Positions 1 to 64,000 of a DNA stretch of 64,000 nucleotides are shown here, piece after piece. Each line of letters opens with the position of its first letter. The stretch's first letter is position 1. Under the pieces are notes generated by a model that was not told the DNA's origin, made no database searches, and was given only the letters and a program-made list of their open reading frames with translations. The stretch spans positions 186,001 to 250,000 of the forward strand of contig NZ_JAFBBD010000001.1 of the NCBI RefSeq assembly GCF_016906995.1, in the 5' to 3' direction. Both the position numbers and the translations under genes were made by a program. Source of the stretch: Spongiibacter marinus (GTDB taxonomy: Bacteria > Pseudomonadota > Gammaproteobacteria > Pseudomonadales > Spongiibacteraceae).

Positions 1-729
1 TTGCTTGGCCTGCGCGAACTCATCATCGGTAAGGCTGCCGGAGCGATGCATGCCCTCTAACTCTTTGAGCGAGTCTGCCAGCGCCTCGCCCTCATCTGGC
101 GCAATTTCCTGCTCGGCGGCCTCGCTTAAGCCCAGCCACTGCCCCAATTTGCGGAATATGCGCGCGATGCCACGCCACAATTTCGGCAGCAGCCAAATCA
201 GCAATAACAAGAACAGCACAAATAGGATCAGGAACACCAGCGGGTGATTCAAGGCCATCCACAGGCCACCAAGCACGGCGACATCCTCGCCGATCGAGGC
301 CGCCCAATTGCTTACCGGCTCTGGCGAGGTATTGATCAGCATACGGCTGCTGGCTTTCGCAGCGTGGGTTACCGACGTCACCGAGCCGCCGACAATGCCC
401 GCAGCGAGTTGCAGCGCCGGGCTCACATCACCCAATGAATTAGCAGCCAGTAGCGCCCCGGCGGGAATACGGATAAACGTATGCAGCGCGTCCCAGCCGG
501 TATCAACACCGGGAATTTTATCGGCGAAGAATTCCACCCCGTACATCAGACCCGCAGCCATAATCACTGCCGGGTCTTGCACGACCTGTAAATTCTCAGG
601 CAATACGATGCCGCCACTGGCACCGCCCAAGCCCAATACCAAAATTGCCGCATAGAGATTCAAGCCACTGGCCCATGCCACCCCCATGGTCAGTGATATC
701 AGGCTAATTAGCTGTTGATACTCATCCAC
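1..729 (-). CDS. DUF4126 family membrane protein, C-terminus cut by window edge
   Basis: Integral membrane protein of the DUF4126 family; no biochemical role is known. 243 codons are visible and the gene runs off the left edge. The first two thirds consist of Gly/Ala-rich hydrophobic helices. A very hydrophobic segment follows near residues 158-178, then an acidic soluble tail. The last visible residues (GSLTDDEFAQAK) look like a SHOCT motif, a short C-terminal oligomerisation element. I chose the GTG at 729 because AGGA lies 7 bases upstream and the next in-frame ATG would remove the first helix. It is divergent from the DUF2889 gene. Family call fairly sure, function unknown. Confidence 0.75.
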   Translation of the reverse strand, partial: MDEYQQLISLISLTMGVAWASGLNLYAAILVLGLGGASGGIVLPENLQVVQDPAVIMAAGLMYGVEFFADKIPGVDTGWDALHTFIRIPAGALLAANSLGDVSPALQLAAGIVGGSVTSVTHAAKASSRMLINTSPEPVSNWAASIGEDVAVLGGLWMALNHPLVFLILFVLFLLLLIWLLPKLWRGIARIFRKLGQWLGLSEAAEQEIAPDEGEALADSLKELEGMHRSGSLTDDEFAQAKQ

Positions 730-863
730 TTGTCGTTCCTCGGCCAGGCCAACAGATTTGCTGCAATCCCCCCTAACTGGCATCGGCGCGGAGAGAATCA
801 GCCGTTATTCTGCGCAGTCACCAACATACTGAGAATAGGCGCGAAAAGCCACGCCGTCAGCGA

Positions 864-900
864 GTGACCTCATGCGTCACCCAAATCGACCGGAACGGTC
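864..900. promoter_or_regulatory. Two adjacent inverted repeats upstream of the DUF2889 gene
   Basis: GTGAC-N7-GTCAC (864-880) is followed 7 bases later by GACCG-GAA-CGGTC (888-900), both perfect. They end 54 bases before the DUF2889 start and lie in the divergent gap with the DUF4126 gene. They look like operator half-site pairs for a dimeric repressor. No regulator is known, so this is inference from symmetry alone. Confidence 0.35.
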
Positions 901-954
901 AATCACTGCACGCGCAGAGCGGGTAGTATCAAGGGTTGAGCTTGGAGAAATACC

Positions 955-1737
955 ATGTCGACCTACAACAGTTATCCAGAGAATCCCAACTACGGAAGCG
1001 GCTGCTTTCGCCGCCGAATACAGCTGCGCGCCTCTGAGTTTCAGGTGATTGCCGAATTGGAAGACCACAACCACGGTTTTCGCTTAACCCTGGACCACGA
1101 CGGCAGCACGGTAACCGCCATCAATGCGGAGACACTGCGCATTCCTTTTTCGACCTGCCCAGGCGCCGTCACGCCACTGCAGGGCTTGGTGGGTTTGCCC
1201 GTCACGCAAGACAGCCAGGTACTGCTTGCCCACAGTAATCCAACCGCCAATTGCACCCACCTCTACGACCTCTGCCTGCTCGCCATTGCTCAGGCAGCAC
1301 GCGGTGAAGGTAAACAGGTTTACGATATGCGCATCGATGATGAAACCGGTGAGCAAGGCGGTATTGCCGAAGTCCGCGTCAACGACGAGCTGGTGCACCG
1401 CTGGCGCTGCCGTGATTGGACAATTCTCGAGCCCGCCGAATTCGCAGGGAATGTCTTGTTCAAAGGCTTTACGGCCTGGGCCGGTCGCGCATTTCAGGGA
1501 GAGGAGCAACGCGCCGCCTTCGCCTTACAGAAGGCCTACTTTGTTTCCAGCGCGCGGCGATACGACCTGGACGCAATGGCCGGCGAGGCGGCTAATGATT
1601 CGCGAGAGGTTATGTATGGCGCCTGCTATACCTATACCTCGCCACAAATAGAACAGGCCTATCGCATGGCCGGCACTGTACGGGATTTCAGTCATGCCGA
1701 GCAGCACTTGTTAACGTTCAAGGACGTGACACCTTGA
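955..1737 (+). CDS. DUF2889 domain-containing protein
   Basis: Conserved protein of the DUF2889 family, 260 residues, function unknown. Family features are visible: the FRRRIQLRA start of the domain (about residues 18-26), the ELEDHNHGFRLTLDHDG segment (35-51) and STCPGAVTPLQGL (about 67-79). There is no signal peptide or membrane segment, so it is probably cytoplasmic. The ATG at 955 is preceded by TTGGAG at a normal distance. Two inverted repeats sit just upstream. DUF2889 genes are often found among catabolic genes in proteobacteria (from memory), but nothing adjacent here fixes a substrate. Confidence 0.8.
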   Translation: MSTYNSYPENPNYGSGCFRRRIQLRASEFQVIAELEDHNHGFRLTLDHDGSTVTAINAETLRIPFSTCPGAVTPLQGLVGLPVTQDSQVLLAHSNPTANCTHLYDLCLLAIAQAARGEGKQVYDMRIDDETGEQGGIAEVRVNDELVHRWRCRDWTILEPAEFAGNVLFKGFTAWAGRAFQGEEQRAAFALQKAYFVSSARRYDLDAMAGEAANDSREVMYGACYTYTSPQIEQAYRMAGTVRDFSHAEQHLLTFKDVTP

Positions 1738-1825
1738 GTGAACCATACCCGCCTGCGGCCAGCCATTACAGCGATAGGCACAATTACGAATATTGTGACA
1801 TGGGGGCAATGGCTATAGTGGAGTC

Positions 1826-1920
1826 ATGCTTAACAGCGACCGCTTCAATGCAAGCAGCCGCTAGCGAACGTCTCCATAGTAGCACCCCCGCTTGGCACCC
1901 ATATGATGGGTGCTTTTTTT
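1826..1920 (+). ncRNA. Candidate small RNA ending in a strong terminator
   Basis: A TATAGT box at 1814-1819, with an imperfect TTGTGA upstream (1793-1798, spacing only 15), would start a transcript near 1826. It would end at the perfect hairpin with T7 run at 1895-1920. No convincing reading frame fits. The simpler alternative is that this is just the 3' end of the DUF2889 transcript, whose stop codon is about 160 bases upstream. Confidence 0.25.
1895..1920 (+). terminator. Rho-independent terminator
   Basis: Perfect 8-bp stem GCACCCAT / ATGGGTGC with a 3-base loop, followed by seven T. It works in the + direction only; there is no T run on the other side. It ends the DUF2889 transcript or the candidate small RNA and separates them from the convergent SIMPL gene. 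Confidence 0.9.
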
Positions 1921-1934
1921 ATGCCCGCCGCGCG

Positions 1935-2633
1935 CTAGTCGAGCAAAAACACCAGCGACAAGCGCGACGACACGGTTTCTTTACCCAGCAGCATCGGCGC
2001 ATCGGCACTGGCCTTCGCCTCCATCATCATCACACCGGGGTTGCCACGCGGCACCGCCGGCGCACTGCTCGCGTCAATGCGGTACACCTTGCCCAGCTTG
2101 CGACCCAGATTACTGGCCAGCACCGTCGCCCGCTGGCGAGCGTCAGCCACCGCAGCAAGCAGGGCACGCTCGGCCAACACGTCGCGGTCGGCGACAACAA
2201 ATTGCACCTGGCCCAATTCAGTGATGCCTGCCGCCATCAAACCATCCACAAGATCCCCGTAGCGGCTCAGGTCAGCCAGCGAAATATCGACATGGCGTTC
2301 GACCCGCTGTCCCCGCAACCTGCGCTTACCGTCCTCCCAGACATAGTCGGGGTGAACTCGGATCTGCGATGCACGAATAGCCGTATCAGCAATGTCTTGT
2401 GCACGCGCGGCCGCCAGTACCGCCGCCACGCGTCGGTCGACGTTGGCTTTTGCCGCAGAGGCCGTGCTCTGCGTGTCAGACACCAGAAGACGCAATTCGG
2501 CGCTATCGGGCAACGCTTCAACTTCACCGTAGCCCTGCACAACAATATGGGGATCATCGGGGAGCGCCGATGCCAACAGTGGCAAAGGCAGGCACACCGA
2601 CAGGCTCAGCAGTACATTTCGCAACAAATTCAT
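1935..2633 (-). CDS. SIMPL (DUF541) domain periplasmic protein
   Basis: Exported SIMPL/DUF541 family protein, 232 residues from the chosen start. A clear signal peptide (MNLLRNVLLSLSVCLPLPL, then ASA) precedes the domain. The domain opens with HIVVQGYGEVEALPDSAELRL and carries the family's alternating-strand pattern to the C-terminus. Family members (E. coli YggE, BP26 of Brucella) form periplasmic or outer-membrane-associated ring oligomers and are linked to oxidative stress tolerance. I chose the ATG at 2633 over 2660 because it places the signal peptide at the very N-terminus and has AAGGA upstream. It is divergent from the aldehyde dehydrogenase. Confidence 0.88.
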   Translation of the reverse strand: MNLLRNVLLSLSVCLPLPLLASALPDDPHIVVQGYGEVEALPDSAELRLLVSDTQSTASAAKANVDRRVAAVLAAARAQDIADTAIRASQIRVHPDYVWEDGKRRLRGQRVERHVDISLADLSRYGDLVDGLMAAGITELGQVQFVVADRDVLAERALLAAVADARQRATVLASNLGRKLGKVYRIDASSAPAVPRGNPGVMMMEAKASADAPMLLGKETVSSRLSLVFLLD

Positions 2634-2751
2634 GGGACTGGGCTTCCTTCTCTGAATCATTCCATAATCACACCGGCGGCAATGCCCCGGACAATAATAT
2701 GACGCCGTTATAAACGTGCGTCACCACCACTCATCAAGCGGGAGAACAACA

Positions 2752-4200
2752 ATGAACAGTCAGGTTGACAACAGCGCAGCAGAAAATATCCAGCGCATCC
2801 TAAACAAGCAACGCAATGCCTACATTGCCGGCGGCGCCGTCAGCGCCGAAACTCGCATCGACCGACTGACGCGCGCGATCGATTTGATCTTCGACAACCG
2901 CGACGAAATTGTCGCGACCCTGAGTGAAGACTTTGGCCACCGCAGCAGCCATCAGTCACTGATGTCTGACATTTATGCCACTATCGAATGCTTAAAGCAC
3001 AGCAAAAAGCACCTCAAAAAGTGGATGAAGCACGAAAAACGCAAGGCCCCCTTCCCAATGAATCTGTTAGGTGGCAAGGCGCGTGTCGAATACCAGCCCG
3101 TGGGCGTTGTCGGCATTATCGGCACTTGGAATTTCCCCATTAATACGATCTTTTCACCGCTGGCGGGCGTGCTGGCCGCAGGCAACCGCGCGATGATTAA
3201 ATGCTCGGAAGTCACACCCAAAACCGGCGAGCTGGTGGAAAAACTGGTTGCCAAATATTTTAAAGAAGATGAGCTGGTTGCCATCAACGGTGGCCCCGAT
3301 GTGGGCGCCAGCTTCTCAGCGGCCCCCTTCGACCACATCATCTTCACAGGCGCGACCTCCATCGCTCGCCATATCATGCGCGCCGCCGCCGACAACCTTA
3401 CGCCGGTCACGCTGGAGCTGGGCGGTAAGTCGCCAGTGATAATCAGCGACAGCTACGCGCTACAAGAAGCCGCCGAGCGTATTGTGAACGGCAAAATTCT
3501 GAACGTTGGCCAGGTCTGCCTATCGCCAGATTATGTGTTTGTGCCAGAAGCCAAGCTTGAAGACTTTATCAGCGCGGTAATGGACCACCTGGGCAGTCTG
3601 TTTCCCTCACTGCTGGACAACGCGGATTACACGTCCGTGGTCAATGGCCGCCACTTCCAGCGCTTACAGAGCTATCTGGCTGACGCGCTCGAACAAGGTG
3701 CTGACGTTCGCGAGTTCAACCCTGCGAATGAAAACTTCGACCAGCAGGAGGGCACTCACAAACTGCCGCTAACCGTCATTGTTAATCCCAGTGACGAGCT
3801 CAAGGTCATGCAAGAGGAGCTGTTCGGTCCCATTCTTTGCGTGAAGAGTTACCGCAAGCTCGACGACTGTCTGGACTATATTAATGCCCGCCCCCGGCCC
3901 CTGGCGTTGTACTACTTTGGCAAAGACGACGCCGAGCAGCGCCGGATTCTCGACCACAGCATTAGCGGCGCAGTGACCATTAACGACGTTATCTTCCATG
4001 TTAGTTGTGAAGACCTGCCCTTTGGCGGCATTGGCCCTAGCGGCATGGGCAACTACCATGGCGTCGATGGTTTCCGCACATTTAGCCACGCTAAAGCGGT
4101 CTACAAACAGAGTAATCTCAACTTTCAAAAGCTGGGCGGCATGCTGCCACCCTACGGTGACAAGGCAGACAAAACACTGAACGCCATGATCCGTAAGTAG
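2752..4200 (+). CDS. Coniferyl aldehyde dehydrogenase-type ALDH
   Basis: NAD(P)-dependent aldehyde dehydrogenase, 482 residues, closest in pattern to coniferyl aldehyde dehydrogenases (CalB) and membrane-proximal fatty-aldehyde ALDHs. Cofactor and catalytic motifs are present: PVGVVGIIGTWNFP near 102-115, the general-base Glu222 in ELGGKSP and the nucleophile Cys256 in GQVCLSPDY. The late LPFGGIGPSGMG motif is also intact. It would oxidise aromatic or long-chain aldehydes to acids in the cytoplasm. The ATG at 2752 has GGGAGAA upstream; an in-frame start at 2716 lacks a ribosome site. It is monocistronic and ends at its own hairpin. The natural substrate cannot be read from the sequence. Confidence 0.9.
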   Translation: MNSQVDNSAAENIQRILNKQRNAYIAGGAVSAETRIDRLTRAIDLIFDNRDEIVATLSEDFGHRSSHQSLMSDIYATIECLKHSKKHLKKWMKHEKRKAPFPMNLLGGKARVEYQPVGVVGIIGTWNFPINTIFSPLAGVLAAGNRAMIKCSEVTPKTGELVEKLVAKYFKEDELVAINGGPDVGASFSAAPFDHIIFTGATSIARHIMRAAADNLTPVTLELGGKSPVIISDSYALQEAAERIVNGKILNVGQVCLSPDYVFVPEAKLEDFISAVMDHLGSLFPSLLDNADYTSVVNGRHFQRLQSYLADALEQGADVREFNPANENFDQQEGTHKLPLTVIVNPSDELKVMQEELFGPILCVKSYRKLDDCLDYINARPRPLALYYFGKDDAEQRRILDHSISGAVTINDVIFHVSCEDLPFGGIGPSGMGNYHGVDGFRTFSHAKAVYKQSNLNFQKLGGMLPPYGDKADKTLNAMIRK

Positions 4201-4207
4201 CACCCTG

Positions 4208-4236
4208 TGCGGCCGCCCGAAACGGCGGCCGCATTT
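4208..4236 (+). terminator. GC-rich hairpin terminator after the aldehyde dehydrogenase
   Basis: 10-bp stem TGCGGCCGCC / GGCGGCCGCA with a 6-base loop, followed by only three T. The stem is strong and the T run weak. It lies 8 bases after the stop codon. Confidence 0.7.
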
Positions 4237-4346
4237 ACTGAAAATAGTCCTTCTCCTTCCCCCCCGAGTTCGCGCATAATCCGCGCATTATGCTAGGGTC
4301 AACGCTATAACCCTTTATACCGTCAATACAGCGTGAGGCTTATCGC

Positions 4347-4793
4347 TTGGCAGCACCTCTAACAACACAAAGCGTTCTTGGTTGGCGAGAATGGGTTGGC
4401 CTGCCCGACCTGGGCATCAGCCACCTGAAGGCAAAGGTCGACACCGGCGCCCGCAGTTCGTCCCTCCACGCCTTCGACATTCAAACCTTCGACCGCGACG
4501 GCAAGCCCTGGGTGAAATTTAAAGTACACCCTCAGCAACACGACGACACGGAAACAGTTTGCTGCGAAGCCGAAATTAAAGACTACCGCCAGGTGACCGA
4601 CTCCGGCGGTCACCGCAGCATGCGTTACGTGATTGAAACGACCCTTGCGCTCGGCGATCAGCGGTTGTCTATCGAGATGACCCTCGCCGACCGCTCTGAC
4701 ATGCTGTTTCGAATGCTCATTGGGCGCACGGCAATGAAAAACTATATTGTCGACCCCAGTCGCTCTTACTGTGCGAGCGAGCCCCAGCCTTAA
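4347..4793 (+). CDS. rimB: RimK-associated retropepsin-like protease RimB
   Basis: RimB family (COG4067, ATP-dependent zinc/aspartic protease fold), 148 residues. The retropepsin-like motif [13 protein letters not shown] (about 29-41) is intact, as is the late [15 protein letters not shown] motif. In Pseudomonas, RimB works with RimK in cycles of polyglutamate addition to and trimming from ribosomal protein S6. The TTG start at 4347 is supported by GAGG 8 bases upstream and by the domain beginning directly after it. It is first in an operon with rimK and an AstE-like gene, 37 bases ahead of rimK. Confidence 0.88.
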
Positions 4794-4830
4794 CCCACTG
4801 CGCACCGAAGGTGCACGGAGAGTACCGACT

Positions 4831-5736
4831 ATGAAAATCGCCATACTGTCACGCAATAGCCGCCTTTACTCCACCCGGCGACTGGTCGAAGCCTGCAAGG
4901 AAAGGGGCCACGAAGTGCGCGTGCTCGATACACTCAAATGCTATATGGAGCTGAGCTCTAACGAGCCTGCGGTGTGGTACAAAGGCGAAAAGCTGGAAGA
5001 TTTCGACGCCATTATTCCGCGCATCGGCGCCTCTATCACGACCTATGGTTTGGCGGTTATCCGCCAGTTCGAAATGATGGGCACCTACAGCCTGACCGAG
5101 TCGGTGGCGCTGGGCCGCTCCCGAGATAAATTGCGCGCCCTACAATTAATGTCGCGCAAAAATATCGGTATGCCCGTAACCAGCTTCGCCCACGACGTGC
5201 ACAACACCAAGGAACTCATTAAATTGGTGGGCGGTGCACCGGTCGTCGTCAAACTGCTCGCGGGTACTCAAGGGCGGGGCGTGGTGTTGGCAGAAACCGC
5301 CAAGGCCGCCGAAAGTGTTATCGATGCGTTTCGTGAGCTCAAAGCTGATTTTCTCGTCCAGGAGTTCATCAAAGAAGCGGGCGGCTCTGATGTACGCTGC
5401 CTGGTCATCGGCCGCAAAGTGGTGGCGGCCATGCAGCGCACCGCGGCGAGCGGCGAGTTTCGCTCCAACCTTCATCGCGGGGGTAGCGCCGAACTCACCA
5501 AGCTGACGCCGGCGGAGCGCGCCACAGCGGTCAAGGCCGCACAAATTATGGGCCTGAATGTCGCCGGGGTAGATATATTGCGCTCCTCGCGTGGCCCTCT
5601 GGTTATGGAGGTCAACTCCTCCCCCGGACTGGAAGGGATTGAAACGGCCAGCCGCAAGAACGTCGCCGGTGAAATCGTCAAGTTTATCGAAGAAAATGCT
5701 GGCCCTAATAAAACTAAAACACGTGGCCGAGGCTAA
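4831..5736 (+). CDS. rimK: Ribosomal protein S6 glutamate ligase RimK
   Basis: ATP-grasp ligase, 301 residues, almost the length of E. coli RimK (300). It adds glutamates to the C-terminus of ribosomal protein S6 (RpsF). Visible features are the N-terminal preATP-grasp fold (MKIAILSRN), the [11 protein letters not shown] segment, the ATP-grasp core with [14 protein letters not shown] and [13 protein letters not shown], and the metal-binding end [14 protein letters not shown]. The ATG at 4831 was chosen because GGAGAG lies 8 bases upstream and the family N-terminus starts there. It is the middle gene of the rimB-rimK-AstE-like operon. The c-di-GMP phosphodiesterase RimA, part of the Pseudomonas rimABK operon, is absent here. 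Confidence 0.95.
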
Positions 5737-5767
5737 ACTCCGCCCTTTTGTTCCGGAGCCTTATTGA

Positions 5768-6871
5768 GTGTCTGAAAAACCCACAGCGAGCAGACGGCGT
5801 AGCCGCCCACAGGCAAAACGCATTGTTATCGCCGGCACAGAGATTATTCCCGGCAGCCGCCAACAGCTGGCGCTGCCGGTCGCCAAGCTCTACACCCATA
5901 CCGAGCTTTCCATCACCATCAAAACCGTGCGCAGCAAACGCGAGGGGCCAACCCTCTTTGTCAGCGCCGCCATTCACGGCGATGAAATTAATGGCGTAGA
6001 GATTGTCCGGCGCCTGCTCCAGCATCGCTCCCTGCGCTCATTGCGCGGCACCTTGGTCACCATCCCCGTGGTCAATGTACACGGTTTTCTGAACAACAGC
6101 CGCTACCTGCCCGACGGCCGAGACCTCAACCGGAGCTTCCCCGGCTCGCCCAAAAGCTCATTGGCGGGCCGTATTGCTCACAGTTTTTTTAATGAAGTGG
6201 TTGCCCATTGCGACTACGGGATTGACCTTCACACCGGCGCTCGCCACCGCGGAAACCTGCCGCAAATTCGCGCAGACCTTCAAGACGAGCGCACCCGCGC
6301 GATGGCCGAAGCCTTCGGCGCGCCGGTAATGCTGCACGCGAAAACCCGCGACGGCTCGCTGCGCGAGGTGGCGAATGACCAAAAGATACCCATTCTGCTG
6401 TATGAGGCTGGGGAAGCACTGCGCTTCGACGAGGTGGCCATTCGGGCCGGTGTGTCGGGGATTATCAACGTGATGCGACAGATTGGCATGTTGCCCGCGT
6501 CCCGCAGCAAGCGCCCAAAGCGCACGCCGATGGTGACCGATCAGTCTTACTGGGTACGCGCCAGGGTTAGCGGCGTACTGAGAGCACTCGTTCCCCTGGG
6601 CGCATTCGTCAAGAAAGATGAGGTTATTGCCGTTATCTCTGACCCTATCGGCGATAGTAGCGGGGATGTCGAGATCGTCGCGAATGATGCCGGCATCGTT
6701 ATCGGCCGCACTTATCTGCCGCTGATCTACGAGGGCGACGCGCTCTTTCACATCGCCAAATATAAAGCGGATATCGACGAGGCGCTGCTGCACTACAACG
6801 AAATTATGGAAGCTTTTGAACCCGAGGCCTCCCCGCCCGCACCTGGCGAAGACCCGCCGATCGCCAGCTAG
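5768..6871 (+). CDS. Succinylglutamate desuccinylase/aspartoacylase family zinc amidohydrolase
   Basis: M14-like zinc hydrolase of the AstE/AspA family, 367 residues. The metal site is recognisable: HGDE (about 75-78), the RYLPDGRDLNRSFPG substrate loop (about 117-131) and IDLHTGA (about 156-162). A distal Glu lies in LLYEAGE and a C-terminal biotinyl-like beta domain follows. It would remove an acyl or aminoacyl group from an amino-acid-like substrate. It follows rimK by 31 bases with a GTG start and CGGAG upstream, so a role in glutamyl-tail metabolism is plausible but unproven. Its stop codon shares the bases TA with the stop of the convergent hydrolase. Confidence 0.85.
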   Translation: MSEKPTASRRRSRPQAKRIVIAGTEIIPGSRQQLALPVAKLYTHTELSITIKTVRSKREGPTLFVSAAIHGDEINGVEIVRRLLQHRSLRSLRGTLVTIPVVNVHGFLNNSRYLPDGRDLNRSFPGSPKSSLAGRIAHSFFNEVVAHCDYGIDLHTGARHRGNLPQIRADLQDERTRAMAEAFGAPVMLHAKTRDGSLREVANDQKIPILLYEAGEALRFDEVAIRAGVSGIINVMRQIGMLPASRSKRPKRTPMVTDQSYWVRARVSGVLRALVPLGAFVKKDEVIAVISDPIGDSSGDVEIVANDAGIVIGRTYLPLIYEGDALFHIAKYKADIDEALLHYNEIMEAFEPEASPPAPGEDPPIAS

Positions 6872-8076
6872 ACCTGCGCACGTTGTTGTAGCGTCTGTCC
6901 CTGGCAGTGGCTGTCCATAAAGCTCAGCATTAGCTTCAGGTATTCTTGGCGTCCCAGGTGGATAACATGATTGCCGGGGAACCAGTGCAAATGGCTATCG
7001 GGCCAATGGCCGTGCAGTAGCCGCACAAAACGCGGCGGTGTAAAGCGGTCACCCGCACCACCAATAATCATCACTTTTTCGGGGTCTAACAGAGGCTGAT
7101 AACTCAAGGGGCTGTGTATCGCCATTCCTCGACGCAAGTCCATGGCCGAAAAGCCAGAACGCCGCTCGATCAATTCCATAATCTCGTGGGTCGGCTGCCA
7201 GCTTCGAATGGTGTCTACCGGCGCAACCAATGGGGAGTTGGGTATGCAAAAGGCCAGACGCGGCTCAACCGCCGCCAACAAGGCGCTTAGGTAGCCCCCC
7301 AAACTCAAACCGGAAATCCCGATATGCGGCGCACCGCGCCGTTCGAGGAAGTCGACCAATACTCGCAGGTCACAGATCGATTGCAGCATGCCCTCGGTCA
7401 TCTGAGCAAAGCCATCACTAAACAAACCCTGACCACTAAACAATGACAAACGCCCTGCACGCTGCCCATGAAAGGGAATAGTAAACAGTGCAATGTCATA
7501 GCCGCGCTCGTAAAACCACGGCAACGAGAAGAAACGGCTATTGAACTCGTAGTCGCTGGCTACCACGCCGTGCACAAAAATCAGCGTCGGTCGCGACCCC
7601 TCCGGGTGACTCCAGTACTGCACCTGCGCGCGGCGATTGCGCTGATGGCTGAGGTAGCGGTCCACCATATCCGGGTTCAGTGGCTCAAAGGGGCTGTCGA
7701 AGCTGAGCTGAAGGGTGGGTACTTTCTTTCGCCATCCGGCCCAACGCGGTGTTTGCACAGCCTTTACATCCACCTGCGGGGGCGTCTTAAAAACCTTCGT
7801 GACATCGCGCTGTGCGGCCAGTCCGGCGTAAAAGTCCATGAACCGGCGCTCATCTGCCAAGGCGCTGGGGTTTAACAGTAGTTTGGGCAACAACGATGCA
7901 CTGATCGCCGACCCCAACGCGGTGCGCAGCACACGGTCTACCGCAGCGGTTCCGTAAACTTGCAAGGGGGACTCACCGTCGAGCTCGGTACCGTCGGACT
8001 GACTGTAAAAATCTTCTGGGAGACTCAACCACCACGGCGGCATCTCCGTCACTTTGGGCAGCGCGTTATCCGTCAT
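6868..8076 (-). CDS. Alpha/beta hydrolase (ABHD18/DUF2048-like)
   Basis: Large alpha/beta-fold hydrolase, 402 residues, with a ~155-residue N-terminal extension before the core. The oxyanion motif is FVHG (167-170) and the nucleophile is Ser258 in GLSLGG. The likely acid is Asp343 in GAGDRFTP, with His370 or His373 in GNHVIHLG completing the triad. There is no signal peptide, so it is cytoplasmic. The substrate is unknown; esterase or lipase-like activity is inference from the triad. It is convergent with the AstE-like gene (overlapping stops) and divergent from xerC. Confidence 0.82.
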   Translation of the reverse strand: MTDNALPKVTEMPPWWLSLPEDFYSQSDGTELDGESPLQVYGTAAVDRVLRTALGSAISASLLPKLLLNPSALADERRFMDFYAGLAAQRDVTKVFKTPPQVDVKAVQTPRWAGWRKKVPTLQLSFDSPFEPLNPDMVDRYLSHQRNRRAQVQYWSHPEGSRPTLIFVHGVVASDYEFNSRFFSLPWFYERGYDIALFTIPFHGQRAGRLSLFSGQGLFSDGFAQMTEGMLQSICDLRVLVDFLERRGAPHIGISGLSLGGYLSALLAAVEPRLAFCIPNSPLVAPVDTIRSWQPTHEIMELIERRSGFSAMDLRRGMAIHSPLSYQPLLDPEKVMIIGGAGDRFTPPRFVRLLHGHWPDSHLHWFPGNHVIHLGRQEYLKLMLSFMDSHCQGQTLQQRAQV

Positions 8077-8222
8077 TGTTGTCCTTATTATTTATCAGCG
8101 TCTCACCTCGTTTTATCATATTCTCCATTAAATGAAAGCCCGCATGTGCCGAGATAAGCTCCTAGCCTTGCCCACTGGCGCGCGACAACCTAAGCTGAGA
8201 CCTTCGAACACAGGCCAACCGT

Positions 8223-9116
8223 ATGCTTGAGCAGGAAATCCGGCAATTCCTTGACTATCAGCGCGATGTCCGACGGCTTTCTCCCCATACAGTGGAGGCC
8301 TACCAGCGCGACCTGAGCAAGCTCGCCAATTATTGCCAAGAGCGCAAACTGACGCACAGCGACGCGCTCGACGCCGCCCATATCCGCCAGTTAATTGCCC
8401 AGCAACGAAGCAGTGGCGCCTCTCCGGCGAGCATCCAGCGGCAACTGTCATCACTGCGCAGTTTTTACCAGCATCGTCAACGCGATTTCGGTGCGAAGAA
8501 AAACCCCGCCAGTGGAATCGCCGCACCGCGACGGGGGCGCCCCCTGCCTAAAACACTCAATGCAGAAGCGATAGCGCAATTGCTTGCCTTTCCGGGAAGT
8601 GAGCCGATTGATCTGCGTGACCGCGCCATAATGGAGTTGTTTTATTCATCGGGCCTGCGTCTCGCTGAGCTCGCCGACCTGGACGTCGACGATATTGATC
8701 TGCGCGAAGGACTAGTTGCGGTCACCGGCAAAGGACGCAAGAGCCGCACACTCCCTGTGGGCCGGCTGGCGTGCCAGGCAGTTAAGCGCTGGCTGCGCTG
8801 TCGCCCCCAGCCGCAAGACACCGCGCTCTTCACCAGCATGCGCGGCGGGCGCCTTGGCCACCGCGCAATTCAGGGTCGCATCAAACTTCGGGCCCGGCAG
8901 CAAGGTATCCCTGAAAACCTTCACCCACACATGCTGCGGCACTCCTTTGCCAGCCACCTATTGGAATCCAGCAGCGACTTGCGCGGCGTACAAGAATTAC
9001 TGGGTCACGCAAACTTATCCACGACCCAGGTATATACGCACTTGGATTTTCAGCACCTCGCCAAGGTTTATGATCAGGCTCACCCCAGAGCGGGACGCAA
9101 AACCAGAAAGGACTAG
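8223..9116 (+). CDS. xerC: Site-specific tyrosine recombinase XerC
   Basis: XerC, 297 residues (E. coli 298). It resolves chromosome dimers at dif together with XerD. The N-terminal SAM-like core-binding domain covers about 1-85. The catalytic set is complete: Arg146 (SGLRLAEL), Lys170 (TGKGRKSR), His236 and Arg239 (HPHMLRH), His262 (GHANLSTTQ) and nucleophile Tyr271 (VYTHLD). Two bases separate it from the HAD phosphatase gene, as in the E. coli xerC-yigB pair. DUF484 and dapF, usual upstream partners, are not adjacent here. The call is XerC rather than XerD because of the yigB linkage and the C-terminal sequence. Confidence 0.95.
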   Translation: MLEQEIRQFLDYQRDVRRLSPHTVEAYQRDLSKLANYCQERKLTHSDALDAAHIRQLIAQQRSSGASPASIQRQLSSLRSFYQHRQRDFGAKKNPASGIAAPRRGRPLPKTLNAEAIAQLLAFPGSEPIDLRDRAIMELFYSSGLRLAELADLDVDDIDLREGLVAVTGKGRKSRTLPVGRLACQAVKRWLRCRPQPQDTALFTSMRGGRLGHRAIQGRIKLRARQQGIPENLHPHMLRHSFASHLLESSSDLRGVQELLGHANLSTTQVYTHLDFQHLAKVYDQAHPRAGRKTRKD

Positions 9117-9118
9117 CC

Positions 9119-9826
9119 ATGGCACGCATTCGCGCAATTAGCTTTGATCTCGACGACACACTCTGGCCAAGCCGCCCGGTGCTGGAGTCCGCAGAGCGCG
9201 TGTTTCAGCAAAAAGCACTGGAGCTTGCACCAAAGCTCGCGGAAAATTACCCCGCCGAAGCGCTGCGCGAGCATCGCCTTGCGTTATTGAAGCAGCAACC
9301 CGCACTGCGTCACCAGATCAGTGAATGGCGTCGACTCAGTTTGGAACTTGCCCTGCGCGATTGCGGCTATGGCGAGCAGAGTCCCGAGATCGCTGCCGAA
9401 GTCTTTACTCACTTCATTGCAGCTCGCCAAAATGTTCAACTCTTTCAGCATGTAGAAGAGGTGTTACGCACGCTTAGCGAGCGATTCCTTTTGGTCAGCT
9501 TAACCAATGGCAACGCGGACCTGCGCAAGCACCCCTGCAGTCGACATTTTCACGCCTGCATAAAAGCGGAGGACATCGGCATTAGCAAACCCGACCCTGC
9601 TGCCTTTCACGCCGCGCTCACTGCCGCCGGCTGTGCGAAGGATGAGTTGCTTCATATTGGCGACCACCCACGGGATGATATTGACGGCGCGCAGGGGGCG
9701 GGCTTAACCAGCATTCAAGCCCTGATGCCTGGCATTGGCCGCGAAAAGCACGCGGGGGCTCAAGGCCACTTTACAGATTGGCGCGAGCTGCCCACGCTTA
9801 TCGAGCAGGCTGAAAATAGGCGTTAA
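9119..9826 (+). CDS. yigB: HAD-family phosphatase, YigB-like
   Basis: HAD superfamily hydrolase, 235 residues, with all four motifs: DLDDTLW (10-16), SLTNGNAD, KPDPAAF and GDHPRDDIDGA. E. coli YigB dephosphorylates FMN (riboflavin 5'-phosphate) and several sugar phosphates. The position directly after xerC, with a 2-base gap, supports orthology. It is cytoplasmic and Mg-dependent. Its TAA overlaps the TAA of the convergent small gene by two bases. Confidence 0.88.
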   Translation: MARIRAISFDLDDTLWPSRPVLESAERVFQQKALELAPKLAENYPAEALREHRLALLKQQPALRHQISEWRRLSLELALRDCGYGEQSPEIAAEVFTHFIAARQNVQLFQHVEEVLRTLSERFLLVSLTNGNADLRKHPCSRHFHACIKAEDIGISKPDPAAFHAALTAAGCAKDELLHIGDHPRDDIDGAQGAGLTSIQALMPGIGREKHAGAQGHFTDWRELPTLIEQAENRR

Positions 9827-10021
9827 ACGCCGTCTAGATCAGCATCCGCGTGCCCGCTGCGCATATGCGGCTCAAGCTCAGTAATATGACCACCGTGCGC
9901 CAGGAATTCAGCGACGTCCCTAGCGAGTTGTTCCCGCATTCGGTCGTGACTCGTCAGCGGCTCATTCACGCCTAAGCCAAGGTGTTTTTTTTGTATCACC
10001 GCCTCGAACTTTTGATCCCAT
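9823..10021 (-). pseudogene. Small conserved-looking gene with its frame broken at an A8 run
   Basis: The ATG at 10021 has an excellent ribosome site (GGAGGG, 7 bases upstream) but its frame stops after 19 residues. The adjacent frame is open from 10020 to a TAA at 9823. It encodes a protein-like sequence with LARDVAEFLAHGG and ITELEPHM. The two frames would join if the A8 run in the coding strand (forward T8 at 9985-9992) were one base shorter, giving about 65 residues. Alternatives are a sequencing error, transcriptional slippage, a real mutation, or a start at the poorly spaced GTG at 9999 (58 residues). The LARxxxEFLxxGG pattern recalls the C-terminus of the Pseudomonas RNA-polymerase factor SutA, from memory and unverified. 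Confidence 0.55.
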
Positions 10022-10176
10022 CAGCTTACCCTCCGCGTTGGAGAACAGTCAGTCGTCACCGCTTTATACTGCGACCCCAGCCGGGCTGACAAGCGCCTTA
10101 TTAGGCTTTTTCGTTATGTCACTCAGGCAATATCTACTCAAACAATAATAATGCGTTGATTGACGAACATTCAGGC

Positions 10177-10201
10177 AAAAAAAATGGCGCCGAAGCGCCA
10201 T
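10177..10201 (-). terminator. Rho-independent terminator of glnK (copy 1)
   Basis: On the minus strand, a 7-bp stem ATGGCGC / GCGCCAT closes a TTCG tetraloop and is followed by seven T. It lies about 20 bases after the glnK stop codon. Confidence 0.93.
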
Positions 10202-10221
10202 TCACTAAAAAGCTCTGCCGG

Positions 10222-10602
<381 letters not shown>

Positions 10603-10619
10603 CTAGGCCCAGTACCCTT

Positions 10620-10635
10620 GGCAAGCGTAGCGCCA
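10620..10635 (-). promoter_or_regulatory. Sigma-54 promoter of glnK copy 1
   Basis: Minus-strand TGGCGCTACGCTTGCC has the -24 GG and -12 GC separated by ten bases and the full TTGC of the RpoN consensus. Transcription would begin near 10609, 48 bases before the ATG. I found no NtrC-type palindrome within the next 150 bases upstream, which lie in the amt terminator and 3' coding end. Confidence 0.75.
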
Positions 10636-10660
10636 TTGCCGCAGCCTATCCCTACAACGG

Positions 10661-10684
10661 CAAAAGGGCGCCGCAAGGGCGCCC
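10661..10684 (-). terminator. Terminator of amt
   Basis: Minus-strand stem GGGCGCC / GGCGCCC with a 5-base loop, followed by TTTTG. It lies 22 bases after the amt stop codon and isolates amt from glnK copy 1. Confidence 0.8.
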
Positions 10685-10705
10685 TGATCAAAAGGAGGCG
10701 TTGAC

Positions 10706-11965
10706 TTAGCTCTTCACAAACTCGGGGTATGCTTCCATACCGCAGTCTGCCAAGTCCATGCCTTCGTATTCTTCCTCTTCGGTAACACGGATACCCATGA
10801 CCATTTTCAGTACCAGCCAAACTACCAGGCTTGCACCAAATACCCAGCCAAAGATGGTTGCAGCGCCGATCAGCTGACCGCTGAAGCTCGCACCGTCGTT
10901 GGTAACTGGCACCAGCAGCAGACCCAGAAGACCCACAACACCGTGAACAGAGATGGCACCAACGGGGTCGTCGATTTTCAGCTTATCGAGAGCCAGGATG
11001 CTGAATACCACCAGTACACCACCCGCGGCACCGAACAAGGTCGCTTGCAAGGCAGTAGGTGTAGAAGGTTCTGCAGTAATCGCTACCAGACCAGCAAGCG
11101 CACCGTTCAGCAGCATAGTCAGGTCAGCTTTGCCGAATAAGATGCGGGCTACCGCCAGGGCTGCTACGGCACCACCGGCTGCTGCCGCGTTGGTGTTCAA
11201 AAAGACCATGGCAACAGAGTGTGCGTTAGCAGCATCGCCAAGTTTCAGTACTGAGCCACCGTTGAAGCCGAACCAACCCATCCACAGGATGAAAGTACCC
11301 AAGGTCGCCAGTGGCAGGTTTGCACCAGGGATCGCGTTAACCTGACCGTTTGCACCGTATTTGCCCTTACGAGCACCGAGCAGCAACACGCCAGCCAGCG
11401 CCGCAGCGGCACCTGCCATGTGTACAATGCCCGAGCCAGCAAAGTCAGAGAAGCCAAGGTCGCCGAGGTTATACAAACCGAATACGTCGTTGCCACCCCA
11501 GGTCCAAGACCCTTCCAGCGGATAGATCACACCCGTCATCACAACCGCGAAGGCCAGGAATGCCCAAAGCTTCATGCGCTCAGCCACTGCACCGGATACG
11601 ATCGACATTGCGGTTGCAACGAAGACTACCTGGAAGAAGAAGTCGGAAGCGCCAGAGTACACTGAACCGCCGTCAAAGCCGGCTTCTGCCGAGTCTGCCA
11701 ACACGCCTTCAAGGTCGAAGTCGCCAATGCCACTTAACAAGATGTCACCGCCGTACATGATCGCGTAACCGCACACCAAGTACATGATGCAGCTGATCGC
11801 AAACAACGCGACGTTTTTAGTCAGGATTTCTGTGGTGTTTTTGCTGCGAACCAAGCCCGCTTCTAGCATGGCAAAGCCTGCAGCCATCCACATTACAAGT
11901 GCGCCACAGACAAGAAAGTAAAACGTGTCCATTGCGTACTGAAGTTCAAAAATTTGATTTTCCAC
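10706..11965 (-). CDS. amtB: Ammonium transporter Amt
   Basis: Amt/MEP/Rh channel, 419 residues, with about eleven predicted membrane helices. Family signatures include the N-terminal FMLEAGLVR-like AMLEAGLVRSKN, the pore-region DFAGSGIVHMAGA and the second pore histidine in the SVHGVVG segment. It conducts ammonium or ammonia across the inner membrane and is gated by GlnK binding. The GTG start at 11965 has GGAGGA 7 bases upstream; there is no upstream alternative. It follows glnK copy 2 by 70 bases without a terminator. The C-terminal tail is acidic (EEEEYEGMDL), as in gammaproteobacterial Amt. Confidence 0.95.
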   Translation of the reverse strand: MENQIFELQYAMDTFYFLVCGALVMWMAAGFAMLEAGLVRSKNTTEILTKNVALFAISCIMYLVCGYAIMYGGDILLSGIGDFDLEGVLADSAEAGFDGGSVYSGASDFFFQVVFVATAMSIVSGAVAERMKLWAFLAFAVVMTGVIYPLEGSWTWGGNDVFGLYNLGDLGFSDFAGSGIVHMAGAAAALAGVLLLGARKGKYGANGQVNAIPGANLPLATLGTFILWMGWFGFNGGSVLKLGDAANAHSVAMVFLNTNAAAAGGAVAALAVARILFGKADLTMLLNGALAGLVAITAEPSTPTALQATLFGAAGGVLVVFSILALDKLKIDDPVGAISVHGVVGLLGLLLVPVTNDGASFSGQLIGAATIFGWVFGASLVVWLVLKMVMGIRVTEEEEYEGMDLADCGMEAYPEFVKS

Positions 11966-12035
11966 TGGGATTCCTCCGGAAAAATTTGGGGGCCTACTGC
12001 TTTACCACCACCGCGTGGCGGGTAGCCCGCTACTC

Positions 12036-12386
<351 letters not shown>

Positions 12387-12404
12387 CTAATAGCCTTGAG
12401 GGCA

Positions 12405-12426
12405 GGCGGGCACTGGAGTACCCGCC
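12405..12426 (-). other. Intercistronic hairpin between torF and glnK
   Basis: Inverted repeat GGCGGGTACT / AGTGCCCGCC (one G-T pair) with a two-base loop and no T run, 9 bases after the torF stop. It may stabilise the torF message or trim downstream expression. This is inference. Confidence 0.5.
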
Positions 12427-12435
12427 GCGATCTAA

Positions 12436-13125
12436 TTACAGGCTTTTTGAGATAGAGAAGACGAAACGGTCGTCTGCAGCGCCGTCAGCCGCCGCGTCGT
12501 TGTCAACGTCAGTGCCGTAGTAGGCCAACGTCAGCGTCACATCGGCAACGTCGTAGTTAGCACCGATCATGTAATCGATGTAACTATCGTCGTCATCGAC
12601 CAGGCCGTCTTCATCTGTGGTTGTTTGACCCACGTGGAAGTCAAGGCTTACGTCTTCCGCTACGCTCATGCTGTAGTCGAGGTTAATTACCGTTGCGTCA
12701 CCGTTGCCATCACCCAAGTAATCAGGTGAGTACACCAGGCCAAAGCTGAAGTCCGATACAGATACCGACGCAATATATTCTTGGTAATTCAGAGCTGCCT
12801 CATCACCGGGGTACATAAAGTGAACAACACCCAGGTCAAGGCCGACACCTTCAGCTACATCGAAGGCATAACCGCCGTAGAAATCCATCTCGGTGGTTAC
12901 TTCACTGCCGAAATCGACGTTAGACGCCCAAGTACCAACGTAAAAGCCGTTACCAAAGTCGACGTCAAAGCCGCCTTGGATGGCGCCTTTCTCACTAGTT
13001 TGTGAGTAGCCACGGAACACATAGTCCGTTGCCATTGTCACGTTACCGCTAATTTCCGCAGCTGACGCCGCGAAAGGGGCTGCTGTTACAACTGCTACAC
13101 CAAGCATTTTTTTCCAAGTGTTCAT
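12436..13125 (-). CDS. TorF family putative porin (Gcw_chp, TIGR02001)
   Basis: Outer-membrane beta-barrel protein, 229 residues. The signal peptide (MNTWKKMLGVAVVTAAPFA, cleavage after ASA) leads into ISGNVTMATDYVFRGYSQ, the signature of the TIGR02001 porin-like family. Alternating aromatic and polar strands and a terminal aromatic-like motif (FVFSISKSL) suggest a barrel. The family often precedes glnK-amt, and a role in uptake of nitrogenous solutes is inferred from that linkage. It is first gene of the unit driven by the sigma-54 promoter at 13204-13219. The mature protein is very acidic (many DD and DED clusters in loops), fitting a saline habitat. Confidence 0.87.
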   Translation of the reverse strand: MNTWKKMLGVAVVTAAPFAASAAEISGNVTMATDYVFRGYSQTSEKGAIQGGFDVDFGNGFYVGTWASNVDFGSEVTTEMDFYGGYAFDVAEGVGLDLGVVHFMYPGDEAALNYQEYIASVSVSDFSFGLVYSPDYLGDGNGDATVINLDYSMSVAEDVSLDFHVGQTTTDEDGLVDDDDSYIDYMIGANYDVADVTLTLAYYGTDVDNDAAADGAADDRFVFSISKSL

Positions 13126-13203
13126 GTTCTAGTCTCCGATAGTCTTCTCTCGTTGAACGTATGCGGTTAAGGGAAGGCCCTGAACATCACATGCCTAGCT
13201 CTA

Positions 13204-13219
13204 TGCATGGGGCGTGCCA
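13204..13219 (-). promoter_or_regulatory. Sigma-54 promoter of torF-glnK-amt
   Basis: Minus-strand TGGCACGCCCCATGCA matches the RpoN consensus TGGCACG-N4-TTGCA at all but one base, with GG and GC ten bases apart. The start site would be near 13193, 68 bases upstream of torF. Confidence 0.88.
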
Positions 13220-13322
13220 GGTTTTAAAGCGCCCAAAATCAGGGCTTTCCCGCCACAAAACACCCCTTCACGCCCCTTTCCGCACTATTTCAGATCACAA
13301 AACAACAACACACCTGAGCTAA

Positions 13323-13337
13323 GCACCATATCGGTGC
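13323..13337. promoter_or_regulatory. NtrC-like enhancer site
   Basis: GCACC-ATATC-GGTGC is a perfect inverted repeat with the GCAC-N7-GTGC core of NtrC sites. It lies about 137 bases upstream of the predicted torF start, a normal enhancer distance for a sigma-54 promoter. Together they imply nitrogen-limitation control of the porin-PII-Amt unit. Confidence 0.75.
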
Positions 13338-13464
13338 AATTTCACATTACTCTCGTTTGCCGCCCCTAAACAGCGCAAACATCGCCGGGAACAAAAACTG
13401 TGCACGCTCTGCGACGCCGTGCAAAAGTGCGATAAACTGTCGCCAGCAACGAGAGAGTATCGCC

Positions 13465-13722
13465 ATGGCAAAACCCGACTTTATTTCCCAACTTGCTGAA
13501 CAGGCCGGGCGCCTGATCAGCCAAGGCCCGGATATTCAGCAAGACATCGAAGCCAAACTGCAGGCACTACTACAAAGCGCCTTCAGCAAGATGAATGTGG
13601 TATCGAGAGACGAATTCGATGCGCAAACCGCGGTGCTCAATCGCACCCGCGCTCGTCTGGAAGCCGCCGAGCGGCAGCTGGCCGAGATTACTGCCAGTTT
13701 GGAAAGTGCCGAGAATAAATAA
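13465..13722 (+). CDS. ubiK: Ubiquinone biosynthesis accessory factor UbiK
   Basis: BMFP-domain (YqiC/UbiK) protein, 85 residues. It has an N-terminal amphipathic part (FISQLAEQAGRLIS) and a C-terminal trimeric coiled coil (about 50-82, FDAQTAVLNRTRARLEAAE). UbiK assists the ubiquinone-biosynthesis complex together with UbiJ under aerobic conditions. The ATG at 13465 is preceded by GAGAGAG. The comM homologue follows 60 bases downstream; this linkage is common in Pseudomonas relatives. Confidence 0.9.
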   Translation: MAKPDFISQLAEQAGRLISQGPDIQQDIEAKLQALLQSAFSKMNVVSRDEFDAQTAVLNRTRARLEAAERQLAEITASLESAENK

Positions 13723-13782
13723 ACCGTCTTGCGCGCAGCAGGACGGTTGCTCGCAATTGCAAAAATACTCAGGGATTGAGTT

Positions 13783-15261
13783 ATGCCACTGGCCACTGTA
13801 CACAGCCGTGCGCGCCTCGGGGTAGATGCCCCACTCGTCACCATAGAGGTGCACCTTTCCGCCGGACTTCCGGCCTTCAATATTGTCGGGCTGCCGGAAG
13901 CAACCGTACGCGAAGCCAAAGACCGCGTGCGCTCGGCGCTGATCAACTCTCACTTTACCTTTCCCGTCAGCCGCATCACCGTCAACTTAGCGCCAGCAGA
14001 CCTACCCAAAGAGGGCGGCCGCTTTGACCTGCCTATCGCCATCGGCATCCTCGTTGCCAGCGGCCAATTACAACAACGCGAGACCGAGTCCTATGAGTTC
14101 ATCGGTGAGCTGGGGCTAAGCGGCGAGCTGAGAACGGTCAATGCTGCCCTGCCCACCGCCCTGGCAACCACAGACGCATCCAGGCAACTGGTCTTGCCCG
14201 CCGGCAGCGCCTCACTGGCAGAGCTGCTCCCCCCGGATACATTGCAGGAGGCCACAGATCTGCTTGGCGTGGTGGCTTTTCTAAAGGGCCAGCAGAGTTT
14301 GGGGCCGCCGACAGACGCCGCCGATACACGGCCCGCTGCCTATCCGGACATGCGCGATGTACGCGGTCAGTTGTTGGCAAAGCGTGGGCTGGAGATCGCT
14401 GCAGCGGGATTTCACAGCCTGCTATTTAGCGGCCCTCCCGGCACGGGTAAAACGCTGTTAGCAAGTCGGCTGCCAGGCATTCTGCCGCCCCCTACCGAGC
14501 AGGAATGTCGCGAAATCGCCATTGTCCAGTCGATCGTTGGCCAACCACTGCAGCTTCAGCGCCCATTTCGCAACCCACATCACACCGCCTCGGCCGCCGC
14601 GCTTGTCGGCGGCGGCAGTAGCCCGCGCCCCGGTGAAATCAGCCTTGCTCATCGCGGCGTGCTTTTCCTCGATGAATTGCCCGAGTACCCGCGCAAAGTG
14701 CTGGAAGTACTGCGCGAGCCCATAGAATCGGGCGAGGTGGTCATCTCCAGAGCGCGCCATCAACTCCGATTTCCGGCTCGATTCGCTTTGGTAGCGGCCA
14801 TGAATCCTTGCCCCTGCGGCTTTGACGGCGATCCCCAAAAGGCCTGTCGTTGCACCCCCGACCAAATACTGCGCTACCGCAGCCGTGTATCGGGGCCCTT
14901 GTTGGACAGGATTGACTTGCGCTTGCGCCTGAATCGCATGGCCGCCGGTGAGCTACAAGACAGCCCTGAGGGCGAACCCAGCGACGCCATACGCGCTCGG
15001 GTGAGCGCAGCGCATCAGCGCCAGCTCGACCGCCAGGGCTGCAGCAACGCCCTGCTTGATGCCGGGCAGCTCAGCCGGTTTTGCCCCTTAGATACCGAGG
15101 GTAAAGCCTTCATCCGGGACATCGAAGCGCGCATCAACCTCAGTGCGCGCGGCCAGCACCGCCTGATAAAGACGGCGCGCACCATCGCCGACCTCGAAAG
15201 CAGCAACGATATTGGCCTGAAGCACTTGCGCGAGGCCGCGCTCTACCGCGGAGAACTCTGA
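13783..15261 (+). CDS. comM: YifB/ComM family Mg-chelatase-like AAA+ ATPase
   Basis: ComM-type hexameric helicase, 492 residues. In Vibrio, ComM promotes branch migration during natural transformation. The N-terminal ChlI-like domain spans about 20-140 (NIVGLPEATVREAKDRVRSA). The Walker A GPPGTGKT lies near 217-224 and Walker B LFLDELPE near 293-300. A CPCG...CRC zinc-binding loop follows and a C-terminal Mg_chelatase_C domain closes the protein. It lies downstream of ubiK. Whether this host is transformable cannot be judged here, although type IV pilus retraction genes lie elsewhere in the window. Confidence 0.93.
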   Translation: MPLATVHSRARLGVDAPLVTIEVHLSAGLPAFNIVGLPEATVREAKDRVRSALINSHFTFPVSRITVNLAPADLPKEGGRFDLPIAIGILVASGQLQQRETESYEFIGELGLSGELRTVNAALPTALATTDASRQLVLPAGSASLAELLPPDTLQEATDLLGVVAFLKGQQSLGPPTDAADTRPAAYPDMRDVRGQLLAKRGLEIAAAGFHSLLFSGPPGTGKTLLASRLPGILPPPTEQECREIAIVQSIVGQPLQLQRPFRNPHHTASAAALVGGGSSPRPGEISLAHRGVLFLDELPEYPRKVLEVLREPIESGEVVISRARHQLRFPARFALVAAMNPCPCGFDGDPQKACRCTPDQILRYRSRVSGPLLDRIDLRLRLNRMAAGELQDSPEGEPSDAIRARVSAAHQRQLDRQGCSNALLDAGQLSRFCPLDTEGKAFIRDIEARINLSARGQHRLIKTARTIADLESSNDIGLKHLREAALYRGEL

Positions 15262-15352
15262 CCCCAGGTAGGTGACTATACGAATCTATTTCACAGCCAT
15301 CGGCACTTACAATCGAACACCATATAAGAAGAACTTCTAGGATTTCGGGGTT

Positions 15353-16591
15353 ATGCCGAATGTTTTGATCGTCGAGGACAACCGCTCGCTGGCCAGCATG
15401 GCCAGAGCAATTATCGAGGATATTCCCGGCTTTCAGGCCTGTGTCGCTGCCAGCGGCGCTGAAGCAAAACAGTTAATACGCGACACCAAAACGCCCTTTA
15501 CCGCCGCCCTCGTCGACTTAAACCTACCTGACGCCCCCAATGGCGAAGTGGTACCGGTGGTGCAATCCTTTGACATCCCCGTGGTGGTGCTAACCGGCTT
15601 CTTCGGCGACGAGCTGCGCAATCGCATGATCGAGCTCGGTGTTGTCGACTACGTGCTAAAGAAGAACATTAGCGCCTACGACTATGCCAGTCGGCTGGTT
15701 GAGCGTATTCATCGCAATCGCAGCACGCAGGTATTGGTTGTCGATGACTCGCCATCGGCCGCCGCCATGCTGAAGCGCTACTTGGAAATTCAGTGTCTGA
15801 ATGTGTTGGTTTGCCACAACGGCCAAGAGGCCCTCGACTGTATTCGCGAGCAACCCAATATCCGCCTGGTCCTGACTGACTACAATATGCCGGTATTGGA
15901 CGGCTTCGACTTTATTCAACAAGTACGCGCCAAGTACGCGAAGGATCAACTAGCGATCATTGGCCTGTCCAGCTCTAACGACGCCCGGCTCTCTGCGCGT
16001 TTTCTAAAAAGTGGCGCCAATGACTTTATTAGCAAACCCTTTGGCTACGAGGAGCTGCTCTGCCGGGTAAACCAAAACCTGGAATACATGGATCGCATCG
16101 ACGAGATACGAGACGCGGCAAATCGCGACTACCTGACCAAGCTCTACAACCGCCGCTATTTTTTCAGTGAGGCGCAATTGCGTCATCAGCAAGCGCAGTT
16201 TCAAGAACTGCCGCTGTCGGTTGCCATGCTGGATATCGATCATTTTAAGCATATTAATGACAGCCTCGGCCACGACGCTGGCGACACGGCGCTAAAACAC
16301 CTCGCAGCGCTGCTGCAATCCGCCTTCCCTGACGATCTGATCGCCCGTTTCGGCGGTGAGGAATTTTGCATACTCAGCGAGCAAAATGCCGAACACACCT
16401 TTGATCGACTCGACGACTTTCGCCGCAAACTGGCCAACAATCCGGTCAAGGAAAACGGCTACGATATTACGCTGTCCGTCAGCGGCGGCTTGAGCAATGG
16501 CCAAGATGACAGTCTGGATACACTGATAAAAATGGCTGACAGCAAGCTTTACCAAGCGAAAGAATCCGGTCGCAATCGCATTGTTGTGTAG
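15353..16591 (+). CDS. Two-receiver response regulator with GGDEF diguanylate cyclase domain
   Basis: 412 residues in the order REC-REC-GGDEF. The first receiver has acidic ED at 8-9 and phosphoacceptor Asp in ALVDLNLP. The second starts LVVDDSPS near 126 with acceptor Asp in LTDYNMPVLDG and conserved Lys in ISKPFG. The cyclase domain has the active-site GGEEF at residues 334-338 and D/N substrate contacts in MLDIDHFKHIND. It should make c-di-GMP when phosphorylated. The RxxD inhibitory site normally five residues before GGEEF is not present (the region reads FPDDLIARF). It stands alone between comM and a convergent AraC gene; no cognate kinase is adjacent. Confidence 0.9.
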   Translation: MPNVLIVEDNRSLASMARAIIEDIPGFQACVAASGAEAKQLIRDTKTPFTAALVDLNLPDAPNGEVVPVVQSFDIPVVVLTGFFGDELRNRMIELGVVDYVLKKNISAYDYASRLVERIHRNRSTQVLVVDDSPSAAAMLKRYLEIQCLNVLVCHNGQEALDCIREQPNIRLVLTDYNMPVLDGFDFIQQVRAKYAKDQLAIIGLSSSNDARLSARFLKSGANDFISKPFGYEELLCRVNQNLEYMDRIDEIRDAANRDYLTKLYNRRYFFSEAQLRHQQAQFQELPLSVAMLDIDHFKHINDSLGHDAGDTALKHLAALLQSAFPDDLIARFGGEEFCILSEQNAEHTFDRLDDFRRKLANNPVKENGYDITLSVSGGLSNGQDDSLDTLIKMADSKLYQAKESGRNRIVV

Positions 16592-16594
16592 GGC

Positions 16595-17608
16595 TTAAGC
16601 CAATTGCTTGCGCCACTGGCTTGGCGACACCCCCGTCCACACTTTGAAGGCCCGACTAAATACCGCCAGCTCAGAATAACCCAAGCTCAAAGCCAGCGTT
16701 GTCAGGTCAATATCGCTGTGCGCTAAATGCTCGCAGGCCAAATATTGGCGACGCGCGGACAGCACCTGAGCAAAACTGCTTCCCTCGCACTGCAGGCGCT
16801 GCTGAAGACTGCGCGGATGTAAGCCCATCACCCTAGCCACCATGCTTAAGCTGCACTCTCCCGTTGGCAGCAACGCCGTTATCGTTTGATCCAACTGCTG
16901 GCGCAGGCTTAACGAGGCCGGCTCAGATGCGCCCCGCCACTGCGCGCTTAAGCGTGAGCGCAGGCCGGGCTCTACATCGACCGCCGAGCTCATCAGCGAC
17001 AATGGATAACGCAGTGCATCGCAGCCCTCATCGGGCTCTACCCGGCAGCCAAACAGCGCCGAAAGCTCCGCCGCCGCAGGTGCCTGCGCTCGCAGAGCCA
17101 GGGAGTCTGGACGCACGGGGGAGCTCTGCAACTGCTCCAAGCAACGCGCCAACAACGCCAAACTCAAGCCTGCCAGCTGCCCGCAATCCACCACCGAGGC
17201 GAAAGCAAAGTCCATGCGTATTTCGATGAATCGCTCGCTGGATATTGCGCTAACCACCACACCCTTGGCATGAAAATCGAGGTTACGCTGCATCATTCGC
17301 AGGGCATCGGCTATCGTTGCCTGCAAACACATAGCCGAACCCAGCGCCCCCACGGCCTCTAGCCCCTGCCGCACTCCCAACTGCACCCCAAAATCCTCGC
17401 GTCCACAGCGTTCGGCGGCAGCCGTCATTAACTGCGCTAAGACGGTATAGGAAAGGTATAGATCCGGGTCGTGTACCACCGCGGGCGTCAAACCAAATTC
17501 CGCCATCAGCGCATTGGGGTTCTGGCCGCAATCTCGCACCCACTCAGAAAAACCCAGTAGGGCACCACTTCGAACAAAATGCTGCACGGCAGACTCGCGC
17601 TTTATCAA
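16595..17608 (-). CDS. AraC family transcriptional regulator (OruR/ArgR-like)
   Basis: 337 residues: an N-terminal Arabinose_bd-type (PF12625) sensor domain (about 20-200) followed by a C-terminal AraC DNA-binding domain with two helix-turn-helices. The first HTH is near SMVARVMGLHPRSLQQRL and the second near LTTLALSLGYSELAVFSRAFK. Divergent from a cupin-SDR-SDR-hydrolase operon with an 89-base gap, so it probably activates that operon in response to its substrate. The start at TTG 17608 is weakly supported; GTG at 17587 is an alternative. Confidence 0.87.
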   Translation of the reverse strand: MIKRESAVQHFVRSGALLGFSEWVRDCGQNPNALMAEFGLTPAVVHDPDLYLSYTVLAQLMTAAAERCGREDFGVQLGVRQGLEAVGALGSAMCLQATIADALRMMQRNLDFHAKGVVVSAISSERFIEIRMDFAFASVVDCGQLAGLSLALLARCLEQLQSSPVRPDSLALRAQAPAAAELSALFGCRVEPDEGCDALRYPLSLMSSAVDVEPGLRSRLSAQWRGASEPASLSLRQQLDQTITALLPTGECSLSMVARVMGLHPRSLQQRLQCEGSSFAQVLSARRQYLACEHLAHSDIDLTTLALSLGYSELAVFSRAFKVWTGVSPSQWRKQLA

Positions 17609-17629
17609 ATATTGACTCGCAATATATCA

Positions 17630-17665
17630 AGCCTGACCACGAAAACGTAGATAAGCTCCAGCCTG
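17630..17665. repeat. Direct repeat in the AraC/cupin intergenic region
   Basis: AGCCTG occurs at 17630-17635 and 17660-17665, exactly 30 bases (three helical turns) apart, each preceded by CA or CC. AraC-type activators bind such direct repeats. The short repeat could be chance. Confidence 0.3.
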
Positions 17666-17697
17666 CAATAACGCTAATAATGTAAGAGGCGCTCACC

Positions 17698-18216
17698 ATG
17701 CTCCCCAAACCCGCTATGGATCACAAAGCATTACTCACGCTGAACACCCACGAAATGCCCATGTACAAAGATGCCTTGCCAGGCGTTCCCGGTGTTGATG
17801 CGCAGCCCCTGTTCCTCGACCCCCACCAGGGTATTTGGGTGCTTCGCGCCGTCTTTCACCCTGGCGTTGTCTTGCCCAAGCACTACCATACCGGCACTGT
17901 GCATCTGTTCACCCTGTCGGGCAGCTGGAACTATGTGGAATATCCCGACCAACCCCAAACTGCGGGCAGCTATCTCTATGAACCCGGCGGCTCTATCCAC
18001 CAATTTACGGTGCCTGCCGACGCCAGCGAGCCAGCCGTTGCCGTAATGGTGGTCTATGGCGCCAACGTCAATTTCGACGATGAAGGCAACTACCTCGGCA
18101 TTATGGATGCGAGCGATATCATGCATATGTTTGACGAGCTGGTCGCCGAGCGCGGCATGGAACCCGCCCGCTATATTCGCCCCGCGGCTGCCGACTACAC
18201 GTGCCCCACAGCATGA
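17698..18216 (+). CDS. Cupin protein, 2,4'-dihydroxyacetophenone dioxygenase family
   Basis: Single-domain cupin, 172 residues, resembling 2,4'-dihydroxyacetophenone dioxygenases, which cleave a C-C bond in an aromatic ketone using one metal ion. Metal ligands are visible in HYHTGTVHLF (about 62-71), with the second cupin motif at EPGGSIHQF (about 100-108). There is no signal peptide. It is first gene of a four-gene operon; its stop overlaps the next start (ATGA). The true substrate is open: the family is broad and many members are uncharacterised. Confidence 0.78.
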   Translation: MLPKPAMDHKALLTLNTHEMPMYKDALPGVPGVDAQPLFLDPHQGIWVLRAVFHPGVVLPKHYHTGTVHLFTLSGSWNYVEYPDQPQTAGSYLYEPGGSIHQFTVPADASEPAVAVMVVYGANVNFDDEGNYLGIMDASDIMHMFDELVAERGMEPARYIRPAAADYTCPTA

Positions 18217-19199
18217 CCACAGCGCCACTGCCAAAGCGGGTATTCATCACAGGCGCACAAGGCTTTATCGGCCAGCAGTTAATGAGGCGCTACCGGGACC
18301 TCGGCTGTGACGTGCGCGGCATGGACTTGCAGGGCAATCCAGAGCAAGGCATCGTCGCCGCCGACCTCTGCCAGCCCAAGCAGTGGGCCCACCATGTGGA
18401 GGGTTGTGAGTTATTCATACACACCGCAGCGGTCGTGTCACTGTCGGCATCATGGGCAGAGTATCGGCGCATTACCGTCGACGGTGTGCGCCACGCCTTG
18501 GCAAATGCGCAACGCGCTGGCTGTCGACGATTCGTGCACTTCTCTTCGATTCTTGCGATGGGCTATGACTACGTTGATGGCGCTGACGAGCAGGCTCCCG
18601 TCGTGATCGGCAAAGATTGTCGCTATGGTGTTGCCAAAGGTGCCAGCGAACATCTGGTACTCGCCGCCCACGCCAGCAGCAACATCGACTGCTGCATTAT
18701 TCGCCCTGGCGACGTTTATGGTCCCGGGTCGCGAGCCTGGCTGCTCGAGCCCATTAAAATGGCGCGATCCGGCAGGCTTTTGTTGCCCAATGGCGGTCGC
18801 GGTATCTTTACGCCCATCTATATCGACGATCTGATAGACGGCACGCTGCTCACGGCGCACAGCGAGGCGGCCAGCGGGCAAATTTTCATCCTGTGGGGAG
18901 AGCAAACCGTCAGCTGCGGGGAGTTTTTCAGTTACCACTGGCGCTGGGCAGGGCGACGCGGTCGGCCACCCAGCCTGCCGCTGCAGGCCGCCATTCCCCT
19001 AACAAAAGCAATACACACCCTTAATCGATGGCGCGGCGTGCGCGATGAGGCCTGCCCGGATACGATGCGCATGTTCAACCGAAAAGGGGCCTTTAATGGC
19101 CGTAAAGCCCGGGAATTATTAGGATTTGAGCCCAAAGTCTCCCTCGCTGAGGGCATGGAATATTCAGCGCAGTGGCTTCGTGAGATCGGCGAGCGCTAA
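18213..19199 (+). CDS. NAD-dependent epimerase/dehydratase (extended SDR, 3-beta-HSD-like)
   Basis: Extended short-chain dehydrogenase, 328 residues. The NAD-binding GAQGFIGQQL lies near 15-24, catalytic YGVAK near 145-149 and the substrate-side RPGDVYGPG near 168-176. The overall pattern (HTAAVVSLSASWAEYRRITVDG) resembles 3-beta-hydroxysteroid dehydrogenase-like enzymes. The ATG at 18213 overlaps the stop of the cupin gene, showing translational coupling; an upstream in-frame ATG at 18201 is possible but has no ribosome site. Second gene of the operon. Substrate is not deducible. Confidence 0.85.
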   Translation: MTTAPLPKRVFITGAQGFIGQQLMRRYRDLGCDVRGMDLQGNPEQGIVAADLCQPKQWAHHVEGCELFIHTAAVVSLSASWAEYRRITVDGVRHALANAQRAGCRRFVHFSSILAMGYDYVDGADEQAPVVIGKDCRYGVAKGASEHLVLAAHASSNIDCCIIRPGDVYGPGSRAWLLEPIKMARSGRLLLPNGGRGIFTPIYIDDLIDGTLLTAHSEAASGQIFILWGEQTVSCGEFFSYHWRWAGRRGRPPSLPLQAAIPLTKAIHTLNRWRGVRDEACPDTMRMFNRKGAFNGRKARELLGFEPKVSLAEGMEYSAQWLREIGER

Positions 19200-19214
19200 A
19201 GGCGAAATAACACT

Positions 19215-20021
19215 ATGAAAACACCCCCTCATTGTATTATCTCCGGAGGCGCCAGCGGTCTCGGCCTTGGACTGGCACTTCGTTTGCTCGAGCGCGGCTA
19301 CCGCCTCAGTATTCTCGACCTCTCATTTGGCGAAAGCGCCAAGCAACAGTTGTCACAAGCCGCCGCATCAAGCGCGCATTGGCAGGCCTACACCGTGGAT
19401 ATTCGCAATGCGCAGGCCTGCGCAGAAGCCGCCGCCAGCGCCTTAGACAACTATGGCACTATCGAGCTGGCAATCAACTGTGCCGGGGTCATACTCAACT
19501 GCCGGTTTGCAGAGATGACCGCCGAGGACTTTGCCCGCGTTGTTGAGGTCAACCTCTGCGGCAGCGTGCACTTTGCCAGAGCGGTCTTGCCCCACATGGC
19601 GGCGGGCAGTCGCTTAGCACTGGTTGCTTCAATGGCAGGGCTGGTCAGCAACTATGGCTACGCCGCCTATGGCGCGTCCAAGTTCGGTGTTGTCGGCTTA
19701 GCAACCACACTGCGCTATGAATACGAGCCTCTTGGAATTGGCATCTCCTGTATTTGCCCACCCGAGGTCGAGACGCCCATGGTTGAGAGTGAGCGCCAGC
19801 AGGGCGACCCAATCTCTCTGGAGCTTAAAAAATTCGCCGGTTCACTGGATACCAACACCGCACTTGACGGCATAATGCGCGGCTTGGATGCGGGCCGCTG
19901 GATGATCATTCCCGGTGTACGCAGTCGGTTTACGGCGTCCCTTGCCAGGTATTGTCCGTGGATTTTTAACCGAGTAATGCAGTTCATGATCCGCCGCCTG
20001 CTGCATAAAGGTCATCATTGA
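19215..20021 (+). CDS. Classical SDR family oxidoreductase
   Basis: Short-chain dehydrogenase/reductase, 268 residues. It has GGASGLGLG (11-19) for the cofactor, NCAG (about 91-94), catalytic Ser in LVASMAGLVSNYG and YGASK. The C-terminal part carries a basic, hydrophobic tail (FMIRRLLHKGHH), possibly membrane-associating, as in several SDRs acting on lipids or steroids. It starts 15 bases after the epimerase gene and ends 10 bases before the hydrolase, so it is cotranscribed. Confidence 0.86.
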   Translation: MKTPPHCIISGGASGLGLGLALRLLERGYRLSILDLSFGESAKQQLSQAAASSAHWQAYTVDIRNAQACAEAAASALDNYGTIELAINCAGVILNCRFAEMTAEDFARVVEVNLCGSVHFARAVLPHMAAGSRLALVASMAGLVSNYGYAAYGASKFGVVGLATTLRYEYEPLGIGISCICPPEVETPMVESERQQGDPISLELKKFAGSLDTNTALDGIMRGLDAGRWMIIPGVRSRFTASLARYCPWIFNRVMQFMIRRLLHKGHH

Positions 20022-20031
20022 GGAGTGCACC

Positions 20032-20859
20032 GTGACACCCGAACGCCATGCTTTCAGCCATCGAGGGCTTCACCTGTCCTATTTGGACTCCGCTCCTAAT
20101 GATCATCTACGCCCAACGGCACTGCTGCTGCATGGCTTCCCCGACCAAGCGGAAATGTGGCAACCACAAATACAGGCTCTGCACCAAGCGGGCTTTCGCT
20201 GCATTGCCCCAGACACCGTAGGCTGTGGCCATTCCGACATTGCCCCCAAACAAAGCGATTATCACGCCGACAACATCGTCAGCGATCATCTGGCACTGCT
20301 TAAGCACCTAAAAATCAAGCAAAGCCATGTGGTCGGCCACGACTGGGGGGCCGTTATCGCTTGGATATTGGCGGCGAAGCATCCTGGCAGTGTCCAGCGC
20401 CTGGCGGTTATGTCGGTCGGCCACCCCACCGTTTATGCTCGCGCGGGCTGGGCCCAAAAACGCGCGGGCTGGTATACTTTGTTTTTCCAGCTGCGCGGCC
20501 TGGCGGACAGCCTACTCGCCGGTAGCGGGCGCTTCTCACTCCGCCGGATCTTCGGCTCTCACCCGAATATGGACGAGGTGATGTCGCGTTTACGCCAAGC
20601 CGGCAGAATGCGTGCAGCAGTGCGCATTTATCGCGCCAATTTTGCCGAAATACTACTGCGCAAGCAGCCGCCTGTTAGCGCGCCGACGCTCGGTTTGTGG
20701 AGTGCGCAAGATGCCTTTTTAACCGAGGATCAAATGCGCGACTCTGCAGCGCGGGTCAATGGGCCGTGGCGCTACCAAAAGCTCGATGGCGGGCACTGGA
20801 TGAGTCTCAGCCAGGCCGAGACCGTAAACGGGTTATTGCTCGAGCACTTCCGCGCTTAA
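20032..20859 (+). CDS. Alpha/beta hydrolase, epoxide hydrolase-like
   Basis: 275 residues. The oxyanion motif is HGFPDQ (about 34-39). The nucleophile is Asp in GHDWGA (about 103-108), which marks epoxide hydrolases and dehalogenases rather than serine esterases. The catalytic His lies in GGHWMSLSQ near the end and an Asp in WSAQDAFL is the likely charge-relay acid. The GTG start at 20032 is supported by GAGGAG. Last gene of the cupin operon. Function in ring-opening of an epoxide or lactone intermediate is inference. Confidence 0.83.
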   Translation: MTPERHAFSHRGLHLSYLDSAPNDHLRPTALLLHGFPDQAEMWQPQIQALHQAGFRCIAPDTVGCGHSDIAPKQSDYHADNIVSDHLALLKHLKIKQSHVVGHDWGAVIAWILAAKHPGSVQRLAVMSVGHPTVYARAGWAQKRAGWYTLFFQLRGLADSLLAGSGRFSLRRIFGSHPNMDEVMSRLRQAGRMRAAVRIYRANFAEILLRKQPPVSAPTLGLWSAQDAFLTEDQMRDSAARVNGPWRYQKLDGGHWMSLSQAETVNGLLLEHFRA

Positions 20860-20969
20860 CTCCCCCGCCCGCAGTAAAGAAGCAACTGCGCTCAGCGCAG
20901 GGATAGCGGTGTCGAATTAACGATGGCACTGCTACAATTGCCAGCCTTTTTTCGGCCCAGTGATTTAGC

Positions 20970-22976
20970 GTGAGCAAACTCAACGATCGACAACGCGAGG
21001 CGGTTCTGTACATCGACGGCCCGCTGCTGGTATTAGCCGGTGCAGGCAGCGGCAAGACCAGTGTTATCACGCGCAAGATGGCCTATTTGATCGAAAAATG
21101 CGGCATTCCCGCCCGGCATATCGCGGCGGTTACCTTCACCAACAAAGCGGCCCGCGAAATGAAGGAACGAGTGGGCACACTCGTCAAAGGCAAAGCCGCT
21201 CACGGCCTCACCGTGTCGACCTTCCACAACCTCGGCATGAATATCCTGCGCCGTGAATACGCCGCCCTGAAATACAAATCGGGCTTCTCAATTTTTGATG
21301 CGCAAGATGCCCAGGCCCTGATTCGCGACCTACTTATTCAAGAACACGGCAGCGACGGCGATCAAGCAGACCGTATCCAGCAACGTATTTCCCATTGGAA
21401 AAACGAGTTCGTTATGCCCGAGCAGGCCGTCGCTGAGGCGGAAGGCCCCGCTGACATGCTCTGCGCCCAGGCTTACATTCGCTACCAAAAAGCGTTGAAA
21501 GCCTATAACGCCCTGGACTTCGACGATCTGATCCTGTTGCCAGCGCTGCTGTTTGAGCAGCACCCCGACATCCTCGACAAGTGGCGCAATAAAATTCGCT
21601 ACATGCTGGTCGATGAATATCAGGATACCAACAGCGCGCAATATACGCTGGTGAAGCAATTGGTCGGCGACCGGGGCGGCCTCACCGTGGTGGGGGATGA
21701 CGACCAGTCCATTTACGCCTGGCGCGGTGCAAAACCGGAAAACCTGTCACTACTCGGCAAGGACTACCCTCACCTGAAGGTCGTCAAGCTTGAGCAAAAC
21801 TACCGTTCTACCGCGCGCATTCTTAAAGCGGCCAATACCGTTATCGCCAACAACCCCCACGAGCTGAACAAGGCATTGTGGTCGGACCTGGGCTTTGGCG
21901 ACCCCATCCGCATTATTCGCTGCCGCAATGAAGATGCCGAAAACGAGCGGGTGGCAGTCGAGATTCTCGACCACAAGATTCGCACCGGCGGTCGCTTTGG
22001 TAATTACGCCGTGCTTTATCGCGGCAACCACCAGTCACGCCTGCTGGAACTCAAACTACAAAGCCACCAAATACCTTACAAGCTGAGCGGCGGTACCTCC
22101 TTCTTTGGTCGCAACGAGATCAAGGACATCATGGCCTATCTGCGGCTTATCATTAACCAGAATGATGACAACGCCTTTCTGCGCATCGTCAACGTGCCGC
22201 GCCGCAAAATTGGTACCTCAACACTCGAAGCCCTGGGGAGCTACGCCACCGAGCGGGAAATTAGCCTATACAGCGCCTGCGAGGAAATGGGCTTGGCTCA
22301 ACGACTGCCGGAATCGGCCATCACCCGCCTGCGTGAGTTCACTCAATGGCTGGACGGGATGCGGCGGCGCTGCTACGAGGACGACGCCATCGCAGCCGTT
22401 AAACAGCTCTGCAACGATATCGACTACCTGGACTGGCTGATACAAAACAGCTCATCGGTCGCCGTCGCCGAACGACGCATGAACAATGTGCACACCCTCA
22501 TTGCCTCGCTGGAGCAAAACCTCAACGACGAGGAACGCGACGAGAGCTTTGAGGAAGCGATTAGCCGACTGGTGCTCCGCGATTTAATGGAGCGCCAGGC
22601 CGACGAGGAAGAAAGTGCCGATCAAGTGCAGCTGATGACACTGCACGCTGCAAAAGGCTTGGAGTTTCCCCACGTGTTTATGATCGGCATGGAGGAAGGG
22701 CTGCTACCTCACCAAAACAGTATCGACGATGACATGGTGGAAGAGGAGCGACGGCTCTGCTACGTCGGTATCACTCGCGCCCAACGCACGCTGACGATGA
22801 CCTACTGCGCCAAGCGCAAAAGCTTCGGTGAATTTACCAGCTGTGACCCCAGCCGCTTTTTAGCTGAGCTGCCGCAGGATGATGTCGAGTGGGAAGGTCG
22901 CGCCGACGCCGACCCGGCGCAAAATCAAAAACGCGGCGGTGAAACCTTGGCCAGCCTGCGCGACATGCTTGGCTGA
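20970..22976 (+). CDS. rep: ATP-dependent DNA helicase Rep
   Basis: UvrD/Rep superfamily 1A helicase, 668 residues (E. coli Rep 673). The Q-motif LNDRQREAV, Walker A GAGSGKTSV near 24-32, Walker B LVDEYQDTN and motif III GDDDQSIYAWRGA are present. The C-terminal motifs ...LMTLHAAKGLEFPHVF and VGITRAQ are also intact. Rep helps replication forks pass protein barriers. GTG start at 20970; a TACAAT box about 40 bases upstream is the likely -10. Convergent with the trypsin-like lipoprotein gene, stops one base apart. Confidence 0.95.
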   Translation: MSKLNDRQREAVLYIDGPLLVLAGAGSGKTSVITRKMAYLIEKCGIPARHIAAVTFTNKAAREMKERVGTLVKGKAAHGLTVSTFHNLGMNILRREYAALKYKSGFSIFDAQDAQALIRDLLIQEHGSDGDQADRIQQRISHWKNEFVMPEQAVAEAEGPADMLCAQAYIRYQKALKAYNALDFDDLILLPALLFEQHPDILDKWRNKIRYMLVDEYQDTNSAQYTLVKQLVGDRGGLTVVGDDDQSIYAWRGAKPENLSLLGKDYPHLKVVKLEQNYRSTARILKAANTVIANNPHELNKALWSDLGFGDPIRIIRCRNEDAENERVAVEILDHKIRTGGRFGNYAVLYRGNHQSRLLELKLQSHQIPYKLSGGTSFFGRNEIKDIMAYLRLIINQNDDNAFLRIVNVPRRKIGTSTLEALGSYATEREISLYSACEEMGLAQRLPESAITRLREFTQWLDGMRRRCYEDDAIAAVKQLCNDIDYLDWLIQNSSSVAVAERRMNNVHTLIASLEQNLNDEERDESFEEAISRLVLRDLMERQADEEESADQVQLMTLHAAKGLEFPHVFMIGMEEGLLPHQNSIDDDMVEEERRLCYVGITRAQRTLTMTYCAKRKSFGEFTSCDPSRFLAELPQDDVEWEGRADADPAQNQKRGGETLASLRDMLG

Positions 22977-22977
22977 G

Positions 22978-23880
22978 TTAGAGATCACCGCCGGGGCGAA
23001 AGTCTGGCCAGGTAATCAAGCTCAACCCCTTGTCGACAAAGCCATTGTCCTTGGCATATCGCAACGCCCGATCAAGATTAACAACGCCATTTCTCAGCGG
23101 ATCGAGTCGCACACCAACAGAAAGCACACTCGTGGTTGCCAGCGCTCGGCCCTGACTGTCTAATACCGGCCCGCCACTGTCTCCCGGCACCGCAGGCGTA
23201 TCGGTAGATACGCTGTAAGACCAGCCGCCACCCTCAACCGCAACAATACTCCCCACCATCGTTTCTAACTCCCGAACACCAAAGTGCAGTGACGAATGGC
23301 CGTAGAGAAAAATATCCTCTCCCACGTCAGCCGTGCCAGTGGCCAGCGCAACGGGGCCACCAAAAGCGACGGTGGCAGGATGAATATTCGCAATATCATC
23401 GGGGTGCAGTTTTACCAGGGCAAAGTCGTTGTAGCGGCACGCATCTGAACCGGGGGTTTCACCCACCTCTTGCATCGCCCGCCAGCTGCTATATACCAGC
23501 TCCGCTGGCTGCTGAGCATTTTCGACTATCACCTGATTAAAGCCGATATCCAAGCTGCGGCTCTCACAGGGGTCAACCCCGCTGTTGGTGTCTGGGCTAA
23601 AGCAATGTGCGGCCACCCCAAGAAACACCGTTTCGGCGTTGAGCTGGTAGAGGAAATTACTCGTGCAGCTGGAGCCGTCGGCAACAACCTCAACACCGGG
23701 ACGTATCTGAGTCGCCAGCGGCTCGCCAAAGCTCACGGCTCCACCACCGCCACTCACCGGCGGCTGACCGCCCCCTGTTGGGGCCTCCGGTGAACTCGGC
23801 GTATTACCGCCGCTCGAGGAGGAGCCACCACAGGCGGCTATCAAGCAACCTGCCGCTATCAGAATGAGTACCTTGTTCAT
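22978..23880 (-). CDS. Trypsin-like serine protease, predicted lipoprotein
   Basis: 300 residues from the chosen ATG. The N-terminus is a lipoprotein signal peptide with lipobox LIAAC (acylated Cys17), followed by a Ser/Gly/Pro-rich linker (about 18-50). The chymotrypsin-fold triad is complete: His92 (VAAHCF), Asp152 (YNDFALVKL) and Ser235 (PGDSGGPV). Six or more cysteines could form disulfides. It should be an envelope-anchored or surface protease. The start at 23880 was chosen over 23955 because the signal peptide begins there. No obvious partner gene; monocistronic. Confidence 0.87.
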   Translation of the reverse strand: MNKVLILIAAGCLIAACGGSSSSGGNTPSSPEAPTGGGQPPVSGGGGAVSFGEPLATQIRPGVEVVADGSSCTSNFLYQLNAETVFLGVAAHCFSPDTNSGVDPCESRSLDIGFNQVIVENAQQPAELVYSSWRAMQEVGETPGSDACRYNDFALVKLHPDDIANIHPATVAFGGPVALATGTADVGEDIFLYGHSSLHFGVRELETMVGSIVAVEGGGWSYSVSTDTPAVPGDSGGPVLDSQGRALATTSVLSVGVRLDPLRNGVVNLDRALRYAKDNGFVDKGLSLITWPDFRPGGDL

Positions 23881-23989
23881 CACGTTTCGCCTGCCCCGCT
23901 CGCTAGTTACTGCATAATGTACGCAGCTATTACTCAAAACTCTACGGAATGTCACAGTGTGTAGATGCCGCCAGTACCTTTTTCAACGC

Positions 23990-24016
23990 AAAAAAAAAGC
24001 CGCGACTAGCGCGGCT
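23990..24016 (-). terminator. Terminator of the cytochrome c5 gene
   Basis: Minus-strand 7-bp stem AGCCGCG / CGCGGCT with a 5-base loop, followed by nine T, 19 bases after the stop codon. Confidence 0.95.
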
Positions 24017-24035
24017 TCGGCAGACTGAATAGCAA

Positions 24036-24464
24036 TTACTTGCTGTTCTCAATCATGTAGTCGACGGCGGCGATCACCTCGTCGTCTGAGCAGCTCATGC
24101 ACAGGCCTTTCGCCGGCATCATGCCAATGTTGCTGAAACCGTTAATAGCATTAGCATAGACGGCGTCCAAACCTTTTTCCGTGCGCGCCGCCCAGTCAGC
24201 AACGTCACCCAACTTTGGCGCACCACCCGCGCCAACCGCATGACAGCCCTGACAGCTGCTGGTATACACTTCTTCGCCTGATTTCGCCGCGCCGCCCGCA
24301 GCCGCCACGGTGGCGCCACAGCTGCTGTCGCCCTGCAAGCAAACTTGGCCAGCTGGCGCGATGCGAGACTCAACCTCTGCACGCTGCTTATCAGTCATTG
24401 CCCATGCTGAAACACCGGCCAGCAACGCAACGACCACTACCAGCATTTTACCCATCTGATTCAT
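24036..24464 (-). CDS. Cytochrome c5 family protein
   Basis: Periplasmic monohaem cytochrome c, 142 residues. A signal peptide (MNQMGKMLVVVVALLAGVSA) leads to the haem motif CQGCH (about 74-78), with the axial Met in GMMPAKG. The extra CMSC pair is characteristic of cytochrome c5. It is likely an electron carrier to terminal oxidases. The ATG at 24464 is preferred to the overlapping GTG at 24467. It ends at a strong terminator. Confidence 0.9.
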   Translation of the reverse strand: MNQMGKMLVVVVALLAGVSAWAMTDKQRAEVESRIAPAGQVCLQGDSSCGATVAAAGGAAKSGEEVYTSSCQGCHAVGAGGAPKLGDVADWAARTEKGLDAVYANAINGFSNIGMMPAKGLCMSCSDDEVIAAVDYMIENSK

Positions 24465-24620
24465 CACGATTTTCCACCCTCTCGAAATTGCGGCTGCTCA
24501 GCCTAAAAATTCTGCTGCGCATTATATCCACATGCTGCCTATTACTCCACTGACCAAAATGCCGCAGCCCAAGCCCCGTGCAGAACCGGTGGCAAGGCAT
24601 GAATCTGCCGAAATTCCAAA

Positions 24621-24649
24621 TTGAGAGTCCCACCTTGCTCTGCTATAGT
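24621..24649 (+). promoter_or_regulatory. Sigma-70 promoter of tRNA-Arg
   Basis: TTGAGA (24621-24626) and TATAGT (24644-24649) are separated by exactly 17 bases and followed by a GC-rich discriminator (GCGCGC), the usual design of growth-rate-controlled tRNA promoters. Confidence 0.85.
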
Positions 24650-24663
24650 TGCGCGCTGCTAAA

Positions 24664-24735
<72 letters not shown>

Positions 24736-24740
<5 letters not shown>

Positions 24741-24754
24741 TTCGCGGCCTTTTT
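24736..24754 (+). terminator. Short terminator overlapping the tRNA 3' end
   Basis: GGCC / GGCC with a six-base loop followed by five T. The left arm is within the tRNA acceptor, so it is weak but well placed. Confidence 0.45.
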
Positions 24755-24888
24755 CCATTCTCTTCCGCAGTGCCTCACCCCTTCGGCCTAATATTATTGC
24801 CAAAATTCTCGATAGGGCTTTGTTACCGGCTATTAGATAATGCGTCTCTCGGATGGATCCGACGGTTTTGCCACGAAGGAACGCAGCT

Positions 24889-24975
24889 ATGTTTAATAAC
24901 ACCCTGAATAACCACCTTATGATTCTCACCGGTGCCATGCTGGTGTTGGCCTTATTCCTCCCAGAGATTCACTAA
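24889..24975 (+). CDS. Possible 28-residue hydrophobic peptide
   Basis: ATG at 24889 with AAGGA 7 bases upstream opens a 28-residue frame. It has one strongly hydrophobic stretch (MILTGAMLVLALFL, residues 11-24) between a polar N-terminus and PEIH. The form is that of single-pass small membrane proteins of bacteria. It lies between tRNA-Arg and the SRPBCC-SDR gene. Nothing is recognised; the call rests on the ribosome site and composition. Confidence 0.4.
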   Translation: MFNNTLNNHLMILTGAMLVLALFLPEIH

Positions 24976-25060
24976 GCCACGGCCTTACCGACACCACTCG
25001 TCCTTGATCTGTAAACATTTGCACCGCGTAAATGTGATAAATCCTTCAGGGAGTGACGAG

Positions 25061-26479
25061 ATGCAACAGCAATTATTTGAGCGTATCCGGGTACAGCGAG
25101 CCGTGAGCGAGTGCTATTCGTACCTGCGCGACTTCTCCAACATCGAGCAGTGGGATCCGTCGGTGTATCGCGCCGAAAAACTCGAGGCCGCCTCATCGGT
25201 GCCCGCTAACTACAGACTCAGCTTTAACAGGCCCAGCAAACAGCTGACCATGCACTATCGGGAAACCCACGCTGAGGAAAATAAATTGGTGTCCTTGGAG
25301 GGCTATTCACTGGCAGATGACGGCGGTGACAACCCCGGCCGTCTGCACGCCGTGGACGATATCGAGTTTGAAGCGCTCGGGCCCGAACTCACCGAAATTC
25401 GCTACCGCGCAACGCTCACCTTCGACGGCTTACCGTCGGCACTTTCTCCGCTTTTCAAGCCTGCCCTTAACCGGCTCAGTAAACGCGTGGCAAAGGGGAT
25501 TGCCGATGCCCTGAATCCGAAGCCTAGCCCCCGCGCCAAGCCCAAACTGTCAACGCGTATTCACGACCAACTTATCCTGCCCGGCGCCATAAATTTCAGT
25601 AAGCACGGCTATTTAAGCATGGCAGACAAAGCGCTGAGCGAACGCATGGATGGCAAAGTCGTGGTGTTAACGGGGCCTACCAGCGGTTTGGGGCTCGCCG
25701 CGGCTAAACTTCTGGCCGGCCTGGGGGCTACGTTGGTACTACTCGGGCGCGGTGACGAGCGCTTGCGGGACTGCACTCGCAACATTCTCAACAGCAGTGG
25801 TTGCGAGACCAGTAACATACACTCTTACAACGTCGAGCTATCCTCCCTCGCACAAACCTCGGCGACGGCCAAACAGCTGCTCACTGACTTTCCAAACATT
25901 GATGTGCTCATCAACAATGCCGGAGCACTGTTTGCTGAACGTGAAGAAACCGAAGAAGGCAACGAACTTGCCTTGGCGGTAAATCTGCTCAGCCCAGTGC
26001 TGCTGAGCAAACTGCTCAGCCCCGCTTTTACTGACAGTTCGCGGATCGTCAATGTTGTGTCTGGCGGCCTGTATTTGTCGGCCCTTCGCCAACAGGACAT
26101 GCAATGGCGCAAGTCGAAGTACAACGGCAGTGGCGCTTACGCAAACGCGAAGCGAGCGCTGCTGTGCTATACCCAAATTCAACAGCAAGAGACTCTGCCA
26201 GCCACCTACGCTATGCACCCAGGCTGGGCGGCCACCCCCGGCGTGGAAAAGTCACTGCCTGCGTTTAACCGACTGATGTCCGGGGTGTTGCGCGACAGCC
26301 GAATGGCTGCAGATACCGCAGTTTGGCTGGCATCCGCAGCGAAATTACCGCGCAGCGGAGCGCTCTGGCTAGACCGGCAGCCGCACCCGACGTCGGTAAT
26401 ACCGGGCACCGAGCCCAGTGCATCGCAACAAGCCTGGCTAGAACAGTGGCTAGAAGACCAACTGGCGCCGTATCTATAA
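25061..26479 (+). CDS. SRPBCC (START-like) domain fused to an SDR oxidoreductase
   Basis: 472 residues in two domains. Residues ~1-150 read as an SRPBCC/polyketide-cyclase fold with a hydrophobic ligand cavity (CYSYLRDFSNIEQWDPSV, then EIRYRATLTFDG). Residues ~195-450 form an SDR with TGPTSGLGLAAA, NNAG, Ser in VSGG and YANAK; the C-terminus resembles DHRS12-type reductases. A linker (PSPRAKPKL) joins them. The fused lipid-binding module could present a hydrophobic substrate to the reductase. The ATG at 25061 follows AGGGAG. It probably forms an operon with the TIGR01777 gene 22 bases downstream. Confidence 0.83.
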   Translation: MQQQLFERIRVQRAVSECYSYLRDFSNIEQWDPSVYRAEKLEAASSVPANYRLSFNRPSKQLTMHYRETHAEENKLVSLEGYSLADDGGDNPGRLHAVDDIEFEALGPELTEIRYRATLTFDGLPSALSPLFKPALNRLSKRVAKGIADALNPKPSPRAKPKLSTRIHDQLILPGAINFSKHGYLSMADKALSERMDGKVVVLTGPTSGLGLAAAKLLAGLGATLVLLGRGDERLRDCTRNILNSSGCETSNIHSYNVELSSLAQTSATAKQLLTDFPNIDVLINNAGALFAEREETEEGNELALAVNLLSPVLLSKLLSPAFTDSSRIVNVVSGGLYLSALRQQDMQWRKSKYNGSGAYANAKRALLCYTQIQQQETLPATYAMHPGWAATPGVEKSLPAFNRLMSGVLRDSRMAADTAVWLASAAKLPRSGALWLDRQPHPTSVIPGTEPSASQQAWLEQWLEDQLAPYL

Positions 26480-26501
26480 CCGGGTAGCCAAGGAGCACGT
26501 T

Positions 26502-27425
26502 ATGGGAACACAACAGGAAAGTGTCGCGGTTATTGGTGCCAGCGGCTTTATAGGCCAGGCACTGTGCTGCCAACTGCTCGCTCAGGGCTACGAGGTGCAC
26601 GCGGTGGGTCGCTCGAAGGCCCATTTACAAGCAATTTTTGGGGAAGGGCAAGCTGACATCCAGCTGCATGATTACAGCACCTTGCGTGAGATCGACGCCC
26701 ATATCGTGGTGAATCTGGCCGGGGAAAACATTGCCGCAAAGCGATGGAGCGCACAGCAAAAAGACCGACTACTGAGCAGCCGCCTCTCAGCGACCGAGCA
26801 AGTAAACGTCGCGGTAAAACACTGGCCGTCACTTCACACCTTCATCAATGCATCGGCGATCGGCATTTATGGCGATGGCGGTGACAAAGCGCTCAATGAA
26901 AATTCCCCAATTGGCCGAGGATTCTCTGCTGAACTTTGCCAACGCTGGGAAGAGAGCATCAACAGCCCCTGCCGGACCATTATCGCCAGGTTTGCGGTCG
27001 TGCTGGACAGAGACAGAGAGGCAGGCGCTCTGGCGAAAATGCGGCCGGCCTTTTCACTCGGTGTTGGCGCCTACTTCGGCCACGGCAAGCAGTGGCAGGC
27101 CTATATCCATCGCCATGACGCCGTTAAAGCGCTGCTCTTTTTGATTGAGAACAAGGAGTTAGAGGGCGCATTCAATATCAGCGGGCCCGAGCCTGTCACA
27201 AATCGCGAGTTCAGCCAGTTACTGGCAAATAAACTGCGGCGGCCCCTGCTGTTTTCAATTCCTGAATTTGCCGCGAAGATCCTGTTTGGAGAAATGCGGG
27301 AGTTATTCTACTGCTCCCAACGCATTATTCCTGACGGCTTACTGAGGGCAGGTTTTTCCTTCGACTTTCCCACCATTGACCGTATGCTCGACGATGCGCT
27401 CCAACACCCCGACCGTCACCAGTAG
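26502..27425 (+). CDS. TIGR01777 family epimerase (YfcH/SDR39U1-like)
   Basis: Atypical extended SDR, 307 residues. It has NAD(P)-binding GASGFIGQAL (11-20), NLAGENIAAKRW (about 70-81, the TIGR01777 signature) and NASAIGIYGDGG. A C-terminal DUF1731-type end reads PEFAAKILFGEMRELF. The family's substrate is unknown; E. coli YfcH is a member. It begins 22 bases after the SRPBCC-SDR gene and probably shares its transcript. TIGR01777 proteins elsewhere are themselves fused to SRPBCC domains, so this pair looks like a rearranged version of that theme. Confidence 0.88.
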   Translation: MGTQQESVAVIGASGFIGQALCCQLLAQGYEVHAVGRSKAHLQAIFGEGQADIQLHDYSTLREIDAHIVVNLAGENIAAKRWSAQQKDRLLSSRLSATEQVNVAVKHWPSLHTFINASAIGIYGDGGDKALNENSPIGRGFSAELCQRWEESINSPCRTIIARFAVVLDRDREAGALAKMRPAFSLGVGAYFGHGKQWQAYIHRHDAVKALLFLIENKELEGAFNISGPEPVTNREFSQLLANKLRRPLLFSIPEFAAKILFGEMRELFYCSQRIIPDGLLRAGFSFDFPTIDRMLDDALQHPDRHQ

Positions 27426-27490
27426 ACGATGTCTCACATTATCTCGCTCTGATCTCGTCTGGTGGCAGAACGAGGAAAAGCTATGATGAA

Positions 27491-27703
27491 GGTGTCAAGG
27501 ATGACACCGGTGCATACAAGGACGTATCGCACCACTTGGGTTTTCTGCTAGGCAGTGAAACACCACATTATGCAGAGACGGCTTTGCAGCTCTTTCCCAA
27601 ACTATGCACAATGGCGGCGTTATACCATCGCTCAGCAAAAGCTCCCTGAGGCACTATCTCCGATCTAGAAAGAATTCACCCCAGCGAACACTGGGGTTTT
27701 TTT
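27491..27703 (+). ncRNA. Candidate CsrA/RsmA-binding small RNA
   Basis: Intergenic stretch of 341 bases (27426-27766) with no credible gene. Two tandem hairpins present the CsrA recognition core in six-base loops. The first is GGTGTC-AAGGAT-GACACC (27491-27508). The second is GGTGC/ATAC-AAGGAC-GTAT/GCACC (27509-27533, one bulged C). The second reads ATACAAGGACGT, one mismatch from the SELEX consensus RUACARGGAUGU. A TATGAT box at 27482-27487 and the terminator at 27679-27703 could bound a transcript of about 210 bases. Only two loop GGA sites are clear, fewer than in RsmY/RsmZ. No GacA-type upstream site is evident. Confidence 0.5.
27679..27703 (+). terminator. Rho-independent terminator
   Basis: CCCCAG / CTGGGG with a six-base loop followed by seven T. 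It is 254 bases beyond the TIGR01777 stop, more than needed to end that operon, which is one reason to suspect a separate RNA gene. Confidence 0.92.
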
Positions 27704-27766
27704 ATTGGGGGTAAAATGCCAATAAGAGCTCTCTGAGCACCCGCACAAAAGAGCCCTTATCTTCGT

Positions 27767-28462
27767 TTACTTGCCTTTAATGCCCAGCAGTTCCACTTCA
27801 AAAACCAGTGCCGCATTGGGGCCAATCATCTGTCCCGCGCCACCAGGGCCGTAGGCCAGGTCAGAGGGGATAAACAGTTTCCACTTGGAGCCAACCTTCA
27901 TCATCTGCAGCGCTTCAGTCCAGCCCGCGATCACACCATTCACCGGGAAGCTTACGGTTTCACCCCGCTGATAGGAGCTGTCAAACACGCTGCCATCCAG
28001 CAATGTTCCCTCGTAGTGCACTTCTACCGTGTCACTCTCGCTCGGGCTCGCGCCATCTCCTTCTGCCAGTACCTTGTATTGCAGACCGCTGTCGGTGACG
28101 ACAACACCCTCGGCAGACGCATTTTCTGCCAGAAATGCCTCAGCTTCTTTACGGTTTGTTTCAGCCAGGGCCTGAGATTCCACCTGACGTTCGGCCATCT
28201 GCTTTTGCTGGTAAGCCTGCAGCGTTGACATAATCTCTTCATCGCTCATTTTCAGCTCACCGCCGGCAATGGCGTCGCGTACACCCGCGCTAAATGCATC
28301 GACATCCAGCGGTAAGTCGTCGCCGAATCGCGAACCAATATTTGCGCCAATTCCGTAGCTTACCTTCGCAATCTCGGAATCTAATGATGGTTCAGAGTTA
28401 TTGCCACCGCAGGCAGCCAGCAACCCGCTCATTACCACCGCACCCACTACTGTTTTTTTCAT
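27767..28462 (-). CDS. FKBP-type peptidyl-prolyl cis-trans isomerase, FkpA/Mip-like lipoprotein
   Basis: 231 residues. A lipobox (LLAAC, Cys18) indicates a lipoprotein. The N-terminal helical dimerisation domain (about 28-115, KVSYGIGANIG...) contains a long charged helix. The FKBP domain (about 120-229) has VEVHYEGTLLDGSVFDSSY, VIAGWTEALQMMKVGSKW and LVFEVELLGI. It catalyses proline isomerisation and acts as a periplasmic chaperone. Divergent from the algP-like gene; an FKBP gene also neighbours algP in P. aeruginosa. The upstream gap contains several nested inverted repeats. Confidence 0.92.
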   Translation of the reverse strand: MKKTVVGAVVMSGLLAACGGNNSEPSLDSEIAKVSYGIGANIGSRFGDDLPLDVDAFSAGVRDAIAGGELKMSDEEIMSTLQAYQQKQMAERQVESQALAETNRKEAEAFLAENASAEGVVVTDSGLQYKVLAEGDGASPSESDTVEVHYEGTLLDGSVFDSSYQRGETVSFPVNGVIAGWTEALQMMKVGSKWKLFIPSDLAYGPGGAGQMIGPNAALVFEVELLGIKGK

Positions 28463-28494
28463 GAAACTACCTTAGTTCTTAGGGAATTGGGAAC

Positions 28495-28560
28495 CGCCGA
28501 GTCATTCGGCGACACCTGTGTCAGACCATAGTCTGCCACAAGCGTTCACATAGACACAGG
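28495..28560. repeat. Cluster of nested inverted repeats between FKBP and algP-like genes
   Basis: Three perfect pairings: CGCCGA / TCGGCG (28495-28511), CCTGTGTC / GACACAGG (28515-28560) and, inside the latter, CAGAC / GTCTG (28522-28535). They would form a branched structure in the FKBP leader RNA or serve as protein sites. Neither is proven. Confidence 0.5.
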
Positions 28561-28659
28561 CGCAGACAAAAATTGGCGCCAACCAGCAGATAGCTTCCCG
28601 CCAACAAGTTTGTATAATGGAATTTGACGGTTTTTTAATCATTCCGCGGGCCCATAACT

Positions 28660-29403
28660 ATGGTATTTAATAAAAAGAAAGTAAAAGAGAAGCCCTTGGC
28701 CGAGCTGCAGCGCCTCCAGTCAGAACTGGAAACGCTGCGCGCCAAACAGCTCGCCACCCTCGAAAAACAGCTACAAGCCATTGAAAAATCAGTAGAAACG
28801 CAGAAAACAAAAACAGAGAAGGCGCGCCACAACCACAGTGAAGCGAAACAGCGGCTGCGCGACAAGCAAGGCGAGAAACCCAGCCTGATCAAGCGGGCGG
28901 AAGACAGCCTGACCAGGGCCCAACAACAGCTGGACGATGCACAAACCCAGCTTGCGGAGCTGCGCAGTGAAGCATTGAGCCTAAAGCTCCAGTTGCGCAA
29001 AGAAAAAGCGGTAATCAAAGCAATGAATGATGCCGAAAAATCACTCAAAGCGACAAAAAAAGCGCCAGCAGTGACCAAAACGGCGAAAGCACCCGCAACA
29101 AAAAGTACCAAGGCCGCACCGAAAGAAAGCTCCTCCCCGACCAAAGCCGCGTCAAAGCCGAAGCCGAAGTCAGAACCAAAAGCCGCCAAAAAGCCTGAAA
29201 CGCCTGTAACACCGAAAAAAAGCCAGGTTCCGCCGAAAGCAAAAGCGCCAGCCACGCCAAAAAGCGCTGACGCTACCAGCACTACCGCAACGCTGGCGAA
29301 GAAAGCCACACCACGACAACGTCTGCCCAAGCGGATGAGCGACATTCCCAGCCACCCGAATAAGGCCGAAGACCGCCTGGCAAGTCTGTTCGACGACTTC
29401 TAA
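28660..29403 (+). CDS. algP: AlgP-like protein: coiled coil with Lys/Ala/Pro-rich tail
   Basis: 247 residues. The N-terminal half (about 10-125) is a charged coiled coil with heptad-like Leu/Glu/Lys spacing. From about 128 to 215 it is a low-complexity tail rich in K, A, P, S and T (repeats such as KAPA, KPKPK), like histone H1. A short conserved end (MSDIPSHPNKAEDRLASLFDDF region) follows. P. aeruginosa AlgP (AlgR3) has the same two-part build and neighbours an FKBP isomerase, as here. The tail suggests nucleic-acid binding. The gene symbol is by architecture and synteny, not by full-length similarity. Confidence 0.65.
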   Translation: MVFNKKKVKEKPLAELQRLQSELETLRAKQLATLEKQLQAIEKSVETQKTKTEKARHNHSEAKQRLRDKQGEKPSLIKRAEDSLTRAQQQLDDAQTQLAELRSEALSLKLQLRKEKAVIKAMNDAEKSLKATKKAPAVTKTAKAPATKSTKAAPKESSSPTKAASKPKPKSEPKAAKKPETPVTPKKSQVPPKAKAPATPKSADATSTTATLAKKATPRQRLPKRMSDIPSHPNKAEDRLASLFDDF

Positions 29404-29411
29404 CACCGCCT

Positions 29412-29909
29412 TTACCGTTCTGTGCTTAATGCCCTGACGAGACGATCAAGAACGGTCTTCTCGGCGGCCCCGGCAACAGCGCGGATATTACGTTGCAATA
29501 ATTGCAGCGTTGGCACTTGCTCTGGATTCCAAGGCAAGACTAGCTCCTCTAGCTGTGCCAGCTGCCAGCGCTCGGCCGCAAGCTCCGCCTGTTTCAGGCT
29601 CTGATAGGTATCGCGCTGCCGCTCACAGGCCTCGCCGCCCTGGGGCCGGCTGGCACGCCGCAACGCGCGAAGCGGCTCTATCAGCGAATCCTGTAGCGCG
29701 CTCGCGCCGCTAACCAGCACTTGCACACGCGGCCCTGTCAGCGGTATGCCGCGCTCGGCCAGATAGGCCGCAACCATAATTAACAGTACGTTTACCCCGG
29801 CTTCATCTTGCAAGGCTATGCAGCATTCGGCGACGCCATCGCGCGCATAACGCTCAAGCGCATAGTCCCACAACACACCGCTTTGTGAAGAATCTGTCTC
29901 GCTTGCCAT
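29412..29909 (-). CDS. TIGR02444 family protein
   Basis: Small uncharacterised protein of the TIGR02444 family, 165 residues, with the family opening LWDYALERYARDGVAECCIALQD-like pattern (WDYALERYA, then CIALQDEAGVNVLLIM). It appears all-helical and cytoplasmic. It is divergent from the ABC-F gene by 45 bases and convergent with the algP-like gene (8 bases between stops). The same family sits beside the ABC-F gene in Pseudomonas. Function unknown. Confidence 0.82.
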   Translation of the reverse strand: MASETDSSQSGVLWDYALERYARDGVAECCIALQDEAGVNVLLIMVAAYLAERGIPLTGPRVQVLVSGASALQDSLIEPLRALRRASRPQGGEACERQRDTYQSLKQAELAAERWQLAQLEELVLPWNPEQVPTLQLLQRNIRAVAGAAEKTVLDRLVRALSTER

Positions 29910-29954
29910 AAAATCTGCCGACTCACCTATACACCCGCGCTATAATCGCGCCCC

Positions 29955-31835
29955 ATGATTGAACTGATAAATCTCAGCTTACAACGCGGTGGCAAAGCCT
30001 TGCTAGAGGAGGCGTCGCTGCGCGTGAATCCCGGCGAGCACATGGCGCTGGTTGGTGCCAATGGCAGCGGTAAATCCAGCCTGTTTAAACTGCTGTGCAA
30101 TGAGCTCAGCTATGACAGCGGCGACCTGCAGATGCCCGCGCAATGGCAGATCGCGCAAATGCGCCAGGAAGTAGAGGCCAGTGACCGGCCGGCAATCGAA
30201 TACGTGATTGACGGCCACCAGCACTACCGCCGCATCGAGGCCGATATCGAGGCCTGCAATGACGACCATCGCCTTGCCGAGCTGTTGGCGGAGATGGAGC
30301 TGATCCACGCCTACCAAATTCGCAGCGACGCCGAACAACTCCTGCAGGGGCTGGGCTTTGCGCTGACAGAGGTGGACAAGCCGGTCAGTGACTTTTCGGG
30401 GGGCTGGCGCATCCGCCTCAATCTAGCCCAGGCCCTGATGTGCCCATCGGACCTTTTGCTGCTCGACGAACCGACCAACCACTTGGATCTCGACGCCAGT
30501 CTGTGGCTGGAACAGTGGCTGCGACGCTATGAAGGTACGCTGCTGCTTATCTCCCACGACCGCGATTTTATCGACGCCTGCTGCGACTTTGTCGTTCACC
30601 TGGAACACCATCAACTCCATCGCTATCGCGGCAATTACAGTGCCTTCGAACGCCAGCGAGCAGAGCGCCTGGCGCAGCAACAGCAAGCCTATGAAAAGCA
30701 GCAGGCTGAGCGCGCCCATATGGAAGATTTTGTGCGCCGCTTTCGCGCCAAAGCCAGTAAAGCCAAGCAGGCACAAAGCCGACTTAAAGCCCTTGAGCGC
30801 ATGAGCGAGATCGCTCCCGCGCATGTAGACTCCCCCTTCCATTTTCGCTTTTATGCGCCGAGCCAGTACTCCGACCCGCTGCTGGGACTCAGCAATGCCG
30901 CGCTGGGGTATAGTGAGCCCTTACTCAACAAGGTAAACCTGAGCATTCACCCAGGTAGCAGAATAGGCCTGCTCGGTGCTAATGGCGCGGGTAAGTCGAC
31001 ACTAATGAAGTCCCTCGCGGGGACACTAACGCCACTCAGCGGGCAGCTCCACAGCGGCGAACACCTGCACATGGGCTACTTCCACCAACACCAGTTGGAG
31101 TCTTTGGACCTCAATGCCAGCCCGCTGTTGCAGCTTCAGCGTCTTCGGCCCGACGCCCGAGAGCAGGATATTCGTAACTTTCTCGGCGGCTTTAACTTTA
31201 AGGGTGAGCGCGCCGAGGGTAGCTGCTTACATTTCTCCGGCGGTGAAAAAGCGCGCCTTGCGCTCGCCATTATTGTTTGGCAGCGGCCCAACGTACTGCT
31301 ACTCGATGAGCCCACCAACCACCTAGACCTGGAGATGTGTCACGCGCTCACCAGCGCCCTCCAGGAATTTGAAGGTGCGGTGATTGTGGTCTCCCACGAC
31401 CGCCACCTGTTGCGCAATACCGTCGACGAGCTACTGCTGGTCGACAATGGCTCGGTTAGCCCCTTCGACGGCAGCCTGGATGACTACCGCCAATGGCTAT
31501 TGAGCCGCAACAGAGAACTTGGCGATAAGCCGCAGTCGGCCAGCACGGCGCCCGTTGTCGACAAGAAGAAAGCGCGCCAAGACGCCGCCGCGAAACGCGC
31601 AAAACTGGCCCCCCTCAACAATGAGATAAAAAAACTAGAGCGAACACTGCAAAAAGTCTCCGAGCAGTTGCAGGCCATAGAAGCTCAGCTCGCCGACACC
31701 AGCCTGTACGATGAGGCCAACAAACAACAATTGAAAACACTGTTGGCTGAGCAGGCGCGCCTGCAAACAGAAAACAACACTGCGGAAGAGGCGTGGCTGG
31801 AACTGCAAGAACAACTGGAAGCACTGGCAGACTGA
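29955..31835 (+). CDS. yheS: ABC-F family ATPase, YheS-like
   Basis: 626 residues with two ABC ATPase domains and no membrane segments. Domain 1: Walker A GANGSGKSS (about 34-42), signature FSGGWR and Walker B LLLDEPTNHLDL. Linker (about 225-290) rich in K/R/Q. Domain 2: GANGAGKSTLMK, FSGGEKARLALA and LLLDEPTNHLDLEM. A C-terminal coiled coil (about 535-625) follows. ABC-F proteins bind the ribosomal E site and resolve stalled translation. The YheS subtype is suggested by order beside TIGR02444. Confidence 0.9.
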   Translation: MIELINLSLQRGGKALLEEASLRVNPGEHMALVGANGSGKSSLFKLLCNELSYDSGDLQMPAQWQIAQMRQEVEASDRPAIEYVIDGHQHYRRIEADIEACNDDHRLAELLAEMELIHAYQIRSDAEQLLQGLGFALTEVDKPVSDFSGGWRIRLNLAQALMCPSDLLLLDEPTNHLDLDASLWLEQWLRRYEGTLLLISHDRDFIDACCDFVVHLEHHQLHRYRGNYSAFERQRAERLAQQQQAYEKQQAERAHMEDFVRRFRAKASKAKQAQSRLKALERMSEIAPAHVDSPFHFRFYAPSQYSDPLLGLSNAALGYSEPLLNKVNLSIHPGSRIGLLGANGAGKSTLMKSLAGTLTPLSGQLHSGEHLHMGYFHQHQLESLDLNASPLLQLQRLRPDAREQDIRNFLGGFNFKGERAEGSCLHFSGGEKARLALAIIVWQRPNVLLLDEPTNHLDLEMCHALTSALQEFEGAVIVVSHDRHLLRNTVDELLLVDNGSVSPFDGSLDDYRQWLLSRNRELGDKPQSASTAPVVDKKKARQDAAAKRAKLAPLNNEIKKLERTLQKVSEQLQAIEAQLADTSLYDEANKQQLKTLLAEQARLQTENNTAEEAWLELQEQLEALAD

Positions 31836-31854
31836 GCCTACCAGTGCTGGCGGG

Positions 31855-32511
31855 CTATTTGCCCTGAACCATTGCCATGAAGGCCGCCATGGCTTTTTCA
31901 GACTCCGCATCCAGCTGCTGGCTGATGGGCATCTCTGCCATGCGCGCTTTCCACTCAGGCAGACCGGCCACTTCGGCGCAGATATCTCGCTGATACAAGG
32001 CGCCGCTAACCAGTTCAACAACGACCAGAGCGTAGCGCAATACAATATCCGCAGCCGTCATCTGCTCACCCATAACAAAGGGCTGAGGCGAAACCAGCGC
32101 CGACAGCGCCCGAACGCCCTTGTCGAGTGCCTCAGCAACCTCGGCGACAACGCTGTCATCGGCTTTTGCTGCCCCCAGCACCGCTGGCAGCAACCGGCGA
32201 GCAGGAAGCTCTAAATACAGCTCGATAATCTTCATTAACTCCCGACACTTCGCTCGCTGCCACTCGTCACTTGGGAGCAGCGGCTGGTCTGGGTAGCGCG
32301 CATCCAAGTACTCCACTATCACGCTGGTCTCTGCGAGGAAGCCCTGATCGGTTTCAATGCAAGGCACCTTGCCCAGTGGGCTCTTGCGCAGGTAGTCGGG
32401 CTCGGCACTCGGGTATACCGTGACCTCGTCAAAATCAATGCCCTTATGCAACAGGCTGTGCTTAACCATGTTGAAATAATTACTCACAGCAAACCCATAG
32501 AGCTTAAGCAT
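31855..32511 (-). CDS. Glutathione S-transferase family protein
   Basis: 218 residues, GST fold: thioredoxin-like N-domain (1-78) with MLKLYGFAVSNYFNMVK, cis-Pro in GKVPCIETD and the glutathione-binding ETSVIVEYLD. An all-helical C-domain with the N-capping TAADIVLRY motif follows. It conjugates or isomerises electrophilic substrates using glutathione; gshB lies elsewhere in the window. TGGAGAAC precedes the ATG. Class and substrate are not clear. Confidence 0.88.
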   Translation of the reverse strand: MLKLYGFAVSNYFNMVKHSLLHKGIDFDEVTVYPSAEPDYLRKSPLGKVPCIETDQGFLAETSVIVEYLDARYPDQPLLPSDEWQRAKCRELMKIIELYLELPARRLLPAVLGAAKADDSVVAEVAEALDKGVRALSALVSPQPFVMGEQMTAADIVLRYALVVVELVSGALYQRDICAEVAGLPEWKARMAEMPISQQLDAESEKAMAAFMAMVQGK

Positions 32512-32647
32512 GTTGTTCTCCAGATCGAGGTAATAAGCTCATCAGTATAGACACGCGACACAACAGAGTGAAAGCTGACAGGATGGTAAGTTGCTCACCG
32601 ACAGGACTTTGGCTAAGGTTTCGCTTCCGTATTTTTTGGTGAACACC

Positions 32648-33274
32648 ATGCCCGTTTCTCTGCCCATCGATATCGCCCTTGTGAAAGGCTTTCTCGCCGA
32701 TGACGAAGCCGATGCCCTGTACCGCCACGGCTGCGAGCAAGCCCCGCGGGGCGCCCTGTTAGAAGTGGGCAGCTATTGCGGAAAATCTACTCTCTATCTT
32801 GCCAAGGCTTGCCAGGATAGCGCCCCAGAGAGCGGTGTTGTGTACGCCGTTGACCACCACATCGGCTCCGAAGAACACCAATTGGGGGAAATGTTTCACG
32901 ACCCCGAGCTGTACAACGCCAACGACGCCCACTTCGACACCTTTGCAGAGTTTCGCCGAAATATCCGTCGCGCTAACTTTGAGCAGTGGGTGGTGCCGCT
33001 GGTTGCGCCCTCCGAAGTGTGTGCCAAGCATTGGCAAACCCCGTTAGCAATGGTCTTCATCGATGGTGGGCACAGTCTCGAGGCAGCCCTAAACGACTAC
33101 CGGTGCTGGACAAGCCACATTCAACGCGGCGGCATTCTGGCTATTCACGACCTATTTCCCAACCCCGAAGAGGGCGGTCAAGCGCCTATTGCTATCTATC
33201 GCTTGGCACTTGCCTCCGGCTTATTTGAAGCGGTCGAGCGTGTGAATAGTCTGGGTATTTTGCGGCGCCTGTAA
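32648..33274 (+). CDS. Class I SAM-dependent methyltransferase (Methyltransf_24-like)
   Basis: 208 residues from the ATG at 32648. The SAM-binding motif is ALLEVGSYCGKST (about 35-47), with acidic ribose contact in VVYAVDHH and the motif FIDGGHSLEAALND (about 136-149). These are typical of the CmcI/Methyltransf_24 group acting on small hydroxylated molecules or sugars. A TTG start at 32591 would add 19 residues but lacks a ribosome site. Convergent with the 2OG oxygenase, stops one base apart. Substrate unknown. Confidence 0.82.
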   Translation: MPVSLPIDIALVKGFLADDEADALYRHGCEQAPRGALLEVGSYCGKSTLYLAKACQDSAPESGVVYAVDHHIGSEEHQLGEMFHDPELYNANDAHFDTFAEFRRNIRRANFEQWVVPLVAPSEVCAKHWQTPLAMVFIDGGHSLEAALNDYRCWTSHIQRGGILAIHDLFPNPEEGGQAPIAIYRLALASGLFEAVERVNSLGILRRL

Positions 33275-33275
33275 G

Positions 33276-33932
33276 CTACGACGGTGGGTCGATGTTTGCC
33301 CCCAAGCTCGCATTGACCCGAAACCAACCCGCAATGCTATGGCGCAGGCGCGCGGCGGGGAGCACTTCGTGGGGAACCGTCTCGCTGAGGAACACCACCA
33401 GGGTTCCCATCGTCGGCTTAACCGACGCCTCCACCTGACCGTCACCACTGTATATCAGCAGCTCACCGCCATCGGCAGAACCCCACTGCGGATTGAGATA
33501 GAACACCGTCGACAGTACGCGGTTGCTACGTCCGCGAAAAGCGTCGACATGTTTTTTGTAAAAACTACCCGGAGCGTAGCGCGCAAAATGGCACTCATAA
33601 TCAAACAAGCCGAGAAAAAGCCGCCGATTGATACCGACGCGCAGCATTTCCATCCACGCCAAATACCCCGCCTCGCTCGGCTCGCTGTCAGAAAACCAGC
33701 GTATATGGTCGCTGCGCACAAAGTCGTCACGCTGATAGGCCTGCTGTCGCCCCACTCCCGCAGGGCGGAAGGCACTGTCATCCAGAGAAGCGACTCGCTG
33801 CTGCAACGGGCTCGCTAAGCGGCTGGGAAGCGCAGATTGAATAACCGCATAGCCGCGCTCCGACAGCGCCGCTGCCAGCTCATCAAACATCGCTTCGCGC
33901 GACTGCGCGCTGTCCAATGGCTCTGTTGCCAC
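33276..33932 (-). CDS. 2-oxoglutarate/Fe(II)-dependent oxygenase (prolyl 4-hydroxylase-like)
   Basis: 218 residues with a double-stranded beta-helix core. Iron ligands are visible as HVDAF (His and Asp, about 127-131) and the distal VPHEVLP (about 185-191). The 2-oxoglutarate arginine is probably in RHSIAGWFRV. The pattern FARYAPGSFYKKHVDAF resembles bacterial P4Hc oxygenases such as PiuC/YbiX relatives and EFTu hydroxylases. GTG start. It would hydroxylate a protein or small molecule; the target is unknown. Confidence 0.85.
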   Translation of the reverse strand: MATEPLDSAQSREAMFDELAAALSERGYAVIQSALPSRLASPLQQRVASLDDSAFRPAGVGRQQAYQRDDFVRSDHIRWFSDSEPSEAGYLAWMEMLRVGINRRLFLGLFDYECHFARYAPGSFYKKHVDAFRGRSNRVLSTVFYLNPQWGSADGGELLIYSGDGQVEASVKPTMGTLVVFLSETVPHEVLPAARLRHSIAGWFRVNASLGANIDPPS

Positions 33933-34001
33933 ACCACCCCCAGAAAATAGCGGCTAGAAAGTCGCGGAGTGTAACCCGCGCCAGCCCTGCCAATACATCT
34001 T

Positions 34002-34883
34002 TTATTTGAGCTGCCGCAGCAGCAACAATAAATCAGGCAAAAACTGCAAGTAGCTGCCGTAATGCCACAGCTGCTCGCGCAGCGGCGGGCGCAGTTGGCG
34101 ATGCACCTCGTCTAACAATCGGTGCAAGCGTTGCCGACGCCACATCCGGTTCATGCCACACTCAACAAAGGGCGCAGCTAGCGGTGTCAGCAGTAATACG
34201 CCCACCATCCCCGCCGCCGCACCACTGATAGAAACCCACGCAGGCACACCAACCCAACTCGACCACCAGGCGGCTAACCAGCCTTGATTGGCGATATATA
34301 AAGAGCTGGCTGCCGACGCCCCCAACAGAGACGCGCTGCCAAACAACACTTTGTCACTCAGGCCTCTGCCGGCAAGCCCCAGAGCGAGGAACACCAGCAT
34401 ATCGCGACTGCTATCCTGGCTTAGCCCCCATCGTGCGACGGCTTGCTTCAGGCGCCGCTCAGCCAACTCTGGCTGCAAGGGCGCCAGCTCGGACTGCAGC
34501 TGCGCGACCGCATTGGGGTCGTAATCTGGGTGAGACGCCAGCCGATTCATCAGCAGCGTTTGCAGCCCATTGAGGTCAATCACGTGGTCTGCCAACAGCT
34601 GGGCAACAGCCTGCTCTTTACCGGTAAGTGGCCTAACGCTGTGAGGTCTGCGGCGAACGATCCGCCACAGGCTGCGCGGCAGTGCCGCTAAATCCGCCGG
34701 AATATCTCGGCGGTGCTGCCAGTGACGGCGCACAACGGCGGGCAAGGCCCTGAACTCGCGACGGTACACGTCATCCAGCCGCTCATGCGCTTGCAGGAAG
34801 TGCCGGTCGATATCCTCGGCCAGCTCGCTCGCCCACTGCTCCACAGCCCGCGAAGACTCCCGGCTAGAGCTCACCGCGGTCAC
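34002..34883 (-). CDS. Uncharacterised membrane protein
   Basis: 293 residues, not recognised. The N-terminal ~160 residues are soluble, charged and helical (RREFRALPAVVRRHWQHR). Three hydrophobic segments follow: about 163-192 (MLVFLALGLAGRGL then ASLLGASAASSLYI), about 198-212 and about 215-236 (SISGAAAGMVGVLLLTPLAAP). The C-terminus is again basic and amphipathic. It is likely an inner-membrane protein with a cytoplasmic head. It starts at GTG 34883, divergent from argA. Codon use matches its neighbours, so I see no sign of transfer. Confidence 0.65.
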   Translation of the reverse strand: MTAVSSSRESSRAVEQWASELAEDIDRHFLQAHERLDDVYRREFRALPAVVRRHWQHRRDIPADLAALPRSLWRIVRRRPHSVRPLTGKEQAVAQLLADHVIDLNGLQTLLMNRLASHPDYDPNAVAQLQSELAPLQPELAERRLKQAVARWGLSQDSSRDMLVFLALGLAGRGLSDKVLFGSASLLGASAASSLYIANQGWLAAWWSSWVGVPAWVSISGAAAGMVGVLLLTPLAAPFVECGMNRMWRRQRLHRLLDEVHRQLRPPLREQLWHYGSYLQFLPDLLLLLRQLK

Positions 34884-34980
34884 CTGCGCTCACTAGGCCC
34901 GAGCATTTTTCAAAAATGCCTTGTAAGCTACTGACCATGCAAACAAAATACTCCTATTAACACAGCAAGCGGCCACCGCC

Positions 34981-36288
34981 ATGTCAGAACACACCGAATA
35001 CGTGAAATGGTTTAGAAATTCCGCACCGTATATCAACGCCCACCGTGGAAAAACCTTTGTACTGATGCTCGGCGGCGAGGCGATAGCCGATGCCAATTTT
35101 GCAAATATTGTGCACGATATCGCTTTGCTAAACAGCCTTGGGGTGCGGCTGGTGCTCGTACACGGCGCCAGACCTCAGATAGAACAGCGCGTCAGCGACG
35201 CAGGCCTGTCCAGCCAATTCCACAATGACTTACGCATTACTGACGAACAAGAGCTGCGCTGCGTAACCGATGCCGCCGGCTCACTGCGCGCCCATATCGA
35301 AGCCCTGCTGTCGATGGGCGTTGCCAACTCGCCCATGCACGGGGCGGCCATTCGCGTTTGCTCAGGCAACTTTGTCACAGCCCGCCCGATGGGCGTGATC
35401 GACGGTGTCGACTTTAAGCACACCGGTGTGGTCCGCAAGGTCGATGCCAGCGCACTCCGCCAGCAGCTGGATCAGCAGGCCATCGTATTGTTGTCGCCAC
35501 TCGGCTATTCGCCAACGGGAGAAATCTTCAACCTGAGCGCCGAAGACGTCGCCGTTCATACCGCCGCGACCCTAAAAGCCGACAAGCTGATTTTGCTCAC
35601 TGGCGCCGCAGGTTTATTAGACAGCGAACAGCGCCTGATCCGCCAGTGCGAATACCGTGATGTCGATGCCGAGCTGCAACGACAGCCCACCTTGGGAAGA
35701 GACAGTATCGTGCAAGCAGTTGTTGACGCCGGAGACCTTGGCATTGATCGCTGCCACATGGTGTCGTATTCCGAGGACGGCGCCCTATTGCAAGAGCTCT
35801 TTACTCGCGACGGCGCGGGTACGCTGGTAACCCAGGAGCATTACGAGCAACTCCACACCGCCAGCATTGACGACATCGGTGGCATCTTAGCGATAATTGA
35901 GCCGCTGGAGGCGAGGGGCGTATTGCTGAAACGCTCGCGCGAGTTGTTGGAAAATGAAATCGGTCATTTCAAGATTTTGGTTCGCGATGGCATGGTCATC
36001 GCCTGCGCAGCACTTTACCCTTACGCCGAATCCGGCGCCGGGGAAATAGCCTGCGTCGCCACGCATCCCGACTACCGCGGCGCCGATCGCGCCGAGCGAC
36101 TGCTGGCCCAACTTGAGCGGGAAGCCCGGCAACAGGGGCTAAACCAGGTTTTTGTACTAACCACGCAAACCGCTCATTGGTTTCAAGAGCAGGGCTATGT
36201 GCAATGCCCCTTTACCGAATTGCCCGAAGCCAAACAGAAACTCTACAACTTTCAACGCAACTCAAAAGCGTTTATCAAAGCACTTTAA
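34981..36288 (+). CDS. argA: Amino-acid N-acetyltransferase (N-acetylglutamate synthase) ArgA
   Basis: 435 residues, the length of E. coli ArgA (443). An N-terminal amino-acid-kinase-like domain (about 20-285, LVLVHGARPQIEQ) binds arginine, the feedback inhibitor. A C-terminal GNAT acetyltransferase domain (about 295-435) has CVATHPDYRGADRAERLL for acetyl-CoA. It acetylates glutamate with acetyl-CoA, the first step of arginine synthesis. rsmE follows 19 bases downstream, probably in the same transcript. Confidence 0.95.
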   Translation: MSEHTEYVKWFRNSAPYINAHRGKTFVLMLGGEAIADANFANIVHDIALLNSLGVRLVLVHGARPQIEQRVSDAGLSSQFHNDLRITDEQELRCVTDAAGSLRAHIEALLSMGVANSPMHGAAIRVCSGNFVTARPMGVIDGVDFKHTGVVRKVDASALRQQLDQQAIVLLSPLGYSPTGEIFNLSAEDVAVHTAATLKADKLILLTGAAGLLDSEQRLIRQCEYRDVDAELQRQPTLGRDSIVQAVVDAGDLGIDRCHMVSYSEDGALLQELFTRDGAGTLVTQEHYEQLHTASIDDIGGILAIIEPLEARGVLLKRSRELLENEIGHFKILVRDGMVIACAALYPYAESGAGEIACVATHPDYRGADRAERLLAQLEREARQQGLNQVFVLTTQTAHWFQEQGYVQCPFTELPEAKQKLYNFQRNSKAFIKAL

Positions 36289-36307
36289 CGGGGAAGGTAG
36301 TTAGATA

Positions 36308-37039
36308 ATGCGAATTCCCCGAATCTATACCTCGCAAGCCCTAAGCAATGGCCAGCAGCTTGAGTTGGAGGAGCGCGCAGCACACTACCTGCTGCAGGTG
36401 CTGCGCATGAAAGTGGGCCGCTCTGTGCGCCTGTTTAACGGCGACGGCAACGACTATCTGGCCACTATTTCCGACGCCAACCGGCGCCAGTTGTGGTGCT
36501 CAGTCACCGATGTCGACAGCTCGCAGGACTGCGAGTCACCGCTGCGAATCGAGCTGGGCATTGGCCTCTCGAAGGGCGACCGCATGGACTGGGTTGTTCA
36601 GAAAGCGACTGAACTGGGCGTTGCGCGGATAGTGCCCTTGCGCAGCGAAAGGGTCGATGTGAAGCTCAATGCCGAGCGCGAAGAAAAGAAATGGCGGCAT
36701 TGGCAGCAAGTCATGATCAGCGCCTGCGAACAATCTGGCCGCACTCAACTGGTAGATGTCGCCGCCCCTCAGGAACTTGAGCACTGGATCGATAGCTGCC
36801 GCGCCGATTACAGAGCGGTGCTCAGCCCTCACCACAGCGACGGCGTCGCTCCATCCGCGGCCCCAAAAAGTGTTGCCTTACTGGTGGGCCCCGAAGGCGG
36901 GCTCACTGACGATGAGGTTACCCGCAGCATCGACCTGGGCTTTAACTGCATGGCCCTGGGGCCGAGAATTCTGCGCACCGAAACGGCGCCACTGGCGGCA
37001 ATCAGTGTTCTTCAGGCGCGCTGGGGAGATTTTACCTAG
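36308..37039 (+). CDS. rsmE: 16S rRNA (uracil-1498-N3)-methyltransferase RsmE
   Basis: SPOUT methyltransferase, 243 residues (E. coli 243). An N-terminal PUA-like domain (about 1-75) is followed by the trefoil-knot SAM site: LLVGPEGGLTDDEV (about 196-209) and LGPRILRTETAPLAA (about 217-231). It methylates U1498 in helix 44 of 16S rRNA. In many gammaproteobacteria rsmE adjoins gshB; here the Chp cluster separates them. It is convergent with chpC, with three bases between stops. Confidence 0.95.
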   Translation: MRIPRIYTSQALSNGQQLELEERAAHYLLQVLRMKVGRSVRLFNGDGNDYLATISDANRRQLWCSVTDVDSSQDCESPLRIELGIGLSKGDRMDWVVQKATELGVARIVPLRSERVDVKLNAEREEKKWRHWQQVMISACEQSGRTQLVDVAAPQELEHWIDSCRADYRAVLSPHHSDGVAPSAAPKSVALLVGPEGGLTDDEVTRSIDLGFNCMALGPRILRTETAPLAAISVLQARWGDFT

Positions 37040-37042
37040 CGA

Positions 37043-37522
37043 TCACTCCGCCTGCTCTGCAGGGGAGAGTTCGGTGAGTATTTTTTCCTCAAGTACGTCA
37101 ATGTCCGGTATCAACAAGCGTTGGCCATGCACTTCAACGTCGGCAAAAATCGCCGGCTGATCCTCGCAGTGGTCCAAGGTTTTAACATCGCCGGCGTGAA
37201 CACTTAACAAGTGGGGCACTGACGACAGCAAGATCGCGTAGTGCGGCAGGCGCTCGCGGTCGTTTAGTCCGGCCATCACCGCCACTTGCCGGATCGCTGG
37301 CTCCGCAGGCAATTCACCGTCGCGCAAGCCTTCAAAGCACACCAGTGGAATCTCGCGCTGGCGCCAGCGCAACATCCCCAAGATGAAGGTCGATGACATG
37401 GCAGAGCTCAACTGTCGCGCACTGGCAACCTCCACCACGCAGCTATTCGGTAGCAGCAGCCCGCCACCGGAGATGGGCATGATCAGGTTCGCCAAGGAGG
37501 CATCAGGTAAGGCATACATCAT
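37043..37522 (-). CDS. chpC: CheW-like adaptor ChpC
   Basis: CheW-domain protein, 159 residues, last gene of the Pil-Chp chemosensory cluster. The fold is recognisable from LIMPISGGGLLLPNSCVVEV, GMLRWRQREIPLV and the final LLIPDIDVLEEKI. In Pseudomonas, ChpC couples additional signals to the ChpA kinase. Its ATG overlaps the chpA stop (ATGA), so it is translationally coupled. No methylesterase gene (chpB) lies between chpA and chpC, unlike in P. aeruginosa. Confidence 0.85.
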   Translation of the reverse strand: MMYALPDASLANLIMPISGGGLLLPNSCVVEVASARQLSSAMSSTFILGMLRWRQREIPLVCFEGLRDGELPAEPAIRQVAVMAGLNDRERLPHYAILLSSVPHLLSVHAGDVKTLDHCEDQPAIFADVEVHGQRLLIPDIDVLEEKILTELSPAEQAE

Positions 37523-40500
37523 TCCGCGTCCACCTTAGACATAACTTCCTCAATCGCTTTTAGCAGCTGTATTTCCTGATAAGGTTTACCCAGGAAGCGC
37601 GTGACACCCAGGCCTGACGCTCGCTGGCGGTGTTTCTGGCCGGTTCGCGAGCTAATCATAATAATGGCAATGTCCTTGAAGCGCGGCGAGCTCTGCAGGC
37701 GGCTAGCCACCTCAAAACCGTCCATCCTCGGCATCTCTATATCCAGCAATATGACATCCGGCAGCGCATCCATTTCCTGTAACTGGTTGACGGCTTCCAG
37801 CCCATCGCGCGCCAGTGTGACCTTCATCTGCTGGCGCTCAAGCAAGCGCGACGTGACCTTGCGCACAGTCACCGAATCGTCGACAACCATGACATGTTTG
37901 ACGGGAACGTCACTGCTCGGCAACTGCCCCTGCATTTCGGAACCACTCAAGCGCCGCGTTGCGTCGGCGCGGATACTGGCCAGCATATCCAAAATCACCA
38001 CCACACTGCCGTCACCCAGCACCGTGGCGCCAGACAATCCCGGCACGGCGGCAAACTGCGGCCCCAGTGATTTCACCACTACTTCCCGCGAGCCCATCAA
38101 TGAGTCGACCTGCACTGCGGTGGCCGGCTCGGCATTGCGAATCAGCAGTACAGGTTTCGGCTCCAACTGGCCCTCTAGGTGGGGGGCAGACACGCCCATC
38201 AACTGCCCCATATAGCGCAGCTTGTATTGCTGGCCGGCATACTCAAAATCCGGGCCACCGTCTTCGTAGTAAACCTCCAGCTCATAAGGGCTGACGCGCA
38301 CGATGCCTTCGATGTTGTTCAGCGGTACGGCATAGACCTCGCCCCCGACACTGACCATGAGAGCGCGGTTAACGGACACCGTAAACGGTAGGCGAATTTC
38401 AAAGCGGCTGCCCTGGCCTTGCGAGGTGCTCACCTCGATGGAACCGCCGAGCTGCTTGATCTCGCTGTGCACCACATCCATACCCACGCCGCGGCCGGAG
38501 ATCTGCGTAACATTGTCTGCTGTGGAAAAGCCTGCATGGAAAATAAAATCGAGTAACTGACGCTCGCTAAGTTCAGCCCCCGCTGCAACCAAGTGCATAC
38601 GCTCAGCCTTGGCCCGAACCGCGGCCAAATCAATACCCGCGCCATCGTCGCTAATCGTAATCACGACATCACCGCCCTGGCGGTCAAAGCGCATCGACAG
38701 TTCACCCTGAGCAGGCTTACCGCTTTGCTGGCGCTGTTCCGCCGACTCTATGCCATGGTCAATGGCGTTTCGCAGCATGTGTTCCAGCGCGGGAATAATC
38801 CGCTCTAACACCCTGCGGTCCATTTCGCCTTCGGCGTTGTAAACCTTGAAGTCGACGTCTTTATTCAGCTCGCCACAGAGCTGGCGAACGCCGCGCCGCA
38901 AACGCGGAACCATGCGAGAGAAATGCACCATCTGCGAGTGCATCAGGCCTTCTTGAAGCTCGGTATTTACTCGCGACTGCTGCAATAGCAAGGTTTCCAT
39001 ATCGCGACTTTTATCGACGACCGTATTGCGCAAATCGACCAAATCCGATGCCGACTCCAACAGTGCTCGCGACAGCTGTTGCAGCTGTGAGTAGCGGTCG
39101 AACTCCAATGGATCGAAGCCCTCAGCCCCCTCACTCTCCATTTGCTCCTGGCGGTGAATAATTTGCGCTTCGGTTTCCATGTCCAGCCGGCGCACCTGCT
39201 CCTGCAAGCGCTCAACGGTCATTTCCATTTCTTCCAGCGAGAAATGAACTTCACTCACCTGCTCTTCGATACGACCACGAGCAATCGAGGTTTCACCGGC
39301 GAGGTTGATCAGGCGCTCCAACAACTCAGAAGGTACTTTGATCATCTCCTGCGGGCCGCGTGCCTGTATAGCTGACCACTGCGGCGCCGTGCCTTCAGCA
39401 GGTTTAGGAGCCACTTCCTCCGACGCCGGTGGGACCTCTAAGGTCACAACCGGTTCTGCGGGGGTTGGGGCGGCTACCTCGGTGTCCAAACCGTCGAGCA
39501 TTGCTACCAGTTTGTCTTGCGCCTGCTGAACAACCGGCAGCAAGTCCGCCAACGACGCTTCGCCTTTGGCGAGGGATTCGGAGATTTCGGTTTCCATCTG
39601 GTGGGCGAAATCACCCATCGCCGTTAGCCCAGTAAGGCGCGCACCGCCCTTAAAGGTGTGCAAATAACGCTGCACATCGTCTAGGTAGCGGGGATTGTCG
39701 CGATCTTCATCCCAACTGTGCAGGGCATTGTCCAAGCCCTCCAGTAAGTCCCTCGCCTCTTCCATAAAGATTTCGAGAATATCCGGGTCGATATCCTCAA
39801 TATCGGCCGCGGGCAATGGCGCTGCCATCGCGGTACTGTCTTCAGACAACTCAGCCGATGCCGGAGTAGCGGCAAGAGCAGCGGCGGGCGTTTCGACAAG
39901 CGCCGAGGCGTCGAAGTCGCGCAGCTGCTCAAGCAGCTCTGCATTCACCTCGGCACTGTTTTCCGCAGCAATTTGATTCAAGTCGTCCATCAATTGGTCG
40001 AGGGCACGCTCGGTCAACTGCAAGAACTCGGCCGGTAATGGGTCGCGACCATGGCTGAGCAATACCTGCAGGGCCTGCGCTATTTCGGCGGTGCTTTCAC
40101 TGCCAATATCCTCTGCGCGCTGGGCGAACTGCCCCATTATCGGCGCGTACTCCTGCATGACCGAGGCAGTTATCGGCTGACCGGCATCGCGAATTTTATC
40201 GATCAAACCCTGGATATGATCGCCAAAGGTGAGCAAAAACTGATTTAGCGCATCGGGGGCTATTTGACCGGCTTGTCGCTGGGCCTCGGCGGTTTCCGCC
40301 TGCGCCATCAAGCTGATTTCGGCCTGCTGAATACGTTCGCGCAGCGCCGATGATGCCTCCAAACTGGAAGCCGGGCTGTGGCGCAGACGCTGCACTAGCT
40401 TGCGCGTTTCCGCCAGCACATCAGCGACCAACTGTATGAACGCTTCATCCACCGCGATGCGCATCGAGCGGGCTTCTTTTACCAGCCCTTCCAGCGGCGT

Positions 40501-42780
40501 AATAATACTGGCCACCGCCCATATTTCGGCCATTTTCGACGAGCCCTTCAAGGTATGTAGGGCGCGCTGCAACTCATCGCTGAGATGAACGGGATAGCTG
40601 TAAACACCTTGAAGAAACTGCTCAACCTGGCGCAGGTGAACTTCCGCCTCGCCGATAAACACGGCGGTTAGCTCGGCTTGTTCTCCGTCGCTGGCCGCAG
40701 GCGCCGGCGCACTCAGCTCCGGACTTTGCTCCTTTGCCAACAACTCAGCGTCGGCAAGTAAATCGCGCAACTGCGACGGTGGTAAGGCCCTTTTATGAGA
40801 CAGCTCTTCGATCAGCTCGGGGAGTATTTGAGCCGCTCGTTCAACCACACCAAGGCGCAGCGGGTCCATCGTGAAGTAACCGTCGACAACCTTGTTGAGC
40901 ATGTTCTCAATCGCCCAAGCAAAGTCGCCGCACTGCTCCGCCCCCGCCATTCGCCCACTACCTTTCAGGGTGTGGAAGGCTCGGCGCACGTCCGCTAACA
41001 GTGACGGCGATGACAGGCCATCGCGCCAGCGAGGTAACTTCTCGCCCAGGCTTGCCTGAACATCTCCAGCTTCCTCGATGAAGATATCGAGCACATCGGG
41101 ATCCAGAGCCAGCTCTTCTGAGGTGGCGACGGGATCGACAAACTCTTCGCTCTCGTCCTCAGCTAAGGATGCCTCATCAGCCGCCTTAACCGGCATGGCA
41201 ACGATATTATCTGGCGCGCTTTGGTCGACGGGATAGCCCAGCCTTGCCACACACTCCGCAGCGACCCGAATCAGCCCTTGGTCTTCTACCCTCGGCCCGT
41301 CGGCACTGCGCTCCAGGTAGTAATCGACGGAGGTCATTGCATCGGCCAACGCGTCGAGCATCGGCCACTCTGGCACCTGTTCGGCGTCCACTAATTGCTC
41401 GCGAATATAATCCGCCGCCCGTCCCATCACCGCAGCGGCATCGGCGTGTTCGCTGGCCTGCAGCGCGAGCGCCAAATCGCTGATACGCTGTGGCAAGCCC
41501 TGCAAATAGTGATGCTGGCATTGTTCTGCCACATAGTTGACGAGGGCTTCCTGAATGTCTGCCAATTCGGCGCGCGCTGCACCAATCGTCGACTGCTGCT
41601 CACCACTCGCCGGCAGTTGGGGTGCAACAGGCTCTGGCTCAACATCGAGCTGTTCGGCCACTCTCGCAAGCACGCGGCTCAAGCTAAGCTGTGCACTCTC
41701 AACCCCGGATTCAATACCGGCAGCCGCGCTGCGCAGCGCATACAGGGGCTGGATTAAGCCCAATATCGCCATGGCGTCGGCAAAAACCTCGACCCGTTCA
41801 TTTAAGCGACTGGCTTCAACGCCGCTATCCAGCTCTGCCGATAAATCCCGCAATGCCGCAACCAAGCGCGGCTGGGCGGTGGCGATAAACTGCTGCTGGC
41901 CCTCAAAAGAGGTGAGACCGGTGGGGAAACCCTGAGTCTTGCGAAGCCGGTTCAGCGCCTCGCTCTCGTTGGCACTGCACAGTGCGTAGAACACAATATC
42001 GTCGAGCAAGGCATGTCGCGACGCATCGGAGGGTGCGCCGTTGGCAAGGGTGCGAATTTCATGCCCCAAGCGGTGCAGGAAGTCGATGCGCACCGCACCC
42101 GCGGGGAGACGATCAGCCTGAATCGCTTCAATAAGTACACTCGCAGACTGCCACAGCAAATAGCTGGCCTGCTCACTCTGTAAGCGCGCAACGCGGCTAC
42201 AGACTTTATGCAGATAGGCGAGATTTTTGTCGTCGTCGCCACCGTCGAGGTAGGCCTTAAGGGCAATTTGGTACATTTTGTGAAGCTTGGCCATTAACTC
42301 AGCCAAGTCATCGCGCTGCAGCGAGGGTTCCGCCGCGAGCTGTGTTTGCGAGGCCTCAAACAGCAGCCCCGAGGAAAGCAGGCGACCACCGCGCGCCGCG
42401 CGCAATTCGTTGAAAACGAGAATAAGATCGACCGGCAGTTCGCTGCGCGCATTGCGCAAAGAGTCGAAATATCGAGGTAACGCCTCACAGGCAACGGCAA
42501 CTGCTTCCAGCAGGTCTCCGCGCTGCGCCACCGGTACGTCGCGCTCTATCACTCCGGTTACGGCAGCTTCCATTTCTGCCAGCAACAGCGCGGCACCGCT
42601 GAACTCGATCATTTGCAGCGAGCCCTGCACTTGGTGCAGCTGACCGCTGAGTGGCTCAAGCGTTGCCGGCTCACTGCTGTGTAACGCAGAATCGCGAATC
42701 ATCGCAGCACATTGCAGCAGTGTGGCTTTAAGCTCTTCGCTCAGCCACTCCAGCGCAATAAAATCTCGGCGGTCACTCAT
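37519..42780 (-). CDS. chpA: Hybrid chemotaxis histidine kinase ChpA
   Basis: CheA-type kinase, 1753 residues (P. aeruginosa ChpA about 2470). Three full Hpt domains are visible with phosphoacceptors His603 (HTLKGSGRM), His742 (HTLKGSSKM) and His1041 (HTFKGGARL). The first ~550 residues are helical repeats without an HTLKG motif, probably degenerate Hpt-like domains. The kinase core follows (LEHMLRNAIDHGIE; DDGAGIDL; SGRGVGMDVV), then a CheW domain and a C-terminal receiver with Asp1680 (LLDIEMPRMDG). It controls twitching motility and pilus-dependent surface sensing through PilG and PilH. It overlaps chpC by four bases. Confidence 0.95.
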   Translation of the reverse strand: MSDRRDFIALEWLSEELKATLLQCAAMIRDSALHSSEPATLEPLSGQLHQVQGSLQMIEFSGAALLLAEMEAAVTGVIERDVPVAQRGDLLEAVAVACEALPRYFDSLRNARSELPVDLILVFNELRAARGGRLLSSGLLFEASQTQLAAEPSLQRDDLAELMAKLHKMYQIALKAYLDGGDDDKNLAYLHKVCSRVARLQSEQASYLLWQSASVLIEAIQADRLPAGAVRIDFLHRLGHEIRTLANGAPSDASRHALLDDIVFYALCSANESEALNRLRKTQGFPTGLTSFEGQQQFIATAQPRLVAALRDLSAELDSGVEASRLNERVEVFADAMAILGLIQPLYALRSAAAGIESGVESAQLSLSRVLARVAEQLDVEPEPVAPQLPASGEQQSTIGAARAELADIQEALVNYVAEQCQHHYLQGLPQRISDLALALQASEHADAAAVMGRAADYIREQLVDAEQVPEWPMLDALADAMTSVDYYLERSADGPRVEDQGLIRVAAECVARLGYPVDQSAPDNIVAMPVKAADEASLAEDESEEFVDPVATSEELALDPDVLDIFIEEAGDVQASLGEKLPRWRDGLSSPSLLADVRRAFHTLKGSGRMAGAEQCGDFAWAIENMLNKVVDGYFTMDPLRLGVVERAAQILPELIEELSHKRALPPSQLRDLLADAELLAKEQSPELSAPAPAASDGEQAELTAVFIGEAEVHLRQVEQFLQGVYSYPVHLSDELQRALHTLKGSSKMAEIWAVASIITPLEGLVKEARSMRIAVDEAFIQLVADVLAETRKLVQRLRHSPASSLEASSALRERIQQAEISLMAQAETAEAQRQAGQIAPDALNQFLLTFGDHIQGLIDKIRDAGQPITASVMQEYAPIMGQFAQRAEDIGSESTAEIAQALQVLLSHGRDPLPAEFLQLTERALDQLMDDLNQIAAENSAEVNAELLEQLRDFDASALVETPAAALAATPASAELSEDSTAMAAPLPAADIEDIDPDILEIFMEEARDLLEGLDNALHSWDEDRDNPRYLDDVQRYLHTFKGGARLTGLTAMGDFAHQMETEISESLAKGEASLADLLPVVQQAQDKLVAMLDGLDTEVAAPTPAEPVVTLEVPPASEEVAPKPAEGTAPQWSAIQARGPQEMIKVPSELLERLINLAGETSIARGRIEEQVSEVHFSLEEMEMTVERLQEQVRRLDMETEAQIIHRQEQMESEGAEGFDPLEFDRYSQLQQLSRALLESASDLVDLRNTVVDKSRDMETLLLQQSRVNTELQEGLMHSQMVHFSRMVPRLRRGVRQLCGELNKDVDFKVYNAEGEMDRRVLERIIPALEHMLRNAIDHGIESAEQRQQSGKPAQGELSMRFDRQGGDVVITISDDGAGIDLAAVRAKAERMHLVAAGAELSERQLLDFIFHAGFSTADNVTQISGRGVGMDVVHSEIKQLGGSIEVSTSQGQGSRFEIRLPFTVSVNRALMVSVGGEVYAVPLNNIEGIVRVSPYELEVYYEDGGPDFEYAGQQYKLRYMGQLMGVSAPHLEGQLEPKPVLLIRNAEPATAVQVDSLMGSREVVVKSLGPQFAAVPGLSGATVLGDGSVVVILDMLASIRADATRRLSGSEMQGQLPSSDVPVKHVMVVDDSVTVRKVTSRLLERQQMKVTLARDGLEAVNQLQEMDALPDVILLDIEMPRMDGFEVASRLQSSPRFKDIAIIMISSRTGQKHRQRASGLGVTRFLGKPYQEIQLLKAIEEVMSKVDAE

Positions 42781-42844
42781 ATCCGTCAGCCTTTGTTCCT
42801 ATTTTTCACCGACAGCCCCTGTCGGCCAGCGCTCAGGGCTTATG

Positions 42845-44872
42845 CTATTGGTTCGGCAAGGTGAAACCGGCCACCGAGCTGCGCAGGTCGTCGGTCATGG
42901 TGGCCAACTCCCCAATCGAATTCGCTGTTTCGGTACTACCCGCTGAGGTTTGCGAAGTAATTTCTTGAATGATCTTCATCGTTGACGAGATTTGCCCCGC
43001 CGACTTCGCCTGATCGGCCGCTGCGTTTGAGATCGTTTCGATCAATTCCGCCAATTCCTGAGATACCGTTTCGATCTCTGTTAGTGCGGCACCCGCGTCC
43101 TGAGCAAGGCGTGCCCCCCGGACCACTTCCGAGGTGGTTTGCTCCATGGAAATAACCGCTTCATTGGTGTCGGACTGAATCGTTTTTACCAGGGCCTCAA
43201 TCTGCTTTGTCGCACCCGACGAGCGCTCAGCAAGACGCTGAACTTCATCCGCGACCACCGCAAAACCACGACCCGCATCACCGGCCATCGAGGCTTGAAT
43301 AGCAGCATTCAGTGCCAGGATATTGGTCTGATCGGCAATATCGTTGATCAGCGAGACGATGTCACCGATCTCCTGCGTCGACTCACCCAGTCGCTTGATA
43401 CGCTTGGATGTCTCTTGAATCTGCTCACGGATATTGTCCATGCCTTTTATCGTGTTCTGTACGACTTCAGCACCGGTATTTGCGATCGCTACCGAGCGCT
43501 GGGCAACCGCAGCAGATTCACGGGCATTGCTAGATACTTTGTCGATCGTTACCGCCATTTCAGTGATGGCCGCCGAGGCACCGGCAATTTCGCGGGCCTG
43601 ACTCTCTGAGGCCTCGGCCAAGTTCAGCGCGGTGGCCTGTGACCCCTGGGCCGCGAGCGACACCTCCTGCGCGGTTTCGTTAATCTGCGAAACCAAGACC
43701 CGCAACTGGTCGATGGTGTAGTTAATCGAGTCGGCAATCGCCCCGGTGAAGTCCTCGGTCACCGTTGCCGACGTTGTCAAATCACCGTCGGCCAAGTCAG
43801 CCAATTCATCAAGCAGGCGCAAGATTGCCGTTTGGTTTCGCTCGTTGGTTTCCGCCGTTGCCCGCAAGCGCTGCTGCGCAGTGCGGATGGAGTTCATACC
43901 CAAAAGGCCAAGTGCAATAACAACGACGCCCACAAAGCCAATCGCGGTAACCACCGACAGTGGGCGCTCTTCATCAAGCCGGCTAATGCGACTGGAAAGG
44001 TTACTGGTGACCTGCATAATCTCCGGAACATTTACGACAATCACGCCTGCCGCTTCTGCCGACTTCAGTAGCTCCGGAGACACTTGGAAAATTTCGTCCA
44101 CCGAACCACTAATCATCTGAAAGTCCTGCCCGACCCGCATCAGCAGGTTGCGCGCATTTTTGTCGGCAACCGGGGCCACGCCGATCGCCTTATTGCCCGC
44201 CAGCATGCCGCGCAGTACCGTACCAAATTCATTGGCGTCGACCGTAAACTGCTCGGCTGCCGCGGTGGCCGCATCGGTGCCTTCCAACATGCGGTCTACG
44301 TTGCGCGCAATCCGCTCCAGTAGCAGCGACTGGCGCTGAGCAATGGCCACTTGGTTAGCCGAGGCATCGCTCTTGAGCATAATGCCTACAACTTTGTTGT
44401 AGGCATCTTGAAGCTGGGGAATGAGTTGGTTGAGGTTTGCAGCGACCTCGTAGAGGAAAACGATGCGCTCGCGGTTGCTAACGATGGTTTCTGCAGCACT
44501 GTCTACCTGTGCCCACAAGCGATTGAGCTGAGCAATGTCGCCGCCGAGCATGTCCGCCGGCGAGGGCAGGTCTTTGCTCCCCTCCACTAGTTCGCGACGC
44601 ACCGCACCAAAATTCCGCTGCGCCCTGGCAAGCGTATCAAAGGAGGCGGTGTCACCCAGCGCGGCCTCGCGCGACGCATTGGCCAGCTGCTGCGCATAGA
44701 GGCGCATTTCACCCGTCAATTCCAAGTAGCGCTGATCGTAGCCGGCATCGCGCAGTATCACATAGGTGTTAAAGCCTGCCCCGATAAACCCAACCAGCAT
44801 CAATGCGACAATAACACTGGCCGCACGCCCCGTTTTTAGCTTAGCGGCATCGCCTTTTCTTGCTGCTTTCAT
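42845..44872 (-). CDS. pilJ: Type IV pilus methyl-accepting chemotaxis protein PilJ
   Basis: 675 residues. Two membrane helices (about 19-41 and about 302-326) flank a periplasmic PilJ-type sensor region with two tandem helical repeats. A HAMP-like linker follows. The signalling hairpin tip is near 520-560 ([20 protein letters not shown], then [15 protein letters not shown]). It passes pilus-contact signals to ChpA via PilI. The neighbouring methyltransferase PilK is missing here, so whether it is methylated depends on an unlinked CheR. Confidence 0.95.
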
Positions 44873-44920
44873 TTGCCCCGACTCCAGGATATTTCCATGT
44901 TTTTCTTGTCGTTGTCGCGC

Positions 44921-45463
44921 CTATACGGCGACGTCGTAGAAGTCTCTGACTTCCATCAGTTTTAGTGGTCTGAATAGCGCCCATTCCCGGCTGCCCTGCC
45001 GATAAACACCGTCGCTGAAGCGCTGCATTGGCGGCAAAATACTGCCGAGCTCTTCACTGAATGCATCCGCGTGAAAATGCTGCATACCGAAAACGTCATC
45101 CACGACCAGGCCGGTATAGATCTCGCCGCGCTCAAGCACCAATACGCGGCGCTGACCACTGGCCGTTGCGGATGTGTCATCAAGGAATTGTGCGAGATCC
45201 AGCAGCGGCAACAGACGTCCCCGCACATTGGCAACGCCTTTGATCCAGCTTTTCACACCCGGAAGCCGAGTTGCCGGAGGCTCGCTGAGGACTTCAACAA
45301 TTTCGCCCATAGGCACCACACAGTACTGGGAACCAATAGCGAAACCGATACCGCTCCACAGGGATTCTTGGCTGTCGGTTTGTTCGACAACGTCGCCGTC
45401 GGCACGGCGACTGCGACGGGCCAGCTCACTTAGATAACGAAAGGCGCTCTGCGCTTCGGTCAT
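44921..45463 (-). CDS. pilI: CheW-like adaptor PilI
   Basis: CheW domain, 180 residues. Characteristic segments are GIGFAIGSQYCVVPMGEIVEVL (signal-coupling core), WIKGVANVRGRLLPLLDL and LVVDDVFGM. PilI links the receptor PilJ to the kinase ChpA. Its position between pilH and pilJ matches P. aeruginosa. It starts 14 bases after the pilH stop. Confidence 0.93.
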   Translation of the reverse strand: MTEAQSAFRYLSELARRSRRADGDVVEQTDSQESLWSGIGFAIGSQYCVVPMGEIVEVLSEPPATRLPGVKSWIKGVANVRGRLLPLLDLAQFLDDTSATASGQRRVLVLERGEIYTGLVVDDVFGMQHFHADAFSEELGSILPPMQRFSDGVYRQGSREWALFRPLKLMEVRDFYDVAV

Positions 45464-45477
45464 GGTGACGGGCTACC

Positions 45478-45840
45478 TTAATTCAGAACTGACTCAATCG
45501 TTTTGATCAACAGCTTGCCGTCTACCGGCTTAGTCAGGTAGCCCTTCGCCCCCTGACGCTGCCCCCAGAGGCGATCCGTTTCTTGATCTTTCGTGGTAAC
45601 AATAATCACCGGTACGCTGCTGGTATCAGGGTCCCGGCTGAGCTGACGTGTTGCCTGAAAGCCATTGAGGCCCGGCATCACTATATCCATCAGTACAACG
45701 TCGGGGTTTTCCGCTCGCACCAGCTCAATGCCCCGCTCGCCACTCTCTGCAGTAATCACGTCGTAGCCGTTTTTACTGAGAATTTGGCGAATCTTCACAA
45801 TTTCTGTGGGCGAATCATCAACGATCAATACACGTGGCAT
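45478..45840 (-). CDS. pilH: Twitching motility response regulator PilH
   Basis: Stand-alone CheY-like receiver, 120 residues. The acidic pocket is VDDSPTE (7-13), the phosphoacceptor is Asp in VLMDIVMPGLNGFQ (about 52) and the conserved Lys is in YLTKPVDG. In Pseudomonas, PilH opposes PilG, draining phosphate from ChpA and affecting retraction through PilT. Its distance from pilG (95 bases) suggests a minor internal promoter or a spacer within the operon. Confidence 0.93.
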   Translation of the reverse strand: MPRVLIVDDSPTEIVKIRQILSKNGYDVITAESGERGIELVRAENPDVVLMDIVMPGLNGFQATRQLSRDPDTSSVPVIIVTTKDQETDRLWGQRQGAKGYLTKPVDGKLLIKTIESVLN

Positions 45841-45934
45841 TACATCCCTCTCGCAGTAGCACCCCTGTTTTGTAGATTCAGGGGTTTATAGCAGGCCTTT
45901 CTGTGCGGCCCTTTTATGTGGTTTATATTTATTA

Positions 45935-46318
45935 TCAGTTTGATACGTGTGCCTGAATGGCATCGAGTAATTCATTCTTACTGAAGGGCTTGGTCAGATA
46001 CTGATCCGACCCAACGATACGGCCTTTCGCTTTGTCGAACAAGCCGTCCTTACTTGAGAGCATGATCACCGGCGTCGACTTAAACTCGCTGTTGTTCTTG
46101 ATCAAGGCACAGGTTTGGTAACCATCGAGCCGAGGCATCATGATATCGACAAAAATAATATCGGGCTTGGTATCGGCGATTTTTGCCAGCGCATCAAAGC
46201 CATCTATTGCCGTCACCACGGTGCAGCCCGCCTTGGCGAGCAAAGTCTCCGTCGTTCTGCGAATGGTTTTACTGTCATCGATGATCATGACCTTCAGGTC
46301 AGAAAAATTGGCTTCCAT
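45935..46318 (-). CDS. pilG: Twitching motility response regulator PilG
   Basis: Stand-alone CheY-like receiver, 127 residues. The acidic pocket is IDDSKTIRR (about 14-22), the acceptor Asp lies in IFVDIMMPRLDGYQ (about 56) and the Lys in YLTKPFSKNELL. PilG is the output that promotes pilus extension and cAMP signalling via FimV/FimL/CyaB in Pseudomonas. It is first gene of the Pil-Chp cluster and divergent from gshB, the same junction as in P. aeruginosa. Confidence 0.94.
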   Translation of the reverse strand: MEANFSDLKVMIIDDSKTIRRTTETLLAKAGCTVVTAIDGFDALAKIADTKPDIIFVDIMMPRLDGYQTCALIKNNSEFKSTPVIMLSSKDGLFDKAKGRIVGSDQYLTKPFSKNELLDAIQAHVSN

Positions 46319-46681
46319 AAACTCACAACCTTATTCTGTGCCAATCCGATAGCGTCGCGACGGTGCGTCGCAACCTATTTTCAGAGCGAAATTTTTACCA
46401 CGGAATGCTCGCACCCGCCATCATCTTAATTATGTAAAAGCGCCCACTGGCAGGCGGCTTTACCGCAACACCAATTGCCGTAAGCACGGGGAATACGGTA
46501 TTTTAGTTGAGCGATGAGAGCATGCTCCACAAAAGAGCATAGCGCGTTTACCCGTAGATAGCGCCTCCCTCATGAAGGCCCCTACCCAAATACCTCGCCA
46601 TCATCGCAAGGCCTTCGGGTCGCGTCCCCATATTCATTAAGGGTTTGGGAGCTGTCTCACATATTTGCCACAGGTGATTAA
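46319..46681. other. Divergent promoter region pilG / gshB
   Basis: 363 bases without a gene. It must hold the promoters of the Pil-Chp cluster (leftward) and of gshB-tonB-yqgE-ruvX (rightward). I see a perfect palindrome GAGCATGCTC (46518-46527), with GAGCAT repeated at 46535-46540. There is no convincing sigma-54 or sigma-70 box pair. Confidence 0.5.
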
Positions 46682-47644
46682 ATGACGATTCGCTTAGGCG
46701 TGGTCATGGACCCGATCGAACAGGTCAACTACAAAAAAGACTCCACTCTCGCCATGCTGTGGGCCGCCGACGAGCGCGGCTGGCATATCGATTACATGAC
46801 GCTGAGCGACCTGTATATCACCGCAGGGGCTGCGCGCGCGCAGGTGCGCAAGATCACCCCATTCAAAAACCCCGACAACTTTTATCAGCTCGACGACGCC
46901 CAAGACATCGACCTTGGAGAACTTGACGTCATTTTGATGCGCAAGGACCCCCCATTCGATAACGAGTTTCTCTACGCCACTCACATACTGGAACTGGCCG
47001 AACGCCAGGGCGCCATGGTGGTGAACCGCCCCCAATCACTGCGTGATTGCAACGAAAAGCTGTTCGCACTGCAATTCCCCCAGTGCACACCGACCCAGCT
47101 GGTCAGCCGTGACCCCGCCCGCTTGCGCGCCTTCCACCGCGAACACGGCGACGTCGTCATGAAGCCACTCGACGGTATGGGCGGCAGCTCTATCTTTCGC
47201 CTGCGCCCCGACGATGCCAACGTTTCAGTGATCATTGAAACCCTCACGAACCACGGCCGCACCATGACCATGGCACAGCGCTACCTCCCCGAAATTAAAG
47301 AGGGAGATAAGCGCATCTTGCTGGTCGACGGCGAGGTGGTCGATTACTGCCTGGCGCGGATTCCCGCCGCCGGAGAGAGCCGCGGTAATTTGGCAGCAGG
47401 TGGCAGTGGGCGGGCACAGCCGCTCAGCGAACGCGACCGCTGGATAGCCGCCCAGGTCGCTCCGGTAGCACGCGAAAAGGGTCTTCTTTTTGTCGGCCTG
47501 GACGTTATTGGCGACTCGCTGACGGAAATCAATGTCACCAGCCCTACCTGTATCCGCGAAATCGATGCGCAGTTTGGCACCGACATTGGCGGCCAGCTCA
47601 TGGATGCAATTTCGAATAAACTGGCAGCCAAGCGGGCCCGGTAA
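46682..47644 (+). CDS. gshB: Glutathione synthetase GshB
   Basis: ATP-grasp enzyme, 320 residues (E. coli 316). It joins gamma-glutamylcysteine and glycine. The N-terminus LGVVMDPIEQVNYKKDST is typical of the family. ATP-grasp motifs are VMKPLDGMGGSSIFR (about 159-173), the flexible loop RGNLAAGGSGRAQPL (about 237-251) and metal-binding EINVTSPTCIREID near the end. Divergent from pilG; tonB follows 3 bases downstream. Confidence 0.96.
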   Translation: MTIRLGVVMDPIEQVNYKKDSTLAMLWAADERGWHIDYMTLSDLYITAGAARAQVRKITPFKNPDNFYQLDDAQDIDLGELDVILMRKDPPFDNEFLYATHILELAERQGAMVVNRPQSLRDCNEKLFALQFPQCTPTQLVSRDPARLRAFHREHGDVVMKPLDGMGGSSIFRLRPDDANVSVIIETLTNHGRTMTMAQRYLPEIKEGDKRILLVDGEVVDYCLARIPAAGESRGNLAAGGSGRAQPLSERDRWIAAQVAPVAREKGLLFVGLDVIGDSLTEINVTSPTCIREIDAQFGTDIGGQLMDAISNKLAAKRAR

Positions 47645-47647
47645 TCC

Positions 47648-48532
47648 ATGGCCGTCGCCTTCCCTATTCACGAAGAGCGTTCGGACTCGCCCGAGCGCCT
47701 CGGCTTTATTTTCTGTTTCGCAGCGGCGCTGCACGCAGCACTTATTTTGGGCATCAGCTTTTCTGCGCTGAGCAGTGACCCAAAACTCCCCAGCCTCGAG
47801 GTCACGCTCGCGCAATATCAAAGCGAAAATGCGCCGGAAAAGGCCGACTATATTGCCCAGCACGACCAATTAGGCAGCGGCAGCCTGAAGGACAAAGCAG
47901 AGCTTAGCAGCCGGATAGATAGCGCCTTCCACGATAATAGCGCGCCACCTGAACACGTTTTCAAACAAGCGAAGGCCCAGCAGGCCAGTGAAAATCGCGC
48001 CATTCTCCACAGTCGCAACGCCAGTGCGCAGCACATCACTACGGACCAAAACGCCGATAAGCGCCAGCCGCAGCCTCTCAATGGCGATGACGACATGACC
48101 GAGCTGAGCGAGAACATCGCGGCGCTCGAAGCCCAACTTGACCACCTAAACCAGGCCTATGCCAGCATGCCCAGGCCGAAATTTATCACCTCCGTCGCAA
48201 CCCGCGGCTCACCCGACGCCTTGTATCTGGACCGCTGGGAGTCACATGTTGAGCATATTGGAAACCTGCACTACCCGGAAAGCGCCCGAAAACAAGGCCT
48301 GACTGGCGAGCTACGCATGCTGCTTATGCTTTTCCCTGACGGCCGTATCGATGAAGTGAGAATTATGCGTAGCTCTGGCCACCCGGAGCTCGACAAGGCG
48401 GCGAACCGAATCGTCAGACTTGCGGCCCCCTACGAAGCCATTCCCAAAGACGTACTCGATGGCAAAAATCGCCTGGGCATCGTTCGCACCTGGCGCTTCG
48501 AGCGCAACAGTCTGCGCGCGAACAGCCGCTAG
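47648..48532 (+). CDS. TonB family energy transducer
   Basis: 294 residues. One membrane helix near the N-terminus (about 22-42, FCFAAALHAALILGISFSAL) is followed by a polar, partly coiled periplasmic spacer (about 50-195). The C-terminal TonB domain (about 195-290) has YPESARKQGLTGELRMLLMLFPDG and the late GIVRTWRFER. It lacks the long Pro-rich EP/KP repeats of classical TonB, so it is the gshB-linked paralogue seen in Pseudomonas. No exbB/exbD is adjacent. Confidence 0.87.
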   Translation: MAVAFPIHEERSDSPERLGFIFCFAAALHAALILGISFSALSSDPKLPSLEVTLAQYQSENAPEKADYIAQHDQLGSGSLKDKAELSSRIDSAFHDNSAPPEHVFKQAKAQQASENRAILHSRNASAQHITTDQNADKRQPQPLNGDDDMTELSENIAALEAQLDHLNQAYASMPRPKFITSVATRGSPDALYLDRWESHVEHIGNLHYPESARKQGLTGELRMLLMLFPDGRIDEVRIMRSSGHPELDKAANRIVRLAAPYEAIPKDVLDGKNRLGIVRTWRFERNSLRANSR

Positions 48533-48600
48533 CGCTTGAGATTGGCAAAAATTACCCCATACTAAAACTTACTGCGCTAACTGCTTGCCTCGGAGCTGTT

Positions 48601-49170
48601 ATGGCTGAGCCCACCTTTTCGTCAATGCAGGATCACTTCCTTGTCGCCCTTCCCAACCTCGGCGAAGGCATTTTTGCCCATAGCCTGGTCTATCTCTGCG
48701 AGCACGACGAGAATGGTGCTATGGGCTTAATCGTCAACCGGCCGCTGGATATGGATGTTGAGGAAATTCTGGCCCAGCTCGACTTCGACGAACCCGGGCA
48801 ACACCGCAAACAGCCCGTCTTTGCCGGCGGTCCCGTTCATACAGACCGCGGTTTTGTTTTGCATCGCCGCGACAAACAGCGCTGGGATGCCAGCCTTGAA
48901 ATCAGCCCCAAACTGGCGCTTACCACCTCACTGGACATCCTCGACGCTATCGCACGTGGCAGCGGCCCCGCTGACACACTCATTGCCCTTGGCTATGCTG
49001 GCTGGGCGCCCGGCCAATTAGAGGAAGAGCTCGCCGACAATGCCTGGCTGTCACTACCCGCTGACGATAAAGTTATTTTCGATACGCCTGCCGATCAACG
49101 TGTCGATGCTGCACTGGCGAAACTCGGCATTAATTTCGCCCAGCTCGGCTCCGATAGCGGCCACGCCTGA
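48601..49170 (+). CDS. yqgE: YqgE/AlgH family protein
   Basis: UPF0301 (YqgE/AlgH), 189 residues. The signature opening LVALPNLGEGIFAHSLVYLCEH with GAMGLIVNRPLD is intact, as is the FAGGPVHTDRGFVLH segment. The biochemical role is unclear; AlgH was implicated in alginate control in P. aeruginosa. It precedes ruvX by 53 bases, a linkage preserved across gammaproteobacteria. Confidence 0.93.
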   Translation: MAEPTFSSMQDHFLVALPNLGEGIFAHSLVYLCEHDENGAMGLIVNRPLDMDVEEILAQLDFDEPGQHRKQPVFAGGPVHTDRGFVLHRRDKQRWDASLEISPKLALTTSLDILDAIARGSGPADTLIALGYAGWAPGQLEEELADNAWLSLPADDKVIFDTPADQRVDAALAKLGINFAQLGSDSGHA

Positions 49171-49223
49171 AGAAGGCCCTTCGCTGCGCTACAATGCCGC
49201 CTCCCCAATAGAAAACTACCCTT

Positions 49224-49652
49224 ATGAGTGCAGCACAACGTTATCTCGCCTTTGACTATGGACTCCGCTGGATTGGTTGCGCCGTGGGCCAAAGCCTCAC
49301 CGGCAGCGCGTCAGCACTGAAGTCGCTGCGCGCCAAAGACGGCATTCCGCAATGGCATGAAATCGAGGCGCTACTGAAAGAATGGCAACCGCAAACCGTG
49401 GTCGTCGGGCTGCCGTTAAATATGGATGGTAGCGAGTCAGAAATGTGTCAGCGCGCGCGAAAGTTCGGCAACCGCATTCACGGTCGTTTTGGCGTTGCAG
49501 TCGACTTTGCTGACGAACGACTGTCCAGCTTCGAAGCCAAAGGGGAGCTGATTGAGCAGGCAGGCAATCAGGCTTTCAAAGACCGCGGCGTCGACGGACT
49601 TAGTGCTGCGATCATCTTGGAAAGCTGGATGCGGGAGCAGGGGCAAAATTAG
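49224..49652 (+). CDS. ruvX: Holliday junction resolvase-like protein RuvX (YqgF)
   Basis: RNase H-like fold, 142 residues (E. coli 138). Catalytic acidic residues are in LAFDYGLRWIG (first Asp), VVVGLPLNMDGSES and DERLSSFEAK, with a terminal Asp in DGLSAAIILESW. YqgF acts in pre-16S rRNA processing and has been proposed as a resolvase. In Pseudomonas the pyrR-pyrB-pyrC genes follow; here the next gene is the convergent pilU, 11 bases away. Confidence 0.93.
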   Translation: MSAAQRYLAFDYGLRWIGCAVGQSLTGSASALKSLRAKDGIPQWHEIEALLKEWQPQTVVVGLPLNMDGSESEMCQRARKFGNRIHGRFGVAVDFADERLSSFEAKGELIEQAGNQAFKDRGVDGLSAAIILESWMREQGQN

Positions 49653-49663
49653 TCCCCTGCAAA

Positions 49664-50815
49664 CTAGCGGCGGCCAATGCCGCCCGGGGTGTCCTTTTCC
49701 ACCTCTTGCATCGTCAAGTTACCCGCCGCACTGTGCATCTGGTCAACGTCGTTGTCGGCACCCAGCTTGATCAGCAGCCGCAGATCGTTCGCCGAATCCG
49801 CGTGAGCGATGGCATCCTGGTAAGTAATTTCACCCGCCACGTACAGGTCGTACAAGGCTTGATCAAAGGTTTGCATCCCCTGCTCGGTGGACTGGCGCAT
49901 CAGGTCTTTCAGCGCGGCCACTTCGCCCTTGCGAATCAAGTCAGCAGCCAGGGGTGTATTAAGCAGTATTTCCACACAAGCGCGGCGGCTCTGTCCATCG
50001 CGGGTCGGCAGCAGCTGCTGCGCCACCATCGCCCGCAGGTTCAATGACAAATCCATCCATAGCTGACTGTGACGCTCTGGCGGAAAAAAATGCAAGATTC
50101 GGTCGAGTGCCTGGTTGGCGTTGTTTGCGTGCAGGGTGCAGAGACACAAATGCCCGGTTTCAGCAAAGGTGATGGCGTGCTCCATGGTTTCCCGCGAGCG
50201 CACCTCACCGATCATGATGACATCCGGCGCCTGGCGCAGCATATTCTTCAGCGCCACTTCAAAGGACTCCGTATCAATGCCCACCTCGCGCTGAGTAACG
50301 ATACAACCACGGTGCTGATGCACAAATTCGATGGGGTCTTCCACGGTGATAATGTGGCCGCGCGAGTTTTCGTTGCGGTGACCGATCATCGATGCCAGCG
50401 ACGTTGATTTACCCGTTCCCGTCGCACCGACAAAGATAATTAGCCCGCGCTTGGTCATCGCCAGATCCTTGATCGTATCCGGCAGCCCAAGCTCATCGGT
50501 GGTGGGAATGCGCGTTTCAATTCGGCGCAATACCATCCCCACCAGATTACGCTGGTAAAAGGCACTGACACGGAAGCGACCAATGCCCCGCGAACTGATG
50601 GCGAAGTTACACTCTCTATCGCGAACAAACTCGCGGCGCTGTTGCTCATTCATCACGCCCAGCACAACTTCCCGAGCCTGCTCGGGGCTCAGGGCATTAC
50701 TGCTCATGGGAATCAGCTGGCCATTGAGCTTCACCGAAGGTGGCACCCCTGCCGAAATAAATAAGTCTGAAGCGCCTTTTTCCTGCATGATGCGCAGCAG
50801 CTTCTCGATTTCCAC
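49664..50815 (-). CDS. pilU: Type IV pilus retraction ATPase PilU
   Basis: PilT/PilU secretion-type ATPase, 383 residues. Walker A is GATGTGKSTSL (about 131-141), the Asp box is TVEDPIEFVH, Walker B is VIMIGEVRSRETME and the His box is HLCLCTLHANNANQ. The C-terminal extension past residue 345 (ADNDVDQMHSAAGNL) is typical of PilU and absent in PilT. PilU works only together with PilT. It starts 32 bases after pilT and is probably cotranscribed. Confidence 0.95.
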   Translation of the reverse strand: MEIEKLLRIMQEKGASDLFISAGVPPSVKLNGQLIPMSSNALSPEQAREVVLGVMNEQQRREFVRDRECNFAISSRGIGRFRVSAFYQRNLVGMVLRRIETRIPTTDELGLPDTIKDLAMTKRGLIIFVGATGTGKSTSLASMIGHRNENSRGHIITVEDPIEFVHQHRGCIVTQREVGIDTESFEVALKNMLRQAPDVIMIGEVRSRETMEHAITFAETGHLCLCTLHANNANQALDRILHFFPPERHSQLWMDLSLNLRAMVAQQLLPTRDGQSRRACVEILLNTPLAADLIRKGEVAALKDLMRQSTEQGMQTFDQALYDLYVAGEITYQDAIAHADSANDLRLLIKLGADNDVDQMHSAAGNLTMQEVEKDTPGGIGRR

Positions 50816-50847
50816 CCTACTCTCCTCGGCGCTCGCGCCCTCTTATT

Positions 50848-51882
50848 CTAAAAATTCTCGGGGAAGCGCGCTTTTAATTTAGCCGCATCGCGCGTGACCT
50901 GCCGCTTGGACAGCAGCTCTTTCAGGCACTGATCCATCGTCTGCATACCAACATTCGCCCCGGACTGGATGGCTGAATACATTTGCGCGACTTTGTCTTC
51001 ACGAATCAAATTACGAATGGCGGGCGTGCCAATCATAATCTCATGGGCAGCAACCCGTCCGCCCTCCGGTTTCTTCAGCAGTGTTTGCGAGATAACTGCC
51101 TGCAGCGATTCGGAAAGCATGGAGCGCACCATAGACTTCTCTTCCCCAGGGAATACGTCGACAACCCGGTCAATGGTTTTTGCCGCAGAGGTGGTGTGCA
51201 GGGTCCCGAATACCAGGTGCCCGGTTTCAGCGGCCGTCAGTGCTAAACGAATGGTCTCCAAGTCGCGCAGCTCCCCCACCAGGATGATATCGGGGTCTTC
51301 ACGCAGCGCCGAGCGCAGTGCCTCGTTAAAGCCGTGTGTGTCGCGATGCACCTCGCGCTGGTTCACCAGGCATTTCTTCGACTCGTGTACAAATTCTATG
51401 GGGTCTTCGATGGTGAGAATATGGTCAAACTTGTTGTCGTTGATATAGTCGATCATCGCCGCGAGTGTCGTCGACTTACCCGAACCCGTGGGGCCGGTCA
51501 CCAACACCAGCCCGCGCGGCAACATGGATACGTCCTGAAAGACCTTGCCCATACCCAGGTCTTCTAGGGTCAGCACCTTCGACGGAATTGTACGAAATAC
51601 CGCGCCAGCGCCGCGGTTGTGGTTAAAGGCATTTACCCTGAAGCGGGCAACACCGGGCACCTCAAAGGAGAAGTCGGTTTCGAGGAATTCTTCATAGTCA
51701 CGCCGCTGGCGGTCGTTCATAATCTCGTAAATCAAGCTGTGAACTTCGCGGTGCTCCATGGGCGGCACATTGATGCGCCGCACATCGCCATCGACACGAA
51801 TCATCGGCGGCAGGCCGGCAGACAAGTGTAAATCCGAGGCATTTTGCTTGGCGCTAAACGCCAGCAACTCTGTAATATCCAT
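50848..51882 (-). CDS. pilT: Type IV pilus retraction ATPase PilT
   Basis: 344 residues (P. aeruginosa 344). Walker A is GPTGSGKSTTLAAM (about 130-143), the Asp box is TIEDPIEFVHESK, Walker B is IILVGELRDLETIRLAL, the His box is HLVFGTLHTTSAAK and the late AIRNLIREDK segment is intact. It depolymerises pilin during twitching and DNA uptake. Divergent from yggS as in P. aeruginosa; the gap of about 150 bases holds both promoters. Confidence 0.97.
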   Translation of the reverse strand: MDITELLAFSAKQNASDLHLSAGLPPMIRVDGDVRRINVPPMEHREVHSLIYEIMNDRQRRDYEEFLETDFSFEVPGVARFRVNAFNHNRGAGAVFRTIPSKVLTLEDLGMGKVFQDVSMLPRGLVLVTGPTGSGKSTTLAAMIDYINDNKFDHILTIEDPIEFVHESKKCLVNQREVHRDTHGFNEALRSALREDPDIILVGELRDLETIRLALTAAETGHLVFGTLHTTSAAKTIDRVVDVFPGEEKSMVRSMLSESLQAVISQTLLKKPEGGRVAAHEIMIGTPAIRNLIREDKVAQMYSAIQSGANVGMQTMDQCLKELLSKRQVTRDAAKLKARFPENF

Positions 51883-52029
51883 GATTCTCCTTAGTTACAG
51901 CAATGGGCAGGCTGCCGCTCTCTATTATTATGCGTAGTAGGATAATGCGTTACCGCAGCGCGCCAACACAATGCTTTTATTATGGCAGCACCCTATCAAC
52001 CACAACGCGACGTGGAGCAAAAAATAGCG

Positions 52030-52740
52030 ATGACTCACTCCCAGGTACTGTCTTCAAATATAGCATCCCTGCGAGCGCACATTGCTCAATGTGCCGCTGA
52101 TGCGCGGCGCAATCCAGCAGAAATTACCCTGCTAGCGGTAAGCAAAACCCGCAATGCCGACGAAGTTGCCAACGCGGTGGCCAACGGCCTGGATAATATC
52201 GGCGAAAACTATCTACAAGAGGCCAGGGAAAAACAACAAGCACTGAGCCACCTCGATATCTGCTGGCACTTCATTGGCCCGATACAATCCAATAAAACCC
52301 GCGAGATCGCCGAACATTTCTCTTGGGTGCACAGTGTTGACCGACTCAAGATCGCCCGTCGACTCAGCGATCAGCGGCCAGCATCACTAGCCCCACTGAA
52401 TATTTGCTTGCAGGTCAACATTAGCGAGGAAACCACAAAGTCGGGGGTATTACCCAGCGACGCACTGGATCTCGCCCGAGGCGTCGCTGCACTGCCGGGG
52501 CTTACACTCCGCGGCCTCATGGCCATCCCCGCCGCCAGCACCGACCTTGCCGAGCAGCGGCAAGCGTTTGCGCAACTTCGGCAACTTCGCGATCAAATCG
52601 CATCAGCGCTACCCGGGCTCACCCTCGACACGCTGTCGATGGGGATGTCCGGTGATATTGACGCCGCCATTCTCGAGGGCTCTACTCTGCTGCGCGTCGG
52701 CACCGCCATCTTTGGCCCGCGAACACCCGCCACGAATTAA
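52030..52740 (+). CDS. yggS: PLP homeostasis protein YggS/PLPBP
   Basis: YggS (COG0325), 236 residues from the chosen ATG. PLP-binding Lys lies in LLAVSKTRNADEV (about 35-47), with GENYLQEAREKQQ, HFIGPIQSNKTREI and the phosphate-binding LSMGMSGDIDAAI. It is a TIM-barrel protein that buffers pyridoxal phosphate. The upstream in-frame ATG at 51982 has no ribosome site and would add 16 residues outside the family. First of a conserved run yggS-proC-yggT-yggU-metX-metW-DUF4426-rdgB. Confidence 0.93.
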   Translation: MTHSQVLSSNIASLRAHIAQCAADARRNPAEITLLAVSKTRNADEVANAVANGLDNIGENYLQEAREKQQALSHLDICWHFIGPIQSNKTREIAEHFSWVHSVDRLKIARRLSDQRPASLAPLNICLQVNISEETTKSGVLPSDALDLARGVAALPGLTLRGLMAIPAASTDLAEQRQAFAQLRQLRDQIASALPGLTLDTLSMGMSGDIDAAILEGSTLLRVGTAIFGPRTPATN

Positions 52741-52934
52741 GGCGCGCCCACATTCATCACGTAACCGAAGTTATTTGGAATGGGTCAAGGACATAAGTCG
52801 GGCTGAAAGTCAGCGCCAGCAGCGATAATTTAGTGAGTGTAAACAGCCCCTAACTTCAGCCCCCATTTGCAGCCTGATATACTCGCTGGCCTATTCGCCT
52901 TGCCAGCGCGGCAAGATAGCACCGGAGGTTCTCG

Positions 52935-53762
52935 TTGAGCACAGCAACAATCGGATTCATTGGCGGCGGCAATATGGCTGCCAGCATTATCGGCGGACTG
53001 CTCGCCAGTGGCATCGACGCTGAGAATATTCGCGCGGGCGACCCCAACGCCGACAGTCTGTCCAAGCTGTCAGCGCTGGGCAATATTCAAACCAGCCAAG
53101 ACAACCACGCGATCATTCCCGGTTGTGATGTGATCGTTATGGCGGTCAAACCGCAACTTATGAAAACCGTTGCCAGCGAAATCAGCAAACTGGTGCAGCA
53201 ACATCGCCCAATGGTCATCAGTATTGCAGCAGGCATCACCAGCGACAGCCTAAACCGTTGGCTTGGCGGCGATTTAGCAATCGTGCGCTGCATGCCCAAC
53301 ACCCCCGCTCTACTTCGCTGCGGCGCAACAGGGCTCTATGCCAATGATGCCGTCTCCGAGCAACAGCGCCAGTTGGCAGAAAAAATTATGCAGGCCACGG
53401 GCCTGGCGCTCTGGGTAGACAGCGAAGCGGATTTGGACGCCGTTACCGCGGTGTCTGGCAGTGGCCCGGCCTATTTCTTCCTGTTGATGGAAGCGATGCA
53501 AGCCAGCGGTGAAAAGCTGGGACTAAGCAGCGAACTAGCCGCTAAGCTCAGCCAGCAAACGGCCCTTGGTGCCGCCAGAATGGCACTGGAGGGCGATGTG
53601 GATGTCGCCGAGCTACGCCGCCGCGTCACCTCACCAAAGGGCACGACTGAGCGCGCGATCACTATTTTTGAAGACGGCGGCTTTCGCCAACTCGTCGACG
53701 CCGCACTCAGCGGTGCGGCCTTGCGGGCCGAAGAACTGGGCCGAGAGCTCGAAGGGGAATAA
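52935..53762 (+). CDS. proC: Pyrroline-5-carboxylate reductase ProC
   Basis: 275 residues. The N-terminal Rossmann fold has IGFIGGGNMAASIIGGL (about 6-22) for NAD(P)H. The C-terminal dimerisation domain carries the family signature ...VTSPKGTTERAI, with DAVTAVSGSGPAYFF in the active site. It reduces pyrroline-5-carboxylate to proline. The TTG start is set by GGAGG 6 bases upstream and the family N-terminus. A 194-base gap after yggS with a TATACT box suggests its own promoter. Confidence 0.95.
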   Translation: MSTATIGFIGGGNMAASIIGGLLASGIDAENIRAGDPNADSLSKLSALGNIQTSQDNHAIIPGCDVIVMAVKPQLMKTVASEISKLVQQHRPMVISIAAGITSDSLNRWLGGDLAIVRCMPNTPALLRCGATGLYANDAVSEQQRQLAEKIMQATGLALWVDSEADLDAVTAVSGSGPAYFFLLMEAMQASGEKLGLSSELAAKLSQQTALGAARMALEGDVDVAELRRRVTSPKGTTERAITIFEDGGFRQLVDAALSGAALRAEELGRELEGE

Positions 53763-53770
53763 AACCAGCC

Positions 53771-54358
53771 ATGTCAGCATTCAATGATATTTCCTATTTA
53801 CTGCTTAACACGCTTATCAGCCTGACCCTGCTGGTATTTATGCTGCGGTTAATTTTGCAGCTGGTGCGGGCCGACTTTTACAACCCGATCTCTCAGGCCA
53901 TTGTGAAACTCAGCAACCCGCTAGTGCTGCCCCTGCGCCGTTTACTGCCGCCGCTGGGCCGCATCGACAGCGCATCGTTGCTACTCGCCTTTGCGGTGCA
54001 GGCAATAGGCATTACGCTGCTGTGCAAAATTCTGTTCGGCGTATTCCCAAACCCTGCGCAAATTCTGCTCTGGTCAGTCATTGGCCTGTGCGCGATGGTT
54101 CTTAACCTGTATTTCTTCGCCATCATCGGCAGCATTATCCTTAGCTGGGTGGCTCAGGGTAGCTATAACCCCGGCGCGCAATTGCTCTACCAAATCACCG
54201 AGCCGGTTATGGCGCCGTTTCGCAAGTTAATACCACCACTCGGCGGACTCGACCTTTCACCAATACTGGTGTTTCTGAGTATTAATGTTTTGGAAGTTCT
54301 GCTCCGCCACATGGGGGCGTCTGTCGGCCTTCACCCCGCACTGGTAATGGGTTTGTAG
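53771..54358 (+). CDS. yggT: YggT family membrane protein
   Basis: 195 residues, two tandem YGGT repeats (about 8-85 and 105-185), each with two membrane helices and the motif NPISQAIVKLSNPLVLPLR or NPGAQLLYQITEPVMAPFR. Inner-membrane protein; E. coli YggT is linked to osmotic and potassium tolerance. It starts 8 bases after proC and is followed by yggU 7 bases later, a conserved gene string. Confidence 0.92.
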   Translation: MSAFNDISYLLLNTLISLTLLVFMLRLILQLVRADFYNPISQAIVKLSNPLVLPLRRLLPPLGRIDSASLLLAFAVQAIGITLLCKILFGVFPNPAQILLWSVIGLCAMVLNLYFFAIIGSIILSWVAQGSYNPGAQLLYQITEPVMAPFRKLIPPLGGLDLSPILVFLSINVLEVLLRHMGASVGLHPALVMGL

Positions 54359-54365
54359 CAGCCCA

Positions 54366-54668
54366 GTGGCAGACTTTTATTCCTGGCAGGACGATACGCT
54401 GATATTGCGCTGCCACGTGCAGCCGGGGGCCAGTCGCGAAGAGTTTGCCGGGCATCATGGCGAGCGCCTGAAGGTGCGATTGCGGGCAGCGGCGGTAGAC
54501 GGCAAAGCCAATCGGGCACTTTGCGCCTTTCTCGCAGCCCAATTCGGGGTAAAAAAAGCCCAGGTCAGCCTGTCGTCAGGCGCGCAAAGTCGACAAAAAA
54601 CCCTTAGAATTCAAACACCCGGCAAGCTGCCGGAAAATTTGCACATCACCGCCGTTAACAAGGGGTAA
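54366..54668 (+). CDS. yggU: YggU family protein (DUF167)
   Basis: 100 residues, UPF0235/DUF167 fold. The family motif HVQPGASREEFAGHHGERLKV-like opening (QPGASREEF, then LKVRLRAAAVDGKAN) and the SLSSGAQSRQKTLRI segment are intact. GTG start at 54366, 7 bases after yggT. Function unknown; in E. coli it also lies beside yggT. Confidence 0.9.
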   Translation: MADFYSWQDDTLILRCHVQPGASREEFAGHHGERLKVRLRAAAVDGKANRALCAFLAAQFGVKKAQVSLSSGAQSRQKTLRIQTPGKLPENLHITAVNKG

Positions 54669-54677
54669 TTCAGGAAG

Positions 54678-55829
54678 GTGACACACCAGCCAGAGCAACA
54701 AGACAGCGTCGGCATCGTCACGCCACAGACCCTGCATTTTGATCAGCCACTGGCGCTCTCCTGTGGTCGCAGCCTGCCCGAACACGATATCGTTTTTGAA
54801 ACCTACGGCGAGCTAAATGCCGCGCGCAGCAATGCCATTCTGATCTGCCACGCACTCAGCGGCCATCATCACGCCGCGGGGCGACACCACCCTGATGAGC
54901 GTAAGCCCGGCTGGTGGGACAGCTGCATTGGGCCTGGAAAGCCAATCGACACCAATGTGTTCTTCGTACTCAGCATTAACAATATCGGCGGCTGCCACGG
55001 CTCCACCGGCCCCACCTCCACCAACCCGGAAACCGGAAAGCCCTGGGGGCCGGACTTCCCGCCTTTGCGCTGTCGCGACTGGGTGGAGAGCCAACGCCTG
55101 ATGATGGCGCACTTTGGCATTGAGCAATGGGCCGCCATCATCGGTGGCAGTCTCGGCGGTATGCAGGCGATGCGCTGGGCACTGGAGTACCCCGATGCCA
55201 TGCGCCACTGCGTCGTGATCGCCTCGGCAATGAAGCTGTCGGCGCAGAATATCGCCTTCAACGAGATCGCTCGCAATGCCATTTGCTCCGACCCCAACTT
55301 TCACCAGGGCCGCTATCTAGAGCACGACACGCTGCCCCGCCAGGGCCTGGCACTGGCCAGAATGATCGGCCACGTTACCTATTTGTCCGACGACGGCATG
55401 AAGGAAAAATTCGGCCGCGACCTCAAGGCCGGAGACCTGAAACTCGGCTCCCAAGGGCCCGTGGAGTTCCAGGTAGAAAGCTACCTGCGCCATCAGGGTT
55501 CGCGCTTTGCCGAAAGCTTCGACGCCAACACCTATTTATTGATGACGAAGGCTCTGGACTACTACGACTTGGCCCGCGAGTACGACGACGATCCAGTCGC
55601 GGCATTCAGCCACGCCAAGTGCCGATTTATGGTGATGTCATTTACCTCGGATTGGCGCTTTGCCCCGGACCGGTCGCGAGAAATCGTCGATGCCTTAGTC
55701 GCGGCGGGCAAATCCGTTAGCTATGCAGAAATTGAGGCGAATCACGGACACGATGCGTTTTTGATTCCCATCCCGCGCTATATGGCGGTATTCAACGCCT
55801 ACATGAAACGTGTAGCGGAGGGCCTGTGA
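54678..55829 (+). CDS. metX: Homoserine O-succinyl/acetyltransferase MetX
   Basis: Alpha/beta-hydrolase-fold acyltransferase, 383 residues. The nucleophile is Ser158 in GGSLGGMQ. The catalytic Asp is in FTSDWRFAP and the His in NHGHDAFL. The conserved active-site loop reads [13 protein letters not shown]. It acylates homoserine in methionine synthesis; Pseudomonas-type MetX enzymes paired with MetW use succinyl-CoA, which is likely here. GTG start. Its stop overlaps the metW start by one base (TGATG), so the two are translationally coupled. Confidence 0.95.
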
Positions 55830-56419
55830 TGCGCTTTGACCTGACCCTGATCCAGCCCTGGATCAAGCCCGGCGCCCGGGTCCTCGACCTGGGCTGCGGC
55901 GACGGCACACTGCTCAAAACCCTGGCTGAAGAGAAGCAAGTTTCCGGCTTGGGCCTGGAAATCGACCCCGATAATATTACCGAAGCGCTGAGCAAGGGCG
56001 TGGATGTTATCGAGCACGACCTCAACACCGGCCTGGGGAATTTTCGCGACGACAGCTTCGATGTTGTGGTGATGACGCTGGCCCTGCAAACGCTGCGCTA
56101 TCCGCATCTCGTTATCGACGAAATGCTGCGGGTCGGCCGCGAGTGTATCGTCACTTTCCCGAACTTTGGCCACTGGCGCAGCCGTTGGCACCTCACGGGC
56201 CGCGGACGAATGCCGGTGAGTAAGTTTTTACCCTACACGTGGTACGACACGCCCAATATCCACTTTTGTACCGTGCGCGACTTTGAAGCCCTGTGCGAAG
56301 AAAAATTCATCCGCATTCTCAACAGCAGCGTAGTCAGCGGAGACAACACGCAAGGGGCCCTCGCCCAGCGCTTTCCCAATGTGCTCGGGGTGACGGCGGT
56401 CTACCATATTAGTAAATAA
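55829..56419 (+). CDS. metW: Methionine biosynthesis protein MetW
   Basis: Class I methyltransferase fold, 196 residues. SAM-like site VLDLGCGDGTLLKTL (about 19-33), then DVVVMTLALQTLRYP, FPNFGHWRSRW and the late TLGALAQRFPNV-like QGALAQRFPNV. MetW forms a complex with MetX and boosts its activity. The ATG at 55829 lies within the metX stop (TGATG). Confidence 0.94.
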   Translation: MRFDLTLIQPWIKPGARVLDLGCGDGTLLKTLAEEKQVSGLGLEIDPDNITEALSKGVDVIEHDLNTGLGNFRDDSFDVVVMTLALQTLRYPHLVIDEMLRVGRECIVTFPNFGHWRSRWHLTGRGRMPVSKFLPYTWYDTPNIHFCTVRDFEALCEEKFIRILNSSVVSGDNTQGALAQRFPNVLGVTAVYHISK

Positions 56420-56446
56420 ACCACTGCAAACGGCAAGGAAATGAAC

Positions 56447-56917
56447 ATGAGCGCAGCCCGCCAACTCGTAATGCTGATGATTGTAGGCCTGTGTGCATGG
56501 CCCAGCCTCGCCCAAGACGCCGCCGCGCCGGTGTCGCCGCCCACGTCGCAAACCTTCGGCGCTGACACCGTTTACTTCAATGTTCTCAACACGGGTTTTC
56601 TCACCCCTGAGGTTGCCCGAAGCTATGGCATTACGCGCGGCAAGGACAAATTCCTCGTCAATGTATCGGTTCGACATGCCAGCGATGGCACAAGCGAGCC
56701 TATCCGGGCCACAGTCAGTGGCAGCAGCTCAGACCTGATACACCGAACGCCGCTGAACTTTAGAGAAGTCATCGAGCAGGATGCTATTTATTACATCGCC
56801 GAGCTGTCCATTGATGGCAAACAGGAAACCCGCGATTTCCGCCTGCGCGTGAACACCGCCACTCGCCCCCAGCCCTACGATATTCAGTTCAATAAAACCC
56901 TGCATATAGAGAATTAA
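56447..56917 (+). CDS. DUF4426 domain periplasmic protein
   Basis: 156 residues. A signal peptide (MSAARQLVMLMIVGLCAWPS, cleaved near LAQ) is followed by the DUF4426 domain (about 35-155, VYFNVLNTGFLTPEVARSYGI). The family is always found between metW and rdgB in Pseudomonas relatives. Its function is unknown. I prefer the ATG at 56447 over 56441 because AAGGA is 7 bases from it and only 1 base from the other. Confidence 0.88.
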   Translation: MSAARQLVMLMIVGLCAWPSLAQDAAAPVSPPTSQTFGADTVYFNVLNTGFLTPEVARSYGITRGKDKFLVNVSVRHASDGTSEPIRATVSGSSSDLIHRTPLNFREVIEQDAIYYIAELSIDGKQETRDFRLRVNTATRPQPYDIQFNKTLHIEN

Positions 56918-56920
56918 GGC

Positions 56921-57520
56921 ATGACCTTAAAAATTGTCGTCGCCACAGGCAACGCTGGCAAACTCGCCGAATTCAGCCAGCTTTTGGGTGAGCGTTTTTC
57001 ACTGATCAGTCAGCGCGACCTGCAGGTTGAAGAGGCTGAGGAAAACGGCCTGAGCTTTGTTGAGAATGCCCTGATTAAAGCGCGCAATGCCGCCCTGCAA
57101 ACCGGCCTGCCAGCACTGGCAGATGACTCCGGGCTCTGTGTCGACGCGCTGGGCGGCGCACCCGGCATCTATTCGGCCCGCTATGCCGGTGCCGGCGCGA
57201 AAGACGCCGACAACAATGCCAAGCTGCTGCGCGATCTGGCTGACATCCGCCAACGCAAAGCCCATTTCCACTGCGCGCTGGTATTTGTTCGCCACCCGGA
57301 AGACCCCGCCCCGATCATTTGCGAGGGCCGCTGGCTGGGTGAGGTTGTGGATACACCACGAGGCGAAAACGGCTTTGGCTACGACCCCCATTTTTTTATC
57401 CCCGCGCTAAACAAGTGCGCGGCGGAGTTGCCCCCCGAGCAAAAAAACCGCCTCAGTCACCGCGGCCTCGCCGTTTCTCAGCTGGTGAAGCGCCTGCCCA
57501 CCGAATTCGGCGGCAGCTAA
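56921..57520 (+). CDS. rdgB: XTP/dITP diphosphatase RdgB
   Basis: Ham1/RdgB NTP pyrophosphatase, 199 residues (E. coli 197). The opening VVATGNAGKLAEF, catalytic ENALIKARNA and ALADDSGLCVDAL, and GENGFGYDPHFF are all present. It removes non-canonical purine nucleotides (ITP, XTP) from the pool. It starts 3 bases after the DUF4426 gene. hemW, the next gene in Pseudomonas, is absent. Confidence 0.96.
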   Translation: MTLKIVVATGNAGKLAEFSQLLGERFSLISQRDLQVEEAEENGLSFVENALIKARNAALQTGLPALADDSGLCVDALGGAPGIYSARYAGAGAKDADNNAKLLRDLADIRQRKAHFHCALVFVRHPEDPAPIICEGRWLGEVVDTPRGENGFGYDPHFFIPALNKCAAELPPEQKNRLSHRGLAVSQLVKRLPTEFGGS

Positions 57521-57682
57521 GCAGCCCCCCGCCACATTGGCTGACCGCCACGCCCGCGAACCGGCGGCTATCTCCGCGTCACAATTGAGCAAAATGGCGG
57601 TTTCGAGGTCACAAGGGAATCGCTATGCTGTCACCACTACTGGGTAAACACCTGCCCGCACCACAATAAGGAGTGTAAGCGC

Positions 57683-59332
57683 ATGATGAAATGGATACTG
57701 CGCGGCCTATTACTATTGGTCGTTATTATCGTCGCCACAGTGGCCTTTGCACTGGAACCTATCGCCAAGTGGGCGATAGAGAGCGAAGGCAGCAAAGCCG
57801 TCGGCGCCAAAGTCAATGTCGACGACGTTGATATCCAGCTCTATCCGACCCATGTCGCCCTGTACGGATTGACCGTCGCCAACCCCAATGAACCGATGAG
57901 CAACCTACTGGAAAGCGAGAAGGTGTCGGCCGACGTCGACAGCACGGCGCTGATCAAGCGTCAGTTTATCGCCGATCAGGTTTTATTGTCCGGGTTGCAG
58001 ATGGCCACCGAACGCAGCACGCCGGGTACCCTCGACGGCAGCATGCCGCCCGCCAAGCCCAAAGAAGAAGGCGGATTGCCCAGCATTGAGCTGCCCGACG
58101 CCAATGCCATTATGGCCGAAGAGCAGGCGATTATTCAGGCAGAGGTGGAGGAGATCGAAAACGGCTTCAAAACCCTGGAGGAAAAGTGGCAAGAGAAATC
58201 AAAGACGCTTCCTCAACAGGAGCGCCTCGACGAATTTAAAGCGCGCTGGGAGGCACTGAAAGAGAAGAACACCTTTGAGCGCATTGCCGGTGCCAAACAG
58301 CTACGCGATGACATCAAAGACGAGCTCAAACAATTCAAAGGGCTGAATAAGGAAATTTCCGCCGACGTGGATACCGCCAAAACCTTAAGTTCACGCGCAG
58401 CCCGGCTGCCCGCTGCACAGTCGCAGCGCATTATGAGCAAGTATGGCGTAGACCAAGGCACCGACGGCATGTTGCGCTTCCTGCTGGGTGACGATGCGAC
58501 AAAGTTCGTGCAGCGCGGCCTAACGCTTTATAAGCAAACGATGGGAGAGCTCGCCGCTAAGGAATCCTCTGCGCCCAGCGAGCCCGCCGGCAGCAGCGAA
58601 CTGCCCGTCAGCATACTGATTCGCGAAGTGCTGATCGACGGTTACCAAATGGTTGGCGAGCAAAAGCTGGCTTACAACGGAAAAATTGAAAACATAACCG
58701 ACAAGCTTGAAAAGCCCATTGCCATGAAACTGCAAGGCGGTGTTGAGGAGCAGGCGCAATTGCTCATCGACGGTCTGTTTAAGCAGCAAAATGATGCCAT
58801 GAGCGCCAACGTAAGCATGACCCTCAAGCAGTTACTGCTGTCAGGTATCGCGCTCTCACAAAGCCCGCAACTGCCGCTCCAGCTCGAGCAGGGGTTGGCC
58901 GATATTGCCGCGAACTTCTCTCTCAATGGCGACGACCTTAGCGGCTCGGTAAAAGGCCTGGTCAACCAAGCTAAAATTCTCGTGGCCAGTGCGGGCGACG
59001 AAAACCCAACCGCGCAACGCCTGGCTCGCGCGCTGGAGGGTGTCAGCAAGCTGGTGATGGACATGCGCGTGAATGGCAGCGTCGACGACCCCATCGTTAA
59101 GCTCAAGTCCAACCTTGACAGCATTTTGGGCGACGTTCTGGGTGAAGAACTGAAGGGCCAACTGAAAGAGCTGGAGGCCTCGCTAAAGTCTGATATTCAA
59201 AACAAATACGGCAGCGAGCTCAACCAACTGCAAGAAAAGCGCGAATTGTTGGCCGGTTACAAAGACCTGCTCGGCGACCGCGAAGCGGCAATGGAAGCCT
59301 TGATGCAGGAACTGGCGCGCAAAATGCTGTAG
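57683..59332 (+). CDS. TIGR03545 family protein (AsmA-like)
   Basis: 549 residues. One N-terminal membrane helix (about 4-24, LRGLLLLVVIIVATVAFAL) is followed by a long periplasmic body. The body begins VGAKVNVDDVDIQLYPTHVALYGLTVANP, the AsmA-like start that also marks TIGR03545. The middle (about 150-240) is charged and coiled-coil-like (EEIENGFKTLEEKWQEKSK). AsmA-like proteins are thought to span or transport lipids in the envelope; the specific role here is unknown. Transcribed alone after a gap of about 160 bases; its stop lies in a short duplicated sequence. Confidence 0.82.
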   Translation: MMKWILRGLLLLVVIIVATVAFALEPIAKWAIESEGSKAVGAKVNVDDVDIQLYPTHVALYGLTVANPNEPMSNLLESEKVSADVDSTALIKRQFIADQVLLSGLQMATERSTPGTLDGSMPPAKPKEEGGLPSIELPDANAIMAEEQAIIQAEVEEIENGFKTLEEKWQEKSKTLPQQERLDEFKARWEALKEKNTFERIAGAKQLRDDIKDELKQFKGLNKEISADVDTAKTLSSRAARLPAAQSQRIMSKYGVDQGTDGMLRFLLGDDATKFVQRGLTLYKQTMGELAAKESSAPSEPAGSSELPVSILIREVLIDGYQMVGEQKLAYNGKIENITDKLEKPIAMKLQGGVEEQAQLLIDGLFKQQNDAMSANVSMTLKQLLLSGIALSQSPQLPLQLEQGLADIAANFSLNGDDLSGSVKGLVNQAKILVASAGDENPTAQRLARALEGVSKLVMDMRVNGSVDDPIVKLKSNLDSILGDVLGEELKGQLKELEASLKSDIQNKYGSELNQLQEKRELLAGYKDLLGDREAAMEALMQELARKML

Positions 59333-59354
59333 CCCTGTGTCATGCTGTAGCCCT
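59324..59354. repeat. 13-base direct repeat over the stop of the TIGR03545 gene
   Basis: ATGCTGTAGCCCT occurs at 59324-59336 and 59342-59354. The first copy contains the stop codon TAG at 59330-59332. The second copy repeats the terminal ML-stop in another frame. Probably a small slippage or duplication event. Confidence 0.7.
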
Positions 59355-59441
59355 ACGTTGACCCGGGCCTGCCTTGCACTGACTCATCGAAGCAGGCCCG
59401 CTATACTTCCCGGCCCCGTTTAGCCATATTTCGGAACCCCC

Positions 59442-59780
59442 ATGAACAAAGACACTTTGCTCGCGGCCCTGGAGGCCGGCAGCGCCCAATTTACTGATGT
59501 TATCGAGTATATCGACACGAACTTCGACTTTACGCCCACGGCTTTTCGCAACGGCGATACGCACAATGCCGCCAACAGCAATAATGGTTCCTGCAAAATT
59601 TTTGCCTTTGCCCTGCGCGAAGGGCTGAGCGAGCAGGCCACACTTCAGGCTTTCGGCGACTATTATCGCATCGATGTACTTCAGCACCCCAACGGCGATG
59701 ATCACGCCAATATCCGCAACTTTATGCGTAGCGGCTGGACCGGCATCGCCTTTGAGGGCGAAGCGCTCACCGCCAAGTAG
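59442..59780 (+). CDS. HopJ family protein (PF08888)
   Basis: 112 residues, matching HopJ-type proteins named after a Pseudomonas syringae effector. The family pattern FTDVIEYIDTNFDFTPTAFRNGDTHNAA and SCKIFAFALREGLSE is clear, with HPNGDDHANIRNFM near the end. There is no secretion signal visible. Such homologues are widespread in marine gammaproteobacteria lacking type III secretion, so an effector role is unlikely here; the function is unknown. Convergent with the AraC gene with no gap. Confidence 0.85.
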   Translation: MNKDTLLAALEAGSAQFTDVIEYIDTNFDFTPTAFRNGDTHNAANSNNGSCKIFAFALREGLSEQATLQAFGDYYRIDVLQHPNGDDHANIRNFMRSGWTGIAFEGEALTAK

Positions 59781-60815
59781 TCAGTAAGGCTGCAGCCCCC
59801 GTCGGTAGGCGCCCGGGCTACGCCCGGTCCAGCGACGAAAGGCGTGGCAGAAATTCGCCGTTTCACTGTAACCAAGGCGCTCAGCAATGGCTTCCAGGCT
59901 GAGTGCCGGATCGGCTAAGCATTGTTCGGCCAGCTCCCGGCGCACATCTTCTTGAAGATGTCGAAAACTGTGGCCCTCATCGCGCAGTTGGCGCCGCAAT
60001 GTGCGCTCGGAAACACCCAAACGGCGGCACACCACTTTGATCCCCGCAAAATGGCTCTCGGCAATCAATTGACGCAAGCGAATCTCGAAGGGCCGCTCAC
60101 CATGCTGCTGAGCAATCAGGTCCCGGCATTGGCGCACACAGGCGGACCAGGTAATCGGGTTTGCCTGAGGCAGGGGTTTCAGTAATTCCTCGCGATGAAT
60201 GTGGGCGCGAGTATGCTCCGCCGCCCACTGAATCTGCACGCCGGCCATTCGCTCCAATTCCGCCGCGTAGTCTGGCCTCGGCAAACTGATCTCCACATCA
60301 ATGACCGGCAATCGTCGACCTGCCGCTTCCGCGGCAATAATCAAAGTGATCACCAAATCACGCTCAATAACGAAGTTTCTCACCGGACCGGCCGGGTAAT
60401 CAGCATGCACCTCAACCGTGGCAATGTCGCCATCAAGCTTCAGCTCCAGGCCCGCGAAACTGTGGGTGAGCTCGATAAACTCATGAGCCACTTCAAAGGC
60501 CTGTATTAAATTTTCGCTGCTGGTCAGCGCCAAGCCCCACACACCAAAGGCGCCGTAGTGGTAGCGCAGGCCAACACGAAACGCCAGGTCGGCACGCGGG
60601 TTACTGGCCAGCACATGCTCGATAAAGGCGATTTCCTGCTCCCGACGTATCAACGCGTCGGGCGTTTCCAAAAAGTCCCGAGTCAGGTGAGTGGCGACCA
60701 ATACGGCATCGGTATCCAGTGCCAGCTCATCGAGCGCCTGGCACAACACGAGTAGCCCCAGCGCGGGGCGCAGCGCATGGTAGTTTGCCGACCCATAATT
60801 GTTATTTTTATTCAT
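59781..60815 (-). CDS. AraC family transcriptional regulator, divergent from alkB
   Basis: 344 residues: N-terminal Arabinose_bd-type (PF12625) sensor domain (about 15-195) and a C-terminal AraC HTH domain. The two helix-turn-helices are near SHFAGIKVVCRRLGVSERTLRRQL and ALSLEAIAERLGYSETANFCH, followed by FRRWTGRSPGAYRR. It is divergent from alkB by 102 bases, which contain a 31-base-spaced direct repeat, so it probably activates alkB in response to an alkane or lipid. I chose the ATG at 60815 over TTG at 60833. Confidence 0.88.
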   Translation of the reverse strand: MNKNNNYGSANYHALRPALGLLVLCQALDELALDTDAVLVATHLTRDFLETPDALIRREQEIAFIEHVLASNPRADLAFRVGLRYHYGAFGVWGLALTSSENLIQAFEVAHEFIELTHSFAGLELKLDGDIATVEVHADYPAGPVRNFVIERDLVITLIIAAEAAGRRLPVIDVEISLPRPDYAAELERMAGVQIQWAAEHTRAHIHREELLKPLPQANPITWSACVRQCRDLIAQQHGERPFEIRLRQLIAESHFAGIKVVCRRLGVSERTLRRQLRDEGHSFRHLQEDVRRELAEQCLADPALSLEAIAERLGYSETANFCHAFRRWTGRSPGAYRRGLQPY

Positions 60816-60864
60816 GATGGCCGAAATTAACAATAATAGAGGTCAGTCGCAACATGGGCAGCTC

Positions 60865-60907
60865 TAACAAGGCGGACTAAGCTGGGCGAAGATAATAACA
60901 AGGCGGA
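60865..60907. promoter_or_regulatory. Direct repeat, likely AraC-type operator upstream of alkB
   Basis: TAACAAGGCGGA occurs at 60865-60876 and 60896-60907, 31 bases (three helical turns) apart on the same face. The second copy overlaps the alkB ribosome site (GGAG at 60904). Direct repeats at this spacing are the usual target of AraC-family activators. Confidence 0.55.
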
Positions 60908-60917
60908 GACCTATCTC

Positions 60918-62087
60918 ATGGCAAACACCACATCTTTCGTGTCGATTACCGACCTTACACAACGCCTGCGCTGGCTGTGGCTAGTCAACGCGACCGTGAT
61001 GCCCTGGGTATTACTAATTGGCATTATCCCCGCCGAGCTCACCGGCAACGTCGCGTGGCTGATGATCGGCTACCCGCTGTTTTACATCGGCGTCCCCCTG
61101 CTCGACCGCTTACTCGGCCAAGATCCGAATAACCATGCAGAAGAGGACGTTCCAGCACTGGAGGCCGACGGCTATTTCAAAGCCGCATTGTTCTGTGCAC
61201 TCGGCGGCTCTATCGCTGCGCTCTGCGCCGGTATCTATTATGCGTGGTGGGCCGATCTGTCGATCTGGGGTTTGGCAGCACTGTCCGTTTCCTGCATGGG
61301 CTTTGGCGGCGGCCTGCTCAATCTGGGCCACGAACTCGGCCACAAGCGCAATCGCAGCGATCGCTGGGCGGCCAGCCTAGCCTTGGGTATCGCCGCGCTG
61401 CCGCACTTCAATGTTGAACACAATCGCGGTCACCACCGCTATGTCGCGACACCTGACGATCCCGCCTCATCAAAAATGGGCGAAACCTTCTACCAATTTA
61501 TTCTCAGGGAGCAGCCTTTAACCTGGTACCGTGGCTGGAAGCTGGAAGCGGAGCGCCTGGCTAAGAAAGGCAAGTCCGTTTTGTCACTGGAAAATGAAAT
61601 CCTACCCGGCGTGATCATCGGCCTCAGCTTTTTCACGGCGATAGGCCTGCTGTTTGGCCCTGTGATTCTTGGCTTTGCTCTGTTCAGTGCATGGTTGGGA
61701 CATATGAACCTATCACTGGCCAACTACATTGAGCACTATGGTTTGCTGCGCGGCAAAGACAGCAGTGGCCGCTATGAGCCCCCTCGCCCACAGCATTCCT
61801 GGAATCAAAATGCGCTGGTATCAAACCTGTTTACCTTCCAGCTGCAGCGCCACTCTGACCACCATGCACACCCCAGCCGCTCCTACCAATGCCTCCGCCA
61901 CTTCGACGACGTGCCTCAGCTGCCATGGGGCTATTACGAAATGTTCTTGCTCGCATATATTCCACCACTGTGGTTCAAAGTGATGGATAAACGCGTTATT
62001 GAATGGGCCGGCGGAGACCTGGAAAAGATCAATGTGCTGCCAGGCAAACGCGAAAAATACGCTAAGAAATTAACGCTCGCCGCGTAA
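60918..62087 (+). CDS. alkB: Alkane 1-monooxygenase AlkB
   Basis: Integral-membrane di-iron alkane hydroxylase, 389 residues. About six membrane helices. Conserved histidine boxes are HELGHKR (about 138-144), EHNRGHHRY (about 168-176) and LQRHSDHHAHP (about 312-322), plus the NYIEHYGL element. It hydroxylates the terminal carbon of n-alkanes with electrons from rubredoxin, which is not encoded nearby. The ATG at 60918 has GGCGGAG upstream. Induction by the divergent AraC regulator is inferred. Confidence 0.95.
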   Translation: MANTTSFVSITDLTQRLRWLWLVNATVMPWVLLIGIIPAELTGNVAWLMIGYPLFYIGVPLLDRLLGQDPNNHAEEDVPALEADGYFKAALFCALGGSIAALCAGIYYAWWADLSIWGLAALSVSCMGFGGGLLNLGHELGHKRNRSDRWAASLALGIAALPHFNVEHNRGHHRYVATPDDPASSKMGETFYQFILREQPLTWYRGWKLEAERLAKKGKSVLSLENEILPGVIIGLSFFTAIGLLFGPVILGFALFSAWLGHMNLSLANYIEHYGLLRGKDSSGRYEPPRPQHSWNQNALVSNLFTFQLQRHSDHHAHPSRSYQCLRHFDDVPQLPWGYYEMFLLAYIPPLWFKVMDKRVIEWAGGDLEKINVLPGKREKYAKKLTLAA

Positions 62088-62096
62088 CCGCCTCAT

Positions 62097-62121
62097 AAAA
62101 AAGGGGGCCTTTTGCCCCCTT
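62097..62121 (-). terminator. Terminator between alkB and the dihaem cytochrome gene
   Basis: Minus-strand AAGGGGGC / GCCCCCTT stem with a 5-base loop, then six T. It is strongest for the leftward cytochrome gene; on the + strand the stem is present but only two T follow. Confidence 0.85.
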
Positions 62122-62129
62122 GCTCATCA

Positions 62130-64000
62130 CTACAGCGGCAGGCACTCGCCACCAATGCCCGGCACTTGATCCGGTGCACACAACGGTAACGTCGGCGAGT
62201 CATCCGGCTCATCTGAACTGCCGTTACAGGCATCGGCATTGTCGTAACTACTATCAACGACGTCATTGATCCATTGGCTCACCAGCGTAAAGGCGCCGCT
62301 GTGGACAGTGCTTCTGGCGATGGGCGGCATCTTCGCTGCCAGGCTGGTGGCCTCGGGCCCTAGCCGATAAGGCAGAATAGACTCCGCGGCACTTCCCGGT
62401 ACGATGTCATACTCTCGGCCGCCGCGCCCCTCGGTTCCACTGGCAGTCGGCCCCTTACAAATCCCATAGGTGTCATTCACCTCACGGAAGACATCCAGAT
62501 AGAAGCCGGTATTTTGAGCCAAACCGCGACGGTTGTGGCAGTGGGCGCAGTTGACCTCCAGATAGCTTCGCACCCGGGCTTCGATATCGGCATCGCTATC
62601 CGCATCGGCACCGGAGTCGCCGGGAACGTTAAAGATTGGGTTTCTTTCAATATTGGTGATGTAGCTAGTGACTGGATCGAGCTGCAAGCCCGCTGGGCAG
62701 TTTTTCATCAGGCCGTTGCGGCACCAATACAAGATCTGGTTTTCACCATTCACCGGGTGTTGCTCAATGCCAGAATTGATCGGCGATTCACTGGCAAACG
62801 GGCGATTCAGATTGCGCACTTTGGGCCCGATCGGTGCCGCACCGGTTTCCGCATCGTCATTCGAATGACAGCTCAGACACTGATTCGCATTGGGCAGTAG
62901 GTATTCGTCGGTGGCGCCGTTATACAGTTCACCGCTGTTTACATCGTGGTAATTCCACGACACGCTGGCAACCCCTCCGCCCTGGGCGAGGCGGGCAACC
63001 CGCTTACCATTTTCCTGCTCCCAGATGTATTCCAAACCGTCCCAGTAAACCTGTTCGCTGCTGGTTTTACGCTTGATCAGCAAACGTGTCTCCACTACCT
63101 CTTCGCTGTTGGTGGTTTCATCGGCGAAAGCAAAGCTCTTCGCGATGATTGTTCCCACCGGGAACAGGATCGTTGCATTGCTGCCATCGGCGCCATCTCG
63201 GTAAACGGCCTGCTCTCCCTCTGGGATAAACACTGCGCGATACTTGGTGGAGTAGTCGGAAAACAGCTTGCTGTTTAAGACAAATGGCACACCGCGGCCG
63301 TTGGGCATGCTCCGAGGATCCTCCGCATCAGCGAATAGCTGATACTGATCCAACTGCGGACAGTTGACGCGGTAGGCCGCTGCGTTGATCTCGCCCGCGG
63401 GGGTGGATGCCTCGCACAGTGCGTCGATCTCAGCCTGAGTAGGCGCGGGATCAACGGCGACTGACGGCTCAAACTCAGGAATGACAATAGGCGGTAATAA
63501 CGGCAAGTTACTGCCGTACTGATCGTCACATTTATGGGGGCTAATATCGGTATCTGCAGCGAAACCCTGCAGCCCCTGCACCACCTCGATAAGGTCATCC
63601 GGTGACTCTGGCGGCGCATTAAGCAGTAACTCCAGGCCCTCGGTACCGTGGAAGTTGGCGTAGGCTAAGCTGTCACCATCGAAGTTATTGTCATCATCGA
63701 TACACGAGAACCACCACTGGGGCTTTTTGCGCTCGACAGTCGCAGTATCAAACTTGTAAGCGTTGTAGCGGCAATCCGGGTTGGGGTAGTGGTTACCGGA
63801 GATGGGCTTGCCCTCTTCATCCCGAGGGATAGGCTGGCCTTGATCATCTGTAGGATAGGGGCAATTTTCGTTGTAGCTGTCTGCATAGCCATCCCAAACA
63901 ATATGCGCGCCGCGGTATTGGCCCGTAGCGGCCGCCACCTTCAAGCCGACCAGCAAAGGAAACGCCGATGTTACCTGCTCGCCCTCTGTCGCCAAGATTG
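62130..64000 (-). CDS. SO2930 family dihaem c-type cytochrome, N-terminus beyond window
   Basis: More than 620 residues visible; the start lies past the right edge (63995 is only the first TTG in frame). Two haem motifs are present: CLSCHS and CAHCHN, both in the C-terminal half. The C-terminal ~420 residues match the SO2930 family (TIGR03806), starting near QLDQYQLFADAEDPRSM. The first ~200 residues are an additional acidic region with several Cys (for example WFSCIDDDNNFDGD), which I do not recognise. The family often sits beside a parallel beta-helix protein that may lie just outside. Probably exported and attached to the outer face of the cell. Confidence 0.82.
   Translation of the reverse strand, partial: ILATEGEQVTSAFPLLVGLKVAAATGQYRGAHIVWDGYADSYNENCPYPTDDQGQPIPRDEEGKPISGNHYPNPDCRYNAYKFDTATVERKKPQWWFSCIDDDNNFDGDSLAYANFHGTEGLELLLNAPPESPDDLIEVVQGLQGFAADTDISPHKCDDQYGSNLPLLPPIVIPEFEPSVAVDPAPTQAEIDALCEASTPAGEINAAAYRVNCPQLDQYQLFADAEDPRSMPNGRGVPFVLNSKLFSDYSTKYRAVFIPEGEQAVYRDGADGSNATILFPVGTIIAKSFAFADETTNSEEVVETRLLIKRKTSSEQVYWDGLEYIWEQENGKRVARLAQGGGVASVSWNYHDVNSGELYNGATDEYLLPNANQCLSCHSNDDAETGAAPIGPKVRNLNRPFASESPINSGIEQHPVNGENQILYWCRNGLMKNCPAGLQLDPVTSYITNIERNPIFNVPGDSGADADSDADIEARVRSYLEVNCAHCHNRRGLAQNTGFYLDVFREVNDTYGICKGPTASGTEGRGGREYDIVPGSAAESILPYRLGPEATSLAAKMPPIARSTVHSGAFTLVSQWINDVVDSSYDNADACNGSSDEPDDSPTLPLCAPDQVPGIGGECLPL

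Follow-up and report, generated by a model that had tools for sequence, protein, structure and literature searches.

The 64,000-nucleotide stretch of Spongiibacter marinus DNA analysed here (hereafter the window) contains, between an epimerase gene and a convergent gene for an FKBP-type peptidyl-prolyl isomerase, an intergenic region (27426–27766) devoid of any open reading frame of at least 60 amino acids. This region, already described as gene-free in a first-pass annotation made from the letters alone, holds two tandem hairpins with AAGGA motifs, followed by a linker and an intrinsic terminator (Table 1). Both hairpins lie where the annotation had placed them and belong to the minimum free energy (MFE) fold of positions 27490–27540 (−21.9 kcal/mol, z = −3.94), which was equalled by none of 200 shuffled sequences; the terminator, also predicted in the first pass, was recovered together with its T run. 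As for the six-base loops attributed to both hairpins, the second one stands (AAGGAC), while in the MFE fold the first shrinks to an AGGA tetraloop closed by a stem of 7 bp.

Table 1. Features of the locus in window coordinates; the sister sRNA gene, on the same contig, is given by genome and contig.
Feature	Coordinates	Strand	Remarks
NAD-dependent epimerase/DUF1731 gene	26502–27425	+	Upstream flank
Degenerate GacA box AGTAGACGATGTCTCACA	27421–27438	+	9/12 of TGTRAGN6CTYACA; downstream half-site CTCACA intact
−10 element TATGAT	27482–27487	+	TANNNT in 15/15 homologues; contains the ATG of a 22-codon frame
CsrA-type hairpin 1 GGTGTCAAGGATGACACC	27491–27508	+	GTCA-AGGA-TGAC core
CsrA-type hairpin 2 GGTGCATACAAGGACGTATCGCACC	27509–27533	+	One base off the CsrA SELEX consensus
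Linker from hairpins to terminator	27534–27677	+	Poorly conserved; much shorter in several congeners
Intrinsic terminator ACCCCAGCGAACACTGGGGT (27678–27697), then T run	27678–27703	+	Predicted 3′ end of the RNA
FKBP-type peptidyl-prolyl isomerase gene	27767–28462	−	Convergent, downstream flank; synteny anchor
Sister sRNA gene (loci L173/L182)	G000:C1:170709–170792	−	Perfect box, terminator, about 100 nt

CsrA sites obtained by SELEX are reported to have usually a six-base loop, AC-GU closing pairs and a short stem, which in most winners has at most four contiguous pairs (PMC7652899); the stem of hairpin 1, with its seven pairs, is longer than in most of them. The second site (ATACAAGGACGT) is one base off the consensus RUACARGGAUGU given in the same source, in agreement with the first reading of the locus. 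Over the whole window, hairpins with an ANGGA loop number 15 on the + strand, with a single tandem pair (the one studied here), and 19 on the − strand, with no tandem pair. Markov resampling of the + strand gives 18.25 hairpins on average, and 6 of the 60 simulated 64-kb sequences contain one tandem pair or more, so that chance is not excluded by the window alone. We thus take the significance of the tandem hairpins to come from their conservation.

Conservation within the genus and beyond

Relatives were searched, as the first-pass annotation had proposed, with a covariance model restricted to the two hairpins (R1), which matches 15 of the 18 genomes of the Spongiibacter/Zhongshania/Neomelitea group (hereafter the genus), own genome included, with scores of 45.5–69.7 bits. 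Twelve of the 15 matched genomes had served to train R1; the three independent ones scored 52.8 (G014), 51.3 (G012) and 45.5 bits (G006), and none of the three genomes of a sister genus matched. At the DNA level, a search of 145 genomes gave matches with E below 0.001 in 11 of them (own included), which are full length in the own genome and G013, span 27445–27538 in G007 and cover just the hairpins (about 27494–27536) in the others; at E up to 1, 103 of the 145 genomes match, mostly through short chance matches. The FKBP gene adjoins the element in 14 of the 15 homologous loci, the contig of G003 stopping before it. On the other flank, an epimerase gene lies directly upstream in five loci, an SDR gene in nine and neither of them in one (G001). 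All conservation counts, here and below, are inflated by the kinship of the genomes.

Moreover, R1 was applied to 49 further loci, i.e., 43 of 80 loci and six from a search for the FKBP gene that covered nine genomes. It yielded five strong matches (Neomelitea salexigens, Spongiibacter thalassae, Zhongshania marina, Z. aliphaticivorans and Zhongshania sp. BJYM1) and two more at about 12 bits; the loci of Zhongshania aquimaris, S. pelagi and a Zhongshania MAG, whose contig ends soon after the FKBP gene, were unmatched. Three of the 18 congeners (G004, G009, G010) retain the FKBP gene and lack the element: by eye, the gap is short in G004, a decayed remnant alone is visible in G009, and the flank is different in G010. 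Loss of the loops beside persisting flanking genes, which the first-pass annotation had named as grounds for abandoning its reading, is thus found in these three genomes and not in the 15 that keep the loops, and the element is therefore dispensable.

Outside the genus, R1 reached at most 29.1 bits in other genera across 390 genomes of the order, with 13 places in 11 other-genus genomes at E up to 0.01 (23.2–29.1 bits), and among 369 genomes of the class its sole match besides the own genome was G685 (27.2 bits); in both searches the filters were strict, at the cost of weak matches. A collection of plasmids gave no match to R1. One place in the order (L134 of G117, 25.6 bits) reads by eye as an Rsm-type RNA rich in AAGGA hairpins. 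Three others (L132, L140 and L141, all in G384) look like copies of a dispersed repeat, possibly an interspersed element, each carrying a pair of (A)AGGGA-type hairpins (GTCCTATGCCAGGGATGGCATCGGTAGCGTACAGGGACGTATTCACAGCGCC or variants of it) that resemble tandem CsrA sites. Two tandem AAGGATG loops were seen in G265 (L138, minus strand, 1501–1557, 24.0 bits) and two tandem AGGGA loops at the G685 match (L217, minus strand, 1501–1556); both are possible further CsrA-binding RNAs. The remaining eight of the 13 places in the order were judged by eye not to be homologous.

Rfam models applied to the whole window at gathering scores returned a single match, a tRNA, and no Csr/Rsm family, and none of the five matches obtained for 27380–27780 at E up to 10 belongs to a Csr/Rsm family either. 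With PrrB_RsmZ (RF00166, gathering cut-off 44 bits), none of 21 genomes of the family exceeded the cut-off; the 20 weak matches that were made into loci hold zero to two A(N)GGA motifs each and look by eye like terminators or coding sequence. When five loci were compared with Rfam at E up to 5, the matches were below threshold and chance-like, and no Csr/Rsm family fell on L115 or L116, which are homologues of the window element; sub-gathering matches to RF00166, RF02144 and RF00084 were confined to L134 of G117. In the literature, Spongiibacter and CsrA were found together solely in a paper on Legionella type II secretion, no paper combining Zhongshania with small RNA was found, and none among the matches listed combined Spongiibacteraceae, sRNA and GacA. 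Earlier sRNA predictions were reportedly made by Kulkarni and colleagues in 2006.

Promoter and extent of the predicted RNA

The absence of a GacA box, which the first-pass annotation had counted among its weak points, has to be revised. The upstream activating sequence published for this regulator is TGTAAG-N6-CTTACA, located at −75 for rsmY (PMC4950607), and a corresponding position starts 73–74 bases before hairpin 1 in every homologue, the window carrying a 9/12 copy. Its right half-site CTYACA keeps five or six of six positions in all 15 homologues. The whole box scores 11/12 in G016, G017 and G006, 10/12 in three more genomes, 9/12 in the own genome, G013, G015 and G014, 8/12 in G007, G002 and G011, and is lowest in G001 (7/12) and G012 (6/12). 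For the shift and identity tests, G013 (near-identical to the own genome) and G011 (near-identical to G002) were omitted, which leaves 13 of the 15 genomes. The mean box score then peaks at exactly −74 with 8.0, a value reached by none of 5000 cyclic-shift controls, the best control position never rising above 5.85. Mean pairwise identity rises from 0.27 before the box to 0.56 in its right half, falls to 0.37 in the spacer and is higher again in the −10 element (0.53) and in hairpin 1 (0.93). Within the 250 upstream bases, a site elsewhere scores higher than the box in G011 (9 at −166), G001 (8 at −121) and G012 (9 at −27), and equally high in G002 (8 at −249), so that in these four genomes it is the shared position, and not the individual box, that carries the proof.

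The upstream activating sequence that characterizes the CsrB/RsmY class is thus recognizable by position throughout the genus and is degenerate in the window (9/12 with the R/Y-relaxed pattern). With a degenerate left half-site and a box that overlaps the upstream gene's stop codon, the window genome may have only weak GacA control of this RNA. No sigma-70-like site was found by the rule of our scan and no −35 was recognised. The 5′ end of the RNA would lie at about 27490–27494. A terminator was found by script in 14 of the 15 homologues, among which the predicted RNA is shortest in G015 (71 nt) and longest in the own genome and G013 (211 nt), and measures 100 nt or less in six of the 14. Regarding the promoter and terminator of their own that CsrB/RsmY-type genes possess, the sequences provide a −10 in all homologues and a terminator in all but one, with no recognisable −35.

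These observations bear on a different origin of the hairpins, namely that they belong to the 3′ UTR of the upstream epimerase or SDR mRNA, from which any CsrA-binding RNA would be processed, as proposed for RsmW of P. aeruginosa, which is described as derived from a 3′ UTR (PMC4950607). The gap does follow a + strand gene, no terminator was found between that gene and the hairpins, and in the window the box overlaps the upstream stop codon. However, the −10 and the GacA-box position stand at a nearly fixed distance in 15/15 homologues, and the element stays when the upstream gene varies (epimerase, SDR or neither), which makes a 3′-UTR origin unlikely compared with a free-standing sRNA gene.

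Regulatory setting and sister sRNA

The host genome encodes CsrA and a GacA/UvrY homologue, as would be expected for a host of CsrB/RsmY-type RNAs. Three CsrA loci were found above the cut-off (L001–L003), two of which are very alike in their core, the third being divergent, with a short insertion (MLILTRRIGETLICDDNGKLVEVTVLG...). The GacA/UvrY homologue is 50% identical to UvrY of E. coli, and uvrC lies directly downstream of it (53% identity over 486 aligned residues), in the same gene order as in E. coli.

GacA boxes with at most one mismatch occur at nine sites per strand in the own genome, versus 10 for a reversed-pattern control, a total no higher than chance would give. The one perfect copy (TGTGAGATATATCTCACA) adjoins a second small RNA gene (hereafter the sister sRNA), which lies on the same contig about 43 kb before the window element, outside the window and directly after an 88-aa ORF. 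The sister sRNA is present in all 18 genomes of the genus, with three to five GGA within alignment columns 1–64; between the start of its box and the first TC(A/T)NGGA, counted to the T of that motif, there are 75–76 bases, compared to 74–75 bases in the window family. Two of its loci (L182 and L187) have no Rfam match at gathering score. It reads as a canonical Rsm-type RNA gene. A likely homologue of the sister sRNA, with the box TGTGAGATATCTCGCACA, was seen in another family (L235 of G085, 33.1 bits). Finally, a one-mismatch GacA box was observed about 250 bp upstream of one of the csrA genes, inside an aspartate-kinase-like ORF (L175:1501–1518, i.e., G000:C3:298848–298865); it is probably due to chance, although a GacA box upstream of csrA1 has been reported in Marinomonas (PMC8523701).

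CsrA sites, proposed function and known systems

In both ANGGA motifs, the A and the GGA are invariant across the 15 homologues, whereas the N varies between A and G at site 1 and among all four bases at site 2, a pattern that would be expected for CsrA sites. Hairpin 2 has the sequence ACANGGATGT in 11 homologues and ACAAGGACGT in the remaining four, own genome included, and in none of the 15 does the second site depart from the SELEX core ACARGGAUGU by more than one base (consensus from PMC7652899). The helices show no compensatory changes, nine of their ten pairs never varying, and because of this near-invariance covariation neither backs nor contradicts the fold. The loop-exposed ANGGA motifs, of which CsrB/RsmY-type RNAs have at least two, thus amount here to two conserved ones, as the first-pass annotation had conceded; per predicted RNA, the two GGA of the hairpins are the only ones in 10 homologues, and five hold additional ones, for a total of three to six (the length being assumed for G012).

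That the RNA acts mainly by base pairing, its hairpins binding CsrA as a secondary, McaS-like function, is very unlikely, given that strong conservation is limited to the two hairpins and that the linker diverges, leaving no conserved seed. It is even harder to credit that the element is a conserved structure unrelated to CsrA, recognized by another RNA-binding protein or acting as DNA. The lack of covariation in the helices would agree with such an element, but the variable N beside an invariant A and GGA, the closeness of site 2 to the SELEX core, the GacA-box position and the promoter layout common to the sister sRNA all speak against it. Finally, a translated leader peptide encoded by the 22-codon frame at 27483, with the hairpins as its coding sequence, was rejected as exceedingly improbable: the ATG and plausible ribosome site noted in the first pass do exist in the window genome, but the ATG sits inside the conserved −10 and occurs in only 3 of the 15 homologues, which makes the frame probably accidental, and no + strand gene of at least 60 amino acids precedes the terminator.

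We therefore return to the sRNA proposed by the first-pass annotation, which is favoured by the retention of both hairpins in 15 of 18 genomes, their position next to the FKBP gene at 14 of 15 loci, the invariant A-GGA, the spacing of box and −10 and the terminator in 14 of 15 homologues. The CsrA-controlled leader offered as its alternative is rejected, since the stretch from the hairpins to the terminator carries no gene on the + strand and the gene that follows is convergent. In our view, 27491–27703 is very probably the gene of an auxiliary GacA-activated sRNA that antagonises CsrA. Phosphorylated GacA/UvrY would bind the box and activate the promoter to which the −10 element belongs, giving rise to an RNA of about 210 nt that reaches from hairpin 1 to the terminator. 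CsrA would then bind the two exposed ANGGA loops, most simply as one dimer with one site per subunit, and the CsrA held by the RNA would be removed from mRNAs. The window sRNA would in this way serve as an auxiliary partner of the sister GacA-box sRNA, as CsrC does for CsrB.

For RgsA, an sRNA with a single ANGGA, a lack of titration is reported, several motifs being described as necessary (PMC2375449), and CsrA binding has been reported for base-pairing RNAs that carry two or more GGA (PMC7652899); two sites would thus be near the lower limit. More speculatively, and less probably than not, the RNA could be a conserved, minimal one-dimer decoy, reduced to two ANGGA hairpins and a terminator under its own promoter (71–100 nt predicted in six congeners), i.e., a low-capacity, fast-saturating partner of the larger Rsm RNA, perhaps preferring one CsrA paralogue over titration of the bulk pool. 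Since some homologues hold little beyond two sites and a terminator, they constitute a natural test of the minimum number of CsrA sites for an antagonist. More generally, genes of Csr/Rsm sRNAs are difficult to detect, since neither their sequence nor their copy number is conserved (PMC8523701), and the two sRNA genes described here, with coordinates and promoters, are the likely Gac/Rsm output of the Spongiibacter/Zhongshania group.

The "new type" of the first-pass annotation was too strong a term: judged from its sequence, the window RNA is best regarded as a new sequence family, without Rfam match, inside the known class of GacA/UvrY-controlled CsrA antagonists, and as unusual for its small size and its just two conserved sites. 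McaS and GadY are small RNAs that carry two or more GGA, bind CsrA and have been proposed as its antagonists (PMC7652899), but they are base-pairing sRNAs, whereas the window family has no conserved seed and possesses a GacA-box position. With RsmY, RsmZ and RsmX of Pseudomonas (Rfam RF00166, RF02144 and kin), it shares a GacA-type box upstream (at −75 for rsmY; PMC4950607), ANGGA in hairpin loops, an intrinsic terminator and the occurrence of more than one such RNA per genome. It differs from them in that the window has no match to these families at gathering score, in its two conserved sites compared to the seven GGA reported for RsmY (PMC4950607), and in a predicted length that goes down to 71 nt in one congener. 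With CsrB and CsrC of E. coli, it would have in common the titration of CsrA, a UvrY-type activation and the pairing of two RNAs; unlike them, it does not match the CsrB/CsrC families of Rfam, and CsrB has 22 GGA (PMC7652899). As to the sister sRNA, it is set apart by a box that in most copies is a perfect or near-perfect palindrome, by its three to five GGA and by its presence in 18/18 genomes. The two RNAs do not have their sequence in common, since the model of the sister sRNA (R2) does not match the window element, but they do have a common layout, with a GacA box, a similar spacing, a first hairpin of the GTC-AGGA-GAC type and a terminator.
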